DNA of 64,000 bases from a bacterium (GTDB lineage Bacteria > 4484-113 > JAGGVC01): positions 1-64,000 of the forward strand of contig JABRWB010000039.1 of assembly GCA_039961635.1 (NCBI GenBank). The letters run 5' to 3'. A program made the position numbers and the translations under genes. Each line of letters opens with the position of its first letter. Position 1 is the first letter of the stretch. This document shows, in pieces, positions 1 through 64,000 of this stretch. Under the pieces are notes generated by a model. That model was not told the origin of the DNA, did not search any database, and saw nothing but the letters and a program-made list of their open reading frames with translations.

Positions 1-1229
1 CGTCGGCCAGCTACGATCCGGACGGGACGATTGTCAGCTACGACTGGAACTTCGACGGCGGGCTGTGGGATTTGGAAGGCGTCGGCCCGGTGCAGGAGCA
101 CACGTACACCGTGCCGTATCCGACGACGACGGCGACTGTTAAAGTATGGGACAGCGAAGGCTCGAGCACGGAGAAAAGCGTCGTGATAAATGTGCATGGG
201 TGGCATACTTATGCGGTTGATTTGGATAAGCAGTCGGGTGTAAACGCGCACCTGGCGGTTGTTGGGGGTGTTCCGGCAATTTGCTACGGAAGTTCACTAT
301 CAGAGCAGATAAAATATGTAACCGCAATTGACGTCGAAAGATATCTTTGGAATGAACCTGTGATAATTGCCAATGTCAATCCTGATACCGCGTATGCCGA
401 TTTTGCCATAATTTCAGGCAAACCAGCGGTTTCCTATTTTGACGATTCAGACCAGTCAATCAAATATGTGAGTGCAAAATACCCGGACGGCTCGGAGTGG
501 AATTCGCCAGTTGTGGCCGCGGCGCCCGGAGATATTAGCAAACGGACCTCTATTTGCGAAATTGAAGGCTTTCCCGCGCTTGCATTTAGGGGAGGAGTGA
601 CCGGAAAGCTGTATTTCGCCAGGGCAAATGACAGCGACGGAACGACGTGGCCGACTCCGACCGCCATTGTTTCCTCGGCGGACGTCTTTTACCCATCTAT
701 GGCAGTCGTTGACGGACGACCGGCCATCGCATTTTTGGACAATTTGGCGCATAAAACGAAATACATTATTTCTGACGATGCGCTAGGCAATACTTGGCCT
801 TTCCCTCAAATCGTAGGCTCGCCGGGCGAAGCAAGTTCGATGGTAAGGTTGAAGGAAATAGCCGGGAAACCATGTATTGCTTTCCTGCAAGAATCTACCA
901 AAAACCTTCTGTTCATTGTCGGCTTAATCCCGGAAGGCACAGAATGGAATGAAGCCGTCACAATATACGGGAATGCCGAAGTAAAAAATACATTTCATTT
1001 TTCTGTAATAGGCCAGGAAGTATGGATGTTGTTTCAAACCTCAGTTGTCAATCCCAGCGGACCAAGAGTCTGCAAAGCAAGCATTTGGAACTTGGATTCC
1101 TGGTCTACGCCTTATTTGCTCTCAGAGGGCGGCAACATCGGTTCTTTGGTCGGCTTTGAAGGAGAACCGATCGTGGCATTTCAAGGAGTTGACCGCGAGT
1201 TGCGGCTGTTTTTTGGATACTTCGGTTGA
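1..1229 (+). CDS. PKD-domain / propeller-like surface protein, 3' part
   Basis: The gene runs in from beyond the left edge; the first complete codon is at base 3 and 408 residues are visible. The visible part opens inside a PKD-type beta-sandwich domain (SYDPDGTIVSYDW, later a TVKVWDSEGS strand). It then carries repeated blade-like units with the pattern G-x-PA-I-x-Y/F followed by (I)KY, for example KPAVSYFDDS, RPAIAFLDN and KPCIAFLQES. The same repeat type recurs in the C-terminal half of the lipoprotein gene at 10987-13482, so the two look like paralogues. PKD plus propeller repeats suggests an exported binding or structural protein; the signal sequence would lie outside the window. No catalytic motif is visible and the exact function is unknown. 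Confidence 0.8.
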   Translation, partial: SASYDPDGTIVSYDWNFDGGLWDLEGVGPVQEHTYTVPYPTTTATVKVWDSEGSSTEKSVVINVHGWHTYAVDLDKQSGVNAHLAVVGGVPAICYGSSLSEQIKYVTAIDVERYLWNEPVIIANVNPDTAYADFAIISGKPAVSYFDDSDQSIKYVSAKYPDGSEWNSPVVAAAPGDISKRTSICEIEGFPALAFRGGVTGKLYFARANDSDGTTWPTPTAIVSSADVFYPSMAVVDGRPAIAFLDNLAHKTKYIISDDALGNTWPFPQIVGSPGEASSMVRLKEIAGKPCIAFLQESTKNLLFIVGLIPEGTEWNEAVTIYGNAEVKNTFHFSVIGQEVWMLFQTSVVNPSGPRVCKASIWNLDSWSTPYLLSEGGNIGSLVGFEGEPIVAFQGVDRELRLFFGYFG

Positions 1230-1323
1230 ACGATCTAATTTGCATTAAACCATTGCGATATCTGATTTTGCTGTTAAGTCGCCAGTGGAATTAGTGATCT
1301 TTTAATTTTAAGGAGGTTTAGTG

Positions 1324-1752
1324 ATGTCTTTGGGTGTCGTGATTAATCTGGATCAGCTGGACGCGGATACCGTGGTCAAGGGCCAGCATCTGGGAAGCGT
1401 CATACTTGTAGACGCGTCTGTCGACAAGCTGCTACTGGGCGCGGATGTCGCGAGCGTTTTGGACGCGCGCGTTACTTGTAGGCAGCCGGTAACGGATGCG
1501 GCGATTCCCGTGTTAGAGCTTGCGCAGGACGATTCTGGCGAATCGTTCATTTCCTTCTCGGGTTCTGCATCTGCGACTTGCGGAGCAACCGTGCTGGTTA
1601 TGAACGCCACAGGCAGCGCAGCGGGGCCATTCAGGGCGAACGCTGGGCAGATCGGACTACAGGTTTCGGAGTACGCGGTACAGGTTGAACTGAAATCCGA
1701 TGTGAATCACCGTTACTACATGCCTTTGTTCCTCTGCGAAGACAGGACGTAG
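1324..1752 (+). CDS. Hypothetical protein, 142 residues
   Basis: I do not recognise this protein. The ATG at 1324 is preceded by AGGAGG at 1311-1316 with seven bases between; a GTG directly in front (1321) is too close to that site. The product has no signal peptide or membrane segment and is rich in Val, Ala and Asp, looking like an all-beta soluble domain (GQHLGSVILVDASVDKLLLG near the N-terminus, then VQVELKSDVNHRYYMPLF near the end). The next small gene starts two bases after its stop, so the two are probably cotranscribed and functionally linked. It lies 94 bases after the PKD-protein gene and could share its transcript. Confidence 0.65.
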   Translation: MSLGVVINLDQLDADTVVKGQHLGSVILVDASVDKLLLGADVASVLDARVTCRQPVTDAAIPVLELAQDDSGESFISFSGSASATCGATVLVMNATGSAAGPFRANAGQIGLQVSEYAVQVELKSDVNHRYYMPLFLCEDRT

Positions 1753-1754
1753 CG

Positions 1755-2036
1755 ATGGACTTCTTCCGAATCGGAGAAGGTTCGGTGCTTGTGCTAAGCA
1801 AAGCGGCCACCGGGTTGGTCAAGGTTGAGTGCTTTGCAAAGCAATCCGAGTTTTTGGCCAATGAGGAATTCGTAAAGAACTTCGCCAATTACTTTCAAAG
1901 CACGTTGCCAACCGCGCGAATCACTGGGGTGGTTGATTTATCCAAGCTCTCGCCCGACGCCTCGCCCAAACCATTGGAAAAGCAAGGCGGCGAAGCTAAA
2001 GCCAGAACCATTCCCAAGAGCCTGCGCAAAAAGTAG
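1755..2036 (+). CDS. Hypothetical protein, 93 residues
   Basis: A small gene beginning two bases downstream of the preceding stop (ATG at 1755), which suggests translational coupling. No family is recognisable. The N-terminal two thirds looks folded (FFRIGEGSVLVLSKAATGLVKVECF); the C-terminal third is Pro/Lys-rich and probably disordered, ending in SLRKK. There is no signal peptide or membrane helix. It is the last plus-strand gene before convergent alaS, and a GC-rich inverted repeat follows at 2059-2095. Confidence 0.6.
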   Translation: MDFFRIGEGSVLVLSKAATGLVKVECFAKQSEFLANEEFVKNFANYFQSTLPTARITGVVDLSKLSPDASPKPLEKQGGEAKARTIPKSLRKK

Positions 2037-2058
2037 TAGTCGCTAAAGGCGAGATTAT

Positions 2059-2095
2059 GGGCGCGGGCGGTTCCATCCCGCTCGCGCCCGCGCCC
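2059..2095. terminator. GC-rich inverted repeat between convergent genes
   Basis: GGGCGCGGGCG (2059-2069) pairs perfectly with CGCCCGCGCCC (2085-2095) around a 15-base loop. It sits between the end of the small plus-strand gene and the end of alaS on the minus strand. No U-tract follows on either strand, so use as an intrinsic terminator is only a possibility. Confidence 0.35.
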
Positions 2096-2142
2096 GCGCA
2101 TATTTGCGTGAGGTCAAACAAGCTTACTTAGAGATCGCCGTT

Positions 2143-4932
2143 CTAATTTCTGCCTTCGCTGGAAATAGCGCCCTTCGCCGCCTCGATCCCTTCCCCCACC
2201 TTCTCCCCGTCCTTCGCGCCCGCTTCGGCGAAGTCGGGACGGCCGCCGCCGCCGCCGCCGCACGCCTGCGCGGCCACTCGGACAATATCCCCTGCCTTCA
2301 GCCCGGCCTTCACCAGCTCCGGCGGCACCTTGCACACGAACGCGGCTTTTCCGCCGTCGTTTTCGCCAAGCAGCACCAGCTTTCCCGGATACGCGTCCGC
2401 GATCCTGTCGGCCAAAAACTTCAGCGACGCCTTGCCGACGCCATCCACCTGCATCATGACCGCGCCGATTGTGCTCCCGTCCGGACGCGTGATCTCCTGA
2501 GCCGCGCCCGCGGCCTTATCAAGCCACTTGCCGATTATCTTCTCCCGCTCGCTCACGATAAGCTTTTCGCGCGTCAGCCGAAGCTCGGTTTCGGTTTCCT
2601 TAACCCGCGCTTCGATTTCGGCGAACGGCGCGTTGTAAGCGGCGCGCATCCGGCGGGCGAATCCCGCCTGCTCCGCGAGCGCCTTCCACGCCTCCCCCCC
2701 CGTGGCGGCGGTTATGCGCCGCATCCCCGCGCTCACGCTCTCCTCGCGCAGGACGGCGAAGCATCCGATATCCGAGCTGCGCGCGACATGCGTCCCGCCG
2801 CAAAGCTCCCGGCTTACGACCGCGTCCCGCCGCCAGGGATAGTGCGGATAATCCTGCGCTCCGTCGGGCGTTCCGACGCTGACGACACGCACTTCCTGGC
2901 CGTACTTCTCGTCGAAAAGTGCGGTCACGCCCAGCGCCTTTGCATCCGCGAGCGGCATCGTTTTCGTCGTCACCGGGTGCGAGCCGGCGATCCATCCGTT
3001 GACGAGTTCCTCGACGCGCGCGATTTCGTCCGGCGTCATCGCCTCGGTGTGCGAAAAGTCGAACCGGAAACTGTCCGGATAAAGCTGGCTGCCCGCCTGC
3101 TGGACGTGCGCGCCCAGCGTATCGCGCAACGCGCGGTGCAGCAGGTGCGTCGCGGTATGCGCGCGCGCGATCGCCTCGCGGCGCGCGGCGTCGACCGTCA
3201 GCGTGACGGTTTTTCCTTCAAGCGACGCCGGATCGCCGGTAATCAACTCGCAGATGTGCTGACCCTTCTGTTTGGAATCAATCACGCGCAGCCTGACGCC
3301 TTCGCCCTCGATGAATCCGGTATCCCCCGGCTGCCCCCCCCCCTCGGCGTAGAAAGGCGTTTTATTGGTTGCAACAATCCACTTTATTGAAGTATCAACT
3401 CGCTCTGACAACTCGCGTACTGCGACAGCTTTGGCATCAGCAACTTGCAACGTTTCATATCCCAAAAATTCCACATCAGGCAATACTATTGAAATCTTAG
3501 TATCGTCGCTAAATGAATAGAAAGTCGTTGCCGCGCGGGCGCGCTCCTTCTGCTCTTTCATCAGCCGCTCGTATTCCGCTTCGTCCAGCGCGATTCCGTA
3601 CTGCGCGCACGCGTCGCGCGTCACCTCGAACGGCAGCCCGTAAGAATCGTGGTAGAGAAACGCAACCGCGCCCGAAAGCGCCTCGCCCGCGGCCTTCGCC
3701 TTTTCTATTTCCGCGAGCAGCCCCGGATAGCTGTCCAACAGCAGCCGCAGGAACTGCCCCTCTTCATGCGCAAGGTATTTCTTGATCTTGTCGGAATTGT
3801 GTTTCACTTCAGGATAAACCTGCGACATATTCGAAATCACTTTCTCCGCAAGCTTCGCCAGAAACGCCTCGCCGCGCTTTTTGGGATTCGCGCGCAGCGT
3901 AAACCCGAACTGGATCGCGCGCCTTATCAGCCTGCGCAGAACGTAGCCGCGCCCCTCGTTCGTCGGCGTCACGCCGTCAGCCAGCAAAAACACGGACGAG
4001 CGCAAATAATCCGCAATCGCTATCGAGCGGTGAAACTCGCCCGCGAAATCATACTTGTTCACGCGTCGGACAAACTCGTCGAATCCGAATCCCAGTTCGA
4101 ATTCGGTGAGTATTTCCTTGATTATGTAGTCGAAAAGATCGCTCACGAAAACGGTCTGCCAATTTTCGCCGCGCTCCAGCGATTGCTTCACCATCACCAG
4201 CCGCTCAAAACCCATTCCCGTGTCCACGTTCTTCTTCGGCAGCGGCGTTTTATTCCCGGCCTCGTCGCGTGAAAACTCCATGAAAACGTTGTTCCACACC
4301 TCGATAAACCGGCCGCGATCCTCCCAGCGTTCGAAATCCTCGCGCGTCCCCTCGAACGGCTCGCCCGGTGCGAGGTCGAAATAAACCTCGCTGTCGTACC
4401 CGCACGGGCCGGTGTCGCCCGCCGCCCAAAAATTGTGTCTGTCGCCCAGCCGGAAAATCCGCGCGCGCGGCTCGAATCCCGCGGTCTTCCAGACGAGCTC
4501 CCAGTGCCCCCACGCCTCGTCGTCGCTCTCGTGCACCGTCGAATACAATCGCTCCGGCGGAATCGCCATCCACTCCGCGCTCGTCAGGAAATCCCAGCAG
4601 TAATCGATCGCGTCCTTTTTGAAATAGTCGCCGAAGCTGAAGTTGCCGAGCATCTCGAAAAACGTGTTGTGGCGGTTGGTGTGGCCGACCTGGTCTATGT
4701 CAATTGTCCGGATGCACTTCTGACAGGAGCAGCAGCGCGGCGCCGGCGGAGCCTCGCGTCCCTCGAAATAGCGCTTGAGCGGCGCCATCCCGGCGTTGAT
4801 GAGCAAAAGCGACGGGTCGTCCACGGGCACGAGCGACGCGGACGGCAGCCGCCGGTGCCCCTTGCCCTCGAAGTAGGCAAGGAACGCCTCGCGGATGCGC
4901 TCCGAAGTCCAGTTTTCCTTTTGCTTGGCCAA
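2143..4932 (-). CDS. alaS: Alanine--tRNA ligase
   Basis: Charges tRNA-Ala with alanine in the cytoplasm and edits mischarged Ser/Gly. At 929 residues it has the full architecture. The class II catalytic core is N-terminal (INAGMAPLKRYFEG; motif region HNTFFEMLGNFSFGDYFK). The editing domain has the zinc site HTATHLLH and CGGTH further on, and the C-terminal DHHA1 domain ends in a glycine-rich CGGGGGGRPDFAEAG stretch. The start is TTG at 4932; no strong ribosome binding site is seen. A perfect TATAAT (minus strand, 4978-4983) lies 46 bases upstream. The gene is divergent from the pseudokinase fusion at 5119. Two long C runs on the plus strand are real glycine codons, not errors, because the frame stays open with family-typical residues on both sides. 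Confidence 0.97.
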   Translation of the reverse strand: MAKQKENWTSERIREAFLAYFEGKGHRRLPSASLVPVDDPSLLLINAGMAPLKRYFEGREAPPAPRCCSCQKCIRTIDIDQVGHTNRHNTFFEMLGNFSFGDYFKKDAIDYCWDFLTSAEWMAIPPERLYSTVHESDDEAWGHWELVWKTAGFEPRARIFRLGDRHNFWAAGDTGPCGYDSEVYFDLAPGEPFEGTREDFERWEDRGRFIEVWNNVFMEFSRDEAGNKTPLPKKNVDTGMGFERLVMVKQSLERGENWQTVFVSDLFDYIIKEILTEFELGFGFDEFVRRVNKYDFAGEFHRSIAIADYLRSSVFLLADGVTPTNEGRGYVLRRLIRRAIQFGFTLRANPKKRGEAFLAKLAEKVISNMSQVYPEVKHNSDKIKKYLAHEEGQFLRLLLDSYPGLLAEIEKAKAAGEALSGAVAFLYHDSYGLPFEVTRDACAQYGIALDEAEYERLMKEQKERARAATTFYSFSDDTKISIVLPDVEFLGYETLQVADAKAVAVRELSERVDTSIKWIVATNKTPFYAEGGGQPGDTGFIEGEGVRLRVIDSKQKGQHICELITGDPASLEGKTVTLTVDAARREAIARAHTATHLLHRALRDTLGAHVQQAGSQLYPDSFRFDFSHTEAMTPDEIARVEELVNGWIAGSHPVTTKTMPLADAKALGVTALFDEKYGQEVRVVSVGTPDGAQDYPHYPWRRDAVVSRELCGGTHVARSSDIGCFAVLREESVSAGMRRITAATGGEAWKALAEQAGFARRMRAAYNAPFAEIEARVKETETELRLTREKLIVSEREKIIGKWLDKAAGAAQEITRPDGSTIGAVMMQVDGVGKASLKFLADRIADAYPGKLVLLGENDGGKAAFVCKVPPELVKAGLKAGDIVRVAAQACGGGGGGRPDFAEAGAKDGEKVGEGIEAAKGAISSEGRN

Positions 4933-4977
4933 AATATTCAGTCCCGATGCAGTCTGCGCCCTATGGCGCGAGCGGGG

Positions 4978-4983
4978 ATTATA
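4978..4983 (-). promoter_or_regulatory. -10 box of alaS
   Basis: Perfect TATAAT on the minus strand, 46 bases before the TTG start of alaS. No convincing -35 hexamer is seen at 16-18 bases. Confidence 0.5.
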
Positions 4984-5118
4984 TCACCGCGAAACCGGCC
5001 TTTGTTTGGCACAAAAACGACTTTCGAGCGTCTAACCAAAGGCTGCGGAAGCGCCATGCAGCCAATCAGCATTTGCGCTAGTATTAAGTTTTCAAAGCCG
5101 ATCCAAGGGAGCTTTTAA

Positions 5119-8100
5119 TTGGAAAAACTGAAAATCGGCGACTTCACCTTCGTCAGCGAAAGCGGAAGGACTCACACTCACGCGGTTTTGCGCGGTTTCC
5201 GCGATTCGGACCGCGCATCCGTGCTTGGGTATTTCCTGCCGGCGGATTTGCTGGGACACGACGAGGCCGCGAAGAAATTCCTGCGCGACACTCACATTTT
5301 GGCCCAGAAGGAGCATCCAGGCATCCTTCGACCGCTTGCGGCCGGAAAGCACAAGAGCAGCCTGTTCGTCGTTTATCCCGACGCCGGCGCTCCGCTTTCC
5401 ACATTCGACACTTCCGGCCGCGTCAAGCCCAAGGAAGTGCTGTCCATTGCATCCCAGATATTGCAGGCACTGCTTTTCGCGGAGTCGAAAGAAATCGCCT
5501 GCCACGGTTACATGTCGCCGGACAACATTTATTTCAACCTCGCGGACGGACGGGCGCGCTTGGCATTGTTCGGTGTCGCGCCGGCGGCGGTGCTTAAAGA
5601 CCCGGCCTGCCTTCAGCGGTTCAAGGAATACCTTCCTCCGGGGACCGCGTTCGGCGAGTTCGAATCTCAACACGATGCTACTGAAACCGAAAGTGACGCT
5701 CCCCGCGAGATTGATGTGGACAGCCTTCCGCTGAATGTCGCACACGACGGTGCGGTTTTTTCAACGGATTTTGACGCACCCGACAATTCGGAGTCGTTCG
5801 AAGTATTCAAAGAAGCGGACGCGGCACAAACCGAATCCGCCACGGAAGCACCGCGCTGGAGGCTGGGTCCGGCAACGGATTTATACGGGCTTGGACTTGT
5901 GATGCTTGAATTGCTCACCGGCGAAAAGCATTCCGATTATATCGGCCCGGAAGAATCAAATAATCCGGACATCCTTGCCGCGACACTCTCAAAACTCGAA
6001 TACGTTCCGATTCCTGTGCAGGAAATTCTGCTTAGATTGCTGACCATTGATCCAGACGCGCGCCATCGGGATTACAAGCACGCTGCGGAGGAAGTCGGTG
6101 CGCTTCTCGGCGACGACGGCGGAAAGATTTCGTTTGACAGTTTCATTTATTCCACGTTGTTCGGAGGAAGATTCAAGCTCGGCAAGGAAGTCTGCCGCGG
6201 TGCATACGCCCGAATTCTCACGGCGGAGGACACCGCCGCCGACAATGCGGCCTGCCTTGTGAAAATAATCGATCTAAGAGAGTACCCCCAGCTTGCGGAG
6301 TATTTCAGGGCTTACCTGAAGCAAATGTCCACACTGGAGGATCCGGTCCTTGTGAAAGTGCACGACGTAGGCGTGCACTATGAGCTCGGCTACATCGCGA
6401 TGGAAGACGCGGGCCAAAGTTTGGAGGATCTGCTCGTACGCAGAGGAATGCTTCCTCTTCACGATGCGGCGCACATCACGATGCAAATTGCGAAGGCGCT
6501 TGAAATTCTTTACTTCAACAATGTACCGGTTTACGGCGGACTAAAACCGACGAACATTTTTCTTTCAACGAACCTCAAAGAAGTCAAGCTGGCGGACGTA
6601 TTTTTGTCAAAGCTAATTCTGGAAAAAGGAAATCTCGCGAACACAAGCGCGGAGTATTTTTCCTACGATTGGGTCAAGTCGGGCCAGGTGACGCGCGCTT
6701 CGGACTTTTACTGCCTGGGCCTTGTCTTTTTCGAGCTTTTGGTCGGGCATCCGCCGTACAGCTTCAAAATCGAGGACGACATAATCCACGACCACTTAAA
6801 CGGGGATACTTTCCGAGTCGTCCATGAGTCAATGATTGGAGCGGAAGCGAAGCAGATCATTTACCGGCTTCTCGACCGCAATCCCGGCGCGCAGTACAAG
6901 TCGGCCGAAGAAATAAAGAATGACATCGCGGCGATGATGGGCTGGGACAAGAAAGAAAAAATAGAAATCCCTCACATCAGATTCGATTTCGCGGACGTCT
7001 GCATCGTGGGCAAGAATACGAAAGAAAAAGTAGAGGAAACGCTGTGCTATCGCCTTCCAACCAAGGGCGATCGGCCGCGCGGATTCATGTGCCTTGTTCA
7101 TGGCGTCGGCAACGAACTTGGCGAAGCTTCCGCCGCCGCCAGGCTTGCGCTGGACGTAATCAAAGAGGAATTCTTCACTCCGGGCCATGATCCGACGAAT
7201 CCCGCCGATCTTTTGGGCACCGATCCAGAAGCGTATATGTCCAAGATGTTCGCAAAAGCAAACCAGAACGTTTACCGTTTTGCTTTTCGAAAAGGCAAGC
7301 TGGGCAAAATCGGCGTGTCTACGACCTGTTGTTTCATTCAGAACAACACCGTTTTCCTGTGCAGGTCTGGGGAATCCACCGAGTACTACTTCTACAAGGG
7401 CGAATACGCGGAACTGGAATCCGTGAAAGGCGCCGTTGTGGAATCCAGGATCATCGGAAGCTCGGATACAAGCCTCGACGAAGAGCCTGCAGATATGCTT
7501 GGAATGGCGGAGCGGTTCAGAATTCATACTACAAAAAAGCGTCTGCGCGATGGCGAGCAGGTGATACTTTTGTCCAAGACGCTGCGAGACAAGTTCAGCA
7601 TTGCAGAAATTCGCGAATTCATCACGAGTCAGGAAAATCCCGCAATCAGCGTGGAGCTCATAGAGAAAAACGCCCGGCGAAGGAGAATAGAAGGCACTCT
7701 TTCTGCCGTGCTGGTCAACTTCGGCGAGATCGCCAGGTTCGTTGAAGATTCCTCGCACAAAACCACCGGCAGCCTGGCGCGAAGCTACATGGAGAGCGCC
7801 GACCAGCTTTTGCGCGACGGAAAAGTGGACGACGCAATTAACCTGTATCAGCGGGCGATCGAGCACAATCCGAATTACACCATATTGCACTACAAGCTGG
7901 GCCGCGCGTTTCTTGCGAAGGGGCTGGAGGAACGGGCGCTTGGCTCGTTCCTCTCCGCGATTTCGCTCGATCAGAGGCATATACCCGCGTCGATTGCCGC
8001 GGCGAACGTTTACATCGGGGTCAAGAAATATTCGAACGCGCGCGATATATTATCCGGCCTGGTCTCGAAAGGCGTGGAAGATCCGGACGTTTACGCCCAC

Positions 8101-8235
8101 CTTGCGCTCGTGCTGAATCGGCTTAGGCGCTCCCGCGAGGCGGCGGATTACTGCCAAAGAGCGCTGCGGCTGAAACCAGGCCATCCGCTTGCAACACAGG
8201 AAATGGTCAACGCGACGCGCGGCAAACTGTTTTAG
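5119..8235 (+). CDS. Double pseudokinase - PP2C-like - TPR fusion protein
   Basis: A 1038-residue soluble protein with four parts. Residues about 1-330 form a Ser/Thr-kinase-like fold whose catalytic loop reads HGYMSPDN instead of HRDLKPxN and whose DFG site reads LFGVAP. Residues about 348-600 form a second kinase fold with YGGLKPTN at the catalytic loop (about 471), so the catalytic Asp is Gly, and ADVFLS at the DFG position. Both keep the late landmark D-x-Y-x-L-G-L (ATDLYGLG, ASDFYCLG). Residues about 617-880 resemble a PP2C phosphatase, but the metal motif DGxGGH is VHGVGN and the GD(S) motif is SGEST. The last 150 residues are TPR repeats. The start is TTG with AAGGGAG seven bases upstream. 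Likely a non-catalytic signalling scaffold; that is inference from the missing residues. Confidence 0.85.
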   Translation: MEKLKIGDFTFVSESGRTHTHAVLRGFRDSDRASVLGYFLPADLLGHDEAAKKFLRDTHILAQKEHPGILRPLAAGKHKSSLFVVYPDAGAPLSTFDTSGRVKPKEVLSIASQILQALLFAESKEIACHGYMSPDNIYFNLADGRARLALFGVAPAAVLKDPACLQRFKEYLPPGTAFGEFESQHDATETESDAPREIDVDSLPLNVAHDGAVFSTDFDAPDNSESFEVFKEADAAQTESATEAPRWRLGPATDLYGLGLVMLELLTGEKHSDYIGPEESNNPDILAATLSKLEYVPIPVQEILLRLLTIDPDARHRDYKHAAEEVGALLGDDGGKISFDSFIYSTLFGGRFKLGKEVCRGAYARILTAEDTAADNAACLVKIIDLREYPQLAEYFRAYLKQMSTLEDPVLVKVHDVGVHYELGYIAMEDAGQSLEDLLVRRGMLPLHDAAHITMQIAKALEILYFNNVPVYGGLKPTNIFLSTNLKEVKLADVFLSKLILEKGNLANTSAEYFSYDWVKSGQVTRASDFYCLGLVFFELLVGHPPYSFKIEDDIIHDHLNGDTFRVVHESMIGAEAKQIIYRLLDRNPGAQYKSAEEIKNDIAAMMGWDKKEKIEIPHIRFDFADVCIVGKNTKEKVEETLCYRLPTKGDRPRGFMCLVHGVGNELGEASAAARLALDVIKEEFFTPGHDPTNPADLLGTDPEAYMSKMFAKANQNVYRFAFRKGKLGKIGVSTTCCFIQNNTVFLCRSGESTEYYFYKGEYAELESVKGAVVESRIIGSSDTSLDEEPADMLGMAERFRIHTTKKRLRDGEQVILLSKTLRDKFSIAEIREFITSQENPAISVELIEKNARRRRIEGTLSAVLVNFGEIARFVEDSSHKTTGSLARSYMESADQLLRDGKVDDAINLYQRAIEHNPNYTILHYKLGRAFLAKGLEERALGSFLSAISLDQRHIPASIAAANVYIGVKKYSNARDILSGLVSKGVEDPDVYAHLALVLNRLRRSREAADYCQRALRLKPGHPLATQEMVNATRGKLF

Positions 8236-8305
8236 ACGTGTATTTTCGCCGTGCAACTCCACATCCTTCTGTTAGAATTTGGCTGCCGAAGTTTAGGCAA
8301 AGTGT

Positions 8306-10774
8306 ATGACGGTAGAAGAATTAATCCGAAAATCCCACTCGGACCTCGAATTCGACGAGTTCCGCCGAAAACTGGCCGGATACGCCAAGAGCGCGCGCGC
8401 GAAATCACTACTCGAATCAGCGAAACCGGTGTTCGACAAAAAGCAAATCGAATTCCTGCTCGACCGGACGCAGGAGGCGCTTGAGTTTGTAAATTCGCGG
8501 CCGAATTTTTCCGGAATTTCATTTGGATTGGTGGGTGAAGTCGAAATCGTCGTTGCAAAAGCGCGTATCGGAGACATTATCCTTGCTGACGAGCTTAAAA
8601 TCCTTCGCGATTTTCTTGAAGTGTGCGGTGAGGTGGATGAATTCGCAAAAAAAATCAAGCCGGAAAGCCAGCCGAGGCTTTGCGACCTTTTGTTTCCGTG
8701 GGAAACGCTCGCCGCGCTTAATTACCGATTCCGTCAGGTGTTCACTTCAGAGGGCGAAATCAGAGATAGCGCCTCCCCTCTTTTGAGAAAGCTGCGAGGA
8801 CAACTGCACGATCAAGAACGCGTAATAACCAAACGCGTTGACGATCTTGTGACTCAATATCAACGCCAATACGGCGATGAGGTTCATCTGTCTCTTAGAC
8901 ACAACAGGTTTGTAATCGCACTCCCGCGGGGAGCACAGAGTGCGATTTCGGGAATTGTCGTGGATTTGTCGGGCGGCGGCGCGCAAGTGCTGGTCGAACC
9001 AGAATCCTTAATCGACCTAAACAACGCTCGTGTGCGATTATTTGTCGAAGAGGAAATCGAGGTACGACGCATTCTATTGGACTTTGCTCGCGAGGTCGCG
9101 GGATACTCATATCACATCGAAACGAATCTCGAAATACTCGCGGAGCTGGACGCGGTATTTGCACGCGCTTTATATGCCCGCCAATATAATTGCACTCGCC
9201 CCGCGATTTTTGGCCCAAATTTTCATTTAAAAAACGCTCGTCATCCGCTGATCGCGGGATTCGTGCCGGAAAACGTGCGTATGGAAGCGCCCTTTCGCGG
9301 CCTCGTAGTCAGCGGTGTGAACGCGGGCGGGAAAACGGTCTTGCTGAAACTAATCGGGCTTCACACTTTGATGGCAGCCATCGGTTCGTTCATTCCCGCA
9401 GACGAGGGAAGCTCCGTGCCCGAAGTCGGCGCAGTCTTCGCGGACATTGGGGACGATCAATCAATATCGCAGCAGCTATCGACGTTCACCAGCCATCTTC
9501 ATTTTCTTAAGGGTCTTGACGAGTGGCTGTACGGCGCGGATCCGGAAACGAATCTTCCTTATTGCAACAAACCCGCGCTGATACTCATGGACGAAATCGG
9601 AGGAGGCACCGAACCCACCGAAGGTGCAGCGCTGGCATACGGAGTAATCGCTTATTTAATAAAACAGCCTGCATTGCCGGTGCTGACCACGCATTACGAC
9701 CTGCTGAAGGGCATGGCCTATCGCCATACGGAAATTAAAAATATTTCGCTTGAGTTCGATGAAAAAACCCTCAAACCGACGTTCCGAGTAATTGAAAATC
9801 AGCCCGGCAAAAGCTTTGCTTTGGATATTGCCAGCACCTTCGGCGTAAATCAACAAATAATAGGAATCGCCAAATCCGTTTTGGACACAAAGGACAAGGT
9901 GATGGCGGACGCAATCCGACAGCTCGACGAGGCGCGCGTGGATGCCGAAAAGCGCGCGGTCGAAACGCGGAAACTCGAAGAGGAAAACCGCAGACTGAAA
10001 GAAGAGCTGAAAGCTCGTAAAGAGGAATTCGTCAAGGAAAGCAAGCGATGGAAAGCCGAAATAGAAAAACAAGCTGCGGAAATGATAGACGCGGCAAAAA
10101 AGTCTATCAAATCGAGGGTGAAACGCTCAAAAACTGCGTCGGAAGTGGCGCTCGTTCAGGAAGCTCACCGAATTGCGAAGAGCGTGGAGAAAAAACTGGA
10201 CGAACAAATCGAGGAAGCATATGAAGATCTCGATATTGAACGATTCGTCGTCGCAACGGCAGGCAGACCTTTGGTCGCAGGGGATGCGGTGCTTATCGCC
10301 GGAACGCGTACTCTGGGCAAAATACTTGAAGTGGACGAAACGAAAAAACGCGCGAACGTGGAAGTGAATAAAATCCGGGTAACGGCCAAGCTTGACGAAC
10401 TCTCCCTCATCGACTTGGGCGAATTCGAGGCTGCAAAAAAGCTTAAACAAAAAGCGAAAGACCCTGGGATGGACAGAAGAATCGTCGCCGCCTCGGCCGA
10501 AGTTACGAAAGAAGTGCTTGACCTGCACGGAAAGACGACCGAAGAATCGTTCGAGGCGCTTGAAATATTTCTCGACGCCGCAGTCCGTGCGGGATTAACG
10601 GAGGTGAGAATTATGCACGGCATCGGCACCGGCGCGTTGCGCAAATTCGTCGGCGACTACCTGCGCAAGCATTCGCAGGTCAGTCACGTCAGAAGCGCGC
10701 AGCCTTCCGAAGGCGGCGTAGGGGTAACCATAGCGGTGCTTGGACGGAAACGGGAAAGACTGGGCGCCGGATAG
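8306..10774 (+). CDS. mutS2: Endonuclease MutS2
   Basis: MutS2-family ATPase acting in suppression of recombination or rescue of collided ribosomes, depending on species. At 822 residues it is full length. The clamp/lever helices precede the ATPase, whose Walker A is GVNAGGKTVLL (about residue 337) with the Walker B region LILMDEIGGGTEPTEG. A long charged coiled coil follows (about 530-610). A C-terminal Smr nuclease domain carries DLHGKTTEE and MHGIGTGALR. The MutS mismatch-recognition domain I is absent, as expected for MutS2. The start is ATG at 8306, 70 bases after the preceding gene on the same strand. Confidence 0.95.
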   Translation: MTVEELIRKSHSDLEFDEFRRKLAGYAKSARAKSLLESAKPVFDKKQIEFLLDRTQEALEFVNSRPNFSGISFGLVGEVEIVVAKARIGDIILADELKILRDFLEVCGEVDEFAKKIKPESQPRLCDLLFPWETLAALNYRFRQVFTSEGEIRDSASPLLRKLRGQLHDQERVITKRVDDLVTQYQRQYGDEVHLSLRHNRFVIALPRGAQSAISGIVVDLSGGGAQVLVEPESLIDLNNARVRLFVEEEIEVRRILLDFAREVAGYSYHIETNLEILAELDAVFARALYARQYNCTRPAIFGPNFHLKNARHPLIAGFVPENVRMEAPFRGLVVSGVNAGGKTVLLKLIGLHTLMAAIGSFIPADEGSSVPEVGAVFADIGDDQSISQQLSTFTSHLHFLKGLDEWLYGADPETNLPYCNKPALILMDEIGGGTEPTEGAALAYGVIAYLIKQPALPVLTTHYDLLKGMAYRHTEIKNISLEFDEKTLKPTFRVIENQPGKSFALDIASTFGVNQQIIGIAKSVLDTKDKVMADAIRQLDEARVDAEKRAVETRKLEEENRRLKEELKARKEEFVKESKRWKAEIEKQAAEMIDAAKKSIKSRVKRSKTASEVALVQEAHRIAKSVEKKLDEQIEEAYEDLDIERFVVATAGRPLVAGDAVLIAGTRTLGKILEVDETKKRANVEVNKIRVTAKLDELSLIDLGEFEAAKKLKQKAKDPGMDRRIVAASAEVTKEVLDLHGKTTEESFEALEIFLDAAVRAGLTEVRIMHGIGTGALRKFVGDYLRKHSQVSHVRSAQPSEGGVGVTIAVLGRKRERLGAG

Positions 10775-10801
10775 CAAAATCGCGCCGCAATCAATACGAT
10801 A

Positions 10802-10830
10802 TTGAAACTTCCGCCTGCGATGGGTATAAT
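10802..10830 (+). promoter_or_regulatory. Promoter of tRNA-Leu
   Basis: TTGAAA (10802-10807), a 17-base spacer, then TATAAT (10825-10830). The predicted start is near 10837, eight bases before the mature tRNA 5' end. This is one of the closest matches to the sigma-70 consensus in the window. Confidence 0.85.
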
Positions 10831-10844
10831 TTTTTTCCCCAACT

Positions 10845-10927
10845 GCGGAAGTGGCGGAATGGCAGACGCGTCAGGTTGAGGGCCTGGTGACCGCAAGGTC
10901 GTAGGGGTTCAAGTCCCCTCTTCCGCA
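10845..10927 (+). tRNA. tRNA-Leu (anticodon GAG)
   Basis: Acceptor arm GCGGAAG pairs with CTTCCGC and the discriminator is A, as required for leucine. The anticodon stem TCAGG/CCTGG holds the loop TTGAGGG with anticodon GAG at 10878-10880. A long variable arm (GACCGCAAGGTC) marks a class II tRNA, and the T-arm contains GTTCAAG. CCA is not encoded. It reads CUC and CUU codons. Confidence 0.97.
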
Positions 10928-10947
10928 CTTGCATCCCGAAACGAACA

Positions 10948-10974
10948 CACGGCGGCGCCGTGAGCGCCGCCGTG
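10948..10974. terminator. Perfect 11-bp hairpin between tRNA-Leu and convergent PKD gene
   Basis: CACGGCGGCGC pairs with GCGCCGCCGTG around a five-base loop. It lies 20 bases after the tRNA and 12 bases from the stop of the convergent lipoprotein gene, so it can serve both. The downstream sequence is A/T-rich but has no continuous T run. Confidence 0.6.
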
Positions 10975-10986
10975 CATATTAACTTT

Positions 10987-13482
10987 CTAATTGACCCAAG
11001 CGTACTTGGCGCCGTACTTGTCACGCTGGCTCTGGTAATAAGCAATCGCGAGCTTGCCGTTGGGGGCGATGGCGATCGAGCAGTACTGGCCGACTCTGTT
11101 GTTTTCCGCGCCGCCGTTGTCCACGACGTCGGCATCCCAGAAGGTTCCAACCCGCCTGGCAACAACCAAATCCGAGTTGGATACATCGTTGAATGCCACC
11201 CATGGATTGCTGTTTTCGTCGTACACAAGCGAGTTGTACTGTCCCACGAAACCCTGGCTGCGCACGGTGACCGGCGCCCAATTCGTCCCTGTCCATTCCG
11301 CGTATTTTACGTCGTAGGTGGATTCCGCGAAATAAGACAAGCCAACCGTTCCGTTCGGAGCCAGCGCCACGGAAATGACGCCATGCCCCATATTGGTTCC
11401 CGTATCCACCACGGACTCACCCCACTGGTTGCCATCCCACCAGAAGCACTCAAACTGGGAATTTCCGTCGTACGCGAACACAAGCGGATTACCGAGCGAG
11501 TCGAAACCGAGACCCGCGCTCGTGCCATCGCTCAACACCGTGGACTCCGGCCCAAGCGATTCAAGACGCTCGTATCGCACTTCATACGGCAACCCCGGCT
11601 TTCTGTGGGCGATTCCCTTTGTGCCAACGGGCGATATTTCCAGTGTGAGTGCATTGCCGAGCATATCGCCTCGCAGCAATTCGGCGATGTTCCAAAACCC
11701 TCCGTACCGCGCTCCGAGCATTATCGCCTCACCGTCGGCCTGGTATGCAAGGACGGGGGTTCCGTCATTGTCGATTTCCAGGCTCGTAAACGATCCGATT
11801 ATGCCGCCGCTGGCGACCGTTTCAATATCCCAGCCGCTTGCATCTTTGGTGGCGTAGACGACCTCGAAGTTCGAAGAATCAATCTTAGCCTGATATGCAA
11901 CAGCAGGTGTACCGTCGGGCAAAAACTCAAGACTGGTAAAGGAACCAAGATTCCGTGTACCGCCGTATTCGATGAATTCGTACGACCAGGAACCGGGCTT
12001 GGGCTTTACGACATAGCCGAAAGGCATTTCGGCGAGTCCGTAGTCGTTCACGACCACGAGATTCCCAAAGTAGGTTCCCGGCACACCCAACTCGACCGTC
12101 GCGGTTGGTTCCCCGCTGATATATTGGTTGGGCGTTGCTCCGCCTCCGAAATCCCAACGGTAAACAAGCGTCGGACTTCCCGTTGCATGCGCCGAAAACG
12201 TCACCTGCTCCCTCGTAACACCTTCGTTGGGGGAAACATCTTGAATAGTCGGAGGAATGGCTACGGTGGAAATCGTTGTTTCCAGCGTGTCGCTGCCAAG
12301 GTCGTTGGTGACGGTTAGCCTTATCGGATACTCGCCGGGCAGCATCGCCAAAGTCACCAAGGGCGTCTCGCTTGATGAAAACCGCGGCGTAGCAGCATCG
12401 CCGAAATCCCATGCGTAGGTCAGCGGGGCGGTACCGGAAACAACCGCGTGGAAAGCAATTTTTTCTCCCACATTGCCGCCGGGCGGCGAAATAGAAATTA
12501 CACGCGGCGCAGATGGCCCGACAGACAGCTCGAACGGGAACGATGTTGCGCCATATTCGTTTGAAACCGAAACTATGCACTGATAAATGCCGCTATCCCC
12601 GAGAACCACGATCGGTTCGGCGACGAACGCTCCATTGGGATATGCACCACCGCCGAATTCCCATACGTAAGAATACGGCCTGGGACCAGCCGCTCTAACC
12701 TGAAATGTAACTGACTGCCCTTGATCACCTTCCAAAGGCGTCACTCCGAAAACCAAAGGTGGAATTTCCAGAGCAAAAAAATCGCTGGGCTCTCCTTCTT
12801 TTCCTCCCTCGTCCACAGGCGTCACGCGAATGCTGTCAAGAATCAATTCGGGAAACGGAACTTCAAACACCTTTGGCCAACCCGGAGTGCCGCTCAATAC
12901 CGGCGTTTCCAACATTTCGAAAATTGCGCCTTCGGGAATCAAAGATGTTTCCAGCAAGTAATGGTCAACCGAGTTGCCCCAACCGTCCACTATTCCTTGT
13001 ATGTCGCCAATTCCAACCTCACCGTCTCCGTCATAATCCAAAAACGCTTCCGCGGCGTCGTTGCCCAGCCCGTCGCCGGGTATCCCGCCGAAATATACGG
13101 CCAGCGGCGTAATGTCGCTCACACCCACTTCGCCACCCTGGTCAAAATCGCCCGGATTTACGTAGCTCCAGCGAATGATTTCCGCATCGGCGTCGATCGA
13201 TAGGTCAGTCACCTTGCCGATCGAGCCGGGAGGAACCGCCGATACTTTTTTATCCATGTCACCGAGGCGTTTCATCAACTCCTCGTGGAGCATTTTGTAA
13301 ACCTGTGGATCGACCGCAATCTGAACCGTGGAAGGCGCGACCGCACTTTGGGCATAGGTAGGTGGACTTCCCTTGCCTGCTCCCCTGCCGCAAGATGCGA
13401 AAATGCACAAAAAAATGATTCCTGACAAATACAATGCGTACACAGCCAAGCCGGTACGCCGGTTAAAACTCGCACCCCTCAT
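10987..13482 (-). CDS. PKD-repeat, dockerin-like lipoprotein with propeller repeats
   Basis: An exported lipoprotein of 831 residues. The signal sequence ends in the lipobox IFASC. A paired dockerin-like/EF-hand segment at about 105-170 carries two calcium-loop motifs (NPGDFDQGGEVGVSDI and DYDGDGEVGIGDI). At least three PKD domains follow at about 245-510, each with an (Y)xWDFG or YVWEFGGG core. The C-terminal third has repeats such as GSFTSLEIDNDGTPVLAYQ, like those of the gene at the left edge. The chosen start is ATG at 13482, with AAGGAGG eight bases upstream; an in-frame GTG at 13491 overlaps that site. Probably surface-anchored and involved in binding or assembly; no enzymatic motif is visible. 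Confidence 0.88.
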   Translation of the reverse strand: MRGASFNRRTGLAVYALYLSGIIFLCIFASCGRGAGKGSPPTYAQSAVAPSTVQIAVDPQVYKMLHEELMKRLGDMDKKVSAVPPGSIGKVTDLSIDADAEIIRWSYVNPGDFDQGGEVGVSDITPLAVYFGGIPGDGLGNDAAEAFLDYDGDGEVGIGDIQGIVDGWGNSVDHYLLETSLIPEGAIFEMLETPVLSGTPGWPKVFEVPFPELILDSIRVTPVDEGGKEGEPSDFFALEIPPLVFGVTPLEGDQGQSVTFQVRAAGPRPYSYVWEFGGGAYPNGAFVAEPIVVLGDSGIYQCIVSVSNEYGATSFPFELSVGPSAPRVISISPPGGNVGEKIAFHAVVSGTAPLTYAWDFGDAATPRFSSSETPLVTLAMLPGEYPIRLTVTNDLGSDTLETTISTVAIPPTIQDVSPNEGVTREQVTFSAHATGSPTLVYRWDFGGGATPNQYISGEPTATVELGVPGTYFGNLVVVNDYGLAEMPFGYVVKPKPGSWSYEFIEYGGTRNLGSFTSLEFLPDGTPAVAYQAKIDSSNFEVVYATKDASGWDIETVASGGIIGSFTSLEIDNDGTPVLAYQADGEAIMLGARYGGFWNIAELLRGDMLGNALTLEISPVGTKGIAHRKPGLPYEVRYERLESLGPESTVLSDGTSAGLGFDSLGNPLVFAYDGNSQFECFWWDGNQWGESVVDTGTNMGHGVISVALAPNGTVGLSYFAESTYDVKYAEWTGTNWAPVTVRSQGFVGQYNSLVYDENSNPWVAFNDVSNSDLVVARRVGTFWDADVVDNGGAENNRVGQYCSIAIAPNGKLAIAYYQSQRDKYGAKYAWVN

Positions 13483-13607
13483 GTACTGCACCTCCTTAGT
13501 CTACCGGGATGGATGCGAAATGGATGGACACGTAAAGGATAACACAAATCCGACCCAAACAATAGAGCAACCCAACGTTCGCATCATAATTTCCGAAGGT
13601 AATTCAT

Positions 13608-14507
13608 TCAATCGAACCGCGTTCTCAGCCACGCGCTCACCTGGTCGAGGATGAAGCTCGCCGCCAGGATGATCAGGAAGGCGGTCGAGGCCTCGCTGAA
13701 CCTGAACTGCTTGATGTACTGGTCGAGCATGAACCCGATGCCGCCCGCGCCCACGATTCCGATGATCATGCTCATCCGGATGTTCATATCCCACCTGTAA
13801 ATGGAAAGCGTGACCAGACGGGGCAGCACCTGCGGCAGCACGCCGTACCAGACGACCTGCACCGGGTGGGCGCCCACGGCTTCGACGGCTTCAACCTGGC
13901 CCTTGTCTATGTTCTCGATGGCTTCGCTGAAAAGCTGGCCGAGAGCGCCGACCGAGTGCAGGGCAAGCGCCAGCACTCCGGCGAACGGCCCCACGCCGAC
14001 GACGAGAACGAAAAGCAATGCCAGGAGTATCGGCGGAAAAGCACGGCTGACGCTGAAAAGGAACCGGACGGCGATGTAGACGGTGCGGGCGGCGGGCGAG
14101 CCCCGCATCAGGTTGTTGGCCCCCAGGAACGCCATCGGAAAGCACAGGAACAGCGCCAGGATGGTTCCGGCAAGCGAGATTTCGACGGTCAGCCACATGT
14201 CGGCGGCGAGCTTGCGCAGAAGCTCCGGCTCGAAACTGGGGCGGGCGATTTTGGCCAGCGCATTTCGCGTCATTTCGCTCATCCCCCAGACCTTCACGAA
14301 CTCGGATTTGCCGGTGGCGGGGTCGACGCGGGTTTCGGTGTGCTTAAAAAGATCCAGACTGAAATCAGTATCGATAAAGCTTTTTACGCAGATTGCGAGG
14401 CCGATCAGTACGAGAAAAGCGGCAAGCGATGCGCGGGCTGCGGCGTGCGGGCTGCGGGGAGTCCGGGAGGCGGATTCGGGCTTCGGATTGTCGGAAGGCG
14501 GCTGCAT
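13608..14507 (-). CDS. phnE: Phosphonate-type ABC transporter permease
   Basis: Integral membrane permease of a PhnCDE-type importer, 299 residues with about six membrane segments. It contains the cytoplasmic EAA-type loop (IENIDKGQVEAVEAVGAHPVQVVWYGVLPQVLP) that contacts the ATPase, and the family-typical MIIGIVGAGGIGF segment. Its start is directly adjacent to the phnC stop with no gap, so translation is coupled. A Pro/Ser-rich N-terminal tail of about 25 residues precedes the first helix. No C-P lyase or phosphonatase gene lies nearby, so the ligand (phosphonate, phosphite, phosphate or other) cannot be named from the window. Confidence 0.92.
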   Translation of the reverse strand: MQPPSDNPKPESASRTPRSPHAAARASLAAFLVLIGLAICVKSFIDTDFSLDLFKHTETRVDPATGKSEFVKVWGMSEMTRNALAKIARPSFEPELLRKLAADMWLTVEISLAGTILALFLCFPMAFLGANNLMRGSPAARTVYIAVRFLFSVSRAFPPILLALLFVLVVGVGPFAGVLALALHSVGALGQLFSEAIENIDKGQVEAVEAVGAHPVQVVWYGVLPQVLPRLVTLSIYRWDMNIRMSMIIGIVGAGGIGFMLDQYIKQFRFSEASTAFLIILAASFILDQVSAWLRTRFD

Positions 14508-15296
14508 CTAGTCCGAGTATTCCTCCCCGTAAATACGCTTCAGGACAGACATTTCGAGGCCAGAAACCGGGCCGTCGTAGACGACCAGGCCGGCGCGGAC
14601 GCCGATGACGCGCTCCGCCGCAAGCCGCACCAGATCCACCGCGTGCAGGTTGAGCAGCACGGTGCGGCCGTCCTCGCGGCAGATCTGCACAAGGTGCGCC
14701 AGCACCGAGCGGGCGATGACCGGATCGAGGTTGGACACCGGCTCGTCGGCCAGGATAAGCGGCGGATCCTGCACCAGCGCTCTTGCAATAGCCACTCTTT
14801 GCATTTGTCCGCCCGAAAGCTGGCTTGCGGGTTTCCACGCTTCGTTCGCCAGTCCAACCCTATCCAATGCCGCCAGCGCTTTGTCCGTTTCGTCGGCGGT
14901 GAACCGGAAAAAAAGCGATGGCGCAATCGGCTTGTATCCGAGCCGTCCGACGAGCGCATTTTGGAGCACCGTCAGGCGCGGGATCAGGTTGAAACTCTGG
15001 AACACCATCCCGACGCGCCTCCGGATAGCGCGTCCGCGGCTTCCCTTGTTGGATACGGCCTCGCCCAGCGTCTCGACCGAGCCGGACGTTGGCGCGATCA
15101 ACCCGTTGATGCACCGCAGGAGCGTGGACTTGCCGGCGCCGGAAGGGCCGATGACCGCGGCGATCTCGCCCTGCGGGACGGCGAAGCTAACTCCGCGCAG
15201 GGCCTCGGTCCCGTCGGGGAACCGCTTGGCGACGTCACGGCACAGAATTGCAGGCCCGGGCATCGTGCGAGATGGTAGCACGGGTTCAGAAGTCAT
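14508..15296 (-). CDS. phnC: Phosphonate-type ABC transporter ATPase
   Basis: ATP-binding subunit of the same importer. Walker A is GPSGAGKST, the signature is LSGGQMQRVAIARAL, and Walker B is LILADEPVSNLD; a family-typical NLIPRLTVLQNALVGRLG Q-loop segment is present. The length is 262 residues from ATG 15296. An internal ATG at 15263 (MPGPAIL) would start closer to where PhnC proteins normally begin and may be the real start; neither has a good ribosome binding site. Gene order on the minus strand is phnD, phnC, phnE. Confidence 0.93.
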   Translation of the reverse strand: MTSEPVLPSRTMPGPAILCRDVAKRFPDGTEALRGVSFAVPQGEIAAVIGPSGAGKSTLLRCINGLIAPTSGSVETLGEAVSNKGSRGRAIRRRVGMVFQSFNLIPRLTVLQNALVGRLGYKPIAPSLFFRFTADETDKALAALDRVGLANEAWKPASQLSGGQMQRVAIARALVQDPPLILADEPVSNLDPVIARSVLAHLVQICREDGRTVLLNLHAVDLVRLAAERVIGVRAGLVVYDGPVSGLEMSVLKRIYGEEYSD

Positions 15297-15340
15297 ATAG
15301 CAACGTACTGGCTTATAGCAGACCGGCCAAATTAGGCAAA

Positions 15341-16333
15341 CTACTTCCCCTTCCCCAGCTGCGCCTCGACGTCCAGGTCAAGCTCCGCCGCCATCTTGCG
15401 TACGACATCGTAGTCTGAATCCGAAGCCGGAAGCAGATCCTCGATTTCGTAAATATCGAAGATGATCTTTTTGCCTTCGCCGGAGTGCATCACCTCGACG
15501 AGCGCGCCGGTCAGCTTCTTCGCCCATTCGTCCGAGAGATACGTCGGCCCCGAAAGCACTACCGCGTCGCCGGGAATCGGGTCGGTCTTGGCTATGACGC
15601 GGGTTTCCTCCATCACCTTCGGGTTGATTTCCTTCGCGCGCTCGCGCGCGTCCACGTAGCATGCGCCGACGTCCACACTGCCCTGCAGTACGGAGATAAC
15701 CACGCTGTCGTGGCTGCCGGTGGCAACCGAATCGCCGAGGTCCTTGTCGGGGTCTATTCCCGCCGCCTTCAGCATCGCCCGCGGGTACAGGTAGCCGGAG
15801 GTCGAAGTCGGGTCAACCCATGCGAACCGCTTGCCCCGGCAGTCGGCGAGCGTCTGAATCGGGCTGTCGCTGCGCACGATGAGCTGGCCGTAGTAGTACG
15901 GCGTCCCCTTGCGCACGGCCTTGAGCGCGACGCGGGCTTGGTGGCGTTGGTTGGCGTAAATGTAAGCCAGCGGGGGAAGCCATCCCACCAGGCAGTCGCC
16001 GGTGCCGAGAGCTTCGACCGCGGCGACGTAGTGCGGGAGGACGATGGACTCGACGGGAATGCCCAGCTTCGCGGAAAGCAGCGAGTCGAGCTTTTTCGTT
16101 CCTTCGATTATCGTGTCGGCCTCGTTCGAGGGCACGAACGCCATCTTGATTTTCACGGGTTCGGGCGGAGTGAGCGGAACGGGATGCGCGTCTGAAAGCT
16201 TGCCGGAAGTTTCGGATTGCGCGCCGGGCCCGCCCTGCCCGTCCGAATCGCCGCCGCCGCTCGGGCAGCCGGTAAAAAGCAAAGTAAAAACTACAGCGGC
16301 GAACAGCGCCCAAGCCGAACGAAATGAAGCCAT
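15341..16333 (-). CDS. phnD: Phosphate/phosphonate-type periplasmic-binding lipoprotein
   Basis: Substrate-binding component of the PhnCDE-type importer, 330 residues, anchored by the lipobox LFTGC. After a Gly/Ser/Asp-rich linker the PhnD fold begins with IKMAFVPSNEAD, continues with the ligand-pocket segment SPIQTLADCRGKRFAWVDPTSTSGYLYPRAM, and ends with the VISVLQGSVDVGACYVDA segment. The chosen start is ATG at 16333 with GGAGG five bases upstream; an in-frame TTG at 16345 overlaps that site. A TATAAT lies at 16358-16363 on the same strand. The gene is divergent from the antiporter at 16455. Confidence 0.92.
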   Translation of the reverse strand: MASFRSAWALFAAVVFTLLFTGCPSGGGDSDGQGGPGAQSETSGKLSDAHPVPLTPPEPVKIKMAFVPSNEADTIIEGTKKLDSLLSAKLGIPVESIVLPHYVAAVEALGTGDCLVGWLPPLAYIYANQRHQARVALKAVRKGTPYYYGQLIVRSDSPIQTLADCRGKRFAWVDPTSTSGYLYPRAMLKAAGIDPDKDLGDSVATGSHDSVVISVLQGSVDVGACYVDARERAKEINPKVMEETRVIAKTDPIPGDAVVLSGPTYLSDEWAKKLTGALVEVMHSGEGKKIIFDIYEIEDLLPASDSDYDVVRKMAAELDLDVEAQLGKGK

Positions 16334-16357
16334 CGAAGCCTCCAAAAAACCGCTCCC

Positions 16358-16363
16358 ATTATA
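16358..16363 (-). promoter_or_regulatory. -10 box of phnDCE
   Basis: Perfect TATAAT on the minus strand, giving a leader of roughly 20 bases that includes the GGAGG site of phnD. No clear -35 element is seen. Confidence 0.5.
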
Positions 16364-16454
16364 GCTGTGAAAGCGCAGTCATGGGTATTTGAGGACCTAT
16401 CTTTGCTACACTTCCCGCTGTTTTTGCGTCCGGCGGCGCATCCGATTCGGAAAA

Positions 16455-17867
16455 ATGAGCCATCTGCTTCAGCTTTTGTTGATGTTCGCCATCGTCGTTG
16501 TGGCGGCCAAGATGTCCGGCTGGCTGTCTCAACGCCTCGGGCAGCCCGCGGTGTTCGGCGAGATCCTCGTCGGGCTTGTTCTTGGGCCATCCCTACTTAA
16601 TTTCCTTGGATGGCCGATTTTTCTTCCGCATGGTTCGGCAGGACACGTTCTTGATCCGGCCGCGTCCGCGCTCACCTCGCCGCTGATGGGAACGCTTAAG
16701 GATCTGTCCGAAATCGGCGTAGTTTTCCTGATGTTTATGGCCGGTTTGGAAACGGATGTCGCCGAAATGCGGCGCGTCGGCCGCGTTGCATTTTGGGCGG
16801 CTGTAGGCGGAGTGATTGGCCCGATGGTGTTCGGATTTTTCACATCGGAGGGCTTTGCAATGCTCGGAATGGAAATCAACGTTTACGAAGCGGTCTTTAT
16901 CGGAACGATTTTGACCGCGACCTCCGTTTCCATTTCAGCACAGACTTTGATGGAGCTTGGCAAGCTGAAAAGCAAAGAAGGCACAACAATCCTCGGCGCA
17001 GCGGTTATCGACGACGTGATAGGAATTATTGTGCTTTCGTTCGTAATCGCCTTTAAGCCTGCTACCGAAGGCACGGCGTCAGCGGCGGACAACCTTGTAG
17101 ACCACGTCATGGCAGGGTTGGCCGCGACGGGGCTTGCCGAACCTGCGGCCGGAGTACTGAGAATCGCTATTCTGATTCTGTTTATGGCGCTTTTCTTTTT
17201 CGGGGCGATAGTGCTCGGACGGGCATACATCGGACGGATATTGAATTGGGCCGCGCAATCGAAAATTTCCGAAGGGCTTCTTGCGTCCGCAATCGTTATA
17301 GGATTGTTGTACGCCTGGTCCGCAGAGTTCATTGGCAGCGTCGCGGCGATTACCGGCGGATATTTGGCCGGTATTCTCGTCGCGCGAACCGAATATCACC
17401 AGACCGTCACGCAAAAGCTGCACAGCGTCACATACTCGCTGCTCGTACCGGTATTTTTCATCAGCATCGGGATGCAGGCGAACGTCAAACCCATCTTCGC
17501 CCCACTTGCCAAGCTTCTTTCGGGAGGTATGGATAACTCCCAGGTGATCGTGCTGTGGTTTACATTTGCGATAATCTTTATTGCGGTTTTCACCAAAGTG
17601 CTCGGCTGCATGGCGGGGGCAAAATGGTCGGGCTTCGACTGGCTTAGCAGCTATCGGGTCGGAGTCGGCATGATCAGCCGAGGCGAAGTTGGGCTAATCG
17701 TCGCCACGGTCGGATTGACCGCGGGCGTGATCAACCGGGACATATTCAGCATAATGGTATTGATGGTTTTGGTAACTACGCTCGTCACGCCGATTTGGCT
17801 CAAATCCGCTTTCAAGGGTGAAGCGAATCGGCACGGAGCGGATGCAGCTGCCGAACAAGGAGGCTAA
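16455..17867 (+). CDS. Cation:proton antiporter, CPA2 family
   Basis: A 470-residue inner-membrane protein with about 12 hydrophobic segments, typical of the KefB/NapA-type Na+ or K+/H+ antiporter domain. Diagnostic stretches are QPAVFGEILVGLVLGPSLL near the N-terminus, the conserved acidic pair in GAAVIDDVIGIIVLSF, and the late GMISRGEVGLIVA motif. There is no C-terminal RCK/TrkA domain. The ATG at 16455 begins directly before the first membrane helix; an upstream in-frame TTG would add an unlikely Arg/Cys-rich tail. It is followed after seven bases by a PII-like gene, so the two form an operon. Confidence 0.92.
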   Translation: MSHLLQLLLMFAIVVVAAKMSGWLSQRLGQPAVFGEILVGLVLGPSLLNFLGWPIFLPHGSAGHVLDPAASALTSPLMGTLKDLSEIGVVFLMFMAGLETDVAEMRRVGRVAFWAAVGGVIGPMVFGFFTSEGFAMLGMEINVYEAVFIGTILTATSVSISAQTLMELGKLKSKEGTTILGAAVIDDVIGIIVLSFVIAFKPATEGTASAADNLVDHVMAGLAATGLAEPAAGVLRIAILILFMALFFFGAIVLGRAYIGRILNWAAQSKISEGLLASAIVIGLLYAWSAEFIGSVAAITGGYLAGILVARTEYHQTVTQKLHSVTYSLLVPVFFISIGMQANVKPIFAPLAKLLSGGMDNSQVIVLWFTFAIIFIAVFTKVLGCMAGAKWSGFDWLSSYRVGVGMISRGEVGLIVATVGLTAGVINRDIFSIMVLMVLVTTLVTPIWLKSAFKGEANRHGADAAAEQGG

Positions 17868-17874
17868 ACAAACA

Positions 17875-18225
17875 ATGACCGGATACTTGTTGATCGCGGT
17901 GATTCGAAATCCTGCGGACATCGAGAAAATCCTTTCGGCCGCTGCAAAGGCGGGTGCTCCGGGCGCTACTGTGATTTCGGCGAGACGGTTTCCCGAAAAC
18001 GGCGAGCGGTTCGCCCGCGACGAGTTCGACATCGCGGCCGCTCCGGAAGAAATATTCAGCTCGCACGCAGAAGAAGAACGGATAATGTTTGCGCTCGTAC
18101 CGGAGATTTCTGCAGCGGAGAAGGTGGCCGAAGCCATTCGAAACGCGGCGCCGGAGGCGGATGGTAAAGAAAAAGTTGCAATTACCCTGGTAAAAACAGT
18201 TCGCGCCGAGGGATTGCCCGATTAG
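17875..18225 (+). CDS. PII-like (GlnB-fold) small regulatory protein
   Basis: A 116-residue soluble protein. It looks like a P-II/CutA-type ferredoxin-like trimer subunit: TGYLLIAVIRNPADIEKILSAA at the start, a central loop, then a second beta-alpha-beta unit ending in KEKVAITLVKTVRAEG. The canonical uridylylated T-loop Tyr of GlnB is not apparent. The start is ATG 17875, preceded by AAGGAGG at 17857-17863 inside the end of the antiporter gene. Operon position suggests it senses a small ligand and gates or adjusts the antiporter; this is inference. Confidence 0.7.
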   Translation: MTGYLLIAVIRNPADIEKILSAAAKAGAPGATVISARRFPENGERFARDEFDIAAAPEEIFSSHAEEERIMFALVPEISAAEKVAEAIRNAAPEADGKEKVAITLVKTVRAEGLPD

Positions 18226-18241
18226 CGCGAAAACGTCTATT

Positions 18242-18247
18242 TAGGAT
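18242..18247 (+). promoter_or_regulatory. Candidate -10 box of leaderless M28 peptidase gene
   Basis: TAGGAT followed by exactly six bases and the GTG start at 18254. The spacing matches the other leaderless promoters in the window, though the hexamer is a weaker match. Confidence 0.45.
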
Positions 18248-18253
18248 ATCAAC

Positions 18254-19738
18254 GTGACCAAATCAAACGCAATCCGATACGTTGCCGCGGCAGGACTGTT
18301 CGCTCTCGCGACACTCGCCTGGCCGCGAGTTTCTCTTTCGCAAGAGGAAATTCCATTCGAAATCTCCGCTGCTTACGCCTCGATCAAGGGCGGGGAGATA
18401 CTTGATTTCATTCGGCTGATCGCCAGCGACAAGTTCAAAGGCCGCGGTACCGGGAGCGACCAGTATTACCAGGCCGCGCTTCTTATGGCCGGCACGATGA
18501 AAGAAGCCGGATTCACGCCTTTCGGCGGCAAGGACACATTTCTGCAGCCCTATGAAATCGAGCAGAACAGGATTTACGCGCCTTGGGCGTTTGAAATTCT
18601 TCATCAGGGCAAGGTGATTTTGTCACCCGCGCTCGGACAGGATTTCGTTTTCCGGGGCTTCACGGCCACGGGAGATGTGACGGCGGATGCCGTTTTCTGC
18701 GGATACGGGCTTTCATTGGGGCAGTACGACGACTACTCGGGAGTGGACGCTCGCGGCAAGGCGGTCGTTGTTCTGAACGGACTTCCAAAGTCGCTGGATG
18801 TGGAAGCAAACGAAAACTACAAATTCGCGGGCTACAAGATGAGAAATGCCGCCCAGCACGGTGCCGCAGCGATTATTTTTGTCGGCGATACAGGGGAAGA
18901 TTACGGCGCGCCTGCGGCGTCCGTGTTCCGCGGCCCTTATCCGGGCAAACCCGATTTGGTCGCCGTAAAGGTCGGGATGAAAGCGGCAACGGCGCTCGTA
19001 ACCAATCTGCAGCATCCCCTTTCGAGCATACGGGAAATAATTGACTCCGAAACCAAGCCAATGAGTTTTCCTCTCGAAACGAGCGTCCACATAGTCGCCA
19101 ATTCGGAGTACTTTCCCAAGCGTACCGCTTACAATGTTGTTGGTCTAAAGCGCGGGAGCAATGCCAAACTTCGGAACAGGTATATTTTAATCTGCGCGCA
19201 TATGGACCATGTCGGCGAACAGGCCGGGGTGATTTTCAATGGCGCGGATGACAATGCAAGCGGAACGGGCGTGCTACGTCAGATAGCCAAGGCGTTCGGA
19301 ATGGCAACGCGAGCTCCTCGGCGGTCAATAATTCTCGTCGCGTTCAGCGGCGAGGAAATGGGACTTCTCGGAAGCAATCACTTCGTCGAAAATCCTCCCG
19401 TTCCGCTAGGCCAGATTGATGCCGTAATCAATATGGACATGGTGGGAATGGGCGATCTCGCCGTGGTGTTCGGTGGAACGAATCACCCTCAAATTTATTC
19501 CGCGTTTTCATCTTTCGCGGAAACCGCCGGAATCAAAATCGCGCAGAACGGCGCCAATCCCGCAAGCGATCAGCGGCCGTTCGTTGCAAAGGGAGTACCG
19601 GCGGTTATGGTGCTGACAGCTGGAGATCGCCAAAACTATCATACGCCGGGAGACGATGCCGAATTACTGAATCCCCAACTAATGGAGGATGTCGCTCAAC
19701 TTGTTTTTCTTTCTGCCTGGACACTCGCTGATTGGTAG
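18254..19738 (+). CDS. Secreted M28-family zinc aminopeptidase with PA domain
   Basis: Exported metallopeptidase of 494 residues. The signal peptide has a hydrophobic core (AAAGLFALATLAW) and probable cleavage near VSLSQ/EE. A protease-associated insert occupies about 120-270. The peptidase domain shows the di-zinc ligand series AHMDHVG, GADDNASGTG, FSGEEMGLLGS, INMDMVGMG and a final His in NYHTPGDDAE. It probably degrades peptides in the periplasm or outside the cell. The start is GTG with no Shine-Dalgarno sequence but with a -10-like box six bases upstream. It converges on the flagellar chaperone pair with a two-base gap and no visible terminator. Confidence 0.92.
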   Translation: MTKSNAIRYVAAAGLFALATLAWPRVSLSQEEIPFEISAAYASIKGGEILDFIRLIASDKFKGRGTGSDQYYQAALLMAGTMKEAGFTPFGGKDTFLQPYEIEQNRIYAPWAFEILHQGKVILSPALGQDFVFRGFTATGDVTADAVFCGYGLSLGQYDDYSGVDARGKAVVVLNGLPKSLDVEANENYKFAGYKMRNAAQHGAAAIIFVGDTGEDYGAPAASVFRGPYPGKPDLVAVKVGMKAATALVTNLQHPLSSIREIIDSETKPMSFPLETSVHIVANSEYFPKRTAYNVVGLKRGSNAKLRNRYILICAHMDHVGEQAGVIFNGADDNASGTGVLRQIAKAFGMATRAPRRSIILVAFSGEEMGLLGSNHFVENPPVPLGQIDAVINMDMVGMGDLAVVFGGTNHPQIYSAFSSFAETAGIKIAQNGANPASDQRPFVAKGVPAVMVLTAGDRQNYHTPGDDAELLNPQLMEDVAQLVFLSAWTLADW

Positions 19739-19740
19739 AT

Positions 19741-20172
19741 TCAACAGGAGCGGTCGACCATTATTCCTGGCAGCGGCTCCGTAACGTAATCGCTCTCACC
19801 TTTATTGCGTGCAAATCCGCAAAGAATTTTCCTTGCCAGCGCGGTCTTGCGGATTTCGTTTTCCGTGATTGCTATTTTTGCGCCGATGATCTGTTCAAGA
19901 TCGAGGCATTTGCTGCGGTACTTAGACAACATTTCCGCGGCATCTCTGTCCGCCAATTCCACGGCTCGTCTCTCCCATTTGTCCTTAAGCTCGGCAAGCT
20001 CCGCAACCTTATGCCAGTCATCTTCCAACACGAATTGGGCAACCTCGTCAATAAGCCTGCCCAAATCTTCTATCACATCGATAAACGTCCTTGCATCTTG
20101 CGAGTTCAAACAAAACTCCGTCGGCAAATGACCGACAGATTCCGGACTGCCGGATGATATTTGGCCAGCCAT
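19741..20172 (-). CDS. Probable flagellar chaperone, FliT/FlgN-like
   Basis: A 143-residue helical protein whose sequence alone does not identify a family. Its position, starting two bases after the fliS stop (ATG 20172 with a GAGGGG site), is the usual place of fliT. The predicted long helices (ARTFIDVIEDLGRLIDEVAQFV; LAELKDKWERRAVELADRD) and small size fit a four-helix export chaperone of that kind. A longer in-frame ATG further upstream would lie inside fliS and is not preferred. Confidence 0.5.
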   Translation of the reverse strand: MAGQISSGSPESVGHLPTEFCLNSQDARTFIDVIEDLGRLIDEVAQFVLEDDWHKVAELAELKDKWERRAVELADRDAAEMLSKYRSKCLDLEQIIGAKIAITENEIRKTALARKILCGFARNKGESDYVTEPLPGIMVDRSC

Positions 20173-20174
20173 TA

Positions 20175-20717
20175 TCAGCCCCTCACATCCAGAGAGCCGG
20201 GTACGGAAGGCATCGCCGGAATATCCGCGCCACCCAACAAGGTTTCTTTTTGGATACATTTGCCGTTTGCCGGGACCCCGCCAGGGCTGTAAGTATCCGG
20301 GCCGCAGCGTTCCTTTGACGCTGCCAATCTTGCCGCACCTGTGCCTTTCGACTTAAAGAATGCCGTTTCCCAAGCCTCTGCCAGAGGCTCAAGCAACTTC
20401 TCAACCGATTCGATTAAGCGCGGGTCTTTCTCAATATCCGCCTCGCGAAGGCGATAAAGCATAAATTCGTAGCTTCGCTCAAGGTTTGCCGCTATTTCTC
20501 CGCCGCGTTCGCGATCAAGCGTGGCCATAAGCTCCGCTATGATTGCGTATGCGCGCAGAATGGAATTATGGCAGTCCTCAACCCTGCCCTCCAGAGCAGC
20601 CGCGCGCGCCATGCGCAGAAAACGCAGAGCGCCCTCGTACATCATCAGCACAAGCCTTTCCGGCTCGGCCGTCAGAATCCGGCTTTCGGCATACGCGCCG
20701 AGCGGTCCATCCGCCAC
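20175..20717 (-). CDS. fliS: Flagellar secretion chaperone FliS
   Basis: Cytoplasmic chaperone that binds flagellin before export. The first 125 residues match the family closely: LVLMMYEGALRFLRMARAA, the NSILRAYAIIAELMATLD helix, GGEIAANLERSYEFMLYRL, and a final EAW near 120. The protein is 180 residues, about 50 longer than usual, with a Gly/Pro/Ala-rich tail that looks disordered. The start is GTG 20717 with GGAGG five bases upstream. No other flagellar structural gene is in the window. Confidence 0.9.
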   Translation of the reverse strand: MADGPLGAYAESRILTAEPERLVLMMYEGALRFLRMARAAALEGRVEDCHNSILRAYAIIAELMATLDRERGGEIAANLERSYEFMLYRLREADIEKDPRLIESVEKLLEPLAEAWETAFFKSKGTGAARLAASKERCGPDTYSPGGVPANGKCIQKETLLGGADIPAMPSVPGSLDVRG

Positions 20718-20794
20718 TGAAACCTCCGGGAACAGAACGTCTAATTTATCGGCAGTGCAAAATTTCGCTTGAGAAATTACCTTTTCCCGCGCGG

Positions 20795-21979
20795 CTAATC
20801 GGATAAATGGCTTGGCGATGCATATTCCGGACCGAATGGCTCCTGCGAGCCAAGAACGCGGTGGTATTCGGCCAAATACTCCGCAACCTTGGTTCGCGCG
20901 TCAAAGTGTTTCAGTGCCCTATCATGGGCTCCGGTTTGCAATTCCATCAATAGTCGGCTGTCCTTTAACAGCTTCACGCAGGATGCGGCCATACCTTGGA
21001 CATCGCCGATTTCATGAAGTATTCCGCACGCAGGTGTTACAACTTCCGGTATTCCCCCTGCCTTGGTGCCCACAATTGCGCAGCCGGATGCCATGGCTTC
21101 AAGCGCTGCCAAGCCGAAGCTCTCCGATTCACTGGGAATTAAAAAGATTTTTGAAACTTCAAGAATTTCGGCGATATCTCCGCGATTACCCAAGAACTCA
21201 ACCTTGTCGCAAAGGTCAAGCTCGCGCGCGCGAGCACGAACGAGAGGCATGTCTACGCCGTCGCCGACCATAAGTAGTTTCGACGGAACCTCCGCCGCAA
21301 CTCGGGCGAAGATCTCTACAACATCCACGGCCCGCTTGACTGGGCGATAGTTACTGATATGACATAGAAGGCTTTCGCCGTTGGGCGCGAACATCTTGTA
21401 TCTCTCGGCTGCTTCGTTTGAAGGCGCAAAGTCATTCGGATCAACAAAGTTGTAAATTACTTTGATATCCTTCTCAATTCCAAAGCGCTCGACGGTCTCG
21501 CTTAGAAGGCTGTTGCTGACAGCCGTCACCGAATCGCTTTGCTCGATGGCGAACTTGACAATCTCGAAGTAGCTCGGATCGCTGCCCACCAGCGTAATGT
21601 CGGTTCCATGAAGCGTAGTAATCAGCTTGACAGGGTGTCGGTCCGCGACGATCGAGCGCGCCAGAAAACCTGAAACGGCGTGAGGTATGGCATAATGGAC
21701 ATGAAGTATGTCGATATCGTATGAAAGGATTACCTCGACCATTTTCGCGGCCAGCCCGATCGTGTAAGGCTGCTGGCGGAAAAGAGCGTACTCTTTGGGA
21801 GTGACCGCGTGGAACGCGATATTGGGTTCGTGCATCGGCATCCGCACCGGCGCGTCGTAGCTGATCAGGTGCACCGAATGCCCGATGCGAGCGAGGTGGC
21901 GGCCGAGTTCGGTCGCCACCACGCCGCTGCCTCCGTAGGTCGGATAGCATGCTATCGCGATATTAAGTCTTAGTCCCAA
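20795..21979 (-). CDS. bshA: N-acetyl-alpha-D-glucosaminyl L-malate synthase
   Basis: First enzyme of bacillithiol synthesis, joining UDP-GlcNAc and L-malate. This GT4-family glycosyltransferase of 394 residues has the BshA signature N-terminus IACYPTYGGSGVVATELG and the segment DIDILHVHYAIPHAVSGFLA. The nucleotide-sugar motif ESESFGLAALEAMASG sits in the C-terminal domain. The start is TTG 21979 with GGAGG seven bases upstream. bshB and bshC are not in the window. Other GT4 enzymes are possible, but the N-terminal match is strong. Confidence 0.88.
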   Translation of the reverse strand: MGLRLNIAIACYPTYGGSGVVATELGRHLARIGHSVHLISYDAPVRMPMHEPNIAFHAVTPKEYALFRQQPYTIGLAAKMVEVILSYDIDILHVHYAIPHAVSGFLARSIVADRHPVKLITTLHGTDITLVGSDPSYFEIVKFAIEQSDSVTAVSNSLLSETVERFGIEKDIKVIYNFVDPNDFAPSNEAAERYKMFAPNGESLLCHISNYRPVKRAVDVVEIFARVAAEVPSKLLMVGDGVDMPLVRARARELDLCDKVEFLGNRGDIAEILEVSKIFLIPSESESFGLAALEAMASGCAIVGTKAGGIPEVVTPACGILHEIGDVQGMAASCVKLLKDSRLLMELQTGAHDRALKHFDARTKVAEYLAEYHRVLGSQEPFGPEYASPSHLSD

Positions 21980-22035
21980 ACACCCGCCTCCAATGAATCA
22001 GTTGCGCAGTCGAAGCGCTCCGCGTTCGCGCCTGG

Positions 22036-22527
22036 CTATACTTCGCCCCTGGAGCCGATTTTGAGCCCGATCGCCTCCATATACGGCTCCACCTCACCCC
22101 GCTTGTCGTAAACGTTGTCCAAATTGGAGTCGGACGGATCCGCGAAATAAGCGCGTAGCGCCTTCATGTAGCCCGTGAAATACACATAACAGTCCATGTG
22201 CGGCGAAAGAATCTCGTACACGGGCTCTGTTTCGCTGGTTGTCGCAAGAATGCCGTCAATAATGTCATAGGAATCGTAAAGAATATCCTCGACGTACTCA
22301 AGCTCCAACTGCGCGTTGGTGGAATCCAATGTTCCGCCGTCGAAGGATTCCCAGACCATGCCCGCGTAATTGTAGATTACGGCGACCACTTTGACCGACA
22401 GGTCATTCATGCCATAGGCATAGGCAAGCGCGGTGTCGCCGCCTCCTTGCATCTGGGCAAAGCCGGGCCTGGAGAAAGCGACCAGCGCCAATGTGAGAGC
22501 TAGAAAAAATGTGGATGCAATCTTCAT
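22036..22527 (-). CDS. Exported hypothetical protein
   Basis: A 163-residue protein with a clear signal peptide (FFLALTLALVAFSRPGFA, cleavage probably after FAQ). The mature part is acidic and Tyr-rich (LELEYVEDILYDSYDIIDG; PYMEAIGLKIGS) and looks helical; I recognise no family. The start is ATG 22527 with GGAGGAT nine bases upstream; an upstream in-frame alternative has no ribosome binding site and would bury the signal peptide. It lies between bshA and fabL on the same strand. Confidence 0.7.
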   Translation of the reverse strand: MKIASTFFLALTLALVAFSRPGFAQMQGGGDTALAYAYGMNDLSVKVVAVIYNYAGMVWESFDGGTLDSTNAQLELEYVEDILYDSYDIIDGILATTSETEPVYEILSPHMDCYVYFTGYMKALRAYFADPSDSNLDNVYDKRGEVEPYMEAIGLKIGSRGEV

Positions 22528-22638
22528 ACAAATATCCTCCGATACCCAATGTTGCCTGCGCCGGAGCGGCGCCGGAAGTCCCCGACAACGGTGCAAGCCG
22601 GAAAATCATACCACGCGGCGGCTCAATTCCATCTACCG

Positions 22639-23406
22639 CTACATTAGCGTCAGCCCGCCGTCAGCGATTATGGTCTGGCCGGTAACCCAGCTGGATTCGT
22701 CGCTGCATAGCCAGACGACAACGTTGGCAAGATCCTCCGGTGTTCCCATCCTGCCAAGAGGGGTTTTGCTCGCCGTTTCCGCAATCAATTCTTCGTAATT
22801 CGGAAACGCGCGGAGCGCGTCGGTGTCTATTGGTCCACCGGATACGCAATTGACGTTGATGTTTCGTGGAGCCAACTCCAGCGCCAGATAGCGCGTCAGC
22901 GTCTCGATTGCGGCCTTGCTTGCGCCAATAACGCTGTATCCGGGCATGCAGCGGATGCTGCCGATGGACGATAGCGCGACGATGTGGCCTCTTCTCCTGC
23001 CCTCCATAAGCTTAACCGCTTCCTGGGCGCAAAAAAGGTACGCCTTTGCGTTTATGTCCACCGTCATTTCCCAGCCCTTCTCGGGGAAGACATCCGCCGG
23101 CCGCAACACTCCCAGAACCGCGTTGGAGATAAAAATATCCAGACCTCCCCATTTTTCTTTCAGCTCGGAGAACATCTCCTGTATGTTTTCCACCTTGCCC
23201 ACATTGTATTTAAGCAAAAGGGCTTGAGAGCCGCGGCTGCGAACCTGCTCCGCCGTTTCTTCAGCCGCGCTGACGTTGCGAAGGTAATTGATGGCCACGT
23301 CCGCGCCATGCTCCGCAAGGTGAATCGCGCACGCGCGGCCGATTCCCCGGCTTCCGCCGGTAATGAGCGCCTTCTTCCCGCTAAACATTTTGCCTTCGAT
23401 TGGCAT
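22639..23406 (-). CDS. fabL: Enoyl-[acyl-carrier-protein] reductase, FabL type
   Basis: Short-chain dehydrogenase of 255 residues. The dinucleotide site is ITGGSRGIGRA and the catalytic region is ALSSIGSIRCMPGYSVIGASKAA, with Ser, then Tyr-x6-spaced Lys. Several stretches fit FabL rather than FabG: NAVLGVLRPADVF, DINAKAYLFCAQEAVKLME, VSGGPIDTDALRAFPN and GQTIIADGG. It would reduce enoyl-ACP in the last step of each fatty-acid elongation cycle. The start is ATG 23406 with GGGGAGG upstream; an in-frame TTG at 23421 overlaps that site. Confidence 0.83.
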   Translation of the reverse strand: MPIEGKMFSGKKALITGGSRGIGRACAIHLAEHGADVAINYLRNVSAAEETAEQVRSRGSQALLLKYNVGKVENIQEMFSELKEKWGGLDIFISNAVLGVLRPADVFPEKGWEMTVDINAKAYLFCAQEAVKLMEGRRRGHIVALSSIGSIRCMPGYSVIGASKAAIETLTRYLALELAPRNINVNCVSGGPIDTDALRAFPNYEELIAETASKTPLGRMGTPEDLANVVVWLCSDESSWVTGQTIIADGGLTLM

Positions 23407-23464
23407 CGCGTACCTCCCCAAGTTAATACGGACTAAACGCCGGACTAAAGCATAAAATCATACC

Positions 23465-23488
23465 ACTTCGGTAGGATACAACCGAAGT
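23465..23488 (-). terminator. Hairpin directly after mazG
   Basis: ACTTCGGT and ACCGAAGT form a perfect 8-bp stem with an 8-base loop, starting at the mazG stop codon on the minus strand. The sequence after it is only moderately T-rich (GGTATGATTTT). Confidence 0.5.
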
Positions 23489-23985
23489 TAGTTCTGCGCC
23501 GGGCCATTGCCGGTAACCAGCTTTTCGGCGTCTTTGGCGGAGATTGTCATACCTTCCGCCTTGGCCTCGCGCTCTGCCGCCTTGATAATGCGCCAGTTGG
23601 CCAGCACTTCGCCGCTTGTTTCTGCAACCGTACCGCCAAATACATGCGGATGCCGTCGGATAAGCTTGGTGCAAATAGCTCCGACAACATCCGAAATCGC
23701 AAACTTGTTTTCCTCCGATGCAAGCTGGGCCTGGAATACGACTTGCAGAAGCAAATCCCCCAGCTCTTCGCACAATTCGCCCCAAGCCGCGGGATCGCCG
23801 GTTTCGAGCACCTTGTCTATGGCCGAACACACTTCGCCCGCTTCCTCCAGGCAGTAATCCTTCAAAGTGGCAAGCGACTGCTCGCGATCCCACGGGCACC
23901 CTTCCGGTGACCGAAGGATGCGCATGATCTCGACAAGGTCTTCAAAATCGAAGGATTCCTTGGAAGTGTCAAACACGGAAACCAT
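23488..23985 (-). CDS. mazG: Nucleoside triphosphate pyrophosphohydrolase MazG
   Basis: A single MazG domain, 165 residues. It hydrolyses (d)NTPs to the monophosphate and pyrophosphate, usually as house-cleaning. Diagnostic segments are LRSPEGCPWDREQS, LKDYCLEEAGEVCSAID and the metal-binding ELCEELGDLLLQVVFQA, followed by KLIRRHPHVFGG. E. coli MazG has two such domains; this is the short form. The start is ATG 23985 with no Shine-Dalgarno sequence; a TTTAAT eight bases before the ATG could make it leaderless. Confidence 0.92.
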   Translation of the reverse strand: MVSVFDTSKESFDFEDLVEIMRILRSPEGCPWDREQSLATLKDYCLEEAGEVCSAIDKVLETGDPAAWGELCEELGDLLLQVVFQAQLASEENKFAISDVVGAICTKLIRRHPHVFGGTVAETSGEVLANWRIIKAAEREAKAEGMTISAKDAEKLVTGNGPAQN

Positions 23986-24037
23986 ATACCACGATTAAAG
24001 TGGAAAAGTTCAAGGTTTCCCGCAAGCCCGGATGGAA

Positions 24038-24066
24038 TTGCGGCATTTCGAATCGTAAGGTAACAT
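24038..24066 (+). promoter_or_regulatory. Promoter of the DUF1257/DUF2997 pair
   Basis: TTGCGG (24038-24043), a 17-base spacer, then TAACAT (24061-24066). The leader of about 20 bases contains the AAGGAGG site of the first gene. Confidence 0.5.
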
Positions 24067-24090
24067 TGTCAGTCTGCCAAGGAGGCGAAA

Positions 24091-24486
24091 ATGAGCGGCA
24101 TATTCGTTGTAGATACCCTGCTTTTCGAAACCGTGTTCTTAATTAAGGCTCTGGAAGAGCTTGGATGTATGATTCTGCACGAAGCAAAAGAAATCCGCGG
24201 AGTCGCAGGATGCCGGGAGAATGTGGAATTCGCCGCCCGGGTGAATTCGGCTTCTCCCGTGGATATCGGCTTCAGGAAGCGTAAGGACGGCTCTTATGAA
24301 ATTCTGGCGGACTGGATGGAAGCCGAAAAAGCAGGAATCGAAAAGGAAAAGTTCGTAAACGAACTAACCCAGAAGTACGCCTACCTAAAGGCAGTCGACG
24401 AAGCGCAGAAACAGGGATACTCCCTGGTCGAGGAAAAAAACGAAACCGACGGCAGCATCCGAGTCGTGTTGAGAAAGTATCAGTAG
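24091..24486 (+). CDS. DUF1257 (Ycf35-like) protein
   Basis: A 131-residue cytoplasmic protein resembling the DUF1257/Ycf35 family: an early alpha/beta unit, the segment DIGFRKRKDGSYEILADWM, and the late LTQKYAYLKAVDEAQKQGYSLVEE followed by GSIRVVLRKY. The biochemical role of the family is not established. It starts at ATG 24091 with AAGGAGG five bases upstream, and the DUF2997 gene follows nine bases after its stop, a pairing known from other bacteria and cyanobacteria. Confidence 0.75.
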   Translation: MSGIFVVDTLLFETVFLIKALEELGCMILHEAKEIRGVAGCRENVEFAARVNSASPVDIGFRKRKDGSYEILADWMEAEKAGIEKEKFVNELTQKYAYLKAVDEAQKQGYSLVEEKNETDGSIRVVLRKYQ

Positions 24487-24495
24487 GAGAAAGGA

Positions 24496-24705
24496 ATGGC
24501 TAACGTGCGCGAGTTGGAAATTGTAATCAAGCCGGACGGAAAAGTTGAAATCACCGTCCGCGGCATCAAAGGTCCGGACTGCAAACCTGTTGCAGAAAAA
24601 GTCGGATGTTCGCTTGGCGCGGTTGAACTTGTAGAGAAAACGTCCGAATGGTACGAATCGGCAACCACGGTCGCTACCGAACAGAAAGTCAGCCGCAGCG
24701 GATAA
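24496..24705 (+). CDS. DUF2997 protein
   Basis: A 69-residue protein with the DUF2997 pattern: an initial strand ELEIVIKPDGKVEITVRGIKG, then GPDCKPVAEKVGCSLGAV and a polar tail. It follows the DUF1257 gene with its own AGGAG site. The function is unknown. These two proteins are often reported beside an AAA-type ATPase; none is adjacent here. Confidence 0.75.
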   Translation: MANVRELEIVIKPDGKVEITVRGIKGPDCKPVAEKVGCSLGAVELVEKTSEWYESATTVATEQKVSRSG

Positions 24706-24727
24706 GTCGGCGAATCGCTTTCTCTGT

Positions 24728-26800
24728 TTAGCCGCCTTTCGCCCCGGCGCCGTTGTTTGTGGATTCCGGCGCCCCGGCTCCGTCTTCCCTTCTCTTCTCA
24801 CGGGCAATATCTTCAGGATATTTAACCCTGCTGTGATAAATTCCGGCAAGTACCGATGTGAATGCATCGCGGATCGCGTTTAAATCTTTGATACTGACAT
24901 CGCTTGAGTCGAGTTGGCCGGTGCGGATTTTCTCTTCGAAGATTTCCTTTATTGTTTCGCTCAACTCCTGTTCGCTGGAAATCTCGCGTGCCCGCACAAT
25001 TGCCTCAACGCTGTCCGCAAGGTGAACTATGGTCGTTTCCTTCGTAAACGGAATCGGCCCTGGATATTCAAACTCCTTTGAACTTACCATTTCTTCGCCT
25101 TCTTCGTTTACTGCCTGCTGATAGAAATATTTCATCACGGTTGTACCATGGTGGGTGAGGATAAAGTCGATTATTTCTTCCGGCAACTTGTGCCTGCGTC
25201 CAAGCTCCACTCCGGCTTCTATGTGCTTGAGGATGATTTGGTACGAAGTTCGCGGATTAAGCCTGTTGTGCGGATTTTTGCTTTTATCGTGGATGTTTTC
25301 GGCAAAAAACTGCGGCTGGGCGATCTTGCCTATGTCGTGGTAAAGAGCCCCAACCTTTGCAAGCAACGGATCCGCGTTTACGGCGCGCGCGGCGTCTTCC
25401 GCCATATGCGCCATAACAACGGAATGATTGTAAGTTCCGGGCGCTTTGAGATTCATTTGTTGAAGCAGCGCCGAATTGCTGTCCGCGAGTTCAAGCAGCT
25501 TTGTTTGAGTTAATTCCAAGGCGAATTGATCAAGCAATGACTGCGAACCTAATGCAAAAATCGCGGCGGCAATGCCACTGGCTGCGGCGACGATGAAAGG
25601 CGTCACCGAAAGCGTCTGGACGCCAACCAGGATGACGATACCAACCAGGTAAACATTGATCGCGGCCAGGATGAAACCGAGGGCGATTATCCTGCGCCTG
25701 TCGCTGGTTCGCGACAGAAAGACAGGGCTCGCGACGCATCCGACTACATTGTATATGAGCAAATCGGTGTTGAAACCGAACAGCCAGCTTACAAGAAGGG
25801 CTATCGAGCCGAAAAGGTAAAGCGAAAAAATCGGATCGAAAACGACGCACGTTATGATGCTTGCTGCGATGAGCGGGGCGGAAACCGCGAAGTACGCATT
25901 TTCCAATGGTATGCGCATTATCACAAGCGAGAGAAGAAGACTGAAAATGACTATGGCCAGAATCACGGACATCGAGCGCGGTGCGTTCCAAAGCGTTTTC
26001 TTGAATTTGTGCAGGTAATATGCCCAAATAATGAGCATAATTAAAAACATCAGCGAAAGCCCGCTGAAAGTTAATAGATCCTGGCGTTTTTGCGCATCCT
26101 TAACGGCTTTCTGCTTGTCTAGAACCTGCGTTGTAACGCGTTGGCCTTCGGAGATGATAATGTCGCCCTTGCTGATTTTGAAAGTAAAGAAGTCGCGAAA
26201 CAGCTCTTCGGGATCGGCGCTCTTGTAACTTACCAAATTCGGTCTTAAGAAATACGCGGATATTTGTTCCGGGATTCTAATGTATATGTTTTCAGCGTTG
26301 CTCTGGATCGCCTCTACGCTTTCCGAATCCATCGGGGATGAAAGCTGTTGGCGCAAGAGCTTTACAGCTTCGGTTTGATATTCCGCGAGGACTGCTGAAT
26401 CCGTGTCGAGCAGCTTTTTGATGAGCAGGCTCGAAGGCGGATACTTCGCTTCCAGCTGCAACGCTTTGGAGTTGAAAGGCAGCTCGCTCTTTTGCAGGAT
26501 TGCGATGTCGTCGAAAAAAGAGTTGACTTCCTTAACCGCGGTTTCCGCGACGGTTGGATCGAGCACCCATCCTTCCGAAGCTCGTTTCATTACTTCGCCG
26601 AACTGCTCGCTGTCCACCCATTCTGCGTCGGCGGGACTCGCAATGGTAAAGGGCACTATCTGGCCCGGCACAAGCTTAATAGGAAATACAAACAGATGCG
26701 CATAAAACAAGCCGGTAACGCAAACAAATGCCGCGGCGCCGAGGGCGACGCGCTGCATCACGAATATCCTGCGCCGCCTCGCCTCCGCCCGCCTTTGCAC
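24728..26800 (-). CDS. 7TM-HD phosphodiesterase, PgpH/YqfF family
   Basis: A membrane protein of 690 residues. The order is an N-terminal helix, a large extracytoplasmic 7TMR-HDED domain (about 45-265), seven membrane helices (about 270-460), and a cytoplasmic HD domain (about 480-640). The HD site shows GTYNHSVVMAHMAE, VGALYHDIGKIAQP, HIEAGVELGRRH, LTHHGTTVM and HLADSVEAIVRA. Characterised members hydrolyse cyclic di-AMP, so that is the likely substrate, though it has not been shown for this protein. The start is GTG two bases after the phoH stop. The ybeY gene that commonly follows phoH and pgpH is not found downstream. Confidence 0.87.
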   Translation of the reverse strand: MQRRAEARRRRIFVMQRVALGAAAFVCVTGLFYAHLFVFPIKLVPGQIVPFTIASPADAEWVDSEQFGEVMKRASEGWVLDPTVAETAVKEVNSFFDDIAILQKSELPFNSKALQLEAKYPPSSLLIKKLLDTDSAVLAEYQTEAVKLLRQQLSSPMDSESVEAIQSNAENIYIRIPEQISAYFLRPNLVSYKSADPEELFRDFFTFKISKGDIIISEGQRVTTQVLDKQKAVKDAQKRQDLLTFSGLSLMFLIMLIIWAYYLHKFKKTLWNAPRSMSVILAIVIFSLLLSLVIMRIPLENAYFAVSAPLIAASIITCVVFDPIFSLYLFGSIALLVSWLFGFNTDLLIYNVVGCVASPVFLSRTSDRRRIIALGFILAAINVYLVGIVILVGVQTLSVTPFIVAAASGIAAAIFALGSQSLLDQFALELTQTKLLELADSNSALLQQMNLKAPGTYNHSVVMAHMAEDAARAVNADPLLAKVGALYHDIGKIAQPQFFAENIHDKSKNPHNRLNPRTSYQIILKHIEAGVELGRRHKLPEEIIDFILTHHGTTVMKYFYQQAVNEEGEEMVSSKEFEYPGPIPFTKETTIVHLADSVEAIVRAREISSEQELSETIKEIFEEKIRTGQLDSSDVSIKDLNAIRDAFTSVLAGIYHSRVKYPEDIAREKRREDGAGAPESTNNGAGAKGG

Positions 26801-26802
26801 GA

Positions 26803-27681
26803 CTATTCCTCCTCTCGGCGCTTGTTGTTGCGGACGCCGTTGGGCTGTTCGCCGTGAACCGCCTCGAATTGCTCGTACGCATTGACGATGCGCTGCACAA
26901 GGGGATGCCTGACAACATCTTTGTCACTGAGCTCGACCACTCCGATGCCTTCCCCAAGTCTGCTCAAAAGTTTCAGCGCAGTAAGAAATCCGCTTTTTTT
27001 GTTTGATTCCAAATCGACTTGGGTTATGTCCCCGGTCACGACAACTTTTGAGTTGCGCCCCATGCGGGTTAGGAACATTTTCATTTGGGCGTACGTCGTA
27101 TTCTGGGCTTCATCCAAGATTATGAAGCTGTTGTTTAGGCTGCGGCCGCGCATGAAGGCCAGCGGCGCGACTTCAATGACGTTTTGCTCCACGAGCTTTC
27201 GCACACGCTCGAATTTGAGCAGGTCGTTGAGAGCGTCGAACAGGGGGACGAGGTAAGGATTGACTTTTTCCTGCATCGTTCCAGGCAGAAATCCCAAGCT
27301 TTCTCCAGCCTCCACCGCAGGGCGACAGAGCACGATGCGGCGCACAAGTTCGCGCTTGAAATAGCTGACCGCCATCGCCACCGCAAGGTACGTCTTTCCG
27401 GTGCCCGCGGGGCCGTAGCAAAGCGTCAGGTCGCTCGCCTCCATCGTGTCCAGATATTTCCGCTGGCCGTCGGTCTTCGGCCCGAAGTGCGGGATGTGCG
27501 AAATGTAGGCGGATGGCGCTTCGACCTCGACATCGCTCAGGTAGACCTGCACTGTGTCTTCTTCCAGAAATCCCCTTGCTCGAATGTCTTCGAGCATCTT
27601 ATCGAGAATCTCCCTCGCCGCCTCCACGCGTTGATGTTCTCCGCTGACTACGACGTCCAATCCGCGCGTGTATACCTTCAC
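26803..27681 (-). CDS. phoH: PhoH-family ATPase (N-terminus uncertain)
   Basis: A PhoH-like P-loop NTPase; from GTG 27681 it has 292 residues. Walker A is GPAGTGKTYLA, followed by RRIVLCRPAVEAGESLGFLPG and the Walker B region SFIILDEAQNTT with MFLTRMGRNSKVVVTGD. The frame stays open upstream to a stop at 27790-27792, and that stretch translates to a typical PhoH N-terminus (VSSYDELQELFGDFDSNL, then HIKKNLKVKV). It has no ATG, GTG or TTG, so the real start may be a rare codon overlapping the end of mtaB. The gene belongs to the mtaB-phoH-pgpH run. Confidence 0.88.
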   Translation of the reverse strand: MKVYTRGLDVVVSGEHQRVEAAREILDKMLEDIRARGFLEEDTVQVYLSDVEVEAPSAYISHIPHFGPKTDGQRKYLDTMEASDLTLCYGPAGTGKTYLAVAMAVSYFKRELVRRIVLCRPAVEAGESLGFLPGTMQEKVNPYLVPLFDALNDLLKFERVRKLVEQNVIEVAPLAFMRGRSLNNSFIILDEAQNTTYAQMKMFLTRMGRNSKVVVTGDITQVDLESNKKSGFLTALKLLSRLGEGIGVVELSDKDVVRHPLVQRIVNAYEQFEAVHGEQPNGVRNNKRREEE

Positions 27682-27779
27682 CTTGAGGTTTTTTTTGATA
27701 TGGCGAAGATTGGAATCGAAATCGCCAAAAAGCTCCTGCAGCTCGTCGTAGCTGGAGACTTTGATTACAGTATTTGATT

Positions 27780-29123
27780 CTATGTCGAATCACCCGCCGC
27801 AAGGCGCGAATAAATTTGCAACTCCTGAAATGAATGACAAGAATCACTATTGGAATTTGCCGCTGGTTCCCCGAATAACAGGCCGCTTTCCCCGCGCCCG
27901 GTCACGAGCGCGTATTCCAGATTGCCGTTTTGAGTGTTCTCGGTCGGGAATTGAACTCGAAAATACTCTCCGCTGTATCCGCGCGCAGCACCGCCCGAAA
28001 CCTCCTCAACGAGCACCTGCACCGTGCGGCCCAAATGTCTCTGCATCCGAGAGGACGATATTTTATCACCGTACGAAAGCAAAGTGGCTTGGCGAGCGGC
28101 CGCAACGCTCTGGGGCGCTGATTCGTATTCTGCGGCGGCGGTGCCCGGTCTTGGCGAATAACGGAAAGCGTGGATTCGCTCGAATCCTACATCCCGAACA
28201 ACATCCAAAGTGGATCTGAAATCATCCTCTGTTTCGCCCGGGAAACCGACGATAATGTCGGTTGTGATCGAAGCAAAGGGGAAACGCCTTCTGAATTCCG
28301 CCGAGATGCCGATGTACCTGGATAAGGAATACCGTCGGCGCATCCTGCGCAGAATTTCGGGCGAGCCGCTTTGCAACGGAAGATGCAGGTGCGGACAAAC
28401 CGCTGGATGCTCGAAAAGTTCGAAAACGGGGGGCCGCATATCTTCAGGCTCGATGGACGAAATCCGAAGTCTTGCACTCGATTCATAAGCCAAATCCGCA
28501 GCTTCATATACTAGGCTCACAAAACCGCGCCCGTTTTCGTCTGCAAACTTGCCTATGTTGGTTCCGGTAAGCACAATTTCGCATGCGCCGGCGGCCAGTG
28601 CCGCTTCAATCCTGCCCAGCACTTCCTTCCTCGGCAGCGACTCGGCCGGACGAACCTTCGGAATAATGCAGAAACTGCAGTTGCTGGCGCATCCATCCTG
28701 CATTCTCACGAATGCACGCGTTCTTGAATCCAGCGGCGCGCGGGCAGCCGCGGTTACCCTGCCCGTTCGATTGGCCAATTCGTAATCCTTTGCCACATCG
28801 GCCACTCGCGACGCTATATTTGCGAAAGGCAATTCCGACGGATTGAAATGCGCAGCGCGTACCATGCAGCCGGAAAGTACGATTTTAAGTGCCGGATTTA
28901 GTCTTTTTACCCGGCGGACGAATGCGCGCACTTTGGCATCCGCAGTTGCTGTCACGGTGCAGCTGTTTACAATCAGCACACCGCCCGATCCCGTGGGAAT
29001 TTCGTCGGAGCCTTGGATTTCCACAACTCTGGCGCCCGCCCGCGCCAAGCGCTCGCCGCATTCCAACAACTCGGCGGCGTTCACTTTGCATCCGAAATTT
29101 TTAATGAAAAATCGATCCGCCAA
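27780..29123 (-). CDS. mtaB: tRNA t6A37 methylthiotransferase MtaB
   Basis: A radical SAM enzyme of the MiaB/MtaB group that adds a methylthio group to N6-threonylcarbamoyladenosine at position 37 of ANN-decoding tRNAs. The 447 residues comprise an N-terminal UPF0004 domain with three cluster-binding Cys (FGCKVN, NSCTVT, SGCMV), the radical SAM motif CASNCSFC, and a C-terminal TRAM-like region. FGCKVN with NSCTVT favours MtaB over MiaB. The start is TTG 29123. The 133 bases separating it from hrcA upstream show no clear promoter. Confidence 0.88.
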   Translation of the reverse strand: MADRFFIKNFGCKVNAAELLECGERLARAGARVVEIQGSDEIPTGSGGVLIVNSCTVTATADAKVRAFVRRVKRLNPALKIVLSGCMVRAAHFNPSELPFANIASRVADVAKDYELANRTGRVTAAARAPLDSRTRAFVRMQDGCASNCSFCIIPKVRPAESLPRKEVLGRIEAALAAGACEIVLTGTNIGKFADENGRGFVSLVYEAADLAYESSARLRISSIEPEDMRPPVFELFEHPAVCPHLHLPLQSGSPEILRRMRRRYSLSRYIGISAEFRRRFPFASITTDIIVGFPGETEDDFRSTLDVVRDVGFERIHAFRYSPRPGTAAAEYESAPQSVAAARQATLLSYGDKISSSRMQRHLGRTVQVLVEEVSGGAARGYSGEYFRVQFPTENTQNGNLEYALVTGRGESGLLFGEPAANSNSDSCHSFQELQIYSRLAAGDST

Positions 29124-29256
29124 ACAGCTTTAGCGCAGAATACATGCGCCCTCACTCCGGCATTCAACGATTCGACCGGCCGCGGAATTATACCCGATTG
29201 GCCCGCGCGCCTGCACAACAAATTGCTCAAATCCAATTCGTGTTACTGCCATCGCG

Positions 29257-30351
29257 CTAAAGCGAAAGCGGCTCGCGCGTAAATAGCTCTGAAAGGCATT
29301 CGGCTACCACAACGACGAGCGGAATATTCAAATCGTACGTCTGGCGCATCGGGCCGATAACACCGACCGTTCCTGAAGCCGACCCCGGGAGGTAATAGCG
29401 GGAAAGCACCAGTCCGCAAGCCTCCAAATTCGAATTTAAATTTTCGCGTCCTATAACGACGCTGAACTCCTGGTCGCCTAGAACATCCCTAACATAAGTA
29501 TTGAACGACTCTTTGTCGTTTAGGGCGTCGAGAACGCGGTTCATTAGCTGCGCATCTCTAAATTCCGGTTGAGAAAGGAGAGGCCTGGAATCGCTGATAT
29601 ACATCCGCTCAATGCCCTGCCCCAGTTCGTCAAGGAATCCTGTAACACTTTCAATGACGCGATGCGGAAGCCGGCGTACTTCCCGGAAAATCCTGCGGAT
29701 TTGGGACATGTCGATTTCGTTGATGTCCTTGCCGGACAAATAGTTGTTCAGCTGTTCCTTTAGATATGCCAGGATTTGCGGATCCAGCGGCTGCCCCAAA
29801 GTTACCATTTTATGCTTTGTATAGCCCTTTGTTGTTACGACAAGTATCAAGAAGCTGCGCTCCGCGGTTGGAATGAAGTCAACGGAGCGAAGCTTAAGGT
29901 CGGGCAAAACAGGCATGCTTAGCCATGCCGCCTGCCCGCTTTGCTTCGAAAGATGAGTCAGCGTCCAAGATATAAGCTGCGAAAACTCCCTCTCCAATCC
30001 CATCAGCGCCTTTTCTGTTTTCAAATGCTCGTTCGGATCGCTTTCCAGGCTCGCGCGCACTTCGTCCACGAAAAAGCGGTATGCCAAGTCCGTCGGCGTA
30101 CGCCCCGACGCCTGATGTTCCTTGCTGACAAATCCAAGCTCCTCCAAATAGCCGAGCTCGTTTCTGATCGTTGCGCTTGAGAGGTTTAGAAACTCAACCA
30201 GCGCGTTCGATGACACTGGATGTGCCTGACGGACGTAAATTCGAACCAGATTGAGGATGATGGACCGCTGCCGTTGGGTAAGCCTCGAAATCAATTCCGC
30301 CATCCCGTCTGTAAGCAGCCTGATCGATCTGCGCCTTCTGGAGCGTTTCAT
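29257..30351 (-). CDS. hrcA: Heat-inducible transcription repressor HrcA
   Basis: A repressor of chaperone genes that binds CIRCE operators; 364 residues. The N-terminal winged-helix domain carries RQRSIILNLVRIYVRQAHPVSS and the recognition segment SSATIRNELGYLEELGFV, followed by the family motif SGRTPTDLAYRFFVDE. The GAF-like domain follows, and the conserved C-terminal core reads VGVIGPMRQTYDLNIPLV. An Arg-rich tail precedes the DNA-binding domain. No grpE, dnaK or dnaJ is nearby, and I saw no CIRCE repeat in the window. It starts 11 bases after the peptidyl-prolyl isomerase gene. Confidence 0.95.
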   Translation of the reverse strand: MKRSRRRRSIRLLTDGMAELISRLTQRQRSIILNLVRIYVRQAHPVSSNALVEFLNLSSATIRNELGYLEELGFVSKEHQASGRTPTDLAYRFFVDEVRASLESDPNEHLKTEKALMGLEREFSQLISWTLTHLSKQSGQAAWLSMPVLPDLKLRSVDFIPTAERSFLILVVTTKGYTKHKMVTLGQPLDPQILAYLKEQLNNYLSGKDINEIDMSQIRRIFREVRRLPHRVIESVTGFLDELGQGIERMYISDSRPLLSQPEFRDAQLMNRVLDALNDKESFNTYVRDVLGDQEFSVVIGRENLNSNLEACGLVLSRYYLPGSASGTVGVIGPMRQTYDLNIPLVVVVAECLSELFTREPLSL

Positions 30352-30362
30352 ATTCCGGACAC

Positions 30363-31262
30363 CTACTCCGCAACAACCACTCGAATGAGTTTGTCATCTT
30401 GGACCAGCGAATTTACTATGTCCATTCCGGAAACCACCTTGGCGAATACGGTGAAGTCGCGGTCTAAATGTTCGTTGTAACCGAGGTTTATGAAAAAGTC
30501 CACGCGCGCGCTGTCCTTGATATATCCGCCGACGGTGGAAGGCTGCTTGCCCAAAGCCATAGTTCCCGCTTCATTCCTCGCGTAGTTGGGTTCATCCAAA
30601 ATTTTGCCGACCGAATCCGCAAGCTTCGACTTTTTTTTGGCTTCTTCCGGCCATCGTTCAGCGTTGTAACCCGTCTTTGCAAGCTCGGCATGCGTCAGCG
30701 GCTGGCCACCTTGCACGATGGATAGTTTGTCTTCTTTCACAACCCTGTGAAAATAGACTCCATCGTACACACCAAGCGAAACGTACTTTAAAAATGCGGC
30801 GGCCGCATTAGGTGCAATTTCCGGATACACCTCCACCTTGAATGTGCCTTTTTCGGTCTCGAACAACAGAGTTATTATTTCGTTTTGATTTTTCCCGAGG
30901 TCGCTGTAGCTCCATAACTGGCCGGTGGGAGGAAGCGGCGTTTTCACGCCGGTATCCTCGGGATTGGCCTCGGTTGCATCGGTCGCCTGCGCCGCGTCGT
31001 CCGCATTTTCAGCGGCTGGCGTCTCTTGACCCTCGCCGCCTTCTGGCGATTCCGCCGTTTCACCTTCCGCGGGCGCTGGCTGGCCGCCGTTTTCGACCGA
31101 GGCATCGTCCCCGTCCGAAGGCTGCTCCTCGACAGTCTCCGCTGTGGGAGAAGCCGCGTTTTCGCCGCCCTCCGCGGGTTGAGGCGCCTTTTTGGGGCAG
31201 GCCGTCAACGCGAGCGTGACTGCCGCAATGCAAAACAGAGCCAAAAGCAATTTGCCGTTCAT
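30363..31262 (-). CDS. Cyclophilin-type peptidyl-prolyl isomerase lipoprotein
   Basis: A 299-residue protein. The signal sequence ends in the lipobox LTAC. A Glu/Ala/Pro/Gly-rich linker of about 80 residues without predicted structure follows, then a cyclophilin domain at about 135-299. Recognisable parts are FKVEVYPEIAPNAAAAFLKYV, GVYFHRVV, the active-site neighbourhood (IVQGGQP), AGTMALGKQPSTVGGY and FTVFAKVVSGMDIVNSL. It is expected to assist folding on the outer side of the inner membrane. The start is ATG 31262; it is first in the run with hrcA and divergent from dapF. Confidence 0.9.
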   Translation of the reverse strand: MNGKLLLALFCIAAVTLALTACPKKAPQPAEGGENAASPTAETVEEQPSDGDDASVENGGQPAPAEGETAESPEGGEGQETPAAENADDAAQATDATEANPEDTGVKTPLPPTGQLWSYSDLGKNQNEIITLLFETEKGTFKVEVYPEIAPNAAAAFLKYVSLGVYDGVYFHRVVKEDKLSIVQGGQPLTHAELAKTGYNAERWPEEAKKKSKLADSVGKILDEPNYARNEAGTMALGKQPSTVGGYIKDSARVDFFINLGYNEHLDRDFTVFAKVVSGMDIVNSLVQDDKLIRVVVAE

Positions 31263-31348
31263 CGAATTTCACCCCGCTTCTCGAAGGAGCATTTATTATC
31301 GCGCAAATGAACGCCGTTTCGGCATTCGGGGGTGTTTGACCGCTCGGC

Positions 31349-31354
31349 TATAAT
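31349..31354 (+). promoter_or_regulatory. Leaderless -10 box of dapF
   Basis: Perfect TATAAT followed by TCCCCC and the GTG start at 31361, so the predicted first transcribed base is the G of GTG. No ribosome binding site is present. The ltaE promoter has nearly the same spacer (TCCCCG). Confidence 0.7.
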
Positions 31355-31360
31355 TCCCCC

Positions 31361-32290
31361 GTGGAACTACGGTTTGAAAAAATGCACGGCCTGGGCAACG
31401 ACTTCGTCGTTGTGGATGGCACTTCGGATCTATTCGCCGAAAGGGAGGATTCAAATTGGCGTACAAGCTTGGTGGATAAGCTTACCGAATCCGCCTGCGC
31501 AATCTGCAATCGCAGATTCGGCATAGGCGCGGATGGATTGATCCTTGTGCTGCCTAGCGCCACAGCTGACTTCAAAATGCATTATGTCAATTCGGACGGC
31601 AGCATTTCGCCTATGTGCGGAAATGGCGTTCGATGCGTCGGGAAATTCGTATTCGACCATGGGCTTTGGGACAAGGAGTCGCTTGCCCTCGAAACCGGCT
31701 CCGGTATTTTGCACTTGGACTTGACGATTCACAAAAGCAAAGTTTCCGCGGTGAAAGTAAGCATGGGCACGCCATCGTTCGATGCCGCGTCACTTCCGGC
31801 CATATTTCCGGACGGGTCTAAGAACCTTATCGAAAAAAGCCTATCCGCCGGTGGAGAAAAACTGATTGCCACCTGCCTTTCAGTCGGCAATCCGCATTGC
31901 GTTACATTTCTCGACGAAGGGCTATCGGTCGACGATTATCCGGTTTATCGTGTCGGAAAGGCGATAGAGAACGCGACGGACGTTTTTCCGGAGCGAGTGA
32001 ACGTGGAATTCGCGAAAATGCGCGGAAACGATTCCATAGATTTGAGGGTCTGGGAACGCGGTTGCGGAGAAACGCTGGCATGCGGAAGCGGCGCTTGCGC
32101 GACGGTGGCAGCCGCGGTCGCGACCGGTCGGGTTGCGCCCGGAGCAGAGGTTGCGGTACGGCTTCCCGGAGGAATCCTAAACATCAGCTGGTCGGGAAAC
32201 GCGGGGGATTCCATTTTGATGTCCGGGCCGGCCGTTTCCGTTTATTCCGGCTTTTTCGATCCCGATGCTTTTTCAGCAAGCAGAAGTTGA
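31361..32290 (+). CDS. dapF: Diaminopimelate epimerase
   Basis: Interconverts LL- and meso-diaminopimelate for lysine and peptidoglycan synthesis. At 309 residues it shows both halves of the duplicated fold with the two catalytic cysteines: SPMCGNGVRC and TLACGSGACA. The N-terminus KMHGLGNDFVVVDG is diagnostic. The GTG start at 31361 lacks a Shine-Dalgarno sequence and is six bases from TATAAT, so the mRNA is probably leaderless. mtaP follows after 15 bases with a strong site of its own. Confidence 0.97.
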   Translation: MELRFEKMHGLGNDFVVVDGTSDLFAEREDSNWRTSLVDKLTESACAICNRRFGIGADGLILVLPSATADFKMHYVNSDGSISPMCGNGVRCVGKFVFDHGLWDKESLALETGSGILHLDLTIHKSKVSAVKVSMGTPSFDAASLPAIFPDGSKNLIEKSLSAGGEKLIATCLSVGNPHCVTFLDEGLSVDDYPVYRVGKAIENATDVFPERVNVEFAKMRGNDSIDLRVWERGCGETLACGSGACATVAAAVATGRVAPGAEVAVRLPGGILNISWSGNAGDSILMSGPAVSVYSGFFDPDAFSASRS

Positions 32291-32305
32291 ACACCAGGAG
32301 GGGTT

Positions 32306-33121
32306 ATGGAATTGCCTAGGGCGAAGATTGGAGTTTTCGGCGGAAGCGGGCTTTACGCGTTGATGGAAGGCGCGCAGGAGGTCCCGATTGACACACCTTA
32401 CGCGCATCCTTCGGGATTCATTACCGTTGGAGAGATTTCGGGAAAATCCGTTGCGTTTCTGCCGAGACATGGCAGGAAGCATCAATACCCACCACATATG
32501 GTCAATTTCCGGGCAAACCTGTGGGCATTCAAGCAACTGGGCGTCCGCCAAATCATCGGCCCGTGCGCGGCGGGGAGTCTTCAGCCGCATGTAAAGGTCG
32601 GAGACTTCGTGATAAGCGATCAGTTGGTTGACCGAACGACAACGCGCGTGACTTCTTTTTACGACGGTCCTGCAACAACACATGTCAGTTTTGCGGAGCC
32701 TTACTGCCCCAGGATGAGAGAGCTTGCTATTGAGGCTTGCAAAAGGGCGGGAGTGACTGCTCATCCCAAGGGAACGGTAGTTGTTGTGGAGGGGCCCAGG
32801 TTTTCGACGAAAGCGGAAAGCCGATGGTATTCCTCGATGGGCTGGGAAGTCATCAATATGACGCAGTTTCCGGAAGCACTTTTGGCCCGCGAGCTGGAAA
32901 TGTGCTACGTAAACATCGCAATGATTACCGACTACGATTCTGGCTTGGAGGGAAGGCCGGATATTCAGCCTGTCACAAACGATGAAGTTCTTCGCGTTTT
33001 CAGGGAAAACCTGGAAAAGCTGAAAAAGATAATCGCCGAGTTAATCGCCCTTCTGCCGGACGAACCTCCGGATGACCAATGCCCCTGCCCCACGGCGTTG
33101 AAAGGCGCGGTTTTTGGCTGA
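32306..33121 (+). CDS. mtaP: S-methyl-5'-thioadenosine phosphorylase family protein
   Basis: A purine nucleoside phosphorylase-type enzyme of 271 residues, most likely releasing adenine and methylthioribose-1-phosphate from methylthioadenosine. Motifs are GVFGGSGLYAL, FLPRHGRKHQYPPHMVNFRANLWA, VVEGPRFSTKAESRWY and INMTQFPEALLARELEMCY followed by TDYDSG. Close relatives include methylthioinosine phosphorylases, so substrate choice is not certain. The start is ATG 32306 with AGGAGGGG upstream. The C-terminus carries an extra CPCP segment. Confidence 0.9.
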   Translation: MELPRAKIGVFGGSGLYALMEGAQEVPIDTPYAHPSGFITVGEISGKSVAFLPRHGRKHQYPPHMVNFRANLWAFKQLGVRQIIGPCAAGSLQPHVKVGDFVISDQLVDRTTTRVTSFYDGPATTHVSFAEPYCPRMRELAIEACKRAGVTAHPKGTVVVVEGPRFSTKAESRWYSSMGWEVINMTQFPEALLARELEMCYVNIAMITDYDSGLEGRPDIQPVTNDEVLRVFRENLEKLKKIIAELIALLPDEPPDDQCPCPTALKGAVFG

Positions 33122-33150
33122 TTTGAGCAGTATGCAAATTGAGATTATGC

Positions 33151-33618
33151 TTAAGCCTGCCTGCGAGGAACGTGTCTGTCCGAGCTGTCGATGATTATAG
33201 TTACCGGCCCGTCGCAATCGGCGGCGATTTTCATATGTGCTCCGAATACGCCGCTTGCAGTTTCAATTCCGCGCGCGCGAAGCTCCTCAATCATCATCAC
33301 CAAAAGCGGTTCAGCCTCTTCGGGCGGAGCATAACCTGCAAAACTGGGCCTGTTCCCGCGTCGCGTGTTGGCGAACAGCGTAAACTGGCTTACAACGAGC
33401 ACTTGGCCGTTGACTTCTGAAATAGAAAGATTCATTTTTCCTGATTCATCTTCGAAAATCCTTAGCTTGGCAATTTTATCCGCAAGATACAAAGCGTCTT
33501 CGGGAACATCGCCCTCCGCCACGCCCGCAAGAACAAAATAGCCCTTTCCTATTGAAGTTGTTCGGCCCCCTTCGGCCGTAAGAATGGCGCAATTCACGCG
33601 TTGTACGATTACTTTCAT
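33151..33618 (-). CDS. dtd: D-aminoacyl-tRNA deacylase
   Basis: Removes D-amino acids (and glycine from tRNA-Ala) wrongly attached to tRNA. At 155 residues it is of family length, with MKVIVQRV at the N-terminus, the active-site SQFTLFANTRRGNRPSF, and the second conserved segment GVFGAHMKIAADCDGPVTIIIDS. The start overlaps the last codons of rel (ATG 33618 versus rel ending at 33615), a four-base ATGA-type overlap that implies translational coupling. Confidence 0.95.
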   Translation of the reverse strand: MKVIVQRVNCAILTAEGGRTTSIGKGYFVLAGVAEGDVPEDALYLADKIAKLRIFEDESGKMNLSISEVNGQVLVVSQFTLFANTRRGNRPSFAGYAPPEEAEPLLVMMIEELRARGIETASGVFGAHMKIAADCDGPVTIIIDSSDRHVPRRQA

Positions 33619-36011
33619 TTGACCGTCTCCCCGACCGTCTCCGCCGAGTCTTTTCGCTGGACCAAGCGCTTCTTCGGTTTGTCCGGCTTTTTGGGCTCGG
33701 CAGGCTCGGGCTTACCTGATTTTTCCTCCGGCTGACGATCGCTTCCACCCAATCTGAACGCGGCGATGACGTCGGGCACATTGCGAATTTCGGCAAGCAC
33801 CCTTTCCAGCTCGGTAGTATCGCCGATTTCGATTAGAACCTGGGTGTTCGCCGGATCGTCGTACGCCCCGGTGGTGGACGGCTTGATTTCGAAATGCCCT
33901 CCGGTCAAGTTCACCTGGCCGGCCGCCAATACGCCGAGGACGTCATACATCAGTCCCGCGCGGTTAAGCGATACTACTTCGATATGCACAGGATATCGCT
34001 TGCCTTCCGCTGTCTTATCCCATGACAGCTGCGATATTTCTTGTTTTTCGCCCAGCGCCCCTAGCTTTGCACAGTTCTGCGTATGAACCACTATTCGTTT
34101 CGAATCGCGGTCGTAATAGCCCACTATGGAATCACCCGGTATCGGGCGGCAACACGCCGCAAGCTCCGTCTTTTGCCTTGTTCTTTTGCCGCGTGTGTCG
34201 AGCACACCCAGTTCCGCGCCGGGAGCGATTAATGGAATCGCCAGACTGGGCTCGGCGGAAACTTCCTGCATTTCCACCTTCTGCGCACGCTCCATCTGAA
34301 CCTGCTTTAGCATCAGAAGGATTTCGCTTGTCGTCAAATCCCCGCATGCCAGCCTGTCATATATATCGTAAATCGAGCCCACCTTCAGAAGCTTCAGTAT
34401 CGCCACAAGTTTGTCCGGCGCAAGAAGGTTAAGCGGATAAAGGCCGCGTTTCTGAATTTCCTTATGCAAAAGCTGCCTTCCGAAATCGATACGCTTCCTT
34501 CGCGGCTGCGCCTTGAACCACTTGCGGATTTTAAGTAGTGTACGCGGACTCTTGACCCAATCCATCCACTCTGCATCGGGTGCGGCATTGAGTGAGTCGC
34601 GCTTTATAATTTCAACGACGTCGCCGTTCTCCAAGCGGTGATACAGCGGAACGCGCGTTCCGTTCACCTTTGCCCCTCCCGTGGCGTGTCCCAAATCCGT
34701 GTGAATCGCATACGCGAAATCGATTGGGCAAGACCCCTTGGGCAGGCTTACAACCTCGCCCTTTGGAGTTAACGTCAGCACCATTCCTTTGAGGAGCGCG
34801 GTCTGCGCGCGGGCGACGAATTCTTGTGAATCAACTCTCTCGTCCTCGAGCATCCGGATTAGCTCGCTCCACTCCTCGTCCTTGTTGAAGGCGTACTCTT
34901 CCGGACCCTCTTTGTAAAGCCAATGACTGGCAATTCCGTATTGGGCGCGGTGATGCATTTCGACGGTGCGGATCTGGACTTCCACGAAACGCCCGCCAGG
35001 ACCGACCACTGTAGTGTGAAGAGTCTGGTAACCGTTGGCCTTCGGGCGGGCGATGAAGTCCCTGAACCTGTGCTCAAGAGGAGGGTACACCATATGCACT
35101 TCGCCCAGCACCTGGTAACACAAGCCCGGCGCCCCGTCCACGACGATCCTCATGGCAAGTAAATCGTAAACTTCGTCTATCGAGACGCCCTTTTCCAGCA
35201 TTTTGGCCCGAAGGCTGGCAAGGTGCTTGCGCCGGCTGTGAATTTCCGCAATCGGAATGTTCGCCCGCCAAAAGGCATCCTCCAGGCGCTCCTGCATCGC
35301 GCCCAGGATGCGTTCGGCCTCAAGCATTGGCTCCAAAACGTCTTCTTCTAATGCGCGATACTCTTCTGGCTCGAGATACCGAAAGCACCAATCTTCCATT
35401 TCCCTGTAAATCGATGCAAGTCCAAGCCTCCTGGCGAGCGGGATGAAAAATTCTTCCGTTTCGCGGCACTGGCGCTCGATGCGTTTCGGATCCAAACCTT
35501 CCAACGTACGCAGGTTGTGCAGCCTGTCGGCCAGTTTTATTACAATCACGCGCGGGTCCTTGGCCATTGCCACGAACAGTTTTCGAAGGTTTTCCGCTTG
35601 TCTGGGCGTTTCCCGGCGGCTCCAAAGCTTGACGAAAAAGTTGGCGTCACTGATTTTTGTCAGTGAATCCACCATCTCGCGCACTTCCTTGCCAAACTCG
35701 CGTTCGATGTCGGACAGCGAGTAGCCGCTTGTGTCTTCAACAACGTCGTGAAGAAGTGCGGTTACCAGCGAATCCTCGTCCATATTGAGAGCAGCGCATA
35801 TTTCCGCAACCTCGACCGGATGAGTAATGTACGGTTGCCCTCCATCCCTGAACATCCCTACATGCTGCTTTGTTGCGCGGTCGAACGCCCTGGAAATCCT
35901 TTCCAGGTCGCGGATGTTTCCCCGGCGCGCGAGCCTGAATTTCAGCTGCTCGAAAAGAAAATGCGCCTCAGGCGGGGAAATCGTATCAAGTAAGTCCCGA
36001 TCTCGATGCAC
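33615..36011 (-). CDS. rel: Bifunctional (p)ppGpp synthetase/hydrolase
   Basis: Makes and degrades the stringent-response alarmone; 798 residues from GTG 36011. Domains in order are: HD hydrolase with TALLHDVVEDT and the downstream LADRLHNLRTL; synthetase with RRKHLASLRAKM, ARPKANGYQTLHTTVVG and QYGIASHWLYKE; TGS (LTPKGEVVSLPKGSCPIDFAYAIH); a zinc-finger-like AACCRPIPGDSIVGY; and a C-terminal ACT domain followed by a Pro/Lys-rich tail. An ATG at 36107 in the same frame would overlap the divergent sigma-54-like gene and its promoter. A TAAAAT seven bases before GTG 36011 supports the shorter, leaderless start. Confidence 0.94.
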   Translation of the reverse strand: MHRDRDLLDTISPPEAHFLFEQLKFRLARRGNIRDLERISRAFDRATKQHVGMFRDGGQPYITHPVEVAEICAALNMDEDSLVTALLHDVVEDTSGYSLSDIEREFGKEVREMVDSLTKISDANFFVKLWSRRETPRQAENLRKLFVAMAKDPRVIVIKLADRLHNLRTLEGLDPKRIERQCRETEEFFIPLARRLGLASIYREMEDWCFRYLEPEEYRALEEDVLEPMLEAERILGAMQERLEDAFWRANIPIAEIHSRRKHLASLRAKMLEKGVSIDEVYDLLAMRIVVDGAPGLCYQVLGEVHMVYPPLEHRFRDFIARPKANGYQTLHTTVVGPGGRFVEVQIRTVEMHHRAQYGIASHWLYKEGPEEYAFNKDEEWSELIRMLEDERVDSQEFVARAQTALLKGMVLTLTPKGEVVSLPKGSCPIDFAYAIHTDLGHATGGAKVNGTRVPLYHRLENGDVVEIIKRDSLNAAPDAEWMDWVKSPRTLLKIRKWFKAQPRRKRIDFGRQLLHKEIQKRGLYPLNLLAPDKLVAILKLLKVGSIYDIYDRLACGDLTTSEILLMLKQVQMERAQKVEMQEVSAEPSLAIPLIAPGAELGVLDTRGKRTRQKTELAACCRPIPGDSIVGYYDRDSKRIVVHTQNCAKLGALGEKQEISQLSWDKTAEGKRYPVHIEVVSLNRAGLMYDVLGVLAAGQVNLTGGHFEIKPSTTGAYDDPANTQVLIEIGDTTELERVLAEIRNVPDVIAAFRLGGSDRQPEEKSGKPEPAEPKKPDKPKKRLVQRKDSAETVGETVK

Positions 36012-36018
36012 CGATTGA

Positions 36019-36024
36019 ATTTTA
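36019..36024 (-). promoter_or_regulatory. Leaderless -10 box of rel
   Basis: TAAAAT on the minus strand, seven bases before the GTG at 36011. It would place transcription start at or next to the start codon. Confidence 0.5.
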
Positions 36025-36065
36025 CCAGAGCGAAAGCTCTTCTTCGCCGGCCAAAAATCCGGTGA

Positions 36066-36071
36066 TATAAT
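36066..36071 (+). promoter_or_regulatory. -10 box of the sigma-54-like gene
   Basis: Perfect TATAAT eight bases before ATG 36080. TTCGCC lies 17 bases upstream as a poor -35. No Shine-Dalgarno site fits in the remaining leader, so the mRNA is probably leaderless or nearly so. Confidence 0.6.
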
Positions 36072-36079
36072 ACCCACCG

Positions 36080-37303
36080 ATGCAAAAAAGCGGCTTGGAC
36101 AAATCATCCGCCGCTGTGGCGGAGTTCGAATATGCTGTGGCGCCCCTCCTAAGGCTGACTCCCACTGGCTGGTGCAGGGTTGCCGAGCGATGCGCGCTTA
36201 CAGACGAGTCGTTTTTCGTGCTTCCGACGCCGGAAGCAGTGGTAAGGGAAGCGGCCGGCGAAATCCACTGCGCGCCGCTTCCAAACGCGGTTGATCTGCG
36301 TGACCACTTGAAGCGCCAGGCTTTGGCGCGTTTTCCCAAACGGCACTTTTTCGTTTCGTCCAACCTTATCGACGAAATTGATGTCGAAACCGGTTACTTT
36401 TCGGGCAACATCCCTGAATTGGCGATTGCGCTGGGACGGCCCAGGCACGAAATCGAAGACGCTCTCGACGCGATATCGGGACTGTCTCCCATTGGTTGCG
36501 CAGGAAGGAGCATACACGATGTGCTTAGAAATCAGATTCCGCTGCTTCCCGATTCAATTGCCGGAAATGCGGCGAGGCTGCTGCTCACGGACTTTTGGGA
36601 AGCATTTTCAGGCGGCGGACGGGCAATGCTGTCCGAAATATCCGGACTTGGAGAGCAAGTAATCGAGGAAGGAGTTGAAGCAATCCGCAGGCACTTGACG
36701 CCATATCCGGCCCAGTTATTTTGGGGCAAAAACGGCGACTATCTCAAACGTGCATATTATTATCTGACTTACAAATCCGGAGGACCGGAGCTTTCACCCC
36801 CACATCTTTCCGACTACTGCGCCGCGATAATACCCGGCCGCGCATCGGAACGATCGCGGCTCGCAATCGCCGCACTGAAATCAAGGCGCACGGCATATTC
36901 AAAGTTGGGCGATGCCTTTTCCAGCCTTGATTTGGACGACCCGCATTCATCCATACCGCTTTCCCGCGTCGCATCGTCTATAGGCCTTTCGCAGTGGGAC
37001 ACTTGGCAATTGCTTGACGGGGAATTGCTCGTGGACGGGCTGGGGCAACGCAGATACTTAAGAACCGCGCTGAAAGTCGAAGATCCGCTCGTCGAACGAT
37101 TGCTTCGTACGCTGGACGAGGAAGTATCGGGCGAAACTCCTCTAACCGACAAGGAAATCGCGTCCAGAATTTTCCGCGATGGAATCGCCCCCGACGCTGC
37201 ATACGTTGCGGCCGCGCGCAAAGCGCTCGGCATTCCTCACCGCAAATCGCGGCTGCCGAAGGCGGCCCTCGATCTGCTTGGATACAGAACGCATGCGGAA
37301 TGA
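36080..37303 (+). CDS. Divergent sigma-54 (RpoN)-like protein
   Basis: A 407-residue protein related to the core-binding and DNA-binding parts of sigma-54. The segment ISGLSPIGCAGRSIHDVLRNQI matches the core-binding LDPxGVGARDLxECL motif. The C-terminus PLTDKEIASRIFRDGI, then AARKALGIPHRKSRLP, matches the end of sigma-54. However, the glutamine-rich activator-responsive Region I is missing from the N-terminus, and the RpoN box (consensus ARRTVAKYRE) is replaced by APDAAYVAAARKA. It may be a degenerate or repurposed sigma factor. It is divergent from rel and overlaps queG by 11 bases. Confidence 0.68.
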   Translation: MQKSGLDKSSAAVAEFEYAVAPLLRLTPTGWCRVAERCALTDESFFVLPTPEAVVREAAGEIHCAPLPNAVDLRDHLKRQALARFPKRHFFVSSNLIDEIDVETGYFSGNIPELAIALGRPRHEIEDALDAISGLSPIGCAGRSIHDVLRNQIPLLPDSIAGNAARLLLTDFWEAFSGGGRAMLSEISGLGEQVIEEGVEAIRRHLTPYPAQLFWGKNGDYLKRAYYYLTYKSGGPELSPPHLSDYCAAIIPGRASERSRLAIAALKSRRTAYSKLGDAFSSLDLDDPHSSIPLSRVASSIGLSQWDTWQLLDGELLVDGLGQRRYLRTALKVEDPLVERLLRTLDEEVSGETPLTDKEIASRIFRDGIAPDAAYVAAARKALGIPHRKSRLPKAALDLLGYRTHAE

Positions 37304-38312
37304 TACCGGCAAAAACAAGGCAGCGATCGCGTTGGGGGAGTATATCCGGCGCGAGGCTGTCGCCCTTGGATTTTCAGCGTGCGGATTCGCGCCGGCCGTT
37401 TCGCTTGATAAAAACAAAGCCAACTTGGCGGAATGGTTGTCTCGCGGATGGAACGGCACAATGGAATGGATGAACAGGCCGGGAGTGGAAAGGTTTAAAG
37501 CCTCTACTTGTCTGCCGGACGCCAAAAGCGTGGTATCGCTCGCAATCAATTATTTTACGCCCGGACCGGATTCCAAACAGCTGGACGGCCCATTAATAAG
37601 CCGATACGCTAGATTCCGCGATTACCACAAGGTCGTTGGCAAGAAGCTGGACATGCTTTTGTTCAAACTCCGGACCGTTTATCCAACCGTGAATGGCACG
37701 ACCGCGGTTGACCGTCATCCGATATCCGAAAAAGCGTTCGCCGAAAGCGCTGGAATCGGATGGATCGGGAAAAACACTTGCCTGATTACCAAAAAGCTGG
37801 GTAGCTGGGTGTTCCTTGGAGAGCTGATCATAGACGCGGAACTTCCATATGACACGCCCCACCTTGACTATTGCGGTTCCTGCAATCGCTGTCTGGAGGC
37901 ATGTCCGACGGGCGCCTTGGTGGAGCCGTACAAGATTGATGCCCGCCGTTGTATCGGCTACACGACCATTGAAACCGAATTACCGGTGCCGGACGAAATC
38001 GCTCGAAATTCCGGCAACTGGGTTTTCGGCTGCGACATTTGCCAGGAAGTCTGTCCGTGGAACCGAAGGCATGCAAAACCGACAACGAAGCCCGATTTTT
38101 CACCACGTCCGGACTTGGCCCAGCCCACTTGGAAAGATCTGATAGAGATCTACACCCCAGAATCGGGAGATTCGAGCGAAGATACCGTCAGGGAGAGATT
38201 CCTCAACAAATTCGCCGGCACGCCGGTGATGCGGGCGGGAGTACGGCGATTTGCTTCAAGCCTTCAAATCGCAAGGGCGAACGCTTCCGCTAAGGGAGAG
38301 CAGGTTGACTGA
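37293..38312 (+). CDS. queG: Epoxyqueuosine reductase
   Basis: The last step of queuosine synthesis in tRNA, a cobalamin and iron-sulfur enzyme. At 339 residues it contains the DUF1730 domain (SVVSLAINYFTPGPD; ISEKAFAESAGIGWIGKNTCLI) and two 4Fe-4S motifs, CGSCNRCLEACPTGAL and CDICQEVCPWN. ATG 37293 lies within the last codons of the sigma-54-like gene, so the two are coupled. A longer in-frame start upstream would run far into the preceding gene and is rejected. Confidence 0.94.
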   Translation: MRNDTGKNKAAIALGEYIRREAVALGFSACGFAPAVSLDKNKANLAEWLSRGWNGTMEWMNRPGVERFKASTCLPDAKSVVSLAINYFTPGPDSKQLDGPLISRYARFRDYHKVVGKKLDMLLFKLRTVYPTVNGTTAVDRHPISEKAFAESAGIGWIGKNTCLITKKLGSWVFLGELIIDAELPYDTPHLDYCGSCNRCLEACPTGALVEPYKIDARRCIGYTTIETELPVPDEIARNSGNWVFGCDICQEVCPWNRRHAKPTTKPDFSPRPDLAQPTWKDLIEIYTPESGDSSEDTVRERFLNKFAGTPVMRAGVRRFASSLQIARANASAKGEQVD

Positions 38313-38388
38313 CCGCAAGCAGCCAAAGTAAACTTATGTCCGGCTGCGCCCTGTGGTTCGGCCGGTGTGAATTCCAAGGAGATAATGG

Positions 38389-38424
38389 ATGAATAAAACG
38401 TTGCCAGGAAGTTTGGCCAGATGA
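38389..38424 (+). CDS. Possible 11-codon leader ORF
   Basis: ATG 38389 follows AAGGAG (38377-38382) at six bases, encodes MNKTLPGSLAR and stops with TGA overlapping the ATG of the next gene (ATGA at 38421-38424). This arrangement would couple translation of the receiver-like protein to this short frame. The next gene may also use a weaker AGGAA site ten bases before its ATG. No conservation evidence is available, so this is a proposal. Confidence 0.35.
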   Translation: MNKTLPGSLAR

Positions 38425-38768
38425 GCAAGAAACTGTATTTGGTGCATTGGGACGAATCCGAGGCAAACGAGCTTGCTGCCAAGTATGACCCCGAAAAGTG
38501 GGAAGTGGAATACGAATTCGAAGACGGCGCCCGCGCCGTCTCCGCCATAAAAGCCAAACTTCCCGACGTAGTGGTTATTTACCTTACCAAACTGCCGTCT
38601 CACGGAGCGGAAACCGCCCACGCGATTAGGCATCTGAAAGCGACCAAGCACTTGCCGATAATCTTCGTCGGCGGCAAGCCGGATGGACTCGAAAAGGTCA
38701 AAGCGAAGGTACCGGATGCGGTTTTCGTGCAGGAATCGCAGCTGGAATCGGCTCTTGCGGCGATATAA
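38421..38768 (+). CDS. Receiver-like domain protein without clear phosphoacceptor
   Basis: A 115-residue single-domain protein with the alternating pattern of a response-regulator receiver: KLYLVHWDESEANELA, then GARAVSAIKAKLPDVVVIYLTKLPSHGAETAHAIR, then LPIIFVGGKP and AVFVQESQLESAL. Where the phosphorylated Asp is expected (end of strand 3), the sequence reads VVVIYLTKL, with no Asp; the acidic pair near the N-terminus is WDES. It may be a pseudo-receiver or an unrelated Rossmann-like protein. No kinase is adjacent. Confidence 0.55.
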   Translation: MSKKLYLVHWDESEANELAAKYDPEKWEVEYEFEDGARAVSAIKAKLPDVVVIYLTKLPSHGAETAHAIRHLKATKHLPIIFVGGKPDGLEKVKAKVPDAVFVQESQLESALAAI

Positions 38769-38844
38769 AAGCCGATTGGAACAAAATCCAACTGGTACAA
38801 TCTATCGCGACGTTCCGCCAGCGGCGGAATCGCGGAGGCCGGCT

Positions 38845-39678
38845 ATGCGAGCGGTTGTTTTCTTCCTGATTCTATTTGCTACTATCTCCCTGGGGCAAGT
38901 ATCGCGCGCCGAGAAATTCGACTGGGAGCCGAATCCCGGCAAAGACTGGGTTTTTTCCAGTGAATATGGCGTCGAGTCGGTTTCGTTCCGCTCCGGGGGC
39001 TATTCAAATCTGCAAAGAAGTCTCACCGAAATCACTTTCAGACTGAGCGGAATAAAGGTGCAATCCCCCCAATTGCACAAGCTCGGAGGCGCGGTCATGT
39101 CCGAGCTTTTGCTCAAGCCGGATGGTGATTACACCCAAGCGACAATCAGGCTATCCGGCATTGCGGACGGTTTCAGCATAAACACGGTCGGTGCATCAAG
39201 GGCATTTCCGAATAATTCAAGCGTGGTTGCGGCGATTACCGGGCTGCGTGCGATGAAGGGCGGCGGAAAGGCTCCCGACGACGAATTTCCCGCAATGTCC
39301 GCCGCACCGAAGAATTACGGCGATTACGAATTGCCCGAATTCGAGCGTAAATACAAATACAGCGACGCTCTGGTTACGCTTCATCTGAGGGGAGCGAGCA
39401 TCGAAGGGGTACTGGCGTATTTGTCGCTGCTCGGCAATATAAGCATTATTTTGGATCCCTACTGGAATCAAGAGCCGACAGGCACCGATAGACCTCCTGT
39501 TTCTGGCGGAGCGGCGGGCGGCGGGGGCGGCCAGGGAATCGGCACCGGCGGCGGCGCGGGCGGATTTTCGGGTTTCGGCGAAGGCCTGATTACGATAGAC
39601 CTTAACAAGGTTCCTTTCGACTTTGCCCTCGATTTGGTCATCACCAGCGCCGGTCTTACCTACTTCGAGATACGCTGA
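38845..39678 (+). CDS. Exported AMIN/STN-domain protein, secretin-like but without secretin domain
   Basis: A 277-residue exported protein; signal peptide AVVFFLILFATISLGQVSRA. The N-terminal half has a beta-rich AMIN-like region (YGVESVSFRSGGYSNLQ). After a linker, an STN-type unit (VTLHLRGASIEGVLAYLSLLGNISIILDP, then ITIDLNKVPFDFALDLVITSAGLTYF) is interrupted by a Gly-rich insert of about 30 residues. In PilQ-type proteins this would lead into the secretin pore domain, but here the gene stops at once (EIR-stop). The start is ATG 38845 with GGAGG six bases upstream. It converges on the HEAT-repeat gene with a five-base gap. Confidence 0.7.
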   Translation: MRAVVFFLILFATISLGQVSRAEKFDWEPNPGKDWVFSSEYGVESVSFRSGGYSNLQRSLTEITFRLSGIKVQSPQLHKLGGAVMSELLLKPDGDYTQATIRLSGIADGFSINTVGASRAFPNNSSVVAAITGLRAMKGGGKAPDDEFPAMSAAPKNYGDYELPEFERKYKYSDALVTLHLRGASIEGVLAYLSLLGNISIILDPYWNQEPTGTDRPPVSGGAAGGGGGQGIGTGGGAGGFSGFGEGLITIDLNKVPFDFALDLVITSAGLTYFEIR

Positions 39679-39683
39679 ATTGC

Positions 39684-40337
39684 TCAATCCGCTGTTTCAT
39701 CCAGTTCGTGAATCGCAATTTCGAGTACGTGGCGCAACAATTCGCCGTCGCGTCCCTCCGCTCTTTCCGCATCTGAAAGCATAGTCCTGAGTATTGGCAA
39801 TGCGGAAACAGCGCAGCCTCCGATCCGTCCCAGAGCGCGAATGGCTCTTCTTTGAAACATCGAATCGTTGGATTGAGCCGCTTTTGTCAATTCAGGGACC
39901 GCAGCTTGGGCGAATGAACCCAGCTTTTTCAGCGACCATGCCGCCGCGATTCTTACCGTGCGATTTTCATCGGCAAGCGCATTTGTAAGCGCAACGACAG
40001 CGGCTTCGTTTTGCGGCGCGATTTTGCCCAGCGCTTCGGCGGCTGACCATCTTGTTTCTGCGCAATTGCATTCCATAGCAACAATCAGCGCCGCGACGGA
40101 ATCCGCCGCCAATTGGCCCAGTTCGCCTAACGCTTCAGCCGCGATGGACGCCGCGGCCGGAATGTCGGACTTGAGCGCAGCGCAAAGATACTCGACGATT
40201 CCTGAAATATCGCCGGGTTCACCTTGCCCGTGAAGCGATTTCGCAAAAAGGCGAATCCTGCAAGCCGCCCTTAACGCTTCGCTCGCATTTTCGATTGACA
40301 TTGATTTGATGAGTTCGTTTATTTCCGCAATAGTCAA
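39684..40337 (-). CDS. HEAT-repeat protein
   Basis: A 217-residue soluble protein made of HEAT/PBS-lyase-type helical repeats, for example AAEALGELGQLAADSVAALIVAM, SAAEALGKIAPQNEAAVVAL, AAWSLKKLGSFAQAAVPELTKA and AIRALGRIGGCAVSALPIL. Such proteins serve as protein-binding scaffolds; the partner is unknown. The TTG start at 40337 has TATAAA five bases upstream and no ribosome binding site, so it could be another leaderless gene. Confidence 0.82.
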   Translation of the reverse strand: MTIAEINELIKSMSIENASEALRAACRIRLFAKSLHGQGEPGDISGIVEYLCAALKSDIPAAASIAAEALGELGQLAADSVAALIVAMECNCAETRWSAAEALGKIAPQNEAAVVALTNALADENRTVRIAAAWSLKKLGSFAQAAVPELTKAAQSNDSMFQRRAIRALGRIGGCAVSALPILRTMLSDAERAEGRDGELLRHVLEIAIHELDETAD

Positions 40338-40362
40338 AACAGTTTATATCTCGCGTTAAAGA

Positions 40363-41430
40363 TTATTCAAGTTTTCCAAGCAGCATCGCCAACACAGCCA
40401 TTCGAACGGCTACACCCATTCGGACCTGTCCGCGAATAACGCAACGTCCATCCTCAAAAACCGAGCAGTCTATTTCAATCCCGCGGTTGCATGGGCCGGG
40501 GTGCAGGATTAACGCATCCTTCTTGAGTCGCGTCAATCTTCCGCGCGTCAGACCGTAAGCCGATCTGAAATCCCGTAAACCAGCCGCTCCGCCGGCAATC
40601 CGCTCTTTTTGAATTCGGAGCATCATCACAACATCGGCAGACTCCAAATGCTCGTCGAATACTTCGGAAAGCTTGACACCCGGATATGGTGATCCGCAAG
40701 GCAAAAGCTGGGGCGGCCCGGCGAGCGTGACATCGTGCCCGAGCCTTGTCCAAATTTCGGCATTGCTGCGCGCGACGCGCGAGTTCTTGACATCCCCGCA
40801 AATCAGTATTTTCAGGGGTGAAAACGCCTGCTGCTTGCCGGCCTGCCGACCTATCGTTTTTGCCCCGCGATGAGTGTTAAAAATTCTGGTAAATCTGCCG
40901 GGATTCACGGCGACATGGCGACTTTCTTTCCAAATGGGCTTGTAAAGATTCACCGTCGCCGCATCCAGCAGAGCCTGCGTCGGATGGTGTCCGCGTCCGT
41001 CCCCTGCATTTACGACCGGGCATTCCAGGTACGCCGCAAGCTTTGCAGCCGCCCCGGTATGAGGATGCCTTGCGATGAAAACGCTTGGATTCATCGCCCC
41101 AAGCGTGGCGGCGGTGTCCTCCAGCGATTCGCCCTTGACTACGCTTGTGGAATCGCCGCCGAAATTGATGACTTGCGCGCCTAACAGCAGCGAAGCTGTT
41201 TCGAAACTGACCCGCGTTCTTGTGGAAGGCTCGAAAAACGCAAGGTGAACGATTGCGCCGCGCAAAAGCTCTGCAAATGGCGATTTGAAAGGAGCCAAAC
41301 TTCGCTCTGTCAGCCAACCAAAAGCCGCGCGCGACTCTCGAATTAGAAGAAACAACGCGGAATCGTCCAAATCGGAAATCGTTACAAGGTTTGCAGGAAC
41401 GGTCTCTGGTGAAAAGCGTTTTTCTGTCAT
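40363..41430 (-). CDS. pyrB: Aspartate carbamoyltransferase catalytic subunit
   Basis: Condenses carbamoyl phosphate and aspartate in pyrimidine synthesis. At 355 residues it has the carbamoyl-phosphate site FFEPSTRTRVSFE, GDSTSVVKGESLEDT, GDGRGHHPTQALLD, and NSRVARSNAEIWTRLG. It is about 35 residues longer than typical chains because of a basic insert after HPTQALLD. ATG 41430 gives the expected N-terminus; in-frame TTG 41487 and GTG 41478 upstream add a hydrophobic stretch not typical of the family. Neither pyrI nor pyrC is adjacent. Confidence 0.9.
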   Translation of the reverse strand: MTEKRFSPETVPANLVTISDLDDSALFLLIRESRAAFGWLTERSLAPFKSPFAELLRGAIVHLAFFEPSTRTRVSFETASLLLGAQVINFGGDSTSVVKGESLEDTAATLGAMNPSVFIARHPHTGAAAKLAAYLECPVVNAGDGRGHHPTQALLDAATVNLYKPIWKESRHVAVNPGRFTRIFNTHRGAKTIGRQAGKQQAFSPLKILICGDVKNSRVARSNAEIWTRLGHDVTLAGPPQLLPCGSPYPGVKLSEVFDEHLESADVVMMLRIQKERIAGGAAGLRDFRSAYGLTRGRLTRLKKDALILHPGPCNRGIEIDCSVFEDGRCVIRGQVRMGVAVRMAVLAMLLGKLE

Positions 41431-41562
41431 ACGCCATGCGGCTGCCGGCAAAACCGGAAGCCGGGCAAATATTACCACACGAACCAATGAAGTTCAGGTT
41501 TAAGGCATTTTCCGCTTCGCAGGTTCCGGCATGCTGGGCTACAATCGAATCGAGGTGCAAGG

Positions 41563-42174
41563 ATGACCGAAATGAATTTAAACTCCGACGCATTTTATAA
41601 GGTGCTATTTGCGCGCCGCAGTGTGCGCAAATTTTTGCCCGAGCCGGTTCCGGTGGAGGCGCTCGACCGTATTGTCGAAGCCGGGCTTTGGGCGCCGTCT
41701 GCACTCAACCGGCAACCGTGGTTTTTTCACGTTCTGACTGGACGAAAAATGGACGAGTTCGCCATCCTTTGCAGGCCGATCTGGGATAAGTTGAAACCCA
41801 AAATCGAGGAAATTTATGGAGAAGAGGGTGTCAAGCTCCGCGCGCCGTTCTACCTCAACCTGGGAAATGCTCCCGCCGCAATCGTGATTTACAGCGACAA
41901 GGACGACGGCGGGGAGTGGGGAACAGTGAGTTGCGGAATGGCGGCGCAAAACATTCTGCTTGCGGCAACCGCGGAAGGCCTGGCAAGCCTGTATATGGCG
42001 GCGCAACAATTGATTCGTGAAAGTGTGGACGAGTTTTTCGGCGAAACTAGGCGGCTGATTGGCTGCGTCTTAATCGGTTACGGCGACGAACCCGGAATCA
42101 AGTGGCCCAGGCGCGAAGGACGGGTGGACTGGGGCGATATACACGTCGGCGAGCCCCCTCACGGCACTCACTGA
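41563..42174 (+). CDS. Nitroreductase-family FMN protein
   Basis: A 203-residue flavoprotein of the nitroreductase superfamily. The FMN phosphate site is FARRSVRKFLPEPVPVEALDRIVEAGLWAPSALNRQPW. A later conserved block GMAAQNILLAATAEGLASLYM and the GCVLIGYGDEPG segment complete the fold. The electron acceptor cannot be predicted from sequence. The start is ATG 41563 with AAGG close by; ATG 41572 is an alternative. Confidence 0.85.
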   Translation: MTEMNLNSDAFYKVLFARRSVRKFLPEPVPVEALDRIVEAGLWAPSALNRQPWFFHVLTGRKMDEFAILCRPIWDKLKPKIEEIYGEEGVKLRAPFYLNLGNAPAAIVIYSDKDDGGEWGTVSCGMAAQNILLAATAEGLASLYMAAQQLIRESVDEFFGETRRLIGCVLIGYGDEPGIKWPRREGRVDWGDIHVGEPPHGTH

Positions 42175-42252
42175 ATTCAAAAACAATTCCAGAACCCGCA
42201 GTGGCATTAACCCGCTTCCGCTATAAGCGCAAATTGGCCCAGCAATTTGGAA

Positions 42253-42281
42253 TTGCCCGCCTACTGCCGCAATGGTAAACT
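42253..42281 (+). promoter_or_regulatory. Promoter of the secA leader ORF and secA
   Basis: TTGCCC (42253-42258), a 17-base spacer, then TAAACT (42276-42281). The predicted start is at or just before GTG 42290, making the short ORF before secA leaderless. Confidence 0.5.
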
Positions 42282-42289
42282 AATTGTTT

Positions 42290-42346
42290 GTGCCTGAAGC
42301 GGAGAAGGTTGGCTCCGGTTTGTTCGCTCGGCGCAATGGTGAATGA
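42290..42346 (+). CDS. Possible 18-codon leader ORF abutting secA
   Basis: GTG 42290 lies eight bases after a -10-like TAAACT, and the frame encodes VPEAEKVGSGLFARRNGE. Its TGA (42344-42346) directly touches the secA ATG at 42347. secA has no Shine-Dalgarno site of its own near the ATG; the only one, GAGAAGG, is about 40 bases away inside this frame. Translation of secA therefore probably depends on ribosomes finishing this ORF. It shares no residues with the SecM arrest motif. Confidence 0.4.
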   Translation: MPEAEKVGSGLFARRNGE

Positions 42347-45211
42347 ATGGTTGACATAATCGGCGCTATTTTTGATACCAACAAACGGGAAATCGCCCGC
42401 TTGCGAAAGCAGGTCGAGCCGATTAACGCGCTTGAATCCAAAATCAAACAGATGACCGACCAGCAAATCACGGCGCGGGCGTCTGAAATAAGGGATGCAA
42501 TCAGGGCAGAGGTTTCGAAGCTCGCATTGTTTGTTTCAAAAGAGGATCCCAGGTACAAGACGGAACACAACAAACTCGACAGGATACTTGGCTCGCATTT
42601 GACGGAGGTTTTCGCACTTACCAGGGAGTGCGCCGTCCGCACCCTGAACATGCGCCACTTCGACGTGCAGTTGATCGGCGGCATAGTCCTTCACGAAGGC
42701 CGCATTGCGGAGATGAAGACCGGGGAAGGCAAAACTCTCGTCGCGACGCTCGCCGCGACGCTGAACGGAATGACCGGCCTCGGTGTGCATGTGATCACGG
42801 TCAACGACTACTTGGCCCGCCGCGATGCGGAGTGGAAGCGTCCAATTTACGAAATGATGGGGCTTACGGTAGGCTGCATCCTGCACGACCAGAACAAGAA
42901 AGAGCGATACAACGCGTACCGCTGCGACATAACCTACGGTACGAACAACGAGTTCGGGTTCGACTACCTCCGCGACCATATGGTGATGCGGGCGGAGGAC
43001 AAGGTGCAACGCGACCTCGTCTATGGAATCGTGGACGAGGTGGACAGCATACTTATAGACGAAGCGCGCACCCCTCTTATCATTTCCGGCAGCTCGAACG
43101 AGGACGTTTCGATTTATTCCCGCGTAGATTCCATCGTCCGGCGGCTCAAGCCGAAGAACATTACCGGCGAAGACAGGCCCAAGGACATTTTCGAACAGCT
43201 TGAATCCAAAAAGCATCGGGACGATTCAGAAGTCAGTTGGGACTACGAGTATGATGAAAAAGGGAAAACCGTAGCGTTGACAAGTCGAGGTCAAAAAAAC
43301 GTGGAAGCGATGCTCGGCATCGACAACCTGTACGACTTCGACCACAAGGATCTCGCGCACGCGGTTCAGCAATCTCTACGCGCGCATGCACTGTTCGGAC
43401 GCGACAAGGATTACATCGTTAAGGACGGCCAGGTGATAATCGTGGACGAGTTCACCGGCCGCCTGATGTTCGGCCGCCGTTATTCGGACGGGCTTCACCA
43501 GGCCATCGAAGCCAAAGAAGGCGTCAAGGTCGCCGGCGAATCACAGACTCTGGCAACGATTACATTGCAAAACTATTTCCGCCTTTACCACAAGCTGGCG
43601 GGAATGACCGGCACTGCTAAGACCGAAGAGGAGGAATTCAAAAAGATTTACGGATTCGACGTCGTCGTCATTCCGACCAACATGCCGATGATCCGCAAAG
43701 ACCACAACGACGTTATCTATAAAACGGAAAAAGCAAAATACGAGGCGATAATCAAGCAAATTGAGGAATGCCACGCCAAAAAACAGCCGGTTTTGGTGGG
43801 CACGATAACCATCGAGAACAGCGAAAAATTGGCAAAATATCTGGCGGCGAAGCGAATCCCACATGAAGTATTGAATGCCAAATTTCACGAAAAGGAAGCG
43901 TACATAGTGGCGCAGGCTGGTCGAGCAGGCGCGGTGACCATTGCAACGAATATGGCCGGCCGCGGCACCGACATAGTGCTCGGCGGCAACGCGAAGTTCC
44001 TCGCGCGATACGACTTGTTCAAGCGCGGGCTTGATCCAATGGCTCCCGAAAACGAAGCGGAAGTCGAGGCGCTGTCAAAAAAATACGAAGAAGAATGCAG
44101 GCATGGGCGCGAAGTCGTTATAAATGCCGGAGGTCTTTATATCCTCGGAACGGAGCGCCATGAATCAAGGCGCATCGACAATCAGCTGCGCGGCCGTTCG
44201 GGACGGCAAGGCGATCCAGGCGAGAGCCGCTTTTTCCTTTCCCTGGAAGATGACCTTATGCGCCTATACGGGATGGACCGGCTTCAGGGCTGGATGGACC
44301 GCCTGAATGTTCCCGAAGATCAGCCTATAGAAGCCGGCATCGTCACGATGAGCATCGAACGCGCCCAAAAGAAGGTGGAGGCCCGCAACTTTGACATCCG
44401 CCGCCACGTACTCCAGTACGACGACGTGATGAACAAGCAACGAAGCGTCATTTACACCGACCGCGAAAACATCCTGAAAGGCGCGGACATGCGTGAACAG
44501 GTTGTAGGCTTCATAGAGAGCGCCATAACCGACGTGGTTTATTCGAACATCCACCAGTCAGAACGCGGAAAGGAATTGATAGACATTGAAGGCCTTTGGC
44601 GTGAATTGAATCTGACTATTCCCGTGCCGGACAGTTTCCACGCGGATGAACTAAAGGACAAATCGGCCGACGAGTTGGTCGCGCTTCTTTGCAACCTTGC
44701 CAATGACATATATGAAGCCAAAGAGCTTGAAATCGGCAAGGAAATTATGCGCGAACTCGAGCGATACTTGACGTTGCGCAGCATCGACGAACACTGGATC
44801 GATCATTTGAATGTGATGGACCATCTGCGCGAAGGGATTGGACTTCGGGTATACGGCCAGGAGGATCCCGTCGCCGTATATGCGAAGGAAGCGTTTGACC
44901 ATTACGAGACGCTCAAAGCGACGATTCAAAAGGACGTCGTAAGCAAGATCTTCCGGGTTCGGGTTAGGGAGCCTGAACAAGAGAAAAAGAGCGCCTACAA
45001 CATCGCCGGATATTCCAGCGGCGAGGCGGGCGTCCAGGGCCGCCAGCGCACCTTCCGGCGCAAGGTGGAAAAGGTTGGACGCAATGACCCATGCCCCTGC
45101 GGGAGCGGCAAGAAATACAAGAACTGCCATGGCAAGGAAGAAGAGGGCGGATCGTCGGCGGCCGCGGTGCCGATCACGAACATCCCCAAGGGGCCGAGGC
45201 GGAGGCGGTAA
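42347..45211 (+). CDS. secA: Preprotein translocase ATPase SecA
   Basis: Motor of the Sec export pathway; 954 residues. Walker A is [13 protein letters not shown], with [12 protein letters not shown], the DEAD-like [30 protein letters not shown] in the second motor domain and [21 protein letters not shown]. The C-terminus has the SecB/phospholipid-binding zinc motif [14 protein letters not shown]. The ATG directly follows a short ORF (42290-42346) and lacks its own ribosome binding site. Confidence 0.98.
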
Positions 45212-45252
45212 CTGAAATGCCCGTGCATTTTAATTGGCGCTCGGCTTTGGAA

Positions 45253-45269
45253 CCGGCAAAAAAAGCCGG
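45253..45269. terminator. Short inverted repeat between secA and the VOC gene
   Basis: CCGGC and GCCGG flank a run of seven A in the convergent gap. The run is in the loop rather than after the stem, so termination is doubtful. Confidence 0.25.
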
Positions 45270-45285
45270 CATCCAAAAACTGGCG

Positions 45286-45630
45286 TTATGTTTTGGACCA
45301 AAGGCCAAGCCTGTTTCCTTGCGGATCGTGGAATAAAGCGAAGAAACCCATATCTCCGCCTATCGCGGTTTTGGGCGTCACGACCGAGCCGCCGAGATTC
45401 TCGATTTTGACCAGCGTAGCTTCGATGTCTTCCACGTGGATGTACGGCGTAATTCCGCTTCCGGGCATCGCGGTGGGATCGAAACCTCCTGCCGGGCCGC
45501 CTTCCGGATTGAAAAATCCGTAGTTCATCCCCTCCACTTCGCGGCATTTCCATCCGAACGCAGCCGAATAAAACTCCATGCTGCCCTTGATATCCGACGT
45601 CGGTATCTCGATATGCTCGATTTCATTCAT
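45286..45630 (-). CDS. VOC-family (glyoxalase-like) protein
   Basis: A 114-residue protein of the vicinal oxygen chelate fold: IEHIEIPTSDIKGSMEFYSAAFGWKC in the first beta-alpha-beta unit, and YIHVEDIEATLVKIENLGGSV, then FFALFHDPQGNRLGLW in the second. This subgroup includes many proteins of unknown substrate. The start is ATG 45630 with AAGGAG upstream. It converges on secA. Confidence 0.85.
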   Translation of the reverse strand: MNEIEHIEIPTSDIKGSMEFYSAAFGWKCREVEGMNYGFFNPEGGPAGGFDPTAMPGSGITPYIHVEDIEATLVKIENLGGSVVTPKTAIGGDMGFFALFHDPQGNRLGLWSKT

Positions 45631-45694
45631 CGCATTCTCCTTTCGTTAATGGGAATCCAATATAGCAGATTATTGTATTGTCCTATGAGAGAGG

Positions 45695-45700
45695 TACAAT
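45695..45700 (+). promoter_or_regulatory. Leaderless -10 box of ltaE
   Basis: TACAAT, then TCCCCG, then GTG at 45707. TTGTAT lies 16 bases upstream as a possible -35. No ribosome binding site precedes the GTG. Confidence 0.65.
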
Positions 45701-45706
45701 TCCCCG

Positions 45707-46792
45707 GTGAGCAATATGATTCCAAACAATCCTCCCGGCGGACGGCCGGTGGACTTGCGAAGTGACACAGTGACGCGCCCGTCGCCCGCGATGTACGAAG
45801 CGATGATGAAGGCGCCGCTGGGCGACGACGTTCTGGGCGACGACCCGACGGTGCTTCGGCTTCAGGAGCGCGTGGCCGAGCTTTTGGGCAAAGAAGCCGC
45901 ACTTTTCGTTCCGAGCGGCACAATGGCCAACCAAATCGCACTGAAAGTACACACCAGGCCCGGCGACGCGGTGATTTGCGAAGCCGGATGCCATATCCTG
46001 AATTACGAGGGCGGCGCGCCGGCGGCGGTTTCGCACATCATCTGCAAGACGATTGCAGGCAAGCACGGGTTGATCACTGCGGACGAAGTCGCCGCTGCCA
46101 TGAACGACGCTTCAAACAGCCACTTTCCCCGGACATCGCTGGTCGAGCTTGAAAACACGCACAACCGCGCTGGAGGCGCAATCCTACCCCAAAATGAAAT
46201 AATTGCCGTTAAAGAAGTTTGCAACTTGCGCGGCTCGGCGCTTCACTTGGACGGCGCGAGGCTGTGGAACGCGCATGTCGCGACCGGAATCGCTCTGGAC
46301 GAACTTGCAAAGCCCGGAGATACGGTAAGCGTCTGCCTGTCGAAAGGGCTCGGATGCCCTGTCGGATCTCTGATCGCGGGATCGCGCGACCACATCGCGT
46401 ACGCGCACCGCATCCGAAAATATCTCGGCGGAGGTATGCGCCAGGCAGGGATTCTTGCGGGCGCGGGGCTGTATGCCCTAGACCACAACATAGCGCGGCT
46501 TGCGGAAGATCACGAGCATGCGAAAATGCTGCACGCTGCATTTTCCGAGTTTCGCGGTGTATTTCCGATCGAACCCGATACAAACATTCTGATAGTGGAG
46601 TTTGCAAAAGGCGTGTACGATCCCGAAATCATCCGGCAGGCGCTTGAGCGGCGCGGCGTTCGTTGTCTCACGATAAGTCCGGTGCGCATCCGGCTGGTCC
46701 TGCATCTCGATGTATCTCGCGAGCAGTGCGAATACGCGTGCGCGATGGTGAAGGAAGTACTTGGCGCGCTCTCGGAGGCCGCGAACGCGTAG
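45707..46792 (+). CDS. ltaE: Low-specificity L-threonine aldolase
   Basis: A PLP enzyme of fold type I, 361 residues, cleaving L-threonine or allo-threonine to glycine and acetaldehyde. Motifs are [77 protein letters not shown], and [18 protein letters not shown] with the PLP lysine in LSKG. The GTG start at 45707 has no Shine-Dalgarno site and is predicted leaderless. hypA follows 21 bases after the stop. Confidence 0.95.
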
Positions 46793-46813
46793 CGCGCTCC
46801 GCGGGCTGGGAAA

Positions 46814-47155
46814 ATGCACGAATTCAGCCTGATGGAAAACATCGTTTCTCACGTCAAATCCGCGGCTGCGGAAAACGGAATCGCGAAAGTGGCCCGATTC
46901 ACCGTAGTCGTCGGCGCGGTGAGCGGCGTGAACATCGAAGCTCTTCGATTCGCCTTTGATATGCACCAAAAGGCGGGCGATCTGCTTGAAGCACTAATGG
47001 TAATCGAACAAAAACCCGCGCCGGCGGTTTGCCGGGAATGCGGCGCGCCATTCGAAACCCGGGACTACTGGCCTGTCTGCCCGAAATGTGGTAGCTTGAA
47101 TGTACGGGTGGATGGCGGGAACGAGTTTTATCTGTCCGAGGTCGAAGGCGAGTAA
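46814..47155 (+). CDS. hypA: Hydrogenase maturation nickel metallochaperone HypA
   Basis: A 113-residue protein. The N-terminal MHEFSLMENIV carries the nickel-ligand His2. Two zinc-binding CxxC pairs occur as CRECG and CPKCG. With HypB it delivers nickel to [NiFe] hydrogenase (or urease). hypB follows 50 bases downstream; no hydrogenase structural gene or other hyp gene is in the window. Confidence 0.95.
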   Translation: MHEFSLMENIVSHVKSAAAENGIAKVARFTVVVGAVSGVNIEALRFAFDMHQKAGDLLEALMVIEQKPAPAVCRECGAPFETRDYWPVCPKCGSLNVRVDGGNEFYLSEVEGE

Positions 47156-47205
47156 TCGTCGTAGTATTCTCTTCCTGCTCGAATGCCCTGTTAGCGGAGG
47201 TGCGG

Positions 47206-47877
47206 ATGGTTACGGTTAAGGTTATGCGTGCTGTGAATGAGGAAAACGACCTCGTCGCAACCGAAGTGCGGCAGATGCTGGCGGATTACCGCGTCGTGGC
47301 GCTAAATCTGATGAGCAGCCCGGGAAGCGGCAAGACCAGCCTGCTCGAAAGAACGCTCGACCGGATGGGAGGCGAGTGGCGGTTCGGCGCAATCGTCGGC
47401 GACCTTTTCACGACGCGGGATGCCGACAGACTGGCGGCCCGCGGCGTACCCGTCGTCCAGCTGAATACCGAAGGCAGCTGCCACCTGACGGCGCACATGA
47501 TCCGCGAGTCGCTGCAGGAGTTCGACAAGGACGCGCTGGACTGTTTATTCATTGAGAACGTAGGCAATCTCGTATGTCCGGGCGGGTTCGATCTCGGCGA
47601 GGACTACCGCATCGCGGTGCTTTCCACAACCGAAGGCGGCGACAAGGTGGAAAAGTATCCGCGCGTATTCCGGCAGGCAAGCGCGAGCGTGATAACGAAA
47701 ACCGACCTGCTGGAATACTTGGATTTCGACCTTGCGGACGTGATCGCTCACCTGCAGCTTCTCAATCCCGAAGCGCCAGTTTTTCCACTTTCCACCAAAA
47801 CTGGAGAGGGGATGGAAGATTGGTGCACCTGGCTGCGCGATTTACTTGCCGGCGCGGCATCCACCTCCGGCGTTTGA
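47206..47877 (+). CDS. hypB: Hydrogenase maturation GTPase HypB
   Basis: A G3E-family GTPase that drives nickel insertion; 223 residues. The P-loop is LMSSPGSGKTSLLERTL, the nickel-site Cys-His is in NTEGSCHLTAHMI, ENVGNLVCP is present, and the base-recognition segment is ITKTDLLEYLDFD. The His-rich N-terminal nickel store of some homologues is absent. The start is ATG 47206 with CGGAGG five bases upstream; an in-frame GTG at 47200 overlaps that site. Confidence 0.95.
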   Translation: MVTVKVMRAVNEENDLVATEVRQMLADYRVVALNLMSSPGSGKTSLLERTLDRMGGEWRFGAIVGDLFTTRDADRLAARGVPVVQLNTEGSCHLTAHMIRESLQEFDKDALDCLFIENVGNLVCPGGFDLGEDYRIAVLSTTEGGDKVEKYPRVFRQASASVITKTDLLEYLDFDLADVIAHLQLLNPEAPVFPLSTKTGEGMEDWCTWLRDLLAGAASTSGV

Positions 47878-48191
47878 ACTTTAAAATTGAAATCCGAGAC
47901 CGATGCGGGCGGCATCAGCCACTCGTAAATAGTATCGGGCAACGGCAAGTAATGCGCAGCTTTCCACTGCTGTCAAAAAAGGCAATTGAACGGGACGGGG
48001 CAAAGCCGCAAGGAAAAAATGCTGCGGTTGGCCGCCGGTGCAAGTTCCGCGCGTCGTCTAAAGATCCGCATTTCAATCAACACGGTATTCGGGCGAGACA
48101 GTAATCCGACGGCAATATAATAGGCTTCGGCTCGATGAACCCTCAAATCCGTCTTAATGAAAAGGATAGAGCTTCTTCTGAATCCTTGCTA
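47878..48191 (+). other. Intergenic stretch before the rpsP promoter
   Basis: No convincing gene is seen. It contains a second TATAAT at 48116-48121 without a good -35, a G/C-rich segment at about 47990-48055 that could fold, and a 28-codon frame at 48136-48222 without a ribosome binding site. None of these is supported enough to name. Confidence 0.4.
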
Positions 48192-48220
48192 TTTACATTT
48201 GTTTTCCTCGGATGTATAAT
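48192..48220 (+). promoter_or_regulatory. Promoter of the rpsP operon
   Basis: TTTACA (48192-48197), 17-base spacer, TATAAT (48215-48220). It leaves a leader of about 70 bases with a short imperfect hairpin around GGCAA/TTGCC. Confidence 0.8.
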
Positions 48221-48296
48221 GTAAGGCTCACGTCGGGCAAGAGGTGTTTGCCGGACTTGCGGCGTGTCATGTCATTCATAGGCAGGTTTTTAGGAA

Positions 48297-48605
48297 ATGG
48301 CTGTCAAGCTGAGGCTGTTTAGGGTAGGCAAGAAGAAGCAGTCGTACTTCCGCGTTGTCGCGAAGGAGCAACGCTCGCCGCGCCAAGGGAAGTATCTGGA
48401 GGAAGTCGGTTTCCTTAATCCTCATGCAGATCCGGAGGAAGTTAAGCTCAACTCCGAGCGCATCCGCTGGTGGCTCGAGCACGGCGCGGAACCTACCGAA
48501 ACGGTCGCTCGGCTTATCAAGAACCACACCGACGTCCCCATTGCCGCTAAGTACCTTCCCGGTACTAAAACCGGCAAGGCCCGCAAGGCCGAAGCTGCAT
48601 CCTAG
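48297..48605 (+). CDS. rpsP: Ribosomal protein bS16
   Basis: A 102-residue small-subunit protein. MAVKLRLFRVGKKKQSYFRVVAKEQRSPRQGKYLEEVGFLNP is family-typical, with the later ERIRWWLEHGAEPTETVARL. It is the first gene of the conserved order rpsP-khpA-rimM-trmD-rplS-lepB. The start is ATG 48297 with a weak AGG nearby. Confidence 0.97.
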   Translation: MAVKLRLFRVGKKKQSYFRVVAKEQRSPRQGKYLEEVGFLNPHADPEEVKLNSERIRWWLEHGAEPTETVARLIKNHTDVPIAAKYLPGTKTGKARKAEAAS

Positions 48606-48634
48606 TTACGCGCACGGTACAAGGAGGAATTTCG

Positions 48635-48874
48635 ATGACCGATTACAAGGAACTTCTGATTGCGCTGGTAAGCAAGATCGTTGACAACCCGGACGAGATC
48701 AGCGTTCGTGAAGTCGAAGGTGAACGCGCTGCGATCCTGGAACTCCGGGTGAACGAAAACGACATCGGAAAGGTGATCGGCCGTGAAGGCAGGATCATCA
48801 ATGCCCTTCGAACGCTGGTCAAGGCGGCCGCTGGGCGGGAAAACAAGCGGATCACCGTAGAGCTTTTGAGTTGA
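48635..48874 (+). CDS. khpA: KH-domain RNA-binding protein KhpA
   Basis: A 79-residue KH protein. The RNA-binding GxxG loop is in NDIGKVIGREGRIINALRTLV, preceded by DEISVREVEGERAAILEL. It usually pairs with KhpB and binds RNA in the cell-division and cell-wall context. Start ATG 48635 has AAGGAGG upstream; rimM begins one base after its stop. Confidence 0.93.
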   Translation: MTDYKELLIALVSKIVDNPDEISVREVEGERAAILELRVNENDIGKVIGREGRIINALRTLVKAAAGRENKRITVELLS

Positions 48875-48875
48875 C

Positions 48876-49376
48876 ATGCTTGTTGTATTGGGCCGTGTGA
48901 AAGGGGCTCACGGGGTCCGTGGTACATTGAAGTGCGAATATGTGACGGACAGACCGGCCACGCTTCAGGGCTACGCTTACTTCATTCTTAGCGACGAGAT
49001 TACAGGCGAGGCGGTCATCGTTCGCCATCCAAAAGTGTCGCTTCGCGGAACCGACTTTTTGTTAAGCACGCCAAGCGTTCCTAATCGAAATGTCGCTTCC
49101 GGTATGTCTGGATGGCTGGTGGAAGCGCCGGCGTCGCTTGTGCCTCCCCGCTCGAATGGCGAGTTTTTTCCATGGCAGTTGGTGGGACTCTGCACCGTCA
49201 ATGAAAGCGGGGCCGAGCTTGGGTTCGTGCAAGACGTGTTTTTCACGGCAGCCGGCGCTGTTCTTCAAATCCAAGGCGTCCGCGGCGAAATACTTTTGGC
49301 GTTCTCCGGGGATGCTGTAATCGATGTCGATCTGCCCGGGGGCAGACTGGTGGTGACCGACTACGTCGGCAATTAG
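48876..49376 (+). CDS. rimM: Ribosome maturation factor RimM
   Basis: A 166-residue 16S rRNA processing factor that binds S19. The N-terminal domain opens with VVLGRVKGAHGVRGTLKCEY; the PRC-barrel domain follows with WQLVGLCTVNESGAELGFVQDVFFTAAGAVLQI and LLAFSGDAVIDVDLPGGRLVV. Translational coupling to khpA is likely because only one base separates them. Confidence 0.93.
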   Translation: MLVVLGRVKGAHGVRGTLKCEYVTDRPATLQGYAYFILSDEITGEAVIVRHPKVSLRGTDFLLSTPSVPNRNVASGMSGWLVEAPASLVPPRSNGEFFPWQLVGLCTVNESGAELGFVQDVFFTAAGAVLQIQGVRGEILLAFSGDAVIDVDLPGGRLVVTDYVGN

Positions 49377-49392
49377 TCCCAAGAGCCCTAAA

Positions 49393-50109
49393 ATGAAGAT
49401 TTACATCGTTACAATCTTTCCCGGGCTGACCGAACAGGTCGGAAAATTCGGAATCGTCCGGCGCGCCATCGAAGCCGGGAAGCTGCACTTTGAATCTGTA
49501 GATCTCAGGAATTACACTACGGACTCCCACCGCAGCGTGGACGACTCGCCGTTCGGAGGCGGGCCGGGTATGGTATTCCTGCCCGAACCGGTATTTGCAG
49601 CCGTCGAAGATGTATACCAGAAGTCGGGCTGCAAGCCGTATGTGGTTTACCTATCCCCGCAAGGGGAACTGATGAACCAGAGACTTGTGGACGAACTTGC
49701 CGGTAAGGAATGCCTGGTGCTGATTGCAGGACGCTACGAGGGAATCGACCAGCGGGTACTCGATGTGCTCGTTGACAAGGAAATTTCCTTTGGAGATTAC
49801 ATTCTGTCCGGCGGAGAGCTTCCCGCAATGGCTCTTGTGGACGCGATTGCGAGGAAAATACCGGGAGCACTTGGAAATGAAGGAAGCCATGAGTCGGAAA
49901 GTTTTTCCAACGGCTTGCTTGACTTCCCGAACTACACGAGGCCGGAGAACTTTCGAGGATGGCGGGTTCCCGAAATTTTGTTGACCGGGAACAAAGCGAC
50001 CGTTGAAAGGTGGAGGCGTTGGCAGTCGTTGCGGGTCACGAGAATCAAGCGCCCCGACCTGTGGGAAAAGTATTGCCGCAGATTTTTGCGGCCGGAAGTG
50101 AACTCATAG
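49393..50109 (+). CDS. trmD: tRNA (guanine-N1)-methyltransferase TrmD
   Basis: Methylates G37 of tRNAs reading CNN and related codons. At 238 residues the SPOUT-knot motifs are clear: DDSPFGGGPGMVF, LIAGRYEGIDQRV and SFGDYILSGGELPAMALVDAIARKIPGALG, then LDFPNYTRPE. It lies 16 bases after rimM. Confidence 0.97.
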   Translation: MKIYIVTIFPGLTEQVGKFGIVRRAIEAGKLHFESVDLRNYTTDSHRSVDDSPFGGGPGMVFLPEPVFAAVEDVYQKSGCKPYVVYLSPQGELMNQRLVDELAGKECLVLIAGRYEGIDQRVLDVLVDKEISFGDYILSGGELPAMALVDAIARKIPGALGNEGSHESESFSNGLLDFPNYTRPENFRGWRVPEILLTGNKATVERWRRWQSLRVTRIKRPDLWEKYCRRFLRPEVNS

Positions 50110-50165
50110 GCGCCTAAGTGCGTCGGATTATTTCAATTGCCGCATTGCGGCAAACGAGGTGTGCG

Positions 50166-50636
50166 ATGGTTGACAAGGTGTTGGATCACAGCAAGGAAAA
50201 GTGGTATCACAAGCTCAAGGCCTATGACGAGGGCTTGAGCAAGGATGAGTTGCCGGATATCGTTCCCGGCGATATCGTACGCGTTCACGTGAATATTTAT
50301 GAAGAAGCGCCGGGCGCGGCCGCCGGTCTTAAGAAGATCCACAGGATAGCCGCAAAAGGAAAGGAAAAGAAGGAAGAAAAGATCGAGCGCGTCCAGGTTT
50401 TTGAAGGCACCGTTATAAGGATTCACGGCAAAGGCCTTTCGCGCACCGTCACCGTTCGCAAACTTTCCAGCGGAATCGGCGTCGAAAAAACTTGGTTTCT
50501 TCATTCTCGAAAGGTTTCCAAAATTGAAGTGCTCAGACATTCCAGGGTAAGGCGCTCCAAGCTTTACTACCTTCGGGACAGAGTAGGAAAGGCGACATCG
50601 CTCAAGGAACGCAGGCGGGAGCCGAAGGCGCAATAG
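50166..50636 (+). CDS. rplS: Ribosomal protein bL19 with internal insert
   Basis: A 156-residue large-subunit protein; typical bL19 is about 115. The core is clear: VPGDIVRVHV, RVQVFEGTVIRIHGKGLSRTVTVRKLSSGIGVEKTW, and VRRSKLYYLRDRVGKA. Between the VHV strand and the RVQVFEG strand sits a Lys-rich insert of about 24 residues (around GAAAGLKKIHRIAAKGKEKK). The start chosen is ATG 50166, preceded by a GAGGTGTG element; an upstream frame extension from 50118 lacks a site. Confidence 0.95.
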   Translation: MVDKVLDHSKEKWYHKLKAYDEGLSKDELPDIVPGDIVRVHVNIYEEAPGAAAGLKKIHRIAAKGKEKKEEKIERVQVFEGTVIRIHGKGLSRTVTVRKLSSGIGVEKTWFLHSRKVSKIEVLRHSRVRRSKLYYLRDRVGKATSLKERRREPKAQ

Positions 50637-50642
50637 TCAGCC

Positions 50643-51521
50643 ATGTTTAAAAAGCGCGCACCAAAGGAACAGAGCAGTCGGCCCAAGGTGGAATTCAATC
50701 CCAGCCGCATCCGCTCCAATGGCACAAGCAAGTCCGGAATGCGGATAACCTATCCTGCGCCACTTTCCAAACCCGACACTGTGAAAATTTCGCGCGGCAG
50801 CTTTTCCGCAAAAGAAATCATCCGGTCGGTAACCCTCCCGCCCGGTCAAAGTGAGTATTCCCTGGAAATCGTCAGCGCTTCGCGGCCGGGAATCTGCCGC
50901 ATTTCAAGCGACCAAGGAGTCCGGGCAGAGCTTGCGTTTTATCCGAGCCATTTCCAAGCCGTAATATACGACTGGATACCCACATTGGTAATGGCGCTTT
51001 TAATCGCGCTTTTCTTGAGAAGCTACGTTGTGGCCGCATTTTACATTCCCAGCAAGTCAATGGAGCCGACACTTTTGGTTCACGACCGGCTTATCGCCGA
51101 TAAGCTTTCGTTTTCACTTAAATTCGGAGAACTGAAGCGCGGTGATGTTGTGATCTTTCATCCACCGCCCGAAGCCGGAGCGAATCAAATTGAAAAAGAC
51201 TATATAAAGCGCGTAATCGGGCTTCCGGGGGATACGGTTGCGGTGCACGATGGTACCGTATGGGTAAATGGCGTGGCGCTTGACGAGCCGTATATTCAGT
51301 CTCCGCCGGATTATTACCTTGAAGAGCAAATTGTTCCTTCCGACAGCGTATTTGTGCTCGGCGACAACAGGAACAACTCAAAGGACAGCCATGCCTGGGG
51401 TTTCCTGCCGATAAAAAACATCCAGGGACGTGCACTGTTTATATTTTGGCCGCCGGGAAGGATAGGTTTGATAACTCATGGCGGCGGCAACGCACCCGAA
51501 ACCGGGGCTTTCGCCAACTAG
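50643..51521 (+). CDS. lepB: Signal peptidase I with long cytoplasmic N-terminus
   Basis: Cleaves signal peptides of exported proteins; 292 residues. The catalytic serine is in IPSKSMEPTL and the lysine in YIKRVIGLPGD; GDNRNNSKDSHAWGFLP closes the family pattern. One membrane helix lies at about 110-133. The first 105 residues form an extra, partly basic region with a small beta-rich part (VTLPPGQSEYSLEIVSASRPG), not found in usual LepB. Last gene of the rpsP operon; a terminator overlaps its 3' end. Confidence 0.93.
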   Translation: MFKKRAPKEQSSRPKVEFNPSRIRSNGTSKSGMRITYPAPLSKPDTVKISRGSFSAKEIIRSVTLPPGQSEYSLEIVSASRPGICRISSDQGVRAELAFYPSHFQAVIYDWIPTLVMALLIALFLRSYVVAAFYIPSKSMEPTLLVHDRLIADKLSFSLKFGELKRGDVVIFHPPPEAGANQIEKDYIKRVIGLPGDTVAVHDGTVWVNGVALDEPYIQSPPDYYLEEQIVPSDSVFVLGDNRNNSKDSHAWGFLPIKNIQGRALFIFWPPGRIGLITHGGGNAPETGAFAN

Positions 51522-51536
51522 CCCGGTCCTGTTTTT
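51501..51536 (+). terminator. Intrinsic terminator of the rpsP-lepB operon
   Basis: ACCGGGGCT pairs with AGCCCGGT (one bulged G) around a ten-base loop and is followed by CCTG and five T. The stem overlaps the last codons of lepB. Confidence 0.65.
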
Positions 51537-51587
51537 GCCGCTCAAATCTCATTTGGAAACATTACCCCGTAACGCGTCCTCCGTTGA

Positions 51588-51616
51588 TTGACCAATCCCG
51601 ATAGGTTTGCGATAAT
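51588..51616 (+). promoter_or_regulatory. Promoter of the ornithine-cyclodeaminase-family gene
   Basis: TTGACC (51588-51593), 17-base spacer, GATAAT (51611-51616), with TGC directly before the -10 box. The leader of about 40 bases contains CGGAGGGG before ATG 51661. Confidence 0.75.
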
Positions 51617-51660
51617 TCACGTGCGGGCCGAGCGCCCGCGCAATCTCGCCGGAGGGGAAG

Positions 51661-52653
51661 ATGACCCTGATTCTTTCGCGCACAGACGTCCAGGAGCTTC
51701 TGGACATGCACACGACGATTGAAATTCTCGAACCCGCGTTCGCGTCGTTGTCCGCGGGGAAGGCGGTGATGCCGACGCGTACCCCGATAAAGGTTGAAGA
51801 CGAAGGCGGTCTCGCCCTTTTCATGCCCGCGCTTATTCCCGATCTTGGCGCACTCGGTGCGAAAATCGTCACGGTTTACAAGGAAAATCCGTCCAAGTTC
51901 GGTATTCCAAACGTGCTCGGAACGATTGTGCTTCTCGATAAAGCGTCCGGCGACCCGGTTTGCATAATGGAAGGCGGATTTCTGACGGCGATGCGCACAG
52001 GCGGCGCGAGCGGCGTCGCGACAAAACACATGGCTCGCGCGGATTCGAAGGTGCATGTCGTATTCGGAACCGGCGTACAGGCGCGCACGCAGGCCTGGGC
52101 GGTTGCGGCCGCCGCGCAGGGGCTGCAAAAATGCATCGTCCACAGCTTGGATCCGCCGGAAATGAAACACCAATTCGCCGAGGGGATATTAAAGCTGACG
52201 GGGATTCAAACATCGGTCGCGGAAAGCGCAGAAGCCGCTACGCGTGAAGCGGACATTCTCACTCTCGCGACAAGCTCGGCCGAGCCTGTAATTTCGGCCG
52301 ACTGGCTTAAGCCCGGGGTGCACATCAACGGCATCGGCAGCCACACCGCGAACATGCGCGAGATAGATACCGAAACGGTGGTCAGATCTCGCATCGTCTG
52401 CGACCACGTTGCTTCCTGCAAGGCGGAAGCCGGCGATTTCATCATTCCGGCAAACGAGGGTAAATGGAACTGGAATGCGGTCGTCGGGGAGCTTGGGGAA
52501 GTTGTCTCTGGCAAAGTTGACGGACGCACATCCAACGACGAAATCACGCTCTTTAAGAGCGTGGGACTGGCAATTCAAGATTTAAGCGTTGCTCGCGCCG
52601 TGTTTCAGAAGGCGCTGGAAAAGGGCCGCGGGTTGAATTTCAATTTCCGGTGA
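51661..52653 (+). CDS. Ornithine cyclodeaminase / mu-crystallin family protein
   Basis: A 330-residue NAD(P)-binding enzyme of the OCD family. The N-terminal dimerisation part carries MPTRTPIKVEDEGGLALFMPALIPD and GGFLTAMRTGGASGVATKHMARADS. The Rossmann site is VVFGTGVQARTQAWAVAAA, and ATREADILTLATSS with HINGIGSHTANMREID follows. Family members include ornithine cyclodeaminase, alanine dehydrogenase and imine reductases; the substrate cannot be fixed here. It is a single-gene transcript with its own promoter and a CGGAGGGG site. Confidence 0.88.
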   Translation: MTLILSRTDVQELLDMHTTIEILEPAFASLSAGKAVMPTRTPIKVEDEGGLALFMPALIPDLGALGAKIVTVYKENPSKFGIPNVLGTIVLLDKASGDPVCIMEGGFLTAMRTGGASGVATKHMARADSKVHVVFGTGVQARTQAWAVAAAAQGLQKCIVHSLDPPEMKHQFAEGILKLTGIQTSVAESAEAATREADILTLATSSAEPVISADWLKPGVHINGIGSHTANMREIDTETVVRSRIVCDHVASCKAEAGDFIIPANEGKWNWNAVVGELGEVVSGKVDGRTSNDEITLFKSVGLAIQDLSVARAVFQKALEKGRGLNFNFR

Positions 52654-52654
52654 C

Positions 52655-54988
52655 TCAATCGTTTTGCTGCTCGCACGGTGGTTTGTCCAGTGCTTCGCGC
52701 ACCTTGCGAAGCAAGAGGTCGGGATTATACGGCTTGGCCAACATCTCCACTCCGAGTTCCCGCGCAAGCCTGATTTGCGGTGTTTCAGCGCTGTAACCGC
52801 TGGCAAGCAGCGCCCTGACTTGGGGTTTGATGCCGCGTATTCTGTCCAAAGCGTCCGGACCTCCAATGCCCGGCATGACAACATCTAGGATAACCAAATC
52901 TATCTTGTCGGCGTTTTCTTGGTAAATTCGAACCGCTTCCAATCCATTCGCCGCCGTCAGGACTTTATAGCCCTTGTTTGTTAGCAACCTGACCGCCATG
53001 TTCTGAAGCAGTTTTTCATCCTCCGCAACCAAAACAGTTTCATTTCCGCCCCGTATCTGCTCCTCTATTTTAGTTCCCACGCTGGATGCGCTTCGCTCCA
53101 CAATCGGGAAATAAACCTTTACTGTGGTTCCCTTTCCTTCTTCGCTGTATATGTGAACAAAGCCGTTGTGCTGCGAAACTATGCCGTGCACCGACGCAAG
53201 ACCCAGCCCGGTTCCTTTCCCGACCTCTTTCGTTGTAAAAAACGGCTCGAAAACGTGCTCCATCACTTCACGCGACATGCCAAATCCGCTGTCGGACACA
53301 GTCATCAGGACGTAGCGGCCGGGCGGCGACCAAGGGTGAGACTCGTTGTAAACGCCGTTGATTACAATGTTCTCCGTTTCTATCGTCAGCCGACCGCCGT
53401 TCGGCATCGCATCGCGCGCATTGGTGGCAAGATTTAGCACGACTTGCTCAACCTGACTTGGATCCGCGTGGATCTTGCCCAGGCGGTGACCGAATATTAC
53501 TTCGAGTTCGATGTTTTCTCCGATAACGCGCTTAAGAAGTTTCGTGGTGGATTCCAGCAGATTATTCAAATCCAAGTCTACGGGATCCAATATTTGCCGT
53601 CGGCTGAACGCGAGTATGCGCGAGGTCAAATCCGCGGCGCGCTGGGCGGCCGAGCGGATTTCCTCAAGATCGGTAAAAACTTGGCTCGCAGGATCCAGAT
53701 TGGCCATAGCCAGCTCCGCAAAGCCCAAAATCCCGGTAAGCAGGTTGTTGAAATCGTGCGCAATTCCGCCCGCAAGTTGGCCTATCGCTTCAAGTGTTTG
53801 AGATTGCAAAAGCTGATTTTCCAACAGCTTTCGGCCTGTCACGTCGCGGACAACCGCCGTTGCAAAATCCTTTTCCCCTGACCTGCGATGGGTAAGCGAC
53901 AACTCGATAGCGAACTCCGTGCCATCTTTGTTTATACCCTCAATTTCCACAGGCTTTTTGGAAAAGGCCTGCTTCCCGAATTCCGGGAGCCGTTTAAACT
54001 GCTCTTCCAACCTCCCCCGATATCTGATCGGCAAAAGCTCGGCAAGGCTTTTGCCTATCAACTCGTTCTCCGCGTACCCGAATATCTTTTCAGCCGCGGA
54101 ATTGCATAATTCGATAGTCATATCGTCTTTGCACGACAAAATCGCGTCGGACGATGAGGAAATGATGCTTTTGAATTTTTCGCCGCTTTCAATCAGCAAC
54201 CGCTCCGCGCGCTTGCGTTCGGTTATCACGTCGAAAATCGCGACAAAGTGCTCTTTTTGAGGGCTGTAAACCGAAACCGCGAACCACATGTCAAGCGACT
54301 TTACGTAGGTTTCAAAGACCTCGGGAACTCCGGAACTGGCCACCCTGCCGTATATTTCAAAAAGCTCGGGATCGGTTTCCCTTATGCCGGGAATCACTTC
54401 CGTCACCCGTTTCCCAACAACGTTTTTTAGCCCGGTTAGTTTTTCGAACGCATCATTAACCGCCAAGTAAACAAAATCCTCCGGAACTCCGTTTTCATAA
54501 ACCATGCGGCAATATGCGAAACCGTTGAGCATATGTGTAAAAAGCGAATGATAAAGTCTTTCGCTTTCAATCAACTCGGACTCGGTTTTAATCACGTCCG
54601 TCAAATCTACGGAGAGCATCAAAACGAGTTTTTCTCCGGATTCGCCCTCGATGCGCTGCTTCAGGGTTCGGTATTTCCGGGTTTCGCCGTTTTTGTGAGT
54701 GACGTTTTCCAATGCCAGCAGGGGCTGACCATTTGATATTACCTGCCTGTCTTCCGCCAGCCATTTTTCCACAAGCGGCTGCGACCAGCCGGTCTGGATG
54801 GAAAGTTCCTTAACGCGCTTTCCCTCCAATTGCGATGGCGACATTCCAAAAAAACCCGCATATTTTGCGTTGGCTAGGATTATCCTGCCGTCCGCGTCGC
54901 GGACAGCAATGATATCCGGACTGGCGTCGATGATATGTCGCAGGAACGTATCGCCGTTCCCGCTCAAAGTTTTTTTGTTCGCTGTCAA
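52655..54988 (-). CDS. Hybrid sensor histidine kinase (PAS3-HisKA-HATPase-REC)
   Basis: A 777-residue cytoplasmic kinase with no membrane segment. Three PAS-like domains lie at about 12-135, 145-262 and 268-390 (DASPDIIAVRDADGRIILAN; NAVNDAFEK-like VNDAFEKLTGL; DAILSCKDDMTIELCNSAAEKIFGY). HisKA has the phosphorylated His near 411 in GGIAHDFNNLLTGILGF. The ATPase domain has NLATNARDAMPNGG, SDSGFGMS and FTTKEVGKGTGLGLASV. A C-terminal receiver has the Asp in LVILDVVMPG. The start is TTG 54988. No DNA-binding response regulator is adjacent, so the output is unknown. Confidence 0.92.
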   Translation of the reverse strand: MTANKKTLSGNGDTFLRHIIDASPDIIAVRDADGRIILANAKYAGFFGMSPSQLEGKRVKELSIQTGWSQPLVEKWLAEDRQVISNGQPLLALENVTHKNGETRKYRTLKQRIEGESGEKLVLMLSVDLTDVIKTESELIESERLYHSLFTHMLNGFAYCRMVYENGVPEDFVYLAVNDAFEKLTGLKNVVGKRVTEVIPGIRETDPELFEIYGRVASSGVPEVFETYVKSLDMWFAVSVYSPQKEHFVAIFDVITERKRAERLLIESGEKFKSIISSSSDAILSCKDDMTIELCNSAAEKIFGYAENELIGKSLAELLPIRYRGRLEEQFKRLPEFGKQAFSKKPVEIEGINKDGTEFAIELSLTHRRSGEKDFATAVVRDVTGRKLLENQLLQSQTLEAIGQLAGGIAHDFNNLLTGILGFAELAMANLDPASQVFTDLEEIRSAAQRAADLTSRILAFSRRQILDPVDLDLNNLLESTTKLLKRVIGENIELEVIFGHRLGKIHADPSQVEQVVLNLATNARDAMPNGGRLTIETENIVINGVYNESHPWSPPGRYVLMTVSDSGFGMSREVMEHVFEPFFTTKEVGKGTGLGLASVHGIVSQHNGFVHIYSEEGKGTTVKVYFPIVERSASSVGTKIEEQIRGGNETVLVAEDEKLLQNMAVRLLTNKGYKVLTAANGLEAVRIYQENADKIDLVILDVVMPGIGGPDALDRIRGIKPQVRALLASGYSAETPQIRLARELGVEMLAKPYNPDLLLRKVREALDKPPCEQQND

Positions 54989-55033
54989 TTCCCGGCCCCG
55001 GCAAAACGCTTTATTTGGGCATCAGCCTCGGGC

Positions 55034-55039
55034 ATTATA
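55034..55039 (-). promoter_or_regulatory. -10 box of the hybrid kinase gene
   Basis: Perfect TATAAT on the minus strand, 46 bases before the TTG start, the same distance as at alaS. No -35 hexamer stands out. Confidence 0.45.
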
Positions 55040-55113
55040 TAGCCAAATGCGAGGTTTGAAAAGTGAGTATTTGCGTCGCGGAATGTTACGCGAAGCCCTT
55101 TTAAAGAGGCTGC

Positions 55114-55119
55114 TATAAT
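55114..55119 (+). promoter_or_regulatory. Leaderless -10 box of the TIM-barrel gene
   Basis: Perfect TATAAT, then GCCGCG, then the GTG start at 55126. Confidence 0.7.
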
Positions 55120-55125
55120 GCCGCG

Positions 55126-55788
55126 GTGCTATTGATCGCCAGCCTTCCCGCAAACGACGCCGCTCTTGCGAAAGCGGCCGCCGGCAACGGCGCGGATATG
55201 GTCAAAATCCACCTGAACGTAACCCACCGGGCCAGCGGGACGCTTTTCGGCGGATGGAACGAGGAAAAGCCGCGGATTCAGGCTGTGCTTGACGCTGTGA
55301 ATATCCCCGTCGGCGTCATGCCCGGCAGCGAAGTCGTCGCGGGCAGGGAAGACTGGAACGAAATGCTTGACGCTGGAATTTCATTCTTTGACATTTATGC
55401 GCACCATATGCCCGCATGGATGTGGCGGCTGCCGATAAAGAAGATGCCTGCGATTGCCGAAATTCCCTCATCACCGGTTCTGATGAACATCTGCCGCGGC
55501 GCGTACAATTCCGCCGCGGACTGGCTTGAAGCGAGCATCATCAACCCCGAAGATTACGGGAAACCACTAAACGCGGAAGACCTGGCGAAATACCGGTGGA
55601 TTTGCGAGTGCGTGGATACTCCCGTTGTGATTCCGACTCAAAAAGCCATCTCGCCGCTCGATCTGCCCGCGCTTGCCGAAGCCGGAGTAGCGGCCATAAT
55701 GGTTGGAAAAATCGTAACAGGCGACACCGTCGCCTCGCTCGGTAAGGCGGTTGCGGAATTCCGCAAGGCCGCGGACGAAATAAAATGA
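55126..55788 (+). CDS. TIM-barrel-like protein of unknown function
   Basis: A 220-residue protein that looks like a small (beta/alpha)8 barrel. It begins MLLIASLPANDAALAKAAAGNGADMVKIHLNVTH and ends with a phosphate-binding-type loop, ALAEAGVAAIMVGKIVTGDTVASL. Internal features are GVMPGSEVVAGREDW and FFDIYAHHMPAWMW. I cannot assign it to a characterised family; prenylglyceryl-phosphate synthase-like or aldolase-like barrels are possible relatives. The GTG start is predicted leaderless. Its stop overlaps the ATG of the next gene (ATGA), so it is tightly coupled to a diacylglycerol-kinase-family gene. Confidence 0.65.
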   Translation: MLLIASLPANDAALAKAAAGNGADMVKIHLNVTHRASGTLFGGWNEEKPRIQAVLDAVNIPVGVMPGSEVVAGREDWNEMLDAGISFFDIYAHHMPAWMWRLPIKKMPAIAEIPSSPVLMNICRGAYNSAADWLEASIINPEDYGKPLNAEDLAKYRWICECVDTPVVIPTQKAISPLDLPALAEAGVAAIMVGKIVTGDTVASLGKAVAEFRKAADEIK

Positions 55789-56717
55789 GGAATTTCCGCG
55801 ACGGGGCGCGGAAAAAACCGCCCTGCCCTTTTCCGGCGAAAGCGAAAGACCTGGACGTCCTTATATTCATCAAGCCCGCGCAGCTTCCGCTCAAGCCGGA
55901 AATCGAAAAACATGCGCGCAAAGTATTCCACCGCGCTAATACGGTTTGCCCCGAAGACCTGGACCAGCTCGAAAAAACTGCGTCTCGCGCCGCGGGCAGC
56001 TTCAACCTGATAATGGCCGCCGGCGGAGACGGAACGCTTAACCGCATCGTCAACGCGCTGGATACGGCGAAGTGCGGAATAGCTGTTATCGCGCTCGGAA
56101 GCGGAAACGACTTCGCCCGCAACTTCCACAATCCGGGCCAGCTGCGGGACAAGCTAACAATGTTCGAAGGCGCGGAATGGCGCGCGGTTGATTTGTGCAA
56201 GGCCGGGCCGTATTACTACATCAACTCCGGCGGGATCGGCCTGGACGCGGCCACGCTTGCGACGCGCGAAAAATCGCGCGGCAAGTTTCTGCGCGATTAC
56301 AACATCGCGTTCCTGCGCACGCTGCCGCGGCTATCCGCGCTCGAATGCCGCGCATCGCTGGATGGCGCGGACGTTTCGGGCAGATACCTTTGGGCGCTCG
56401 CAATGAACAACCGCGAAATCGGCGGCGGGATGCTGGCCGCTCCGGATGCTCGGATTGACGACGGACTTTTCGACGTCTTGCTTGTAGGCGACATTCCGAA
56501 AATCAGGCTTGGAGTGCTTCTCCCGCTGATCCACAAGGGAACGCACGTCCGCCATCCCGCGGTGAAATACGTTCAAGGCAAGTCGCTTTCGATTGAGCTT
56601 CCCGGCGCGATAAAACACCTTGCGCTCGACGGAGAGCTTTACTTCACGTCCGAATCCAAAATCGAATTCCGCGTGCTTCCGGGCGCGGCATGGGTGTTCG
56701 GGGCGTTCGTGCGATAG
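55785..56717 (+). CDS. Diacylglycerol/lipid kinase-family protein
   Basis: A 310-residue DAGK-catalytic-domain protein. The nucleotide-binding motif is IMAAGGDGTLNRIVNAL, with VIALGSGNDFARNF and the later INSGGIGLDAA; the C-terminal beta-domain has NREIGGGMLAAPDARIDDGLFDVLL and LDGE. It probably phosphorylates a lipid or lipid precursor at the inner membrane face. The start overlaps the TIM-barrel stop by four bases. A Lys/Pro-rich stretch of about 20 residues precedes the domain. Confidence 0.88.
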   Translation: MRNFRDGARKKPPCPFPAKAKDLDVLIFIKPAQLPLKPEIEKHARKVFHRANTVCPEDLDQLEKTASRAAGSFNLIMAAGGDGTLNRIVNALDTAKCGIAVIALGSGNDFARNFHNPGQLRDKLTMFEGAEWRAVDLCKAGPYYYINSGGIGLDAATLATREKSRGKFLRDYNIAFLRTLPRLSALECRASLDGADVSGRYLWALAMNNREIGGGMLAAPDARIDDGLFDVLLVGDIPKIRLGVLLPLIHKGTHVRHPAVKYVQGKSLSIELPGAIKHLALDGELYFTSESKIEFRVLPGAAWVFGAFVR

Positions 56718-56738
56718 CCGCTCGCGAAATGGATCTAA

Positions 56739-57728
56739 CTACCCTTTCGGCCGCAGCCGCTCGAACATGTTCAGTGCGCTTGCAGCGATGCGCATTTGGT
56801 CGCCCTTGTCGGTGTGGTAGCCGGTCTTGCCGCTGTCCGGGTCCTGACGGATGACGCAGATACTCACGTCTTTTTCGTTTTTATATTCCGTGATATCGCG
56901 CCCCGGCGCCCTGAGGCCGGCCATTTTCTGTTTCAGGTTGTAACTCCTGTCGGCAACGATGACCGCGTAAAAATACGGATAGTTCGTTCCCTGAACGCTG
57001 TTCAGCGAAACCTGGAACTGGACGCCGTAAAGCTCCTTCGGCGCATCTTTGAAATTGGCCTTCAACTGAAGGTCGTACGGGATTTTCCGGTCGCCTCCGA
57101 CTTCGCTGTAATACTTCGCCTGCAGCTTGACTGAAAGCGTTGGGTCGTTGGATACGATCGGATAAACGTTTTCGAATACCCCAAGCTTGATGTCCAACAG
57201 CTCCGGCCTCCAAGCCGTAACCCCTCCGCCCCCTGCTTGCGGAATGAAAAACGCGATCAAGTTGGACAAAACAAACGTAACCGCCGGATTAAGCCCGCCG
57301 CCCTCGTTGAATCCCGCGGACATGAACCAGCCGAACGCGCAAATCCCTACTATCACCCAGTAGCAACCGCCCAGGCCGGCCGAGCCGACTTTGCGGCTTT
57401 GCTGCACCAGCTTTTTCAGCGCGGGAAGCTTTGCCGGATCCAGCTCCTCCCAGTCGCCCGCTTTGAACGGCTTCGTTCCGTCGTTCGTGTCGAATTCCAG
57501 CTTCGAGCGGGACTTCGATTTGGGAGCGTTGGAAGCACCCTTTGGAAGAAGCAAAATGCTTGCCGTCAATACAAGCGCGAGCCCAATGACCCAGGAAACA
57601 AGGTGCATGAAAACAACTTGAATCAATAGCCCAGCGGCGAGCAGAACAAATCCAAGCGCGGGATTTCCGCCTTCCGATTCGGCTTTGCGGAGTGCGGCCA
57701 ATTTGGGACTGACAGCACCTTGGGTCAT
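56739..57728 (-). CDS. Membrane protein of unknown function
   Basis: A 329-residue protein. Two adjacent hydrophobic helices lie at about 24-60, a charged loop follows, and further hydrophobic segments lie at about 118-165 with Gly-rich turns (FNEGGGLNPAV; PQAGGGGVTAW). A soluble C-terminal domain of about 150 residues looks beta-rich (LSVKLQAKYYSEVGGDRKIPYDLQLKANF). I recognise no family; GLNPAV resembles an aquaporin NPA box only by chance, since the rest does not fit. Its ATG overlaps the stop of the radical SAM gene (ATGA), so the two are translated together. Confidence 0.7.
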   Translation of the reverse strand: MTQGAVSPKLAALRKAESEGGNPALGFVLLAAGLLIQVVFMHLVSWVIGLALVLTASILLLPKGASNAPKSKSRSKLEFDTNDGTKPFKAGDWEELDPAKLPALKKLVQQSRKVGSAGLGGCYWVIVGICAFGWFMSAGFNEGGGLNPAVTFVLSNLIAFFIPQAGGGGVTAWRPELLDIKLGVFENVYPIVSNDPTLSVKLQAKYYSEVGGDRKIPYDLQLKANFKDAPKELYGVQFQVSLNSVQGTNYPYFYAVIVADRSYNLKQKMAGLRAPGRDITEYKNEKDVSICVIRQDPDSGKTGYHTDKGDQMRIAASALNMFERLRPKG

Positions 57729-59086
57729 GATTGCACCTCAATATTCTCCTTTGCTTTGCCCAGCTCCCCCGTTCCCACCGCGTCCCAGTACAGCGGACAT
57801 GCCGCTTGGCACACGGTCAAGCTCGCGCAGCCGCGGCACGCATCCGGCGCGTACTCCTTCGCCCGTATCGACGCCGCGCGCGCGCTGCCCCATGCTTCCT
57901 TGAACGGCTGCATGAGCAGGTTCCCGACAGGCTCGTTCCAGGAACTGCATGGCAGGACGCCGCCGTCAGGCGCGACCGAAAGCAACCCGTCGCACGCGGC
58001 GCACGCCTTGTTGCCGAGGCCGAGCGGAATCGGGTTGAACATGCAGAGCGGCGTCGGCGAATACCACATAAACTTGCGTTCCGCATTTTCCGCCGCCTTG
58101 CGGATGCGCTCGACGACCGGGCCTATTTCCTCGTATTTCACCCAAAGGTCGCGCGCGCCGGAGCCGTGCCCGCACGGAATCATCAGGTTCATGCTGAACC
58201 GGTCCAGCCCCATTTCGGAATAAAGCGCGGGAAGCTCATCCAGATACTGCAGGTTCGCCCGGTTTATCGTCGTGTTTGCGTGGACATGTATCCCCGCGTT
58301 ATTCAGACGCGCGATTCCGCGCATCGCGCGCGCGAAACTGCCTGCGACCCGCGTTATTCCGTCATGCACCTCCGCGCTTGGCCCTTCGATCGACACCTGC
58401 GCGCTGTCCAGCCCGGCCGATTTCAACTCCCCGACGAGCCTTTCAGACAGCATCGTCCCGTTCGTTATTAAATTGACGCGCATCCCGTTCGATTTGGCGT
58501 GGCGAACCGCGTCGGGAAGCCACGAGACAAGAGTCGGCTCGCCGCCGGTAAAGCTGACGGAAGGCACTTCGGCTTCGTACCGAATCACGTCCAGCACGCG
58601 CTTGCACTGCGCAAGCGTCATCGTCTCGGCGCGCTCCGGGCAGCTGCCCGCGTAGCAGAACGCGCACCGGACGTTGCACTTGTAAGTAATGGCGATTTCT
58701 GAAAGCACCGGAAGCTCGGTAACCGGCGGCGCGAACTGCACTTTTTCGATGGCCATCCGCTCCTCGCCGTCGCGGAGGCAGCCGAGCAGTATCGCCCGGA
58801 GATCCTGGAAGAAATAGAAAAGTTCCAGCCGGACATCGCGGCGCAAAAGGAGCGGCCCCATGACTTCGGAAAGCTTCGCGCCGCCGTGAAGCCGCGACAG
58901 AATATCCAAGCCGGAATCGTTGAGCTTGTAAACCTGGTTCGGAACGAGGATAAGAACCTTGTCGGCCCTGCGGATGAAGGAATGCGGCCGGATCTCGGCC
59001 ACGAAGCCGTCCACCCAGGACAGGTCCGGATCGAAATCCTCCGGCAGCCCGGGCGCTATTCGCACGCTTTGTCCGCCGTCTCCCAC
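57725..59086 (-). CDS. PqqD-like/radical SAM/SPASM protein
   Basis: A 453-residue protein. Residues about 25-110 resemble a PqqD/RRE peptide-binding domain (VLILVPNQVYKLNDSGLDILSRLHGGAKLSEV). The radical SAM core has the cluster motif CNVRCAFC, followed by SFTGGEPTL and NLITNGTML. The C-terminal SPASM region has CDGLLSVAPDGGVLPCSSW and CRGCASLTVCQAACPLYW. Such proteins usually modify ribosomal peptides or a partner protein. GTG 59086 has a TAAAAT box exactly six bases upstream and no ribosome binding site. It is followed by a coupled membrane-protein gene; no precursor peptide gene was seen. Confidence 0.9.
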   Translation of the reverse strand: MGDGGQSVRIAPGLPEDFDPDLSWVDGFVAEIRPHSFIRRADKVLILVPNQVYKLNDSGLDILSRLHGGAKLSEVMGPLLLRRDVRLELFYFFQDLRAILLGCLRDGEERMAIEKVQFAPPVTELPVLSEIAITYKCNVRCAFCYAGSCPERAETMTLAQCKRVLDVIRYEAEVPSVSFTGGEPTLVSWLPDAVRHAKSNGMRVNLITNGTMLSERLVGELKSAGLDSAQVSIEGPSAEVHDGITRVAGSFARAMRGIARLNNAGIHVHANTTINRANLQYLDELPALYSEMGLDRFSMNLMIPCGHGSGARDLWVKYEEIGPVVERIRKAAENAERKFMWYSPTPLCMFNPIPLGLGNKACAACDGLLSVAPDGGVLPCSSWNEPVGNLLMQPFKEAWGSARAASIRAKEYAPDACRGCASLTVCQAACPLYWDAVGTGELGKAKENIEVQS

Positions 59087-59092
59087 GCTGCG

Positions 59093-59098
59093 ATTTTA
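59093..59098 (-). promoter_or_regulatory. Leaderless -10 box of the radical SAM gene
   Basis: TAAAAT on the minus strand, then CGCAGC, then GTG at 59086. TTGAAT lies 15 bases upstream as a possible -35. Confidence 0.65.
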
Positions 59099-59176
59099 GC
59101 ATCGGGCGTCATTATTCAAGCGGTTCCGAGCCCCGCCGATAAACATTCCGGGTGCGTTCGCCCCGGATCCGGAGAG

Positions 59177-59182
59177 TATAAT
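59177..59182 (+). promoter_or_regulatory. Leaderless -10 box of the lipoprotein gene
   Basis: Perfect TATAAT, then TTGGGC, then GTG at 59189, which defines the start of the lipoprotein reading frame. Confidence 0.7.
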
Positions 59183-59188
59183 TTGGGC

Positions 59189-59821
59189 GTGGGCTGGCAT
59201 TTCAAAAGGCGCGTTACCGCCGCGGCGGCGGCTATGCTCGCGTGCGCGCTCACATTCGCACTCGGAGCTTGCAACAAGGGCGAGGAAACGCCATTGACAC
59301 CCGCAGAGCAATCCGAAGCCAGCTTGAAAGAGCTTTCATCTTCGCTTCTTAAAAATCTCCACAAAACAATCAGCGTTCTCGCGGTGGTGGATCATGCCGC
59401 GCCCGCGGCCGCGGGTGCGCAAGGGGGCGAGCCTGCGGTTGGCGCAACAGGCCAGGATTCCGCAATAGCAACTTCGCTCGCCAGAGAGCGAATCGTCCGC
59501 GCGGCATTGACTTCCGTGCTTGTTGGAAACTCCAAGTTCGTCGTCATAGATCCCCCGGACACGGTAATACGCGAGTTTTATCAAATTCTAAGCGATAAAA
59601 ACGCGAACGCACTTTCCGTTGACGAGGCTCGACGCGCCGGAATCGCGCTGTCCGTGGACGCGGTCGTGACCGCATTCGTCGAAGATGACGGAAAGAGGGT
59701 GGACGTGGCCGCAACCTCCACCGAAACCGGCAAGGTGGTTTTCCACGAAATACTGGTGGATTGGGATTACAAAAAGCTTACGGACGAAGAAAAATCCGCG
59801 CAGGCGGAAAACAAAAAGTAG
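59189..59821 (+). CDS. Small lipoprotein, CsgG/LpoB-like fold
   Basis: A 210-residue lipoprotein: the basic N-terminus KRR, a hydrophobic stretch, and the lipobox ALGAC. After a Gly/Ala-rich linker comes an alpha/beta domain (ALTSVLVGNSKFVVIDPPD; VDEARRAGIALSVDAVVTAFVEDDGKRVDVAATSTETGKVV). Its layout resembles the CsgG/LpoB/FlgO-type outer-membrane lipoprotein fold; this is a pattern match, not a firm assignment. The frame is open upstream, but GTG 59189 sits six bases after TATAAT and directly before the signal peptide, so it is the chosen start. Confidence 0.75.
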   Translation: MGWHFKRRVTAAAAAMLACALTFALGACNKGEETPLTPAEQSEASLKELSSSLLKNLHKTISVLAVVDHAAPAAAGAQGGEPAVGATGQDSAIATSLARERIVRAALTSVLVGNSKFVVIDPPDTVIREFYQILSDKNANALSVDEARRAGIALSVDAVVTAFVEDDGKRVDVAATSTETGKVVFHEILVDWDYKKLTDEEKSAQAENKK

Positions 59822-59871
59822 GGGCGGTTAATCCGCCCCCGCATTTCTGGCGGGAGGGAATCAACCCCGCC
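59821..59871. terminator. Two hairpins between convergent genes
   Basis: GGGGCGG/CCGCCCC (59821-59839, five-base loop) and GGCGGG/CCCGCC (59849-59871) lie between the lipoprotein gene and convergent hppA. Neither has a strong T tract. Confidence 0.5.
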
Positions 59872-59884
59872 CGTACACCTCAAT

Positions 59885-62068
59885 TTAACCTGCGATGAAC
59901 AGCGCTGCGAGAACGAGCGTGATCGTCGACGCGAGCTTCATCAGAACGTGCAGGCTCGGCCCGGCGGTATCCTTGAACGGATCGCCCACAGTGTCGCCGG
60001 TTACACCGGCCTTGTGCGCATCGCTGCCTTTTCCGCCGTGCGCACCCGTTTCTATGAGTTTTTTGGCGTTGTCCCACGCGCCGCCGCCGTTGTTAAGGTA
60101 AAGCGCCATGACGACGCCGGCGATAGTGACGACCATCAGGTATGCCGCAGCAGCCTTTGCGCCCATAAAGACGTCGGGCGACCCCGTAAGCTGGGCGAAA
60201 ATGCGGATGCCCACGCCTACGACAACAGGCGCGAGCACCGCGAAAGCGCCTGGAAGAACCATCTCGCGAAGCGCCGCGCGCGTAACAATGTCAACGCAAG
60301 GCCCGTACTCCGGCTTGCCCGGATTCTCTTTGGCGAAAATGTTCTTTTCTTTGATCTGGCGGCGCACCTCGACGATGATGTCCTGCGCCGCCCGGCCTAC
60401 CGCCCGGATCGCGAACGCGCAGAATGCGAACACGACCATCGCGCCCACGAACGCGCCTACGAAAATCGCGGGTTCGCCCAAATCAACCGGCAGCTCGTGA
60501 ATCACGCCGCCTGAAGTTGCAATCACTTTCTCGATGTAAGCCTGAAAGAGAAGAAACGCCGCCAGAGCCGCGCTGCCCACCGCGTATCCCTTCGTTATCG
60601 CCTTGGTGGAATTGCCGCAGGAATCAAGCCTGTCGGTGCGCTCGCGCACTTCTTCCGGCTGACCGGAAAACTGGGCGATGCCTCCAGCGTTGTCGGTAAT
60701 CGGGCCGAACGTGTCCATCGCAAGGATGAACGCACACGTGGAGAGCATTCCCATTGTCGCGATCGCCGTGCCGTAAAGACCGGCCACCAGCCCCGGCGCG
60801 CTGGGCATTCCAAGCTGCCCGAAAAGGAACGAAAGCAGAATCGAAAGCCCGATCGCAATCACCGGATAAAGCGTCGATTCCATTCCCACCGACGAGCCTT
60901 CGATGATCACGGTCGCATGTCCGGTTTCGGCGGATTTGGCTATGCGCTTGACGGGACCGAAACGCAGATCCGTGTAATAAGTCGTCAGGTATACGAATAC
61001 AAAGCTCATTATCACACCAATCACGCCGGCGGCGAACAGCCACAGCCACTGTGTGCTTTCGGTGTTGAGCATCGTGTACGTTGCTATTCCAAGACCCACA
61101 ATGCAAAAAACACTCGTGATTCCGTATGCGCGATTCATCGCGTCCATCGGATCCTTGTCTTCCGCCGTCCTTACCAGGAATACGCCGATAATCGAAGCCA
61201 TGAGTCCGAACGCACGGGCGGCCAGCGGAAACAGGATACCGTTCAACCCGAACACCGGATACAGCATTACGCCTAAAATCATCGCTCCGATATTTTCGGC
61301 GGCGGTGGATTCGAACAAATCCGCGCCGCGGCCCGCGCAGTCGCCGACGTTGTCGCCGACTAGATCCGCGACCACCGCGGGATTCTGCGGATCGTCCTCG
61401 GGTACACCCGCCTCGATCTTGCCTATGATATCCGCACCGACATCCGCGGCTTTCGTGTATATTCCGCCGCCGAGTTGTGCGAAAAGCGCAACGAACGACG
61501 CACCGAATGCATACCCGACTATTAGGAAGGGCGCCTGGTTGCCATGCGCCAGATCGGGCGCAACCAGATTGACCAGCAGATAAAGCCCGCCGACGCCGAT
61601 AAGCGAAAGTGCCACAACCGCGATTCCGGTTACCGCGCCCCCGCGGAAACTGATTTGCAGCGCCTTGTTGAGACTCGTAATCGCCGCGTTGGCGGTGCGC
61701 AGGTTGGCTTCGACGGAAGTGTACATGCCGATCATTCCCGCGAGAGCGGAACACGCCGCTCCAAGGAGAAAGGCGGTTGCGGTCAACCATCCGGGAATAA
61801 GAACGTTGCCTTCTCCCCGAATCGGCACGAAATACAAAATCGCCGCAACCACGATCGCGAGGATTGCAATCGTCGTGTATTGCCGCTTAAGAAACGAGTA
61901 CGCGCCCTCGCGGATCGCTTTCGCGACCTCCTGCATTTTGTCGCTGCCTTTCGGCTGCGCGAATATAAATGCAATCAACCAACCGGCGACACCAAGCCCC
62001 CCTATGGAGGCGATGCCGATAATCGGCCATGCCAACTTGAACGTTTCAGGAATCATCGCTTCACCCAT
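59885..62068 (-). CDS. hppA: Membrane-bound proton-translocating pyrophosphatase
   Basis: Couples pyrophosphate hydrolysis to ion pumping; about 727 residues and around 16 membrane helices. The substrate site shows DVGADIIGKIEAGVPEDDPQNPAVVADLVGDNVGDCAGRGADLFES, with later GVTGDTVGDPFKDTAGPSLH. The segment GNSTKAITKGYAVGSAAL has Lys where K+-dependent enzymes have Ala, so this should be the K+-independent, H+-pumping type. ATG 62068 is chosen; ATG 62056 is an alternative. TATATT lies five bases before 62068. A longer in-frame start would run into the tRNA-Val gene and is rejected. Confidence 0.95.
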   Translation of the reverse strand: MGEAMIPETFKLAWPIIGIASIGGLGVAGWLIAFIFAQPKGSDKMQEVAKAIREGAYSFLKRQYTTIAILAIVVAAILYFVPIRGEGNVLIPGWLTATAFLLGAACSALAGMIGMYTSVEANLRTANAAITSLNKALQISFRGGAVTGIAVVALSLIGVGGLYLLVNLVAPDLAHGNQAPFLIVGYAFGASFVALFAQLGGGIYTKAADVGADIIGKIEAGVPEDDPQNPAVVADLVGDNVGDCAGRGADLFESTAAENIGAMILGVMLYPVFGLNGILFPLAARAFGLMASIIGVFLVRTAEDKDPMDAMNRAYGITSVFCIVGLGIATYTMLNTESTQWLWLFAAGVIGVIMSFVFVYLTTYYTDLRFGPVKRIAKSAETGHATVIIEGSSVGMESTLYPVIAIGLSILLSFLFGQLGMPSAPGLVAGLYGTAIATMGMLSTCAFILAMDTFGPITDNAGGIAQFSGQPEEVRERTDRLDSCGNSTKAITKGYAVGSAALAAFLLFQAYIEKVIATSGGVIHELPVDLGEPAIFVGAFVGAMVVFAFCAFAIRAVGRAAQDIIVEVRRQIKEKNIFAKENPGKPEYGPCVDIVTRAALREMVLPGAFAVLAPVVVGVGIRIFAQLTGSPDVFMGAKAAAAYLMVVTIAGVVMALYLNNGGGAWDNAKKLIETGAHGGKGSDAHKAGVTGDTVGDPFKDTAGPSLHVLMKLASTITLVLAALFIAG

Positions 62069-62139
62069 CTTGAAATATATGGCGGACTTCCCTAAGGAAA
62101 AATTTGCGGGAGCCCAATATCCCCAGGTTTCGGGCCTAT

Positions 62140-62163
62140 AAAAAACAGGCCGGACGCCCGGCC
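62140..62163 (-). terminator. Intrinsic terminator after the tRNA-Cys/Val unit
   Basis: GGCCGG/CCGGCC with a four-base loop, followed on the minus strand by TG and six T. It separates the tRNA transcript from hppA. Confidence 0.85.
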
Positions 62164-62194
62164 GTTTCCCGGAGGCGCGTCCGACGGCATTCCT

Positions 62195-62267
62195 TGGGCG
62201 GTAGTGGGATCGAACCACCGACCTCTTCGGTGTCAACGAAGCGCTCTAGCCACTGAGCTAACCGCCC
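62195..62267 (-). tRNA. tRNA-Val (anticodon GAC)
   Basis: Acceptor GGGCGGT pairs with ACCGCCC, discriminator A. The anticodon stem CTTCG/CGAAG encloses TTGACAC, anticodon GAC (62232-62234 on the plus strand as gtc). The D-arm begins TAGCTCAGT and the T-arm has GTTCGAT. CCA is not encoded. Confidence 0.97.
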
Positions 62268-62276
62268 ATCAAAAAA

Positions 62277-62348
62277 AGGAGGCGACCGGAATCGAACCGG
62301 TGTGTAAAGGTTTTGCAGACCTTCGCCTTACCACTTGGCTACGCCTCC
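62277..62348 (-). tRNA. tRNA-Cys (anticodon GCA)
   Basis: Acceptor GGAGGCG pairs with CGCCTCC and the discriminator is U, as expected for cysteine. The anticodon stem AAGGT/ACCTT encloses CTGCAAA. It is first in the transcript, with tRNA-Val nine bases after it. CCA is not encoded. Confidence 0.97.
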
Positions 62349-62392
62349 CGGCAGGGTCCGCGATTGGAACAACTTCCTTGCGCGGGATGGGC

Positions 62393-62421
62393 ATTATAGC
62401 GCACGCCATATGCGCGGTCAA
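62393..62421 (-). promoter_or_regulatory. Promoter of the tRNA-Cys/Val unit
   Basis: On the minus strand: TTGACC (62416-62421), 17-base spacer, TATAAT (62393-62398), about 45 bases before tRNA-Cys. Confidence 0.85.
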
Positions 62422-62549
62422 CAACTTAAACGCGCTGTTCATATGCGAAAAACGCTATATTTGATGCCGATTCCGAGATTATCCTGGGAAAATATTGGGA
62501 AAATCTATTGATAACTCAAAAACGCGTGCAAAACGCGAGCGCGGCCGGG

Positions 62550-62555
62550 TATAAT
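62550..62555 (+). promoter_or_regulatory. -10 box upstream of the aminomutase leader
   Basis: Perfect TATAAT. No good -35 at 16-18 bases (TGCAAA at 17). Predicted start near 62562, giving a leader of about 210 bases. Confidence 0.5.
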
Positions 62556-62772
62556 GAATTAACAGCGCCGATAAGGCTTCACCGGGACAATGCCCGATGG
62601 CGAAGTAAGCTCCCGCTCTTTCGCCGGCTCTCCATCCGCGCGTGAAATCGCGGCCGGAAAACGCCTGCGACGTATACGAATCCGTCTTCGCCGGACGGAA
62701 CTGCCCGACGAGCCTCGGCGCTCACAAGGGCGCTTGCCCCAGGCATAACTACCAAACCAAAGGAGGACGGCT
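62556..62772 (+). ncRNA. Long hairpin-rich leader before the aminomutase gene
   Basis: This 217-base stretch between the -10 box and ATG 62773 has no good gene. It contains four perfect short stems: CGGG/CCCG at 62583-62596, CCGCG/CGCGG at 62636-62653, TCCGTC/GACGGA at 62681-62699 and GGGC/GCCC at 62728-62739, with GCTTC/GAAG also able to enclose the first. It ends with the AAGGAGG site. It lacks the lysine-riboswitch core AGAGGUGC and fits no riboswitch consensus I know. A structured regulatory leader is possible. Confidence 0.4.
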
Positions 62773-63921
62773 ATGGACAAGTTTTACAGCGCCGCCGAGC
62801 GGAAGAGGGTTGAGTCGCACCCGCAGGGCGTCAAGTACATCAAGGATGTCGGGAAGGTGTACACGATTCCGGAAGAGCGCAGGGCACGGCTGGCGGAGGT
62901 GCAGGAGAAGTACGCGTTCAGAGCGAACGATTACTACCTATCGCTGATCGATTGGAACGATCCGAAAGATCCAATCATGCGAATTGTGATCCCCGACGAA
63001 GACGAGCTGATCGAGGACGGGATACTCGATCCTAGCGACGAGGCGAGCATCACCGTCGCTCCGGGATGCGAGCACAAGTATTCCAACACGGCGCTTCTGC
63101 TTTGCAACGACATCTGCGGAAGCTTTTGCCGTTTTTGCTTCAGAAAGAGGCTTTTCATCCACGGAAACGACGAAGCGAAAAAGGACGTTTCGCCGGGGAT
63201 CGAATACATCAGGAACCATCCCGAAATAGACAACGTTCTATTGACGGGAGGCGATCCGCTTCTGCTTTCGACCAAGAAACTACGCACTATCGTCGAGCAG
63301 GTGATGTCGATTCCGCATGTGAAAGTGCTCCGAATCGGAAGCAAGATGCCCGCGTTCAATCCTTATCGGATTACGGACGATCCCGAACTTGATGCTTTGC
63401 TGCGGGAAGTGAACGAAAACGACTGCCAGGTGTACATAATGGCGCACTTCAATCATTCACGCGAGCTGACCGAAGAAGCAACCGAAGCGATTTGGCACTT
63501 AAGGCGCGCCGGTTGCCGCGTTCACAACCAGACTCCGCTTTTGGCGGGAATCAACGACAATCCCGACGTGCTTTGCGCGCTAGCAAACAGGCTGTCGTAC
63601 ATCGGAGTGACTCCGTATTACCTTTTCCAGAACCGGCCGATCGCCGGGAACAAGGCGTTCAAGGTGCCCCTGATGCGCGGATCGCGCATTTTCGAGCAGG
63701 CAAAGCGGCGAATGAGCGGGGTTGCCAAGATGCAACGCTATGTGATGAGCCACAGGCTGGGGAAAGTGGAAATCGTGGGTGTGGAAAACGGGCGCATTTA
63801 TCTGCGGTTCCACCAGAGCAAGTTTCCCGAAAACGAAGGACGGTTCTTTTCCTGCCCGGTGAACGAAGATGCGTATTGGCTGGACGACCTCGACTTGCCG
63901 CAAGACATCCGGCAATTTTGA
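62773..63921 (+). CDS. Lysine 2,3-aminomutase family radical SAM protein
   Basis: A 382-residue PLP-dependent radical SAM enzyme of the KamA/EpmB family. The cluster motif is CGSFCRFC, preceded by CNDI and followed by FRKRLF. Later landmarks are NVLLTGGDPLLLSTKKL, RIGSKMPAFNPYRI and QTPLLAGINDNPDVLCALANRL. It converts L-lysine to beta-lysine or modifies a lysine-related substrate. Its size lies between EpmB (about 340) and clostridial KamA (about 415). The start is ATG 62773 with AAGGAGG upstream. No beta-lysine pathway gene is visible beside it, and the 79 bases after the stop hold nothing I can name. Confidence 0.87.
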   Translation: MDKFYSAAERKRVESHPQGVKYIKDVGKVYTIPEERRARLAEVQEKYAFRANDYYLSLIDWNDPKDPIMRIVIPDEDELIEDGILDPSDEASITVAPGCEHKYSNTALLLCNDICGSFCRFCFRKRLFIHGNDEAKKDVSPGIEYIRNHPEIDNVLLTGGDPLLLSTKKLRTIVEQVMSIPHVKVLRIGSKMPAFNPYRITDDPELDALLREVNENDCQVYIMAHFNHSRELTEEATEAIWHLRRAGCRVHNQTPLLAGINDNPDVLCALANRLSYIGVTPYYLFQNRPIAGNKAFKVPLMRGSRIFEQAKRRMSGVAKMQRYVMSHRLGKVEIVGVENGRIYLRFHQSKFPENEGRFFSCPVNEDAYWLDDLDLPQDIRQF

Positions 63922-64000
63922 ACCACAGTCGGTTTTAGCAAGCACGGTTTGATTGGAGACCGGCGAAACCTGTATTTGCCGATGAATTTCCGCGATTCGG

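Follow-up and report, generated by a model that had tools for sequence, protein, structure and literature searches.

Gene and domain layout

The window (the whole 64,000-nucleotide stretch of DNA that was analysed) carries at positions 5119 to 8235 (+) a single open reading frame of 1,038 codons, which starts with TTG at 5119, has the purine-rich sequence AAGGGAG just 5' of the TTG, and runs to a stop at 8235. Since the start agrees with that of the orthologue in genome G001, which begins MEKLKLGEY at the equivalent place, the frame, strand and coordinates assigned in an earlier note on this DNA are right. The gene is complete and is flanked by alaS on the opposite strand and by mutS2 on the same strand (ATG at 8306), both names being given from a reading of the sequences. 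Based on Pfam and the orthologues, its product is arranged as PK1-PK2-PP2C-like-TPR, where PK1 and PK2 are kinase-like domains. No membrane segment was evident in the 1,038-residue protein, and it is predicted to be cytoplasmic. By eye only, we also noted two loci on the minus strand of the window: a large PKD-repeat protein, probably secreted, with a dockerin-like calcium motif (10987 to 13491), and a permease, ATPase and binding protein that resemble a phosphonate/phosphite ABC transporter (phnE/phnC/phnD-like; 13608 to 16345).

PK1 comprises residues 1 to 335 (5119 to 6123, +). It matched Pfam weakly (22 bits) and the active Ser/Thr kinases of the host phylum at 99.4% in hhalign (E = 3e-21), and its AlphaFold2 model has strands and helices in kinase-type order. 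Between its activation-segment region and helix F lies an acidic insert (residues 179 to 245; 5653 to 5853, +) that is predicted to be disordered (pLDDT below 50); in the alignment, this insert is present in G000 and G001, present in part in G002, and absent from most other orthologues. PK2 (residues 336 to 612; 6124 to 6954, +) was found by Pfam PF00069 at residues 353 to 593 (E = 3.5e-31 for the whole protein) and matched the active kinases of the phylum at 99.9% in hhalign, while the best Foldseek match of the kinase part was PknB (E = 8e-11). By sequence and model, both PK1 and PK2 have a protein kinase fold of the pseudokinase kind.

The PP2C-like domain follows at residues 613 to 876 (6955 to 7746, +). 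The Pfam search missed this segment; the NF033484 model (Stp1/IreP PP2C) matched residues 661 to 855 (E = 9e-9), hhalign matched residues 654 to 869 to the active PP2Cs of the phylum at 94% (E = 9e-8), and the sequence profile picked PP2C chains in the PDB, including Stp1 structures (E = 9e-8). AlphaFold2 modelled the domain alone with a pTM of 0.81 and a pLDDT of 82, and among the PDB matches listed for this model, which included tPphA (best, E = 4e-12), Stp1, PstP and PppA, almost all were PP2C-family phosphatases. The beta-sandwich and the sequence profile together identify a PP2C/PPM fold. The TPR repeats (residues 887 to 1021; 7777 to 8181, +) were matched by several Pfam TPR models, marking this as a TPR protein, and were predicted as a helical repeat with pLDDT mostly between 76 and 92. 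The AlphaFold2 model of the whole protein, built with seven sequences, is usable domain by domain (mean pLDDT, 71), and its packing of the domains is not reliable (pTM, 0.35). Profile searches, motif alignment and structure models thus support the earlier proposal that two pseudokinases, a pseudophosphatase and TPRs are joined in one protein.

Catalytic residues of the enzyme-fold domains

We tabulated catalytic residues from a MAFFT alignment with the intact kinases and PP2Cs of the host phylum. The PK1 equivalent of HRDxxxxN is HGYMSPDN (residues 129 to 136; 5503 to 5526, +), and that of DFG is LFGVAP (residues 150 to 155; 5566 to 5583, +), in which the Asp is lost. Both substitutions are as the earlier note had described them, and the beta3 Lys is lost as well. 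Every copy covering these positions is without the Lys, the HRD Asp and the DFG Asp, and with all three missing PK1 does not qualify as an active Hanks-type Ser/Thr kinase.

The catalytic loop of PK2, YGGLKPTN (residues 472 to 479; 6532 to 6555, +), indeed misses the HRD Asp, which is Gly or Ala in 7/7 orthologues, and the alphaC Glu is likewise Tyr or Arg in all seven (Y399 here; 6313 to 6315, +). With these two residues missing, PK2 does not qualify as an active Hanks-type kinase either; in addition, its glycine loop is eroded. ADVFLS had been taken as a lost DFG, but the Asp remains in KLADVF (D493; 6595 to 6597, +), which reads D-V-F here, and only the F and G have changed. D493, the beta3 Lys (K382; 6262 to 6264, +) and N479 in the catalytic loop are kept in 7/7 orthologues. 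Consequently, the claim that each domain had lost its catalytic residues stands for PK1 and the PP2C-like domain and is overstated for PK2. Since the Lys, Asn and DFG Asp are kept, PK2 may retain nucleotide binding, and the combination of invariant K382, N479 and D493 with an HRD Asp that is always replaced is, at the level of the alignment, what would be expected of a domain that binds but does not catalyse. The earlier suggestion that the protein might sense nucleotides or phosphorylation state is in keeping with this. A kinase fold without the HRD Asp could still carry out weak or atypical chemistry.

In the PP2C-like domain, HGVGN (residues 661 to 665; 7099 to 7113, +) occupies the DGMGG position, GES (residues 751 to 753; 7369 to 7377, +) the GDS position, SKT (residues 819 to 821; 7573 to 7581, +) the SDG position, and GT the DN position. 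The loss of the Asp at VHGVGN, suggested previously, was therefore borne out and extends to the GDSR, SDG and DN aspartates. Across the copies of both phyla in which the domain was found (see below), the DGMGGH Asp and the DN Asp are lost in 11/11, the SDG Asp in 10/11 (G003 keeps it) and the GDSR Asp in 10/11. By alignment, the M2-type aspartates are missing, and without the metal-binding aspartates of DGxGGH, SDG and DN the domain does not qualify as an active PP2C. It has instead an RxP...RG motif that is common to both phyla, with R645, P647, R654 and G655 invariant in the nine sequences of alignment A10. The earlier note had held that homologues keeping HRD/DFG or the PP2C aspartates would speak against inactivation; no homologue has the HRD Asp at the PK1 or PK2 position and none has the DGxGGH or DN Asp, although one copy in 11 has an Asp at SDG and one in 11 at GDSR. 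As judged from these alignments, every enzyme-fold domain of the protein lacks residues that ordinary phosphotransfer or metal-dependent dephosphorylation requires, and the losses are old and were inherited.

Orthologues, separate enzymes and a second phylum

Among the genomes examined, the host phylum has 10 members, all of one class. Full-length orthologues with the same residue losses occur in 7/10 genomes belonging to three families, the G008 copy being cut at a contig end; identity is 63% in G001 and 37 to 41% over the best segments in the other orthologues. The mean pairwise identity was 0.51 for PK2, 0.49 for the PP2C-like domain and 0.41 for PK1, and ~20% of the columns in PK2 and the PP2C-like domain were invariant. 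Because these two domains are conserved more than PK1, they are under constraint. The protein is absent from the three genomes of family f4, though a kinase and a PP2C are present there.

An ordinary kinase above the Pfam cut-off was found in 10/10 genomes of the host phylum, and a separate PP2C was found in nine, including the window's own; in G001, the search returned the fused PP2C-like domain and no separate PP2C. In the separate enzymes that were read, the HRD/DFG or DGMGGH/GDSR/SDG/DN motifs are intact, so the cells possess genuine enzymes that could be regulated. Given that family f4 has the pair without the protein, the kinase/PP2C pair does not require the fusion protein. The gene neighbourhood is not conserved between families or phyla, and only family f2 has a common downstream neighbour, which encodes a protein of 266 to 286 aa. 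As a result, no pathway can be assigned, and we dropped an operon or guilt-by-association reading. A role in defence was also rejected: the best PADLOC matches were to the anti-phage kinases PD-T4-6 and MADS6, the strong matches cover only the kinase domain (about residues 346 to 618), and the gene, lying between alaS and mutS2, is not in a defence locus.

The PP2C-like profile was run against 385 genomes, and reading of the long frames that matched led to a second small phylum in which 4/4 genomes encode the domains in the same order, preceded by a third kinase-like domain (L134:5180-9298, +; L135:6264-10055, -; L136:3-3860, -; and L140). As the second phylum has this architecture too, the protein belongs to a family and is not an isolated case. 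By the motif table, the PP2C-like domain is equally dead there. The extra front domain, PKa, keeps the Lys and the Asp of DWY, and in two of the four genomes it keeps the HLD aspartate; these two front domains may be active kinases. No separate Stp1-type PP2C was found in G118, G254, G381 or G385, whose sole NF033484 match is the dead fused domain. The other sampled phyla gave no full-length match, and since the larger scans scored only a few candidates from each genome, absence outside the two phyla is weak evidence. A scan of genome contigs returned only an unrelated Prochloron match, and a plasmid scan returned kinase-only matches. A 1778-aa tandem-kinase protein in G127, encoded by a 1,778-codon frame (L145), was also considered as a relative. 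It has at least two tandem kinase domains and then helical repeats; we rejected it, since HRD and DFG are retained in these kinase domains and no PP2C was seen in the part read.

In a PP2C tree, the inactive copies of both phyla grouped together, apart from 24 intact ones, with support of 96/97, and this grouping persisted when the motif columns were removed (98/98). The shared RxP...RG motif points the same way. A single origin of the inactive PP2C-like domain of both phyla is thus likely rather than proven, since both inactive sets sit on long branches. In the kinase-domain tree, each position formed its own clade, and no clear match of PK1 and PK2 to particular domains of the second phylum emerged. 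The domain arrays of the two phyla may have been inherited whole or built twice.

Proposed role and precedents

Given that relatives in two phyla keep the design without the same key residues, the protein is probably an old non-catalytic signalling scaffold. Specifically, we lean toward a scaffold or allosteric adaptor of Ser/Thr phospho-signalling that is cytoplasmic and non-catalytic and may be gated by nucleotide via PK2, as an account that is somewhat more probable than not to be correct. PK2 would bind nucleotide and change conformation in response, partners would dock on PK1 and the PP2C-like domain, and the TPRs would hold client proteins, so that the protein would join clients with the Ser/Thr kinase and PP2C that the cell encodes separately with intact motifs; alternatively, it might keep that kinase or PP2C in an on or off state. 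Loss of the same residues in seven orthologues from three families and in four homologues of the second phylum supports a scaffold, while the unconserved neighbours, the f4 pair without the protein, and G001, where no separate PP2C was found, count against it. More tentatively, and with the odds against it, one could picture an old bacterial "dead signalosome," in which inactive kinase and phosphatase copies plus TPRs would form a hub gated by nucleotide, on which the real kinase and the real phosphatase would dock together with clients. The dead PP2C of both phyla would then stem from one event and would be the bacterial equivalent of TAB1 and PHLPP.

We consider it unlikely that the protein is instead a structural assembly protein of an unrelated machine, its kinase and PP2C folds serving only as binding surfaces with no link to Ser/Thr phospho-signalling. 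Unconserved neighbours would suit such a role, as would family f4, which keeps its kinase and PP2C without the protein, and EssB in type VII secretion sets a precedent (PMC12599244); nevertheless, phospho-signalling fits better with the joining of kinase and phosphatase folds and with the retained nucleotide-site residues of PK2. Less likely still is that PK2 is alive, binding ATP-Mg and carrying out an atypical or slow phosphotransfer, AMPylation or another ATP-dependent reaction regulated by the other domains. The invariance of K382, N479 and D493 would be explained in this way, PKa of the second phylum keeps its Lys and DWY Asp and in two cases HLD, and SelO and SidJ are bacterial pseudokinases without the canonical catalytic motif that have new activities (PMC12599244). 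The HRD Asp and alphaC Glu are nonetheless replaced in every orthologue, and erosion extends to the glycine loop and to the G of DFG.

The retained PP2C fold and its own conserved RxP...RG motif could also be those of a phosphoprotein reader, the substrate groove of the PP2C-like domain holding phosphorylated clients without hydrolysis (a substrate trap), but we regard this as very unlikely, since PP2C holds phosphate through the metal site that is lost here. A decaying gene or annotation artefact would account for the many lost enzyme motifs, but it is refuted, and almost certainly wrong, given the long open frames in all copies of two phyla, the strongly conserved columns and the ribosome-binding site; substitution of the same positions in orthologues with long open frames is neither chance nor pseudogene decay.

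A review of bacterial Ser/Thr pseudokinases (ActPs1-3, GLW, CP1, DYD, DLHK, MviN and EssB/YukC) delimits families by the motifs that they have lost and lists EssB and MviN as scaffolds (PMC12599244). The window protein resembles them in its kinase fold and substituted catalytic motifs, and a scaffold function has been proposed or shown for some of them; compared by motif table only, the PK2 pattern, in which only the HRD Asp and alphaC Glu are lost, is unlike most entries in Table 1 of that review, the text of which does not mention TPR, tetratricopeptide, PP2C or tandem. TAB1, a partner of the kinase TAK1, and PHLPP2 are eukaryotic PP2C-family pseudophosphatases that keep one metal site, M2 (PMC12002173). 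They share with the window protein a PP2C fold with an incomplete metal site, whereas the latter is bacterial, has the DGxGGH, SDG and DN aspartates replaced, and is fused to pseudokinases and TPRs. BSK3, a plant brassinosteroid-signalling scaffold whose full function may need ATP binding (PMC6336344), likewise has a kinase-like domain followed by TPRs, by analogy only; unlike the window protein, it is eukaryotic and membrane anchored, with one kinase-like domain and no PP2C. TAB1, PHLPP2, BSK3, MviN and EssB are precedents of function, by analogy, and not of family membership.

Bacterial PP2Cs joined to Pkinase or TPR are recorded as phosphatases with possible dual activity (PMC12088040). These proteins share part of the present arrangement (kinase plus PP2C or PP2C plus TPR), but none of them is described as combining a dead PP2C with TPRs and two or three pseudokinases. 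The earlier statement that no bacterial protein of such architecture had been described therefore held in the literature searched, mostly without subscription papers, with partial combinations known; that literature contained no bacterial PP2C pseudophosphatase. Relative to PknB/PstP/Stp1 pairs, the PK2 fold is nearest PknB and the PP2C-like domain nearest tPphA, PstP and Stp1, but the catalytic residues are absent here. Bacterial pseudokinases have hardly been explored, and this conserved protein, with both folds dead and nucleotide-site residues kept in PK2, lets one ask whether bacteria organise Ser/Thr phosphorylation with dead kinase/phosphatase hubs, like eukaryotic TAB1 and BSK. If the protein is a scaffold, PK2 alone should bind ATP, the PP2C-like domain should have no metal site, and the protein should bind the cell's own kinase or PP2C.

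The separate enzymes of the host phylum resemble actinobacterial clusters in which a vWA protein and an active PP2C accompany an active kinase that bears a zinc ribbon or TM helices (PMC7159879). The active kinase of the host phylum (L001, minus-strand frame 1060-2307; L083:7865-9001) has a C-terminal zinc ribbon and one membrane helix. The active PP2Cs (L089:3-1655, L088:7654-9300, L087:4004-5665 and L086:6406-7875) have an N-terminal extension of ~230 residues that contains an acidic-Thr motif, [DE]DxTDP[LF], which hardly varies and may be a site of phosphorylation. To the eye this extension looked kinase-like, and hhalign gave 2%; we rejected a pseudokinase fused to the phylum's active PP2C as the origin of the protein. 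The vWA proteins (L083:14503-15909 and L090:1376-4063) have N-terminal repeated DATIVS/ETIIG-like Thr motifs, possible kinase substrates, and the one in L090 has two FHA domains and adjoins an active PP2C. The family f2 orthologues (L078, L079, L080 and L081) have a conserved C-terminal RLxDDxxTxI-like tail, which is absent from the window protein and is similar to the acidic-Thr motifs found in the PP2C extension and in the vWA proteins.
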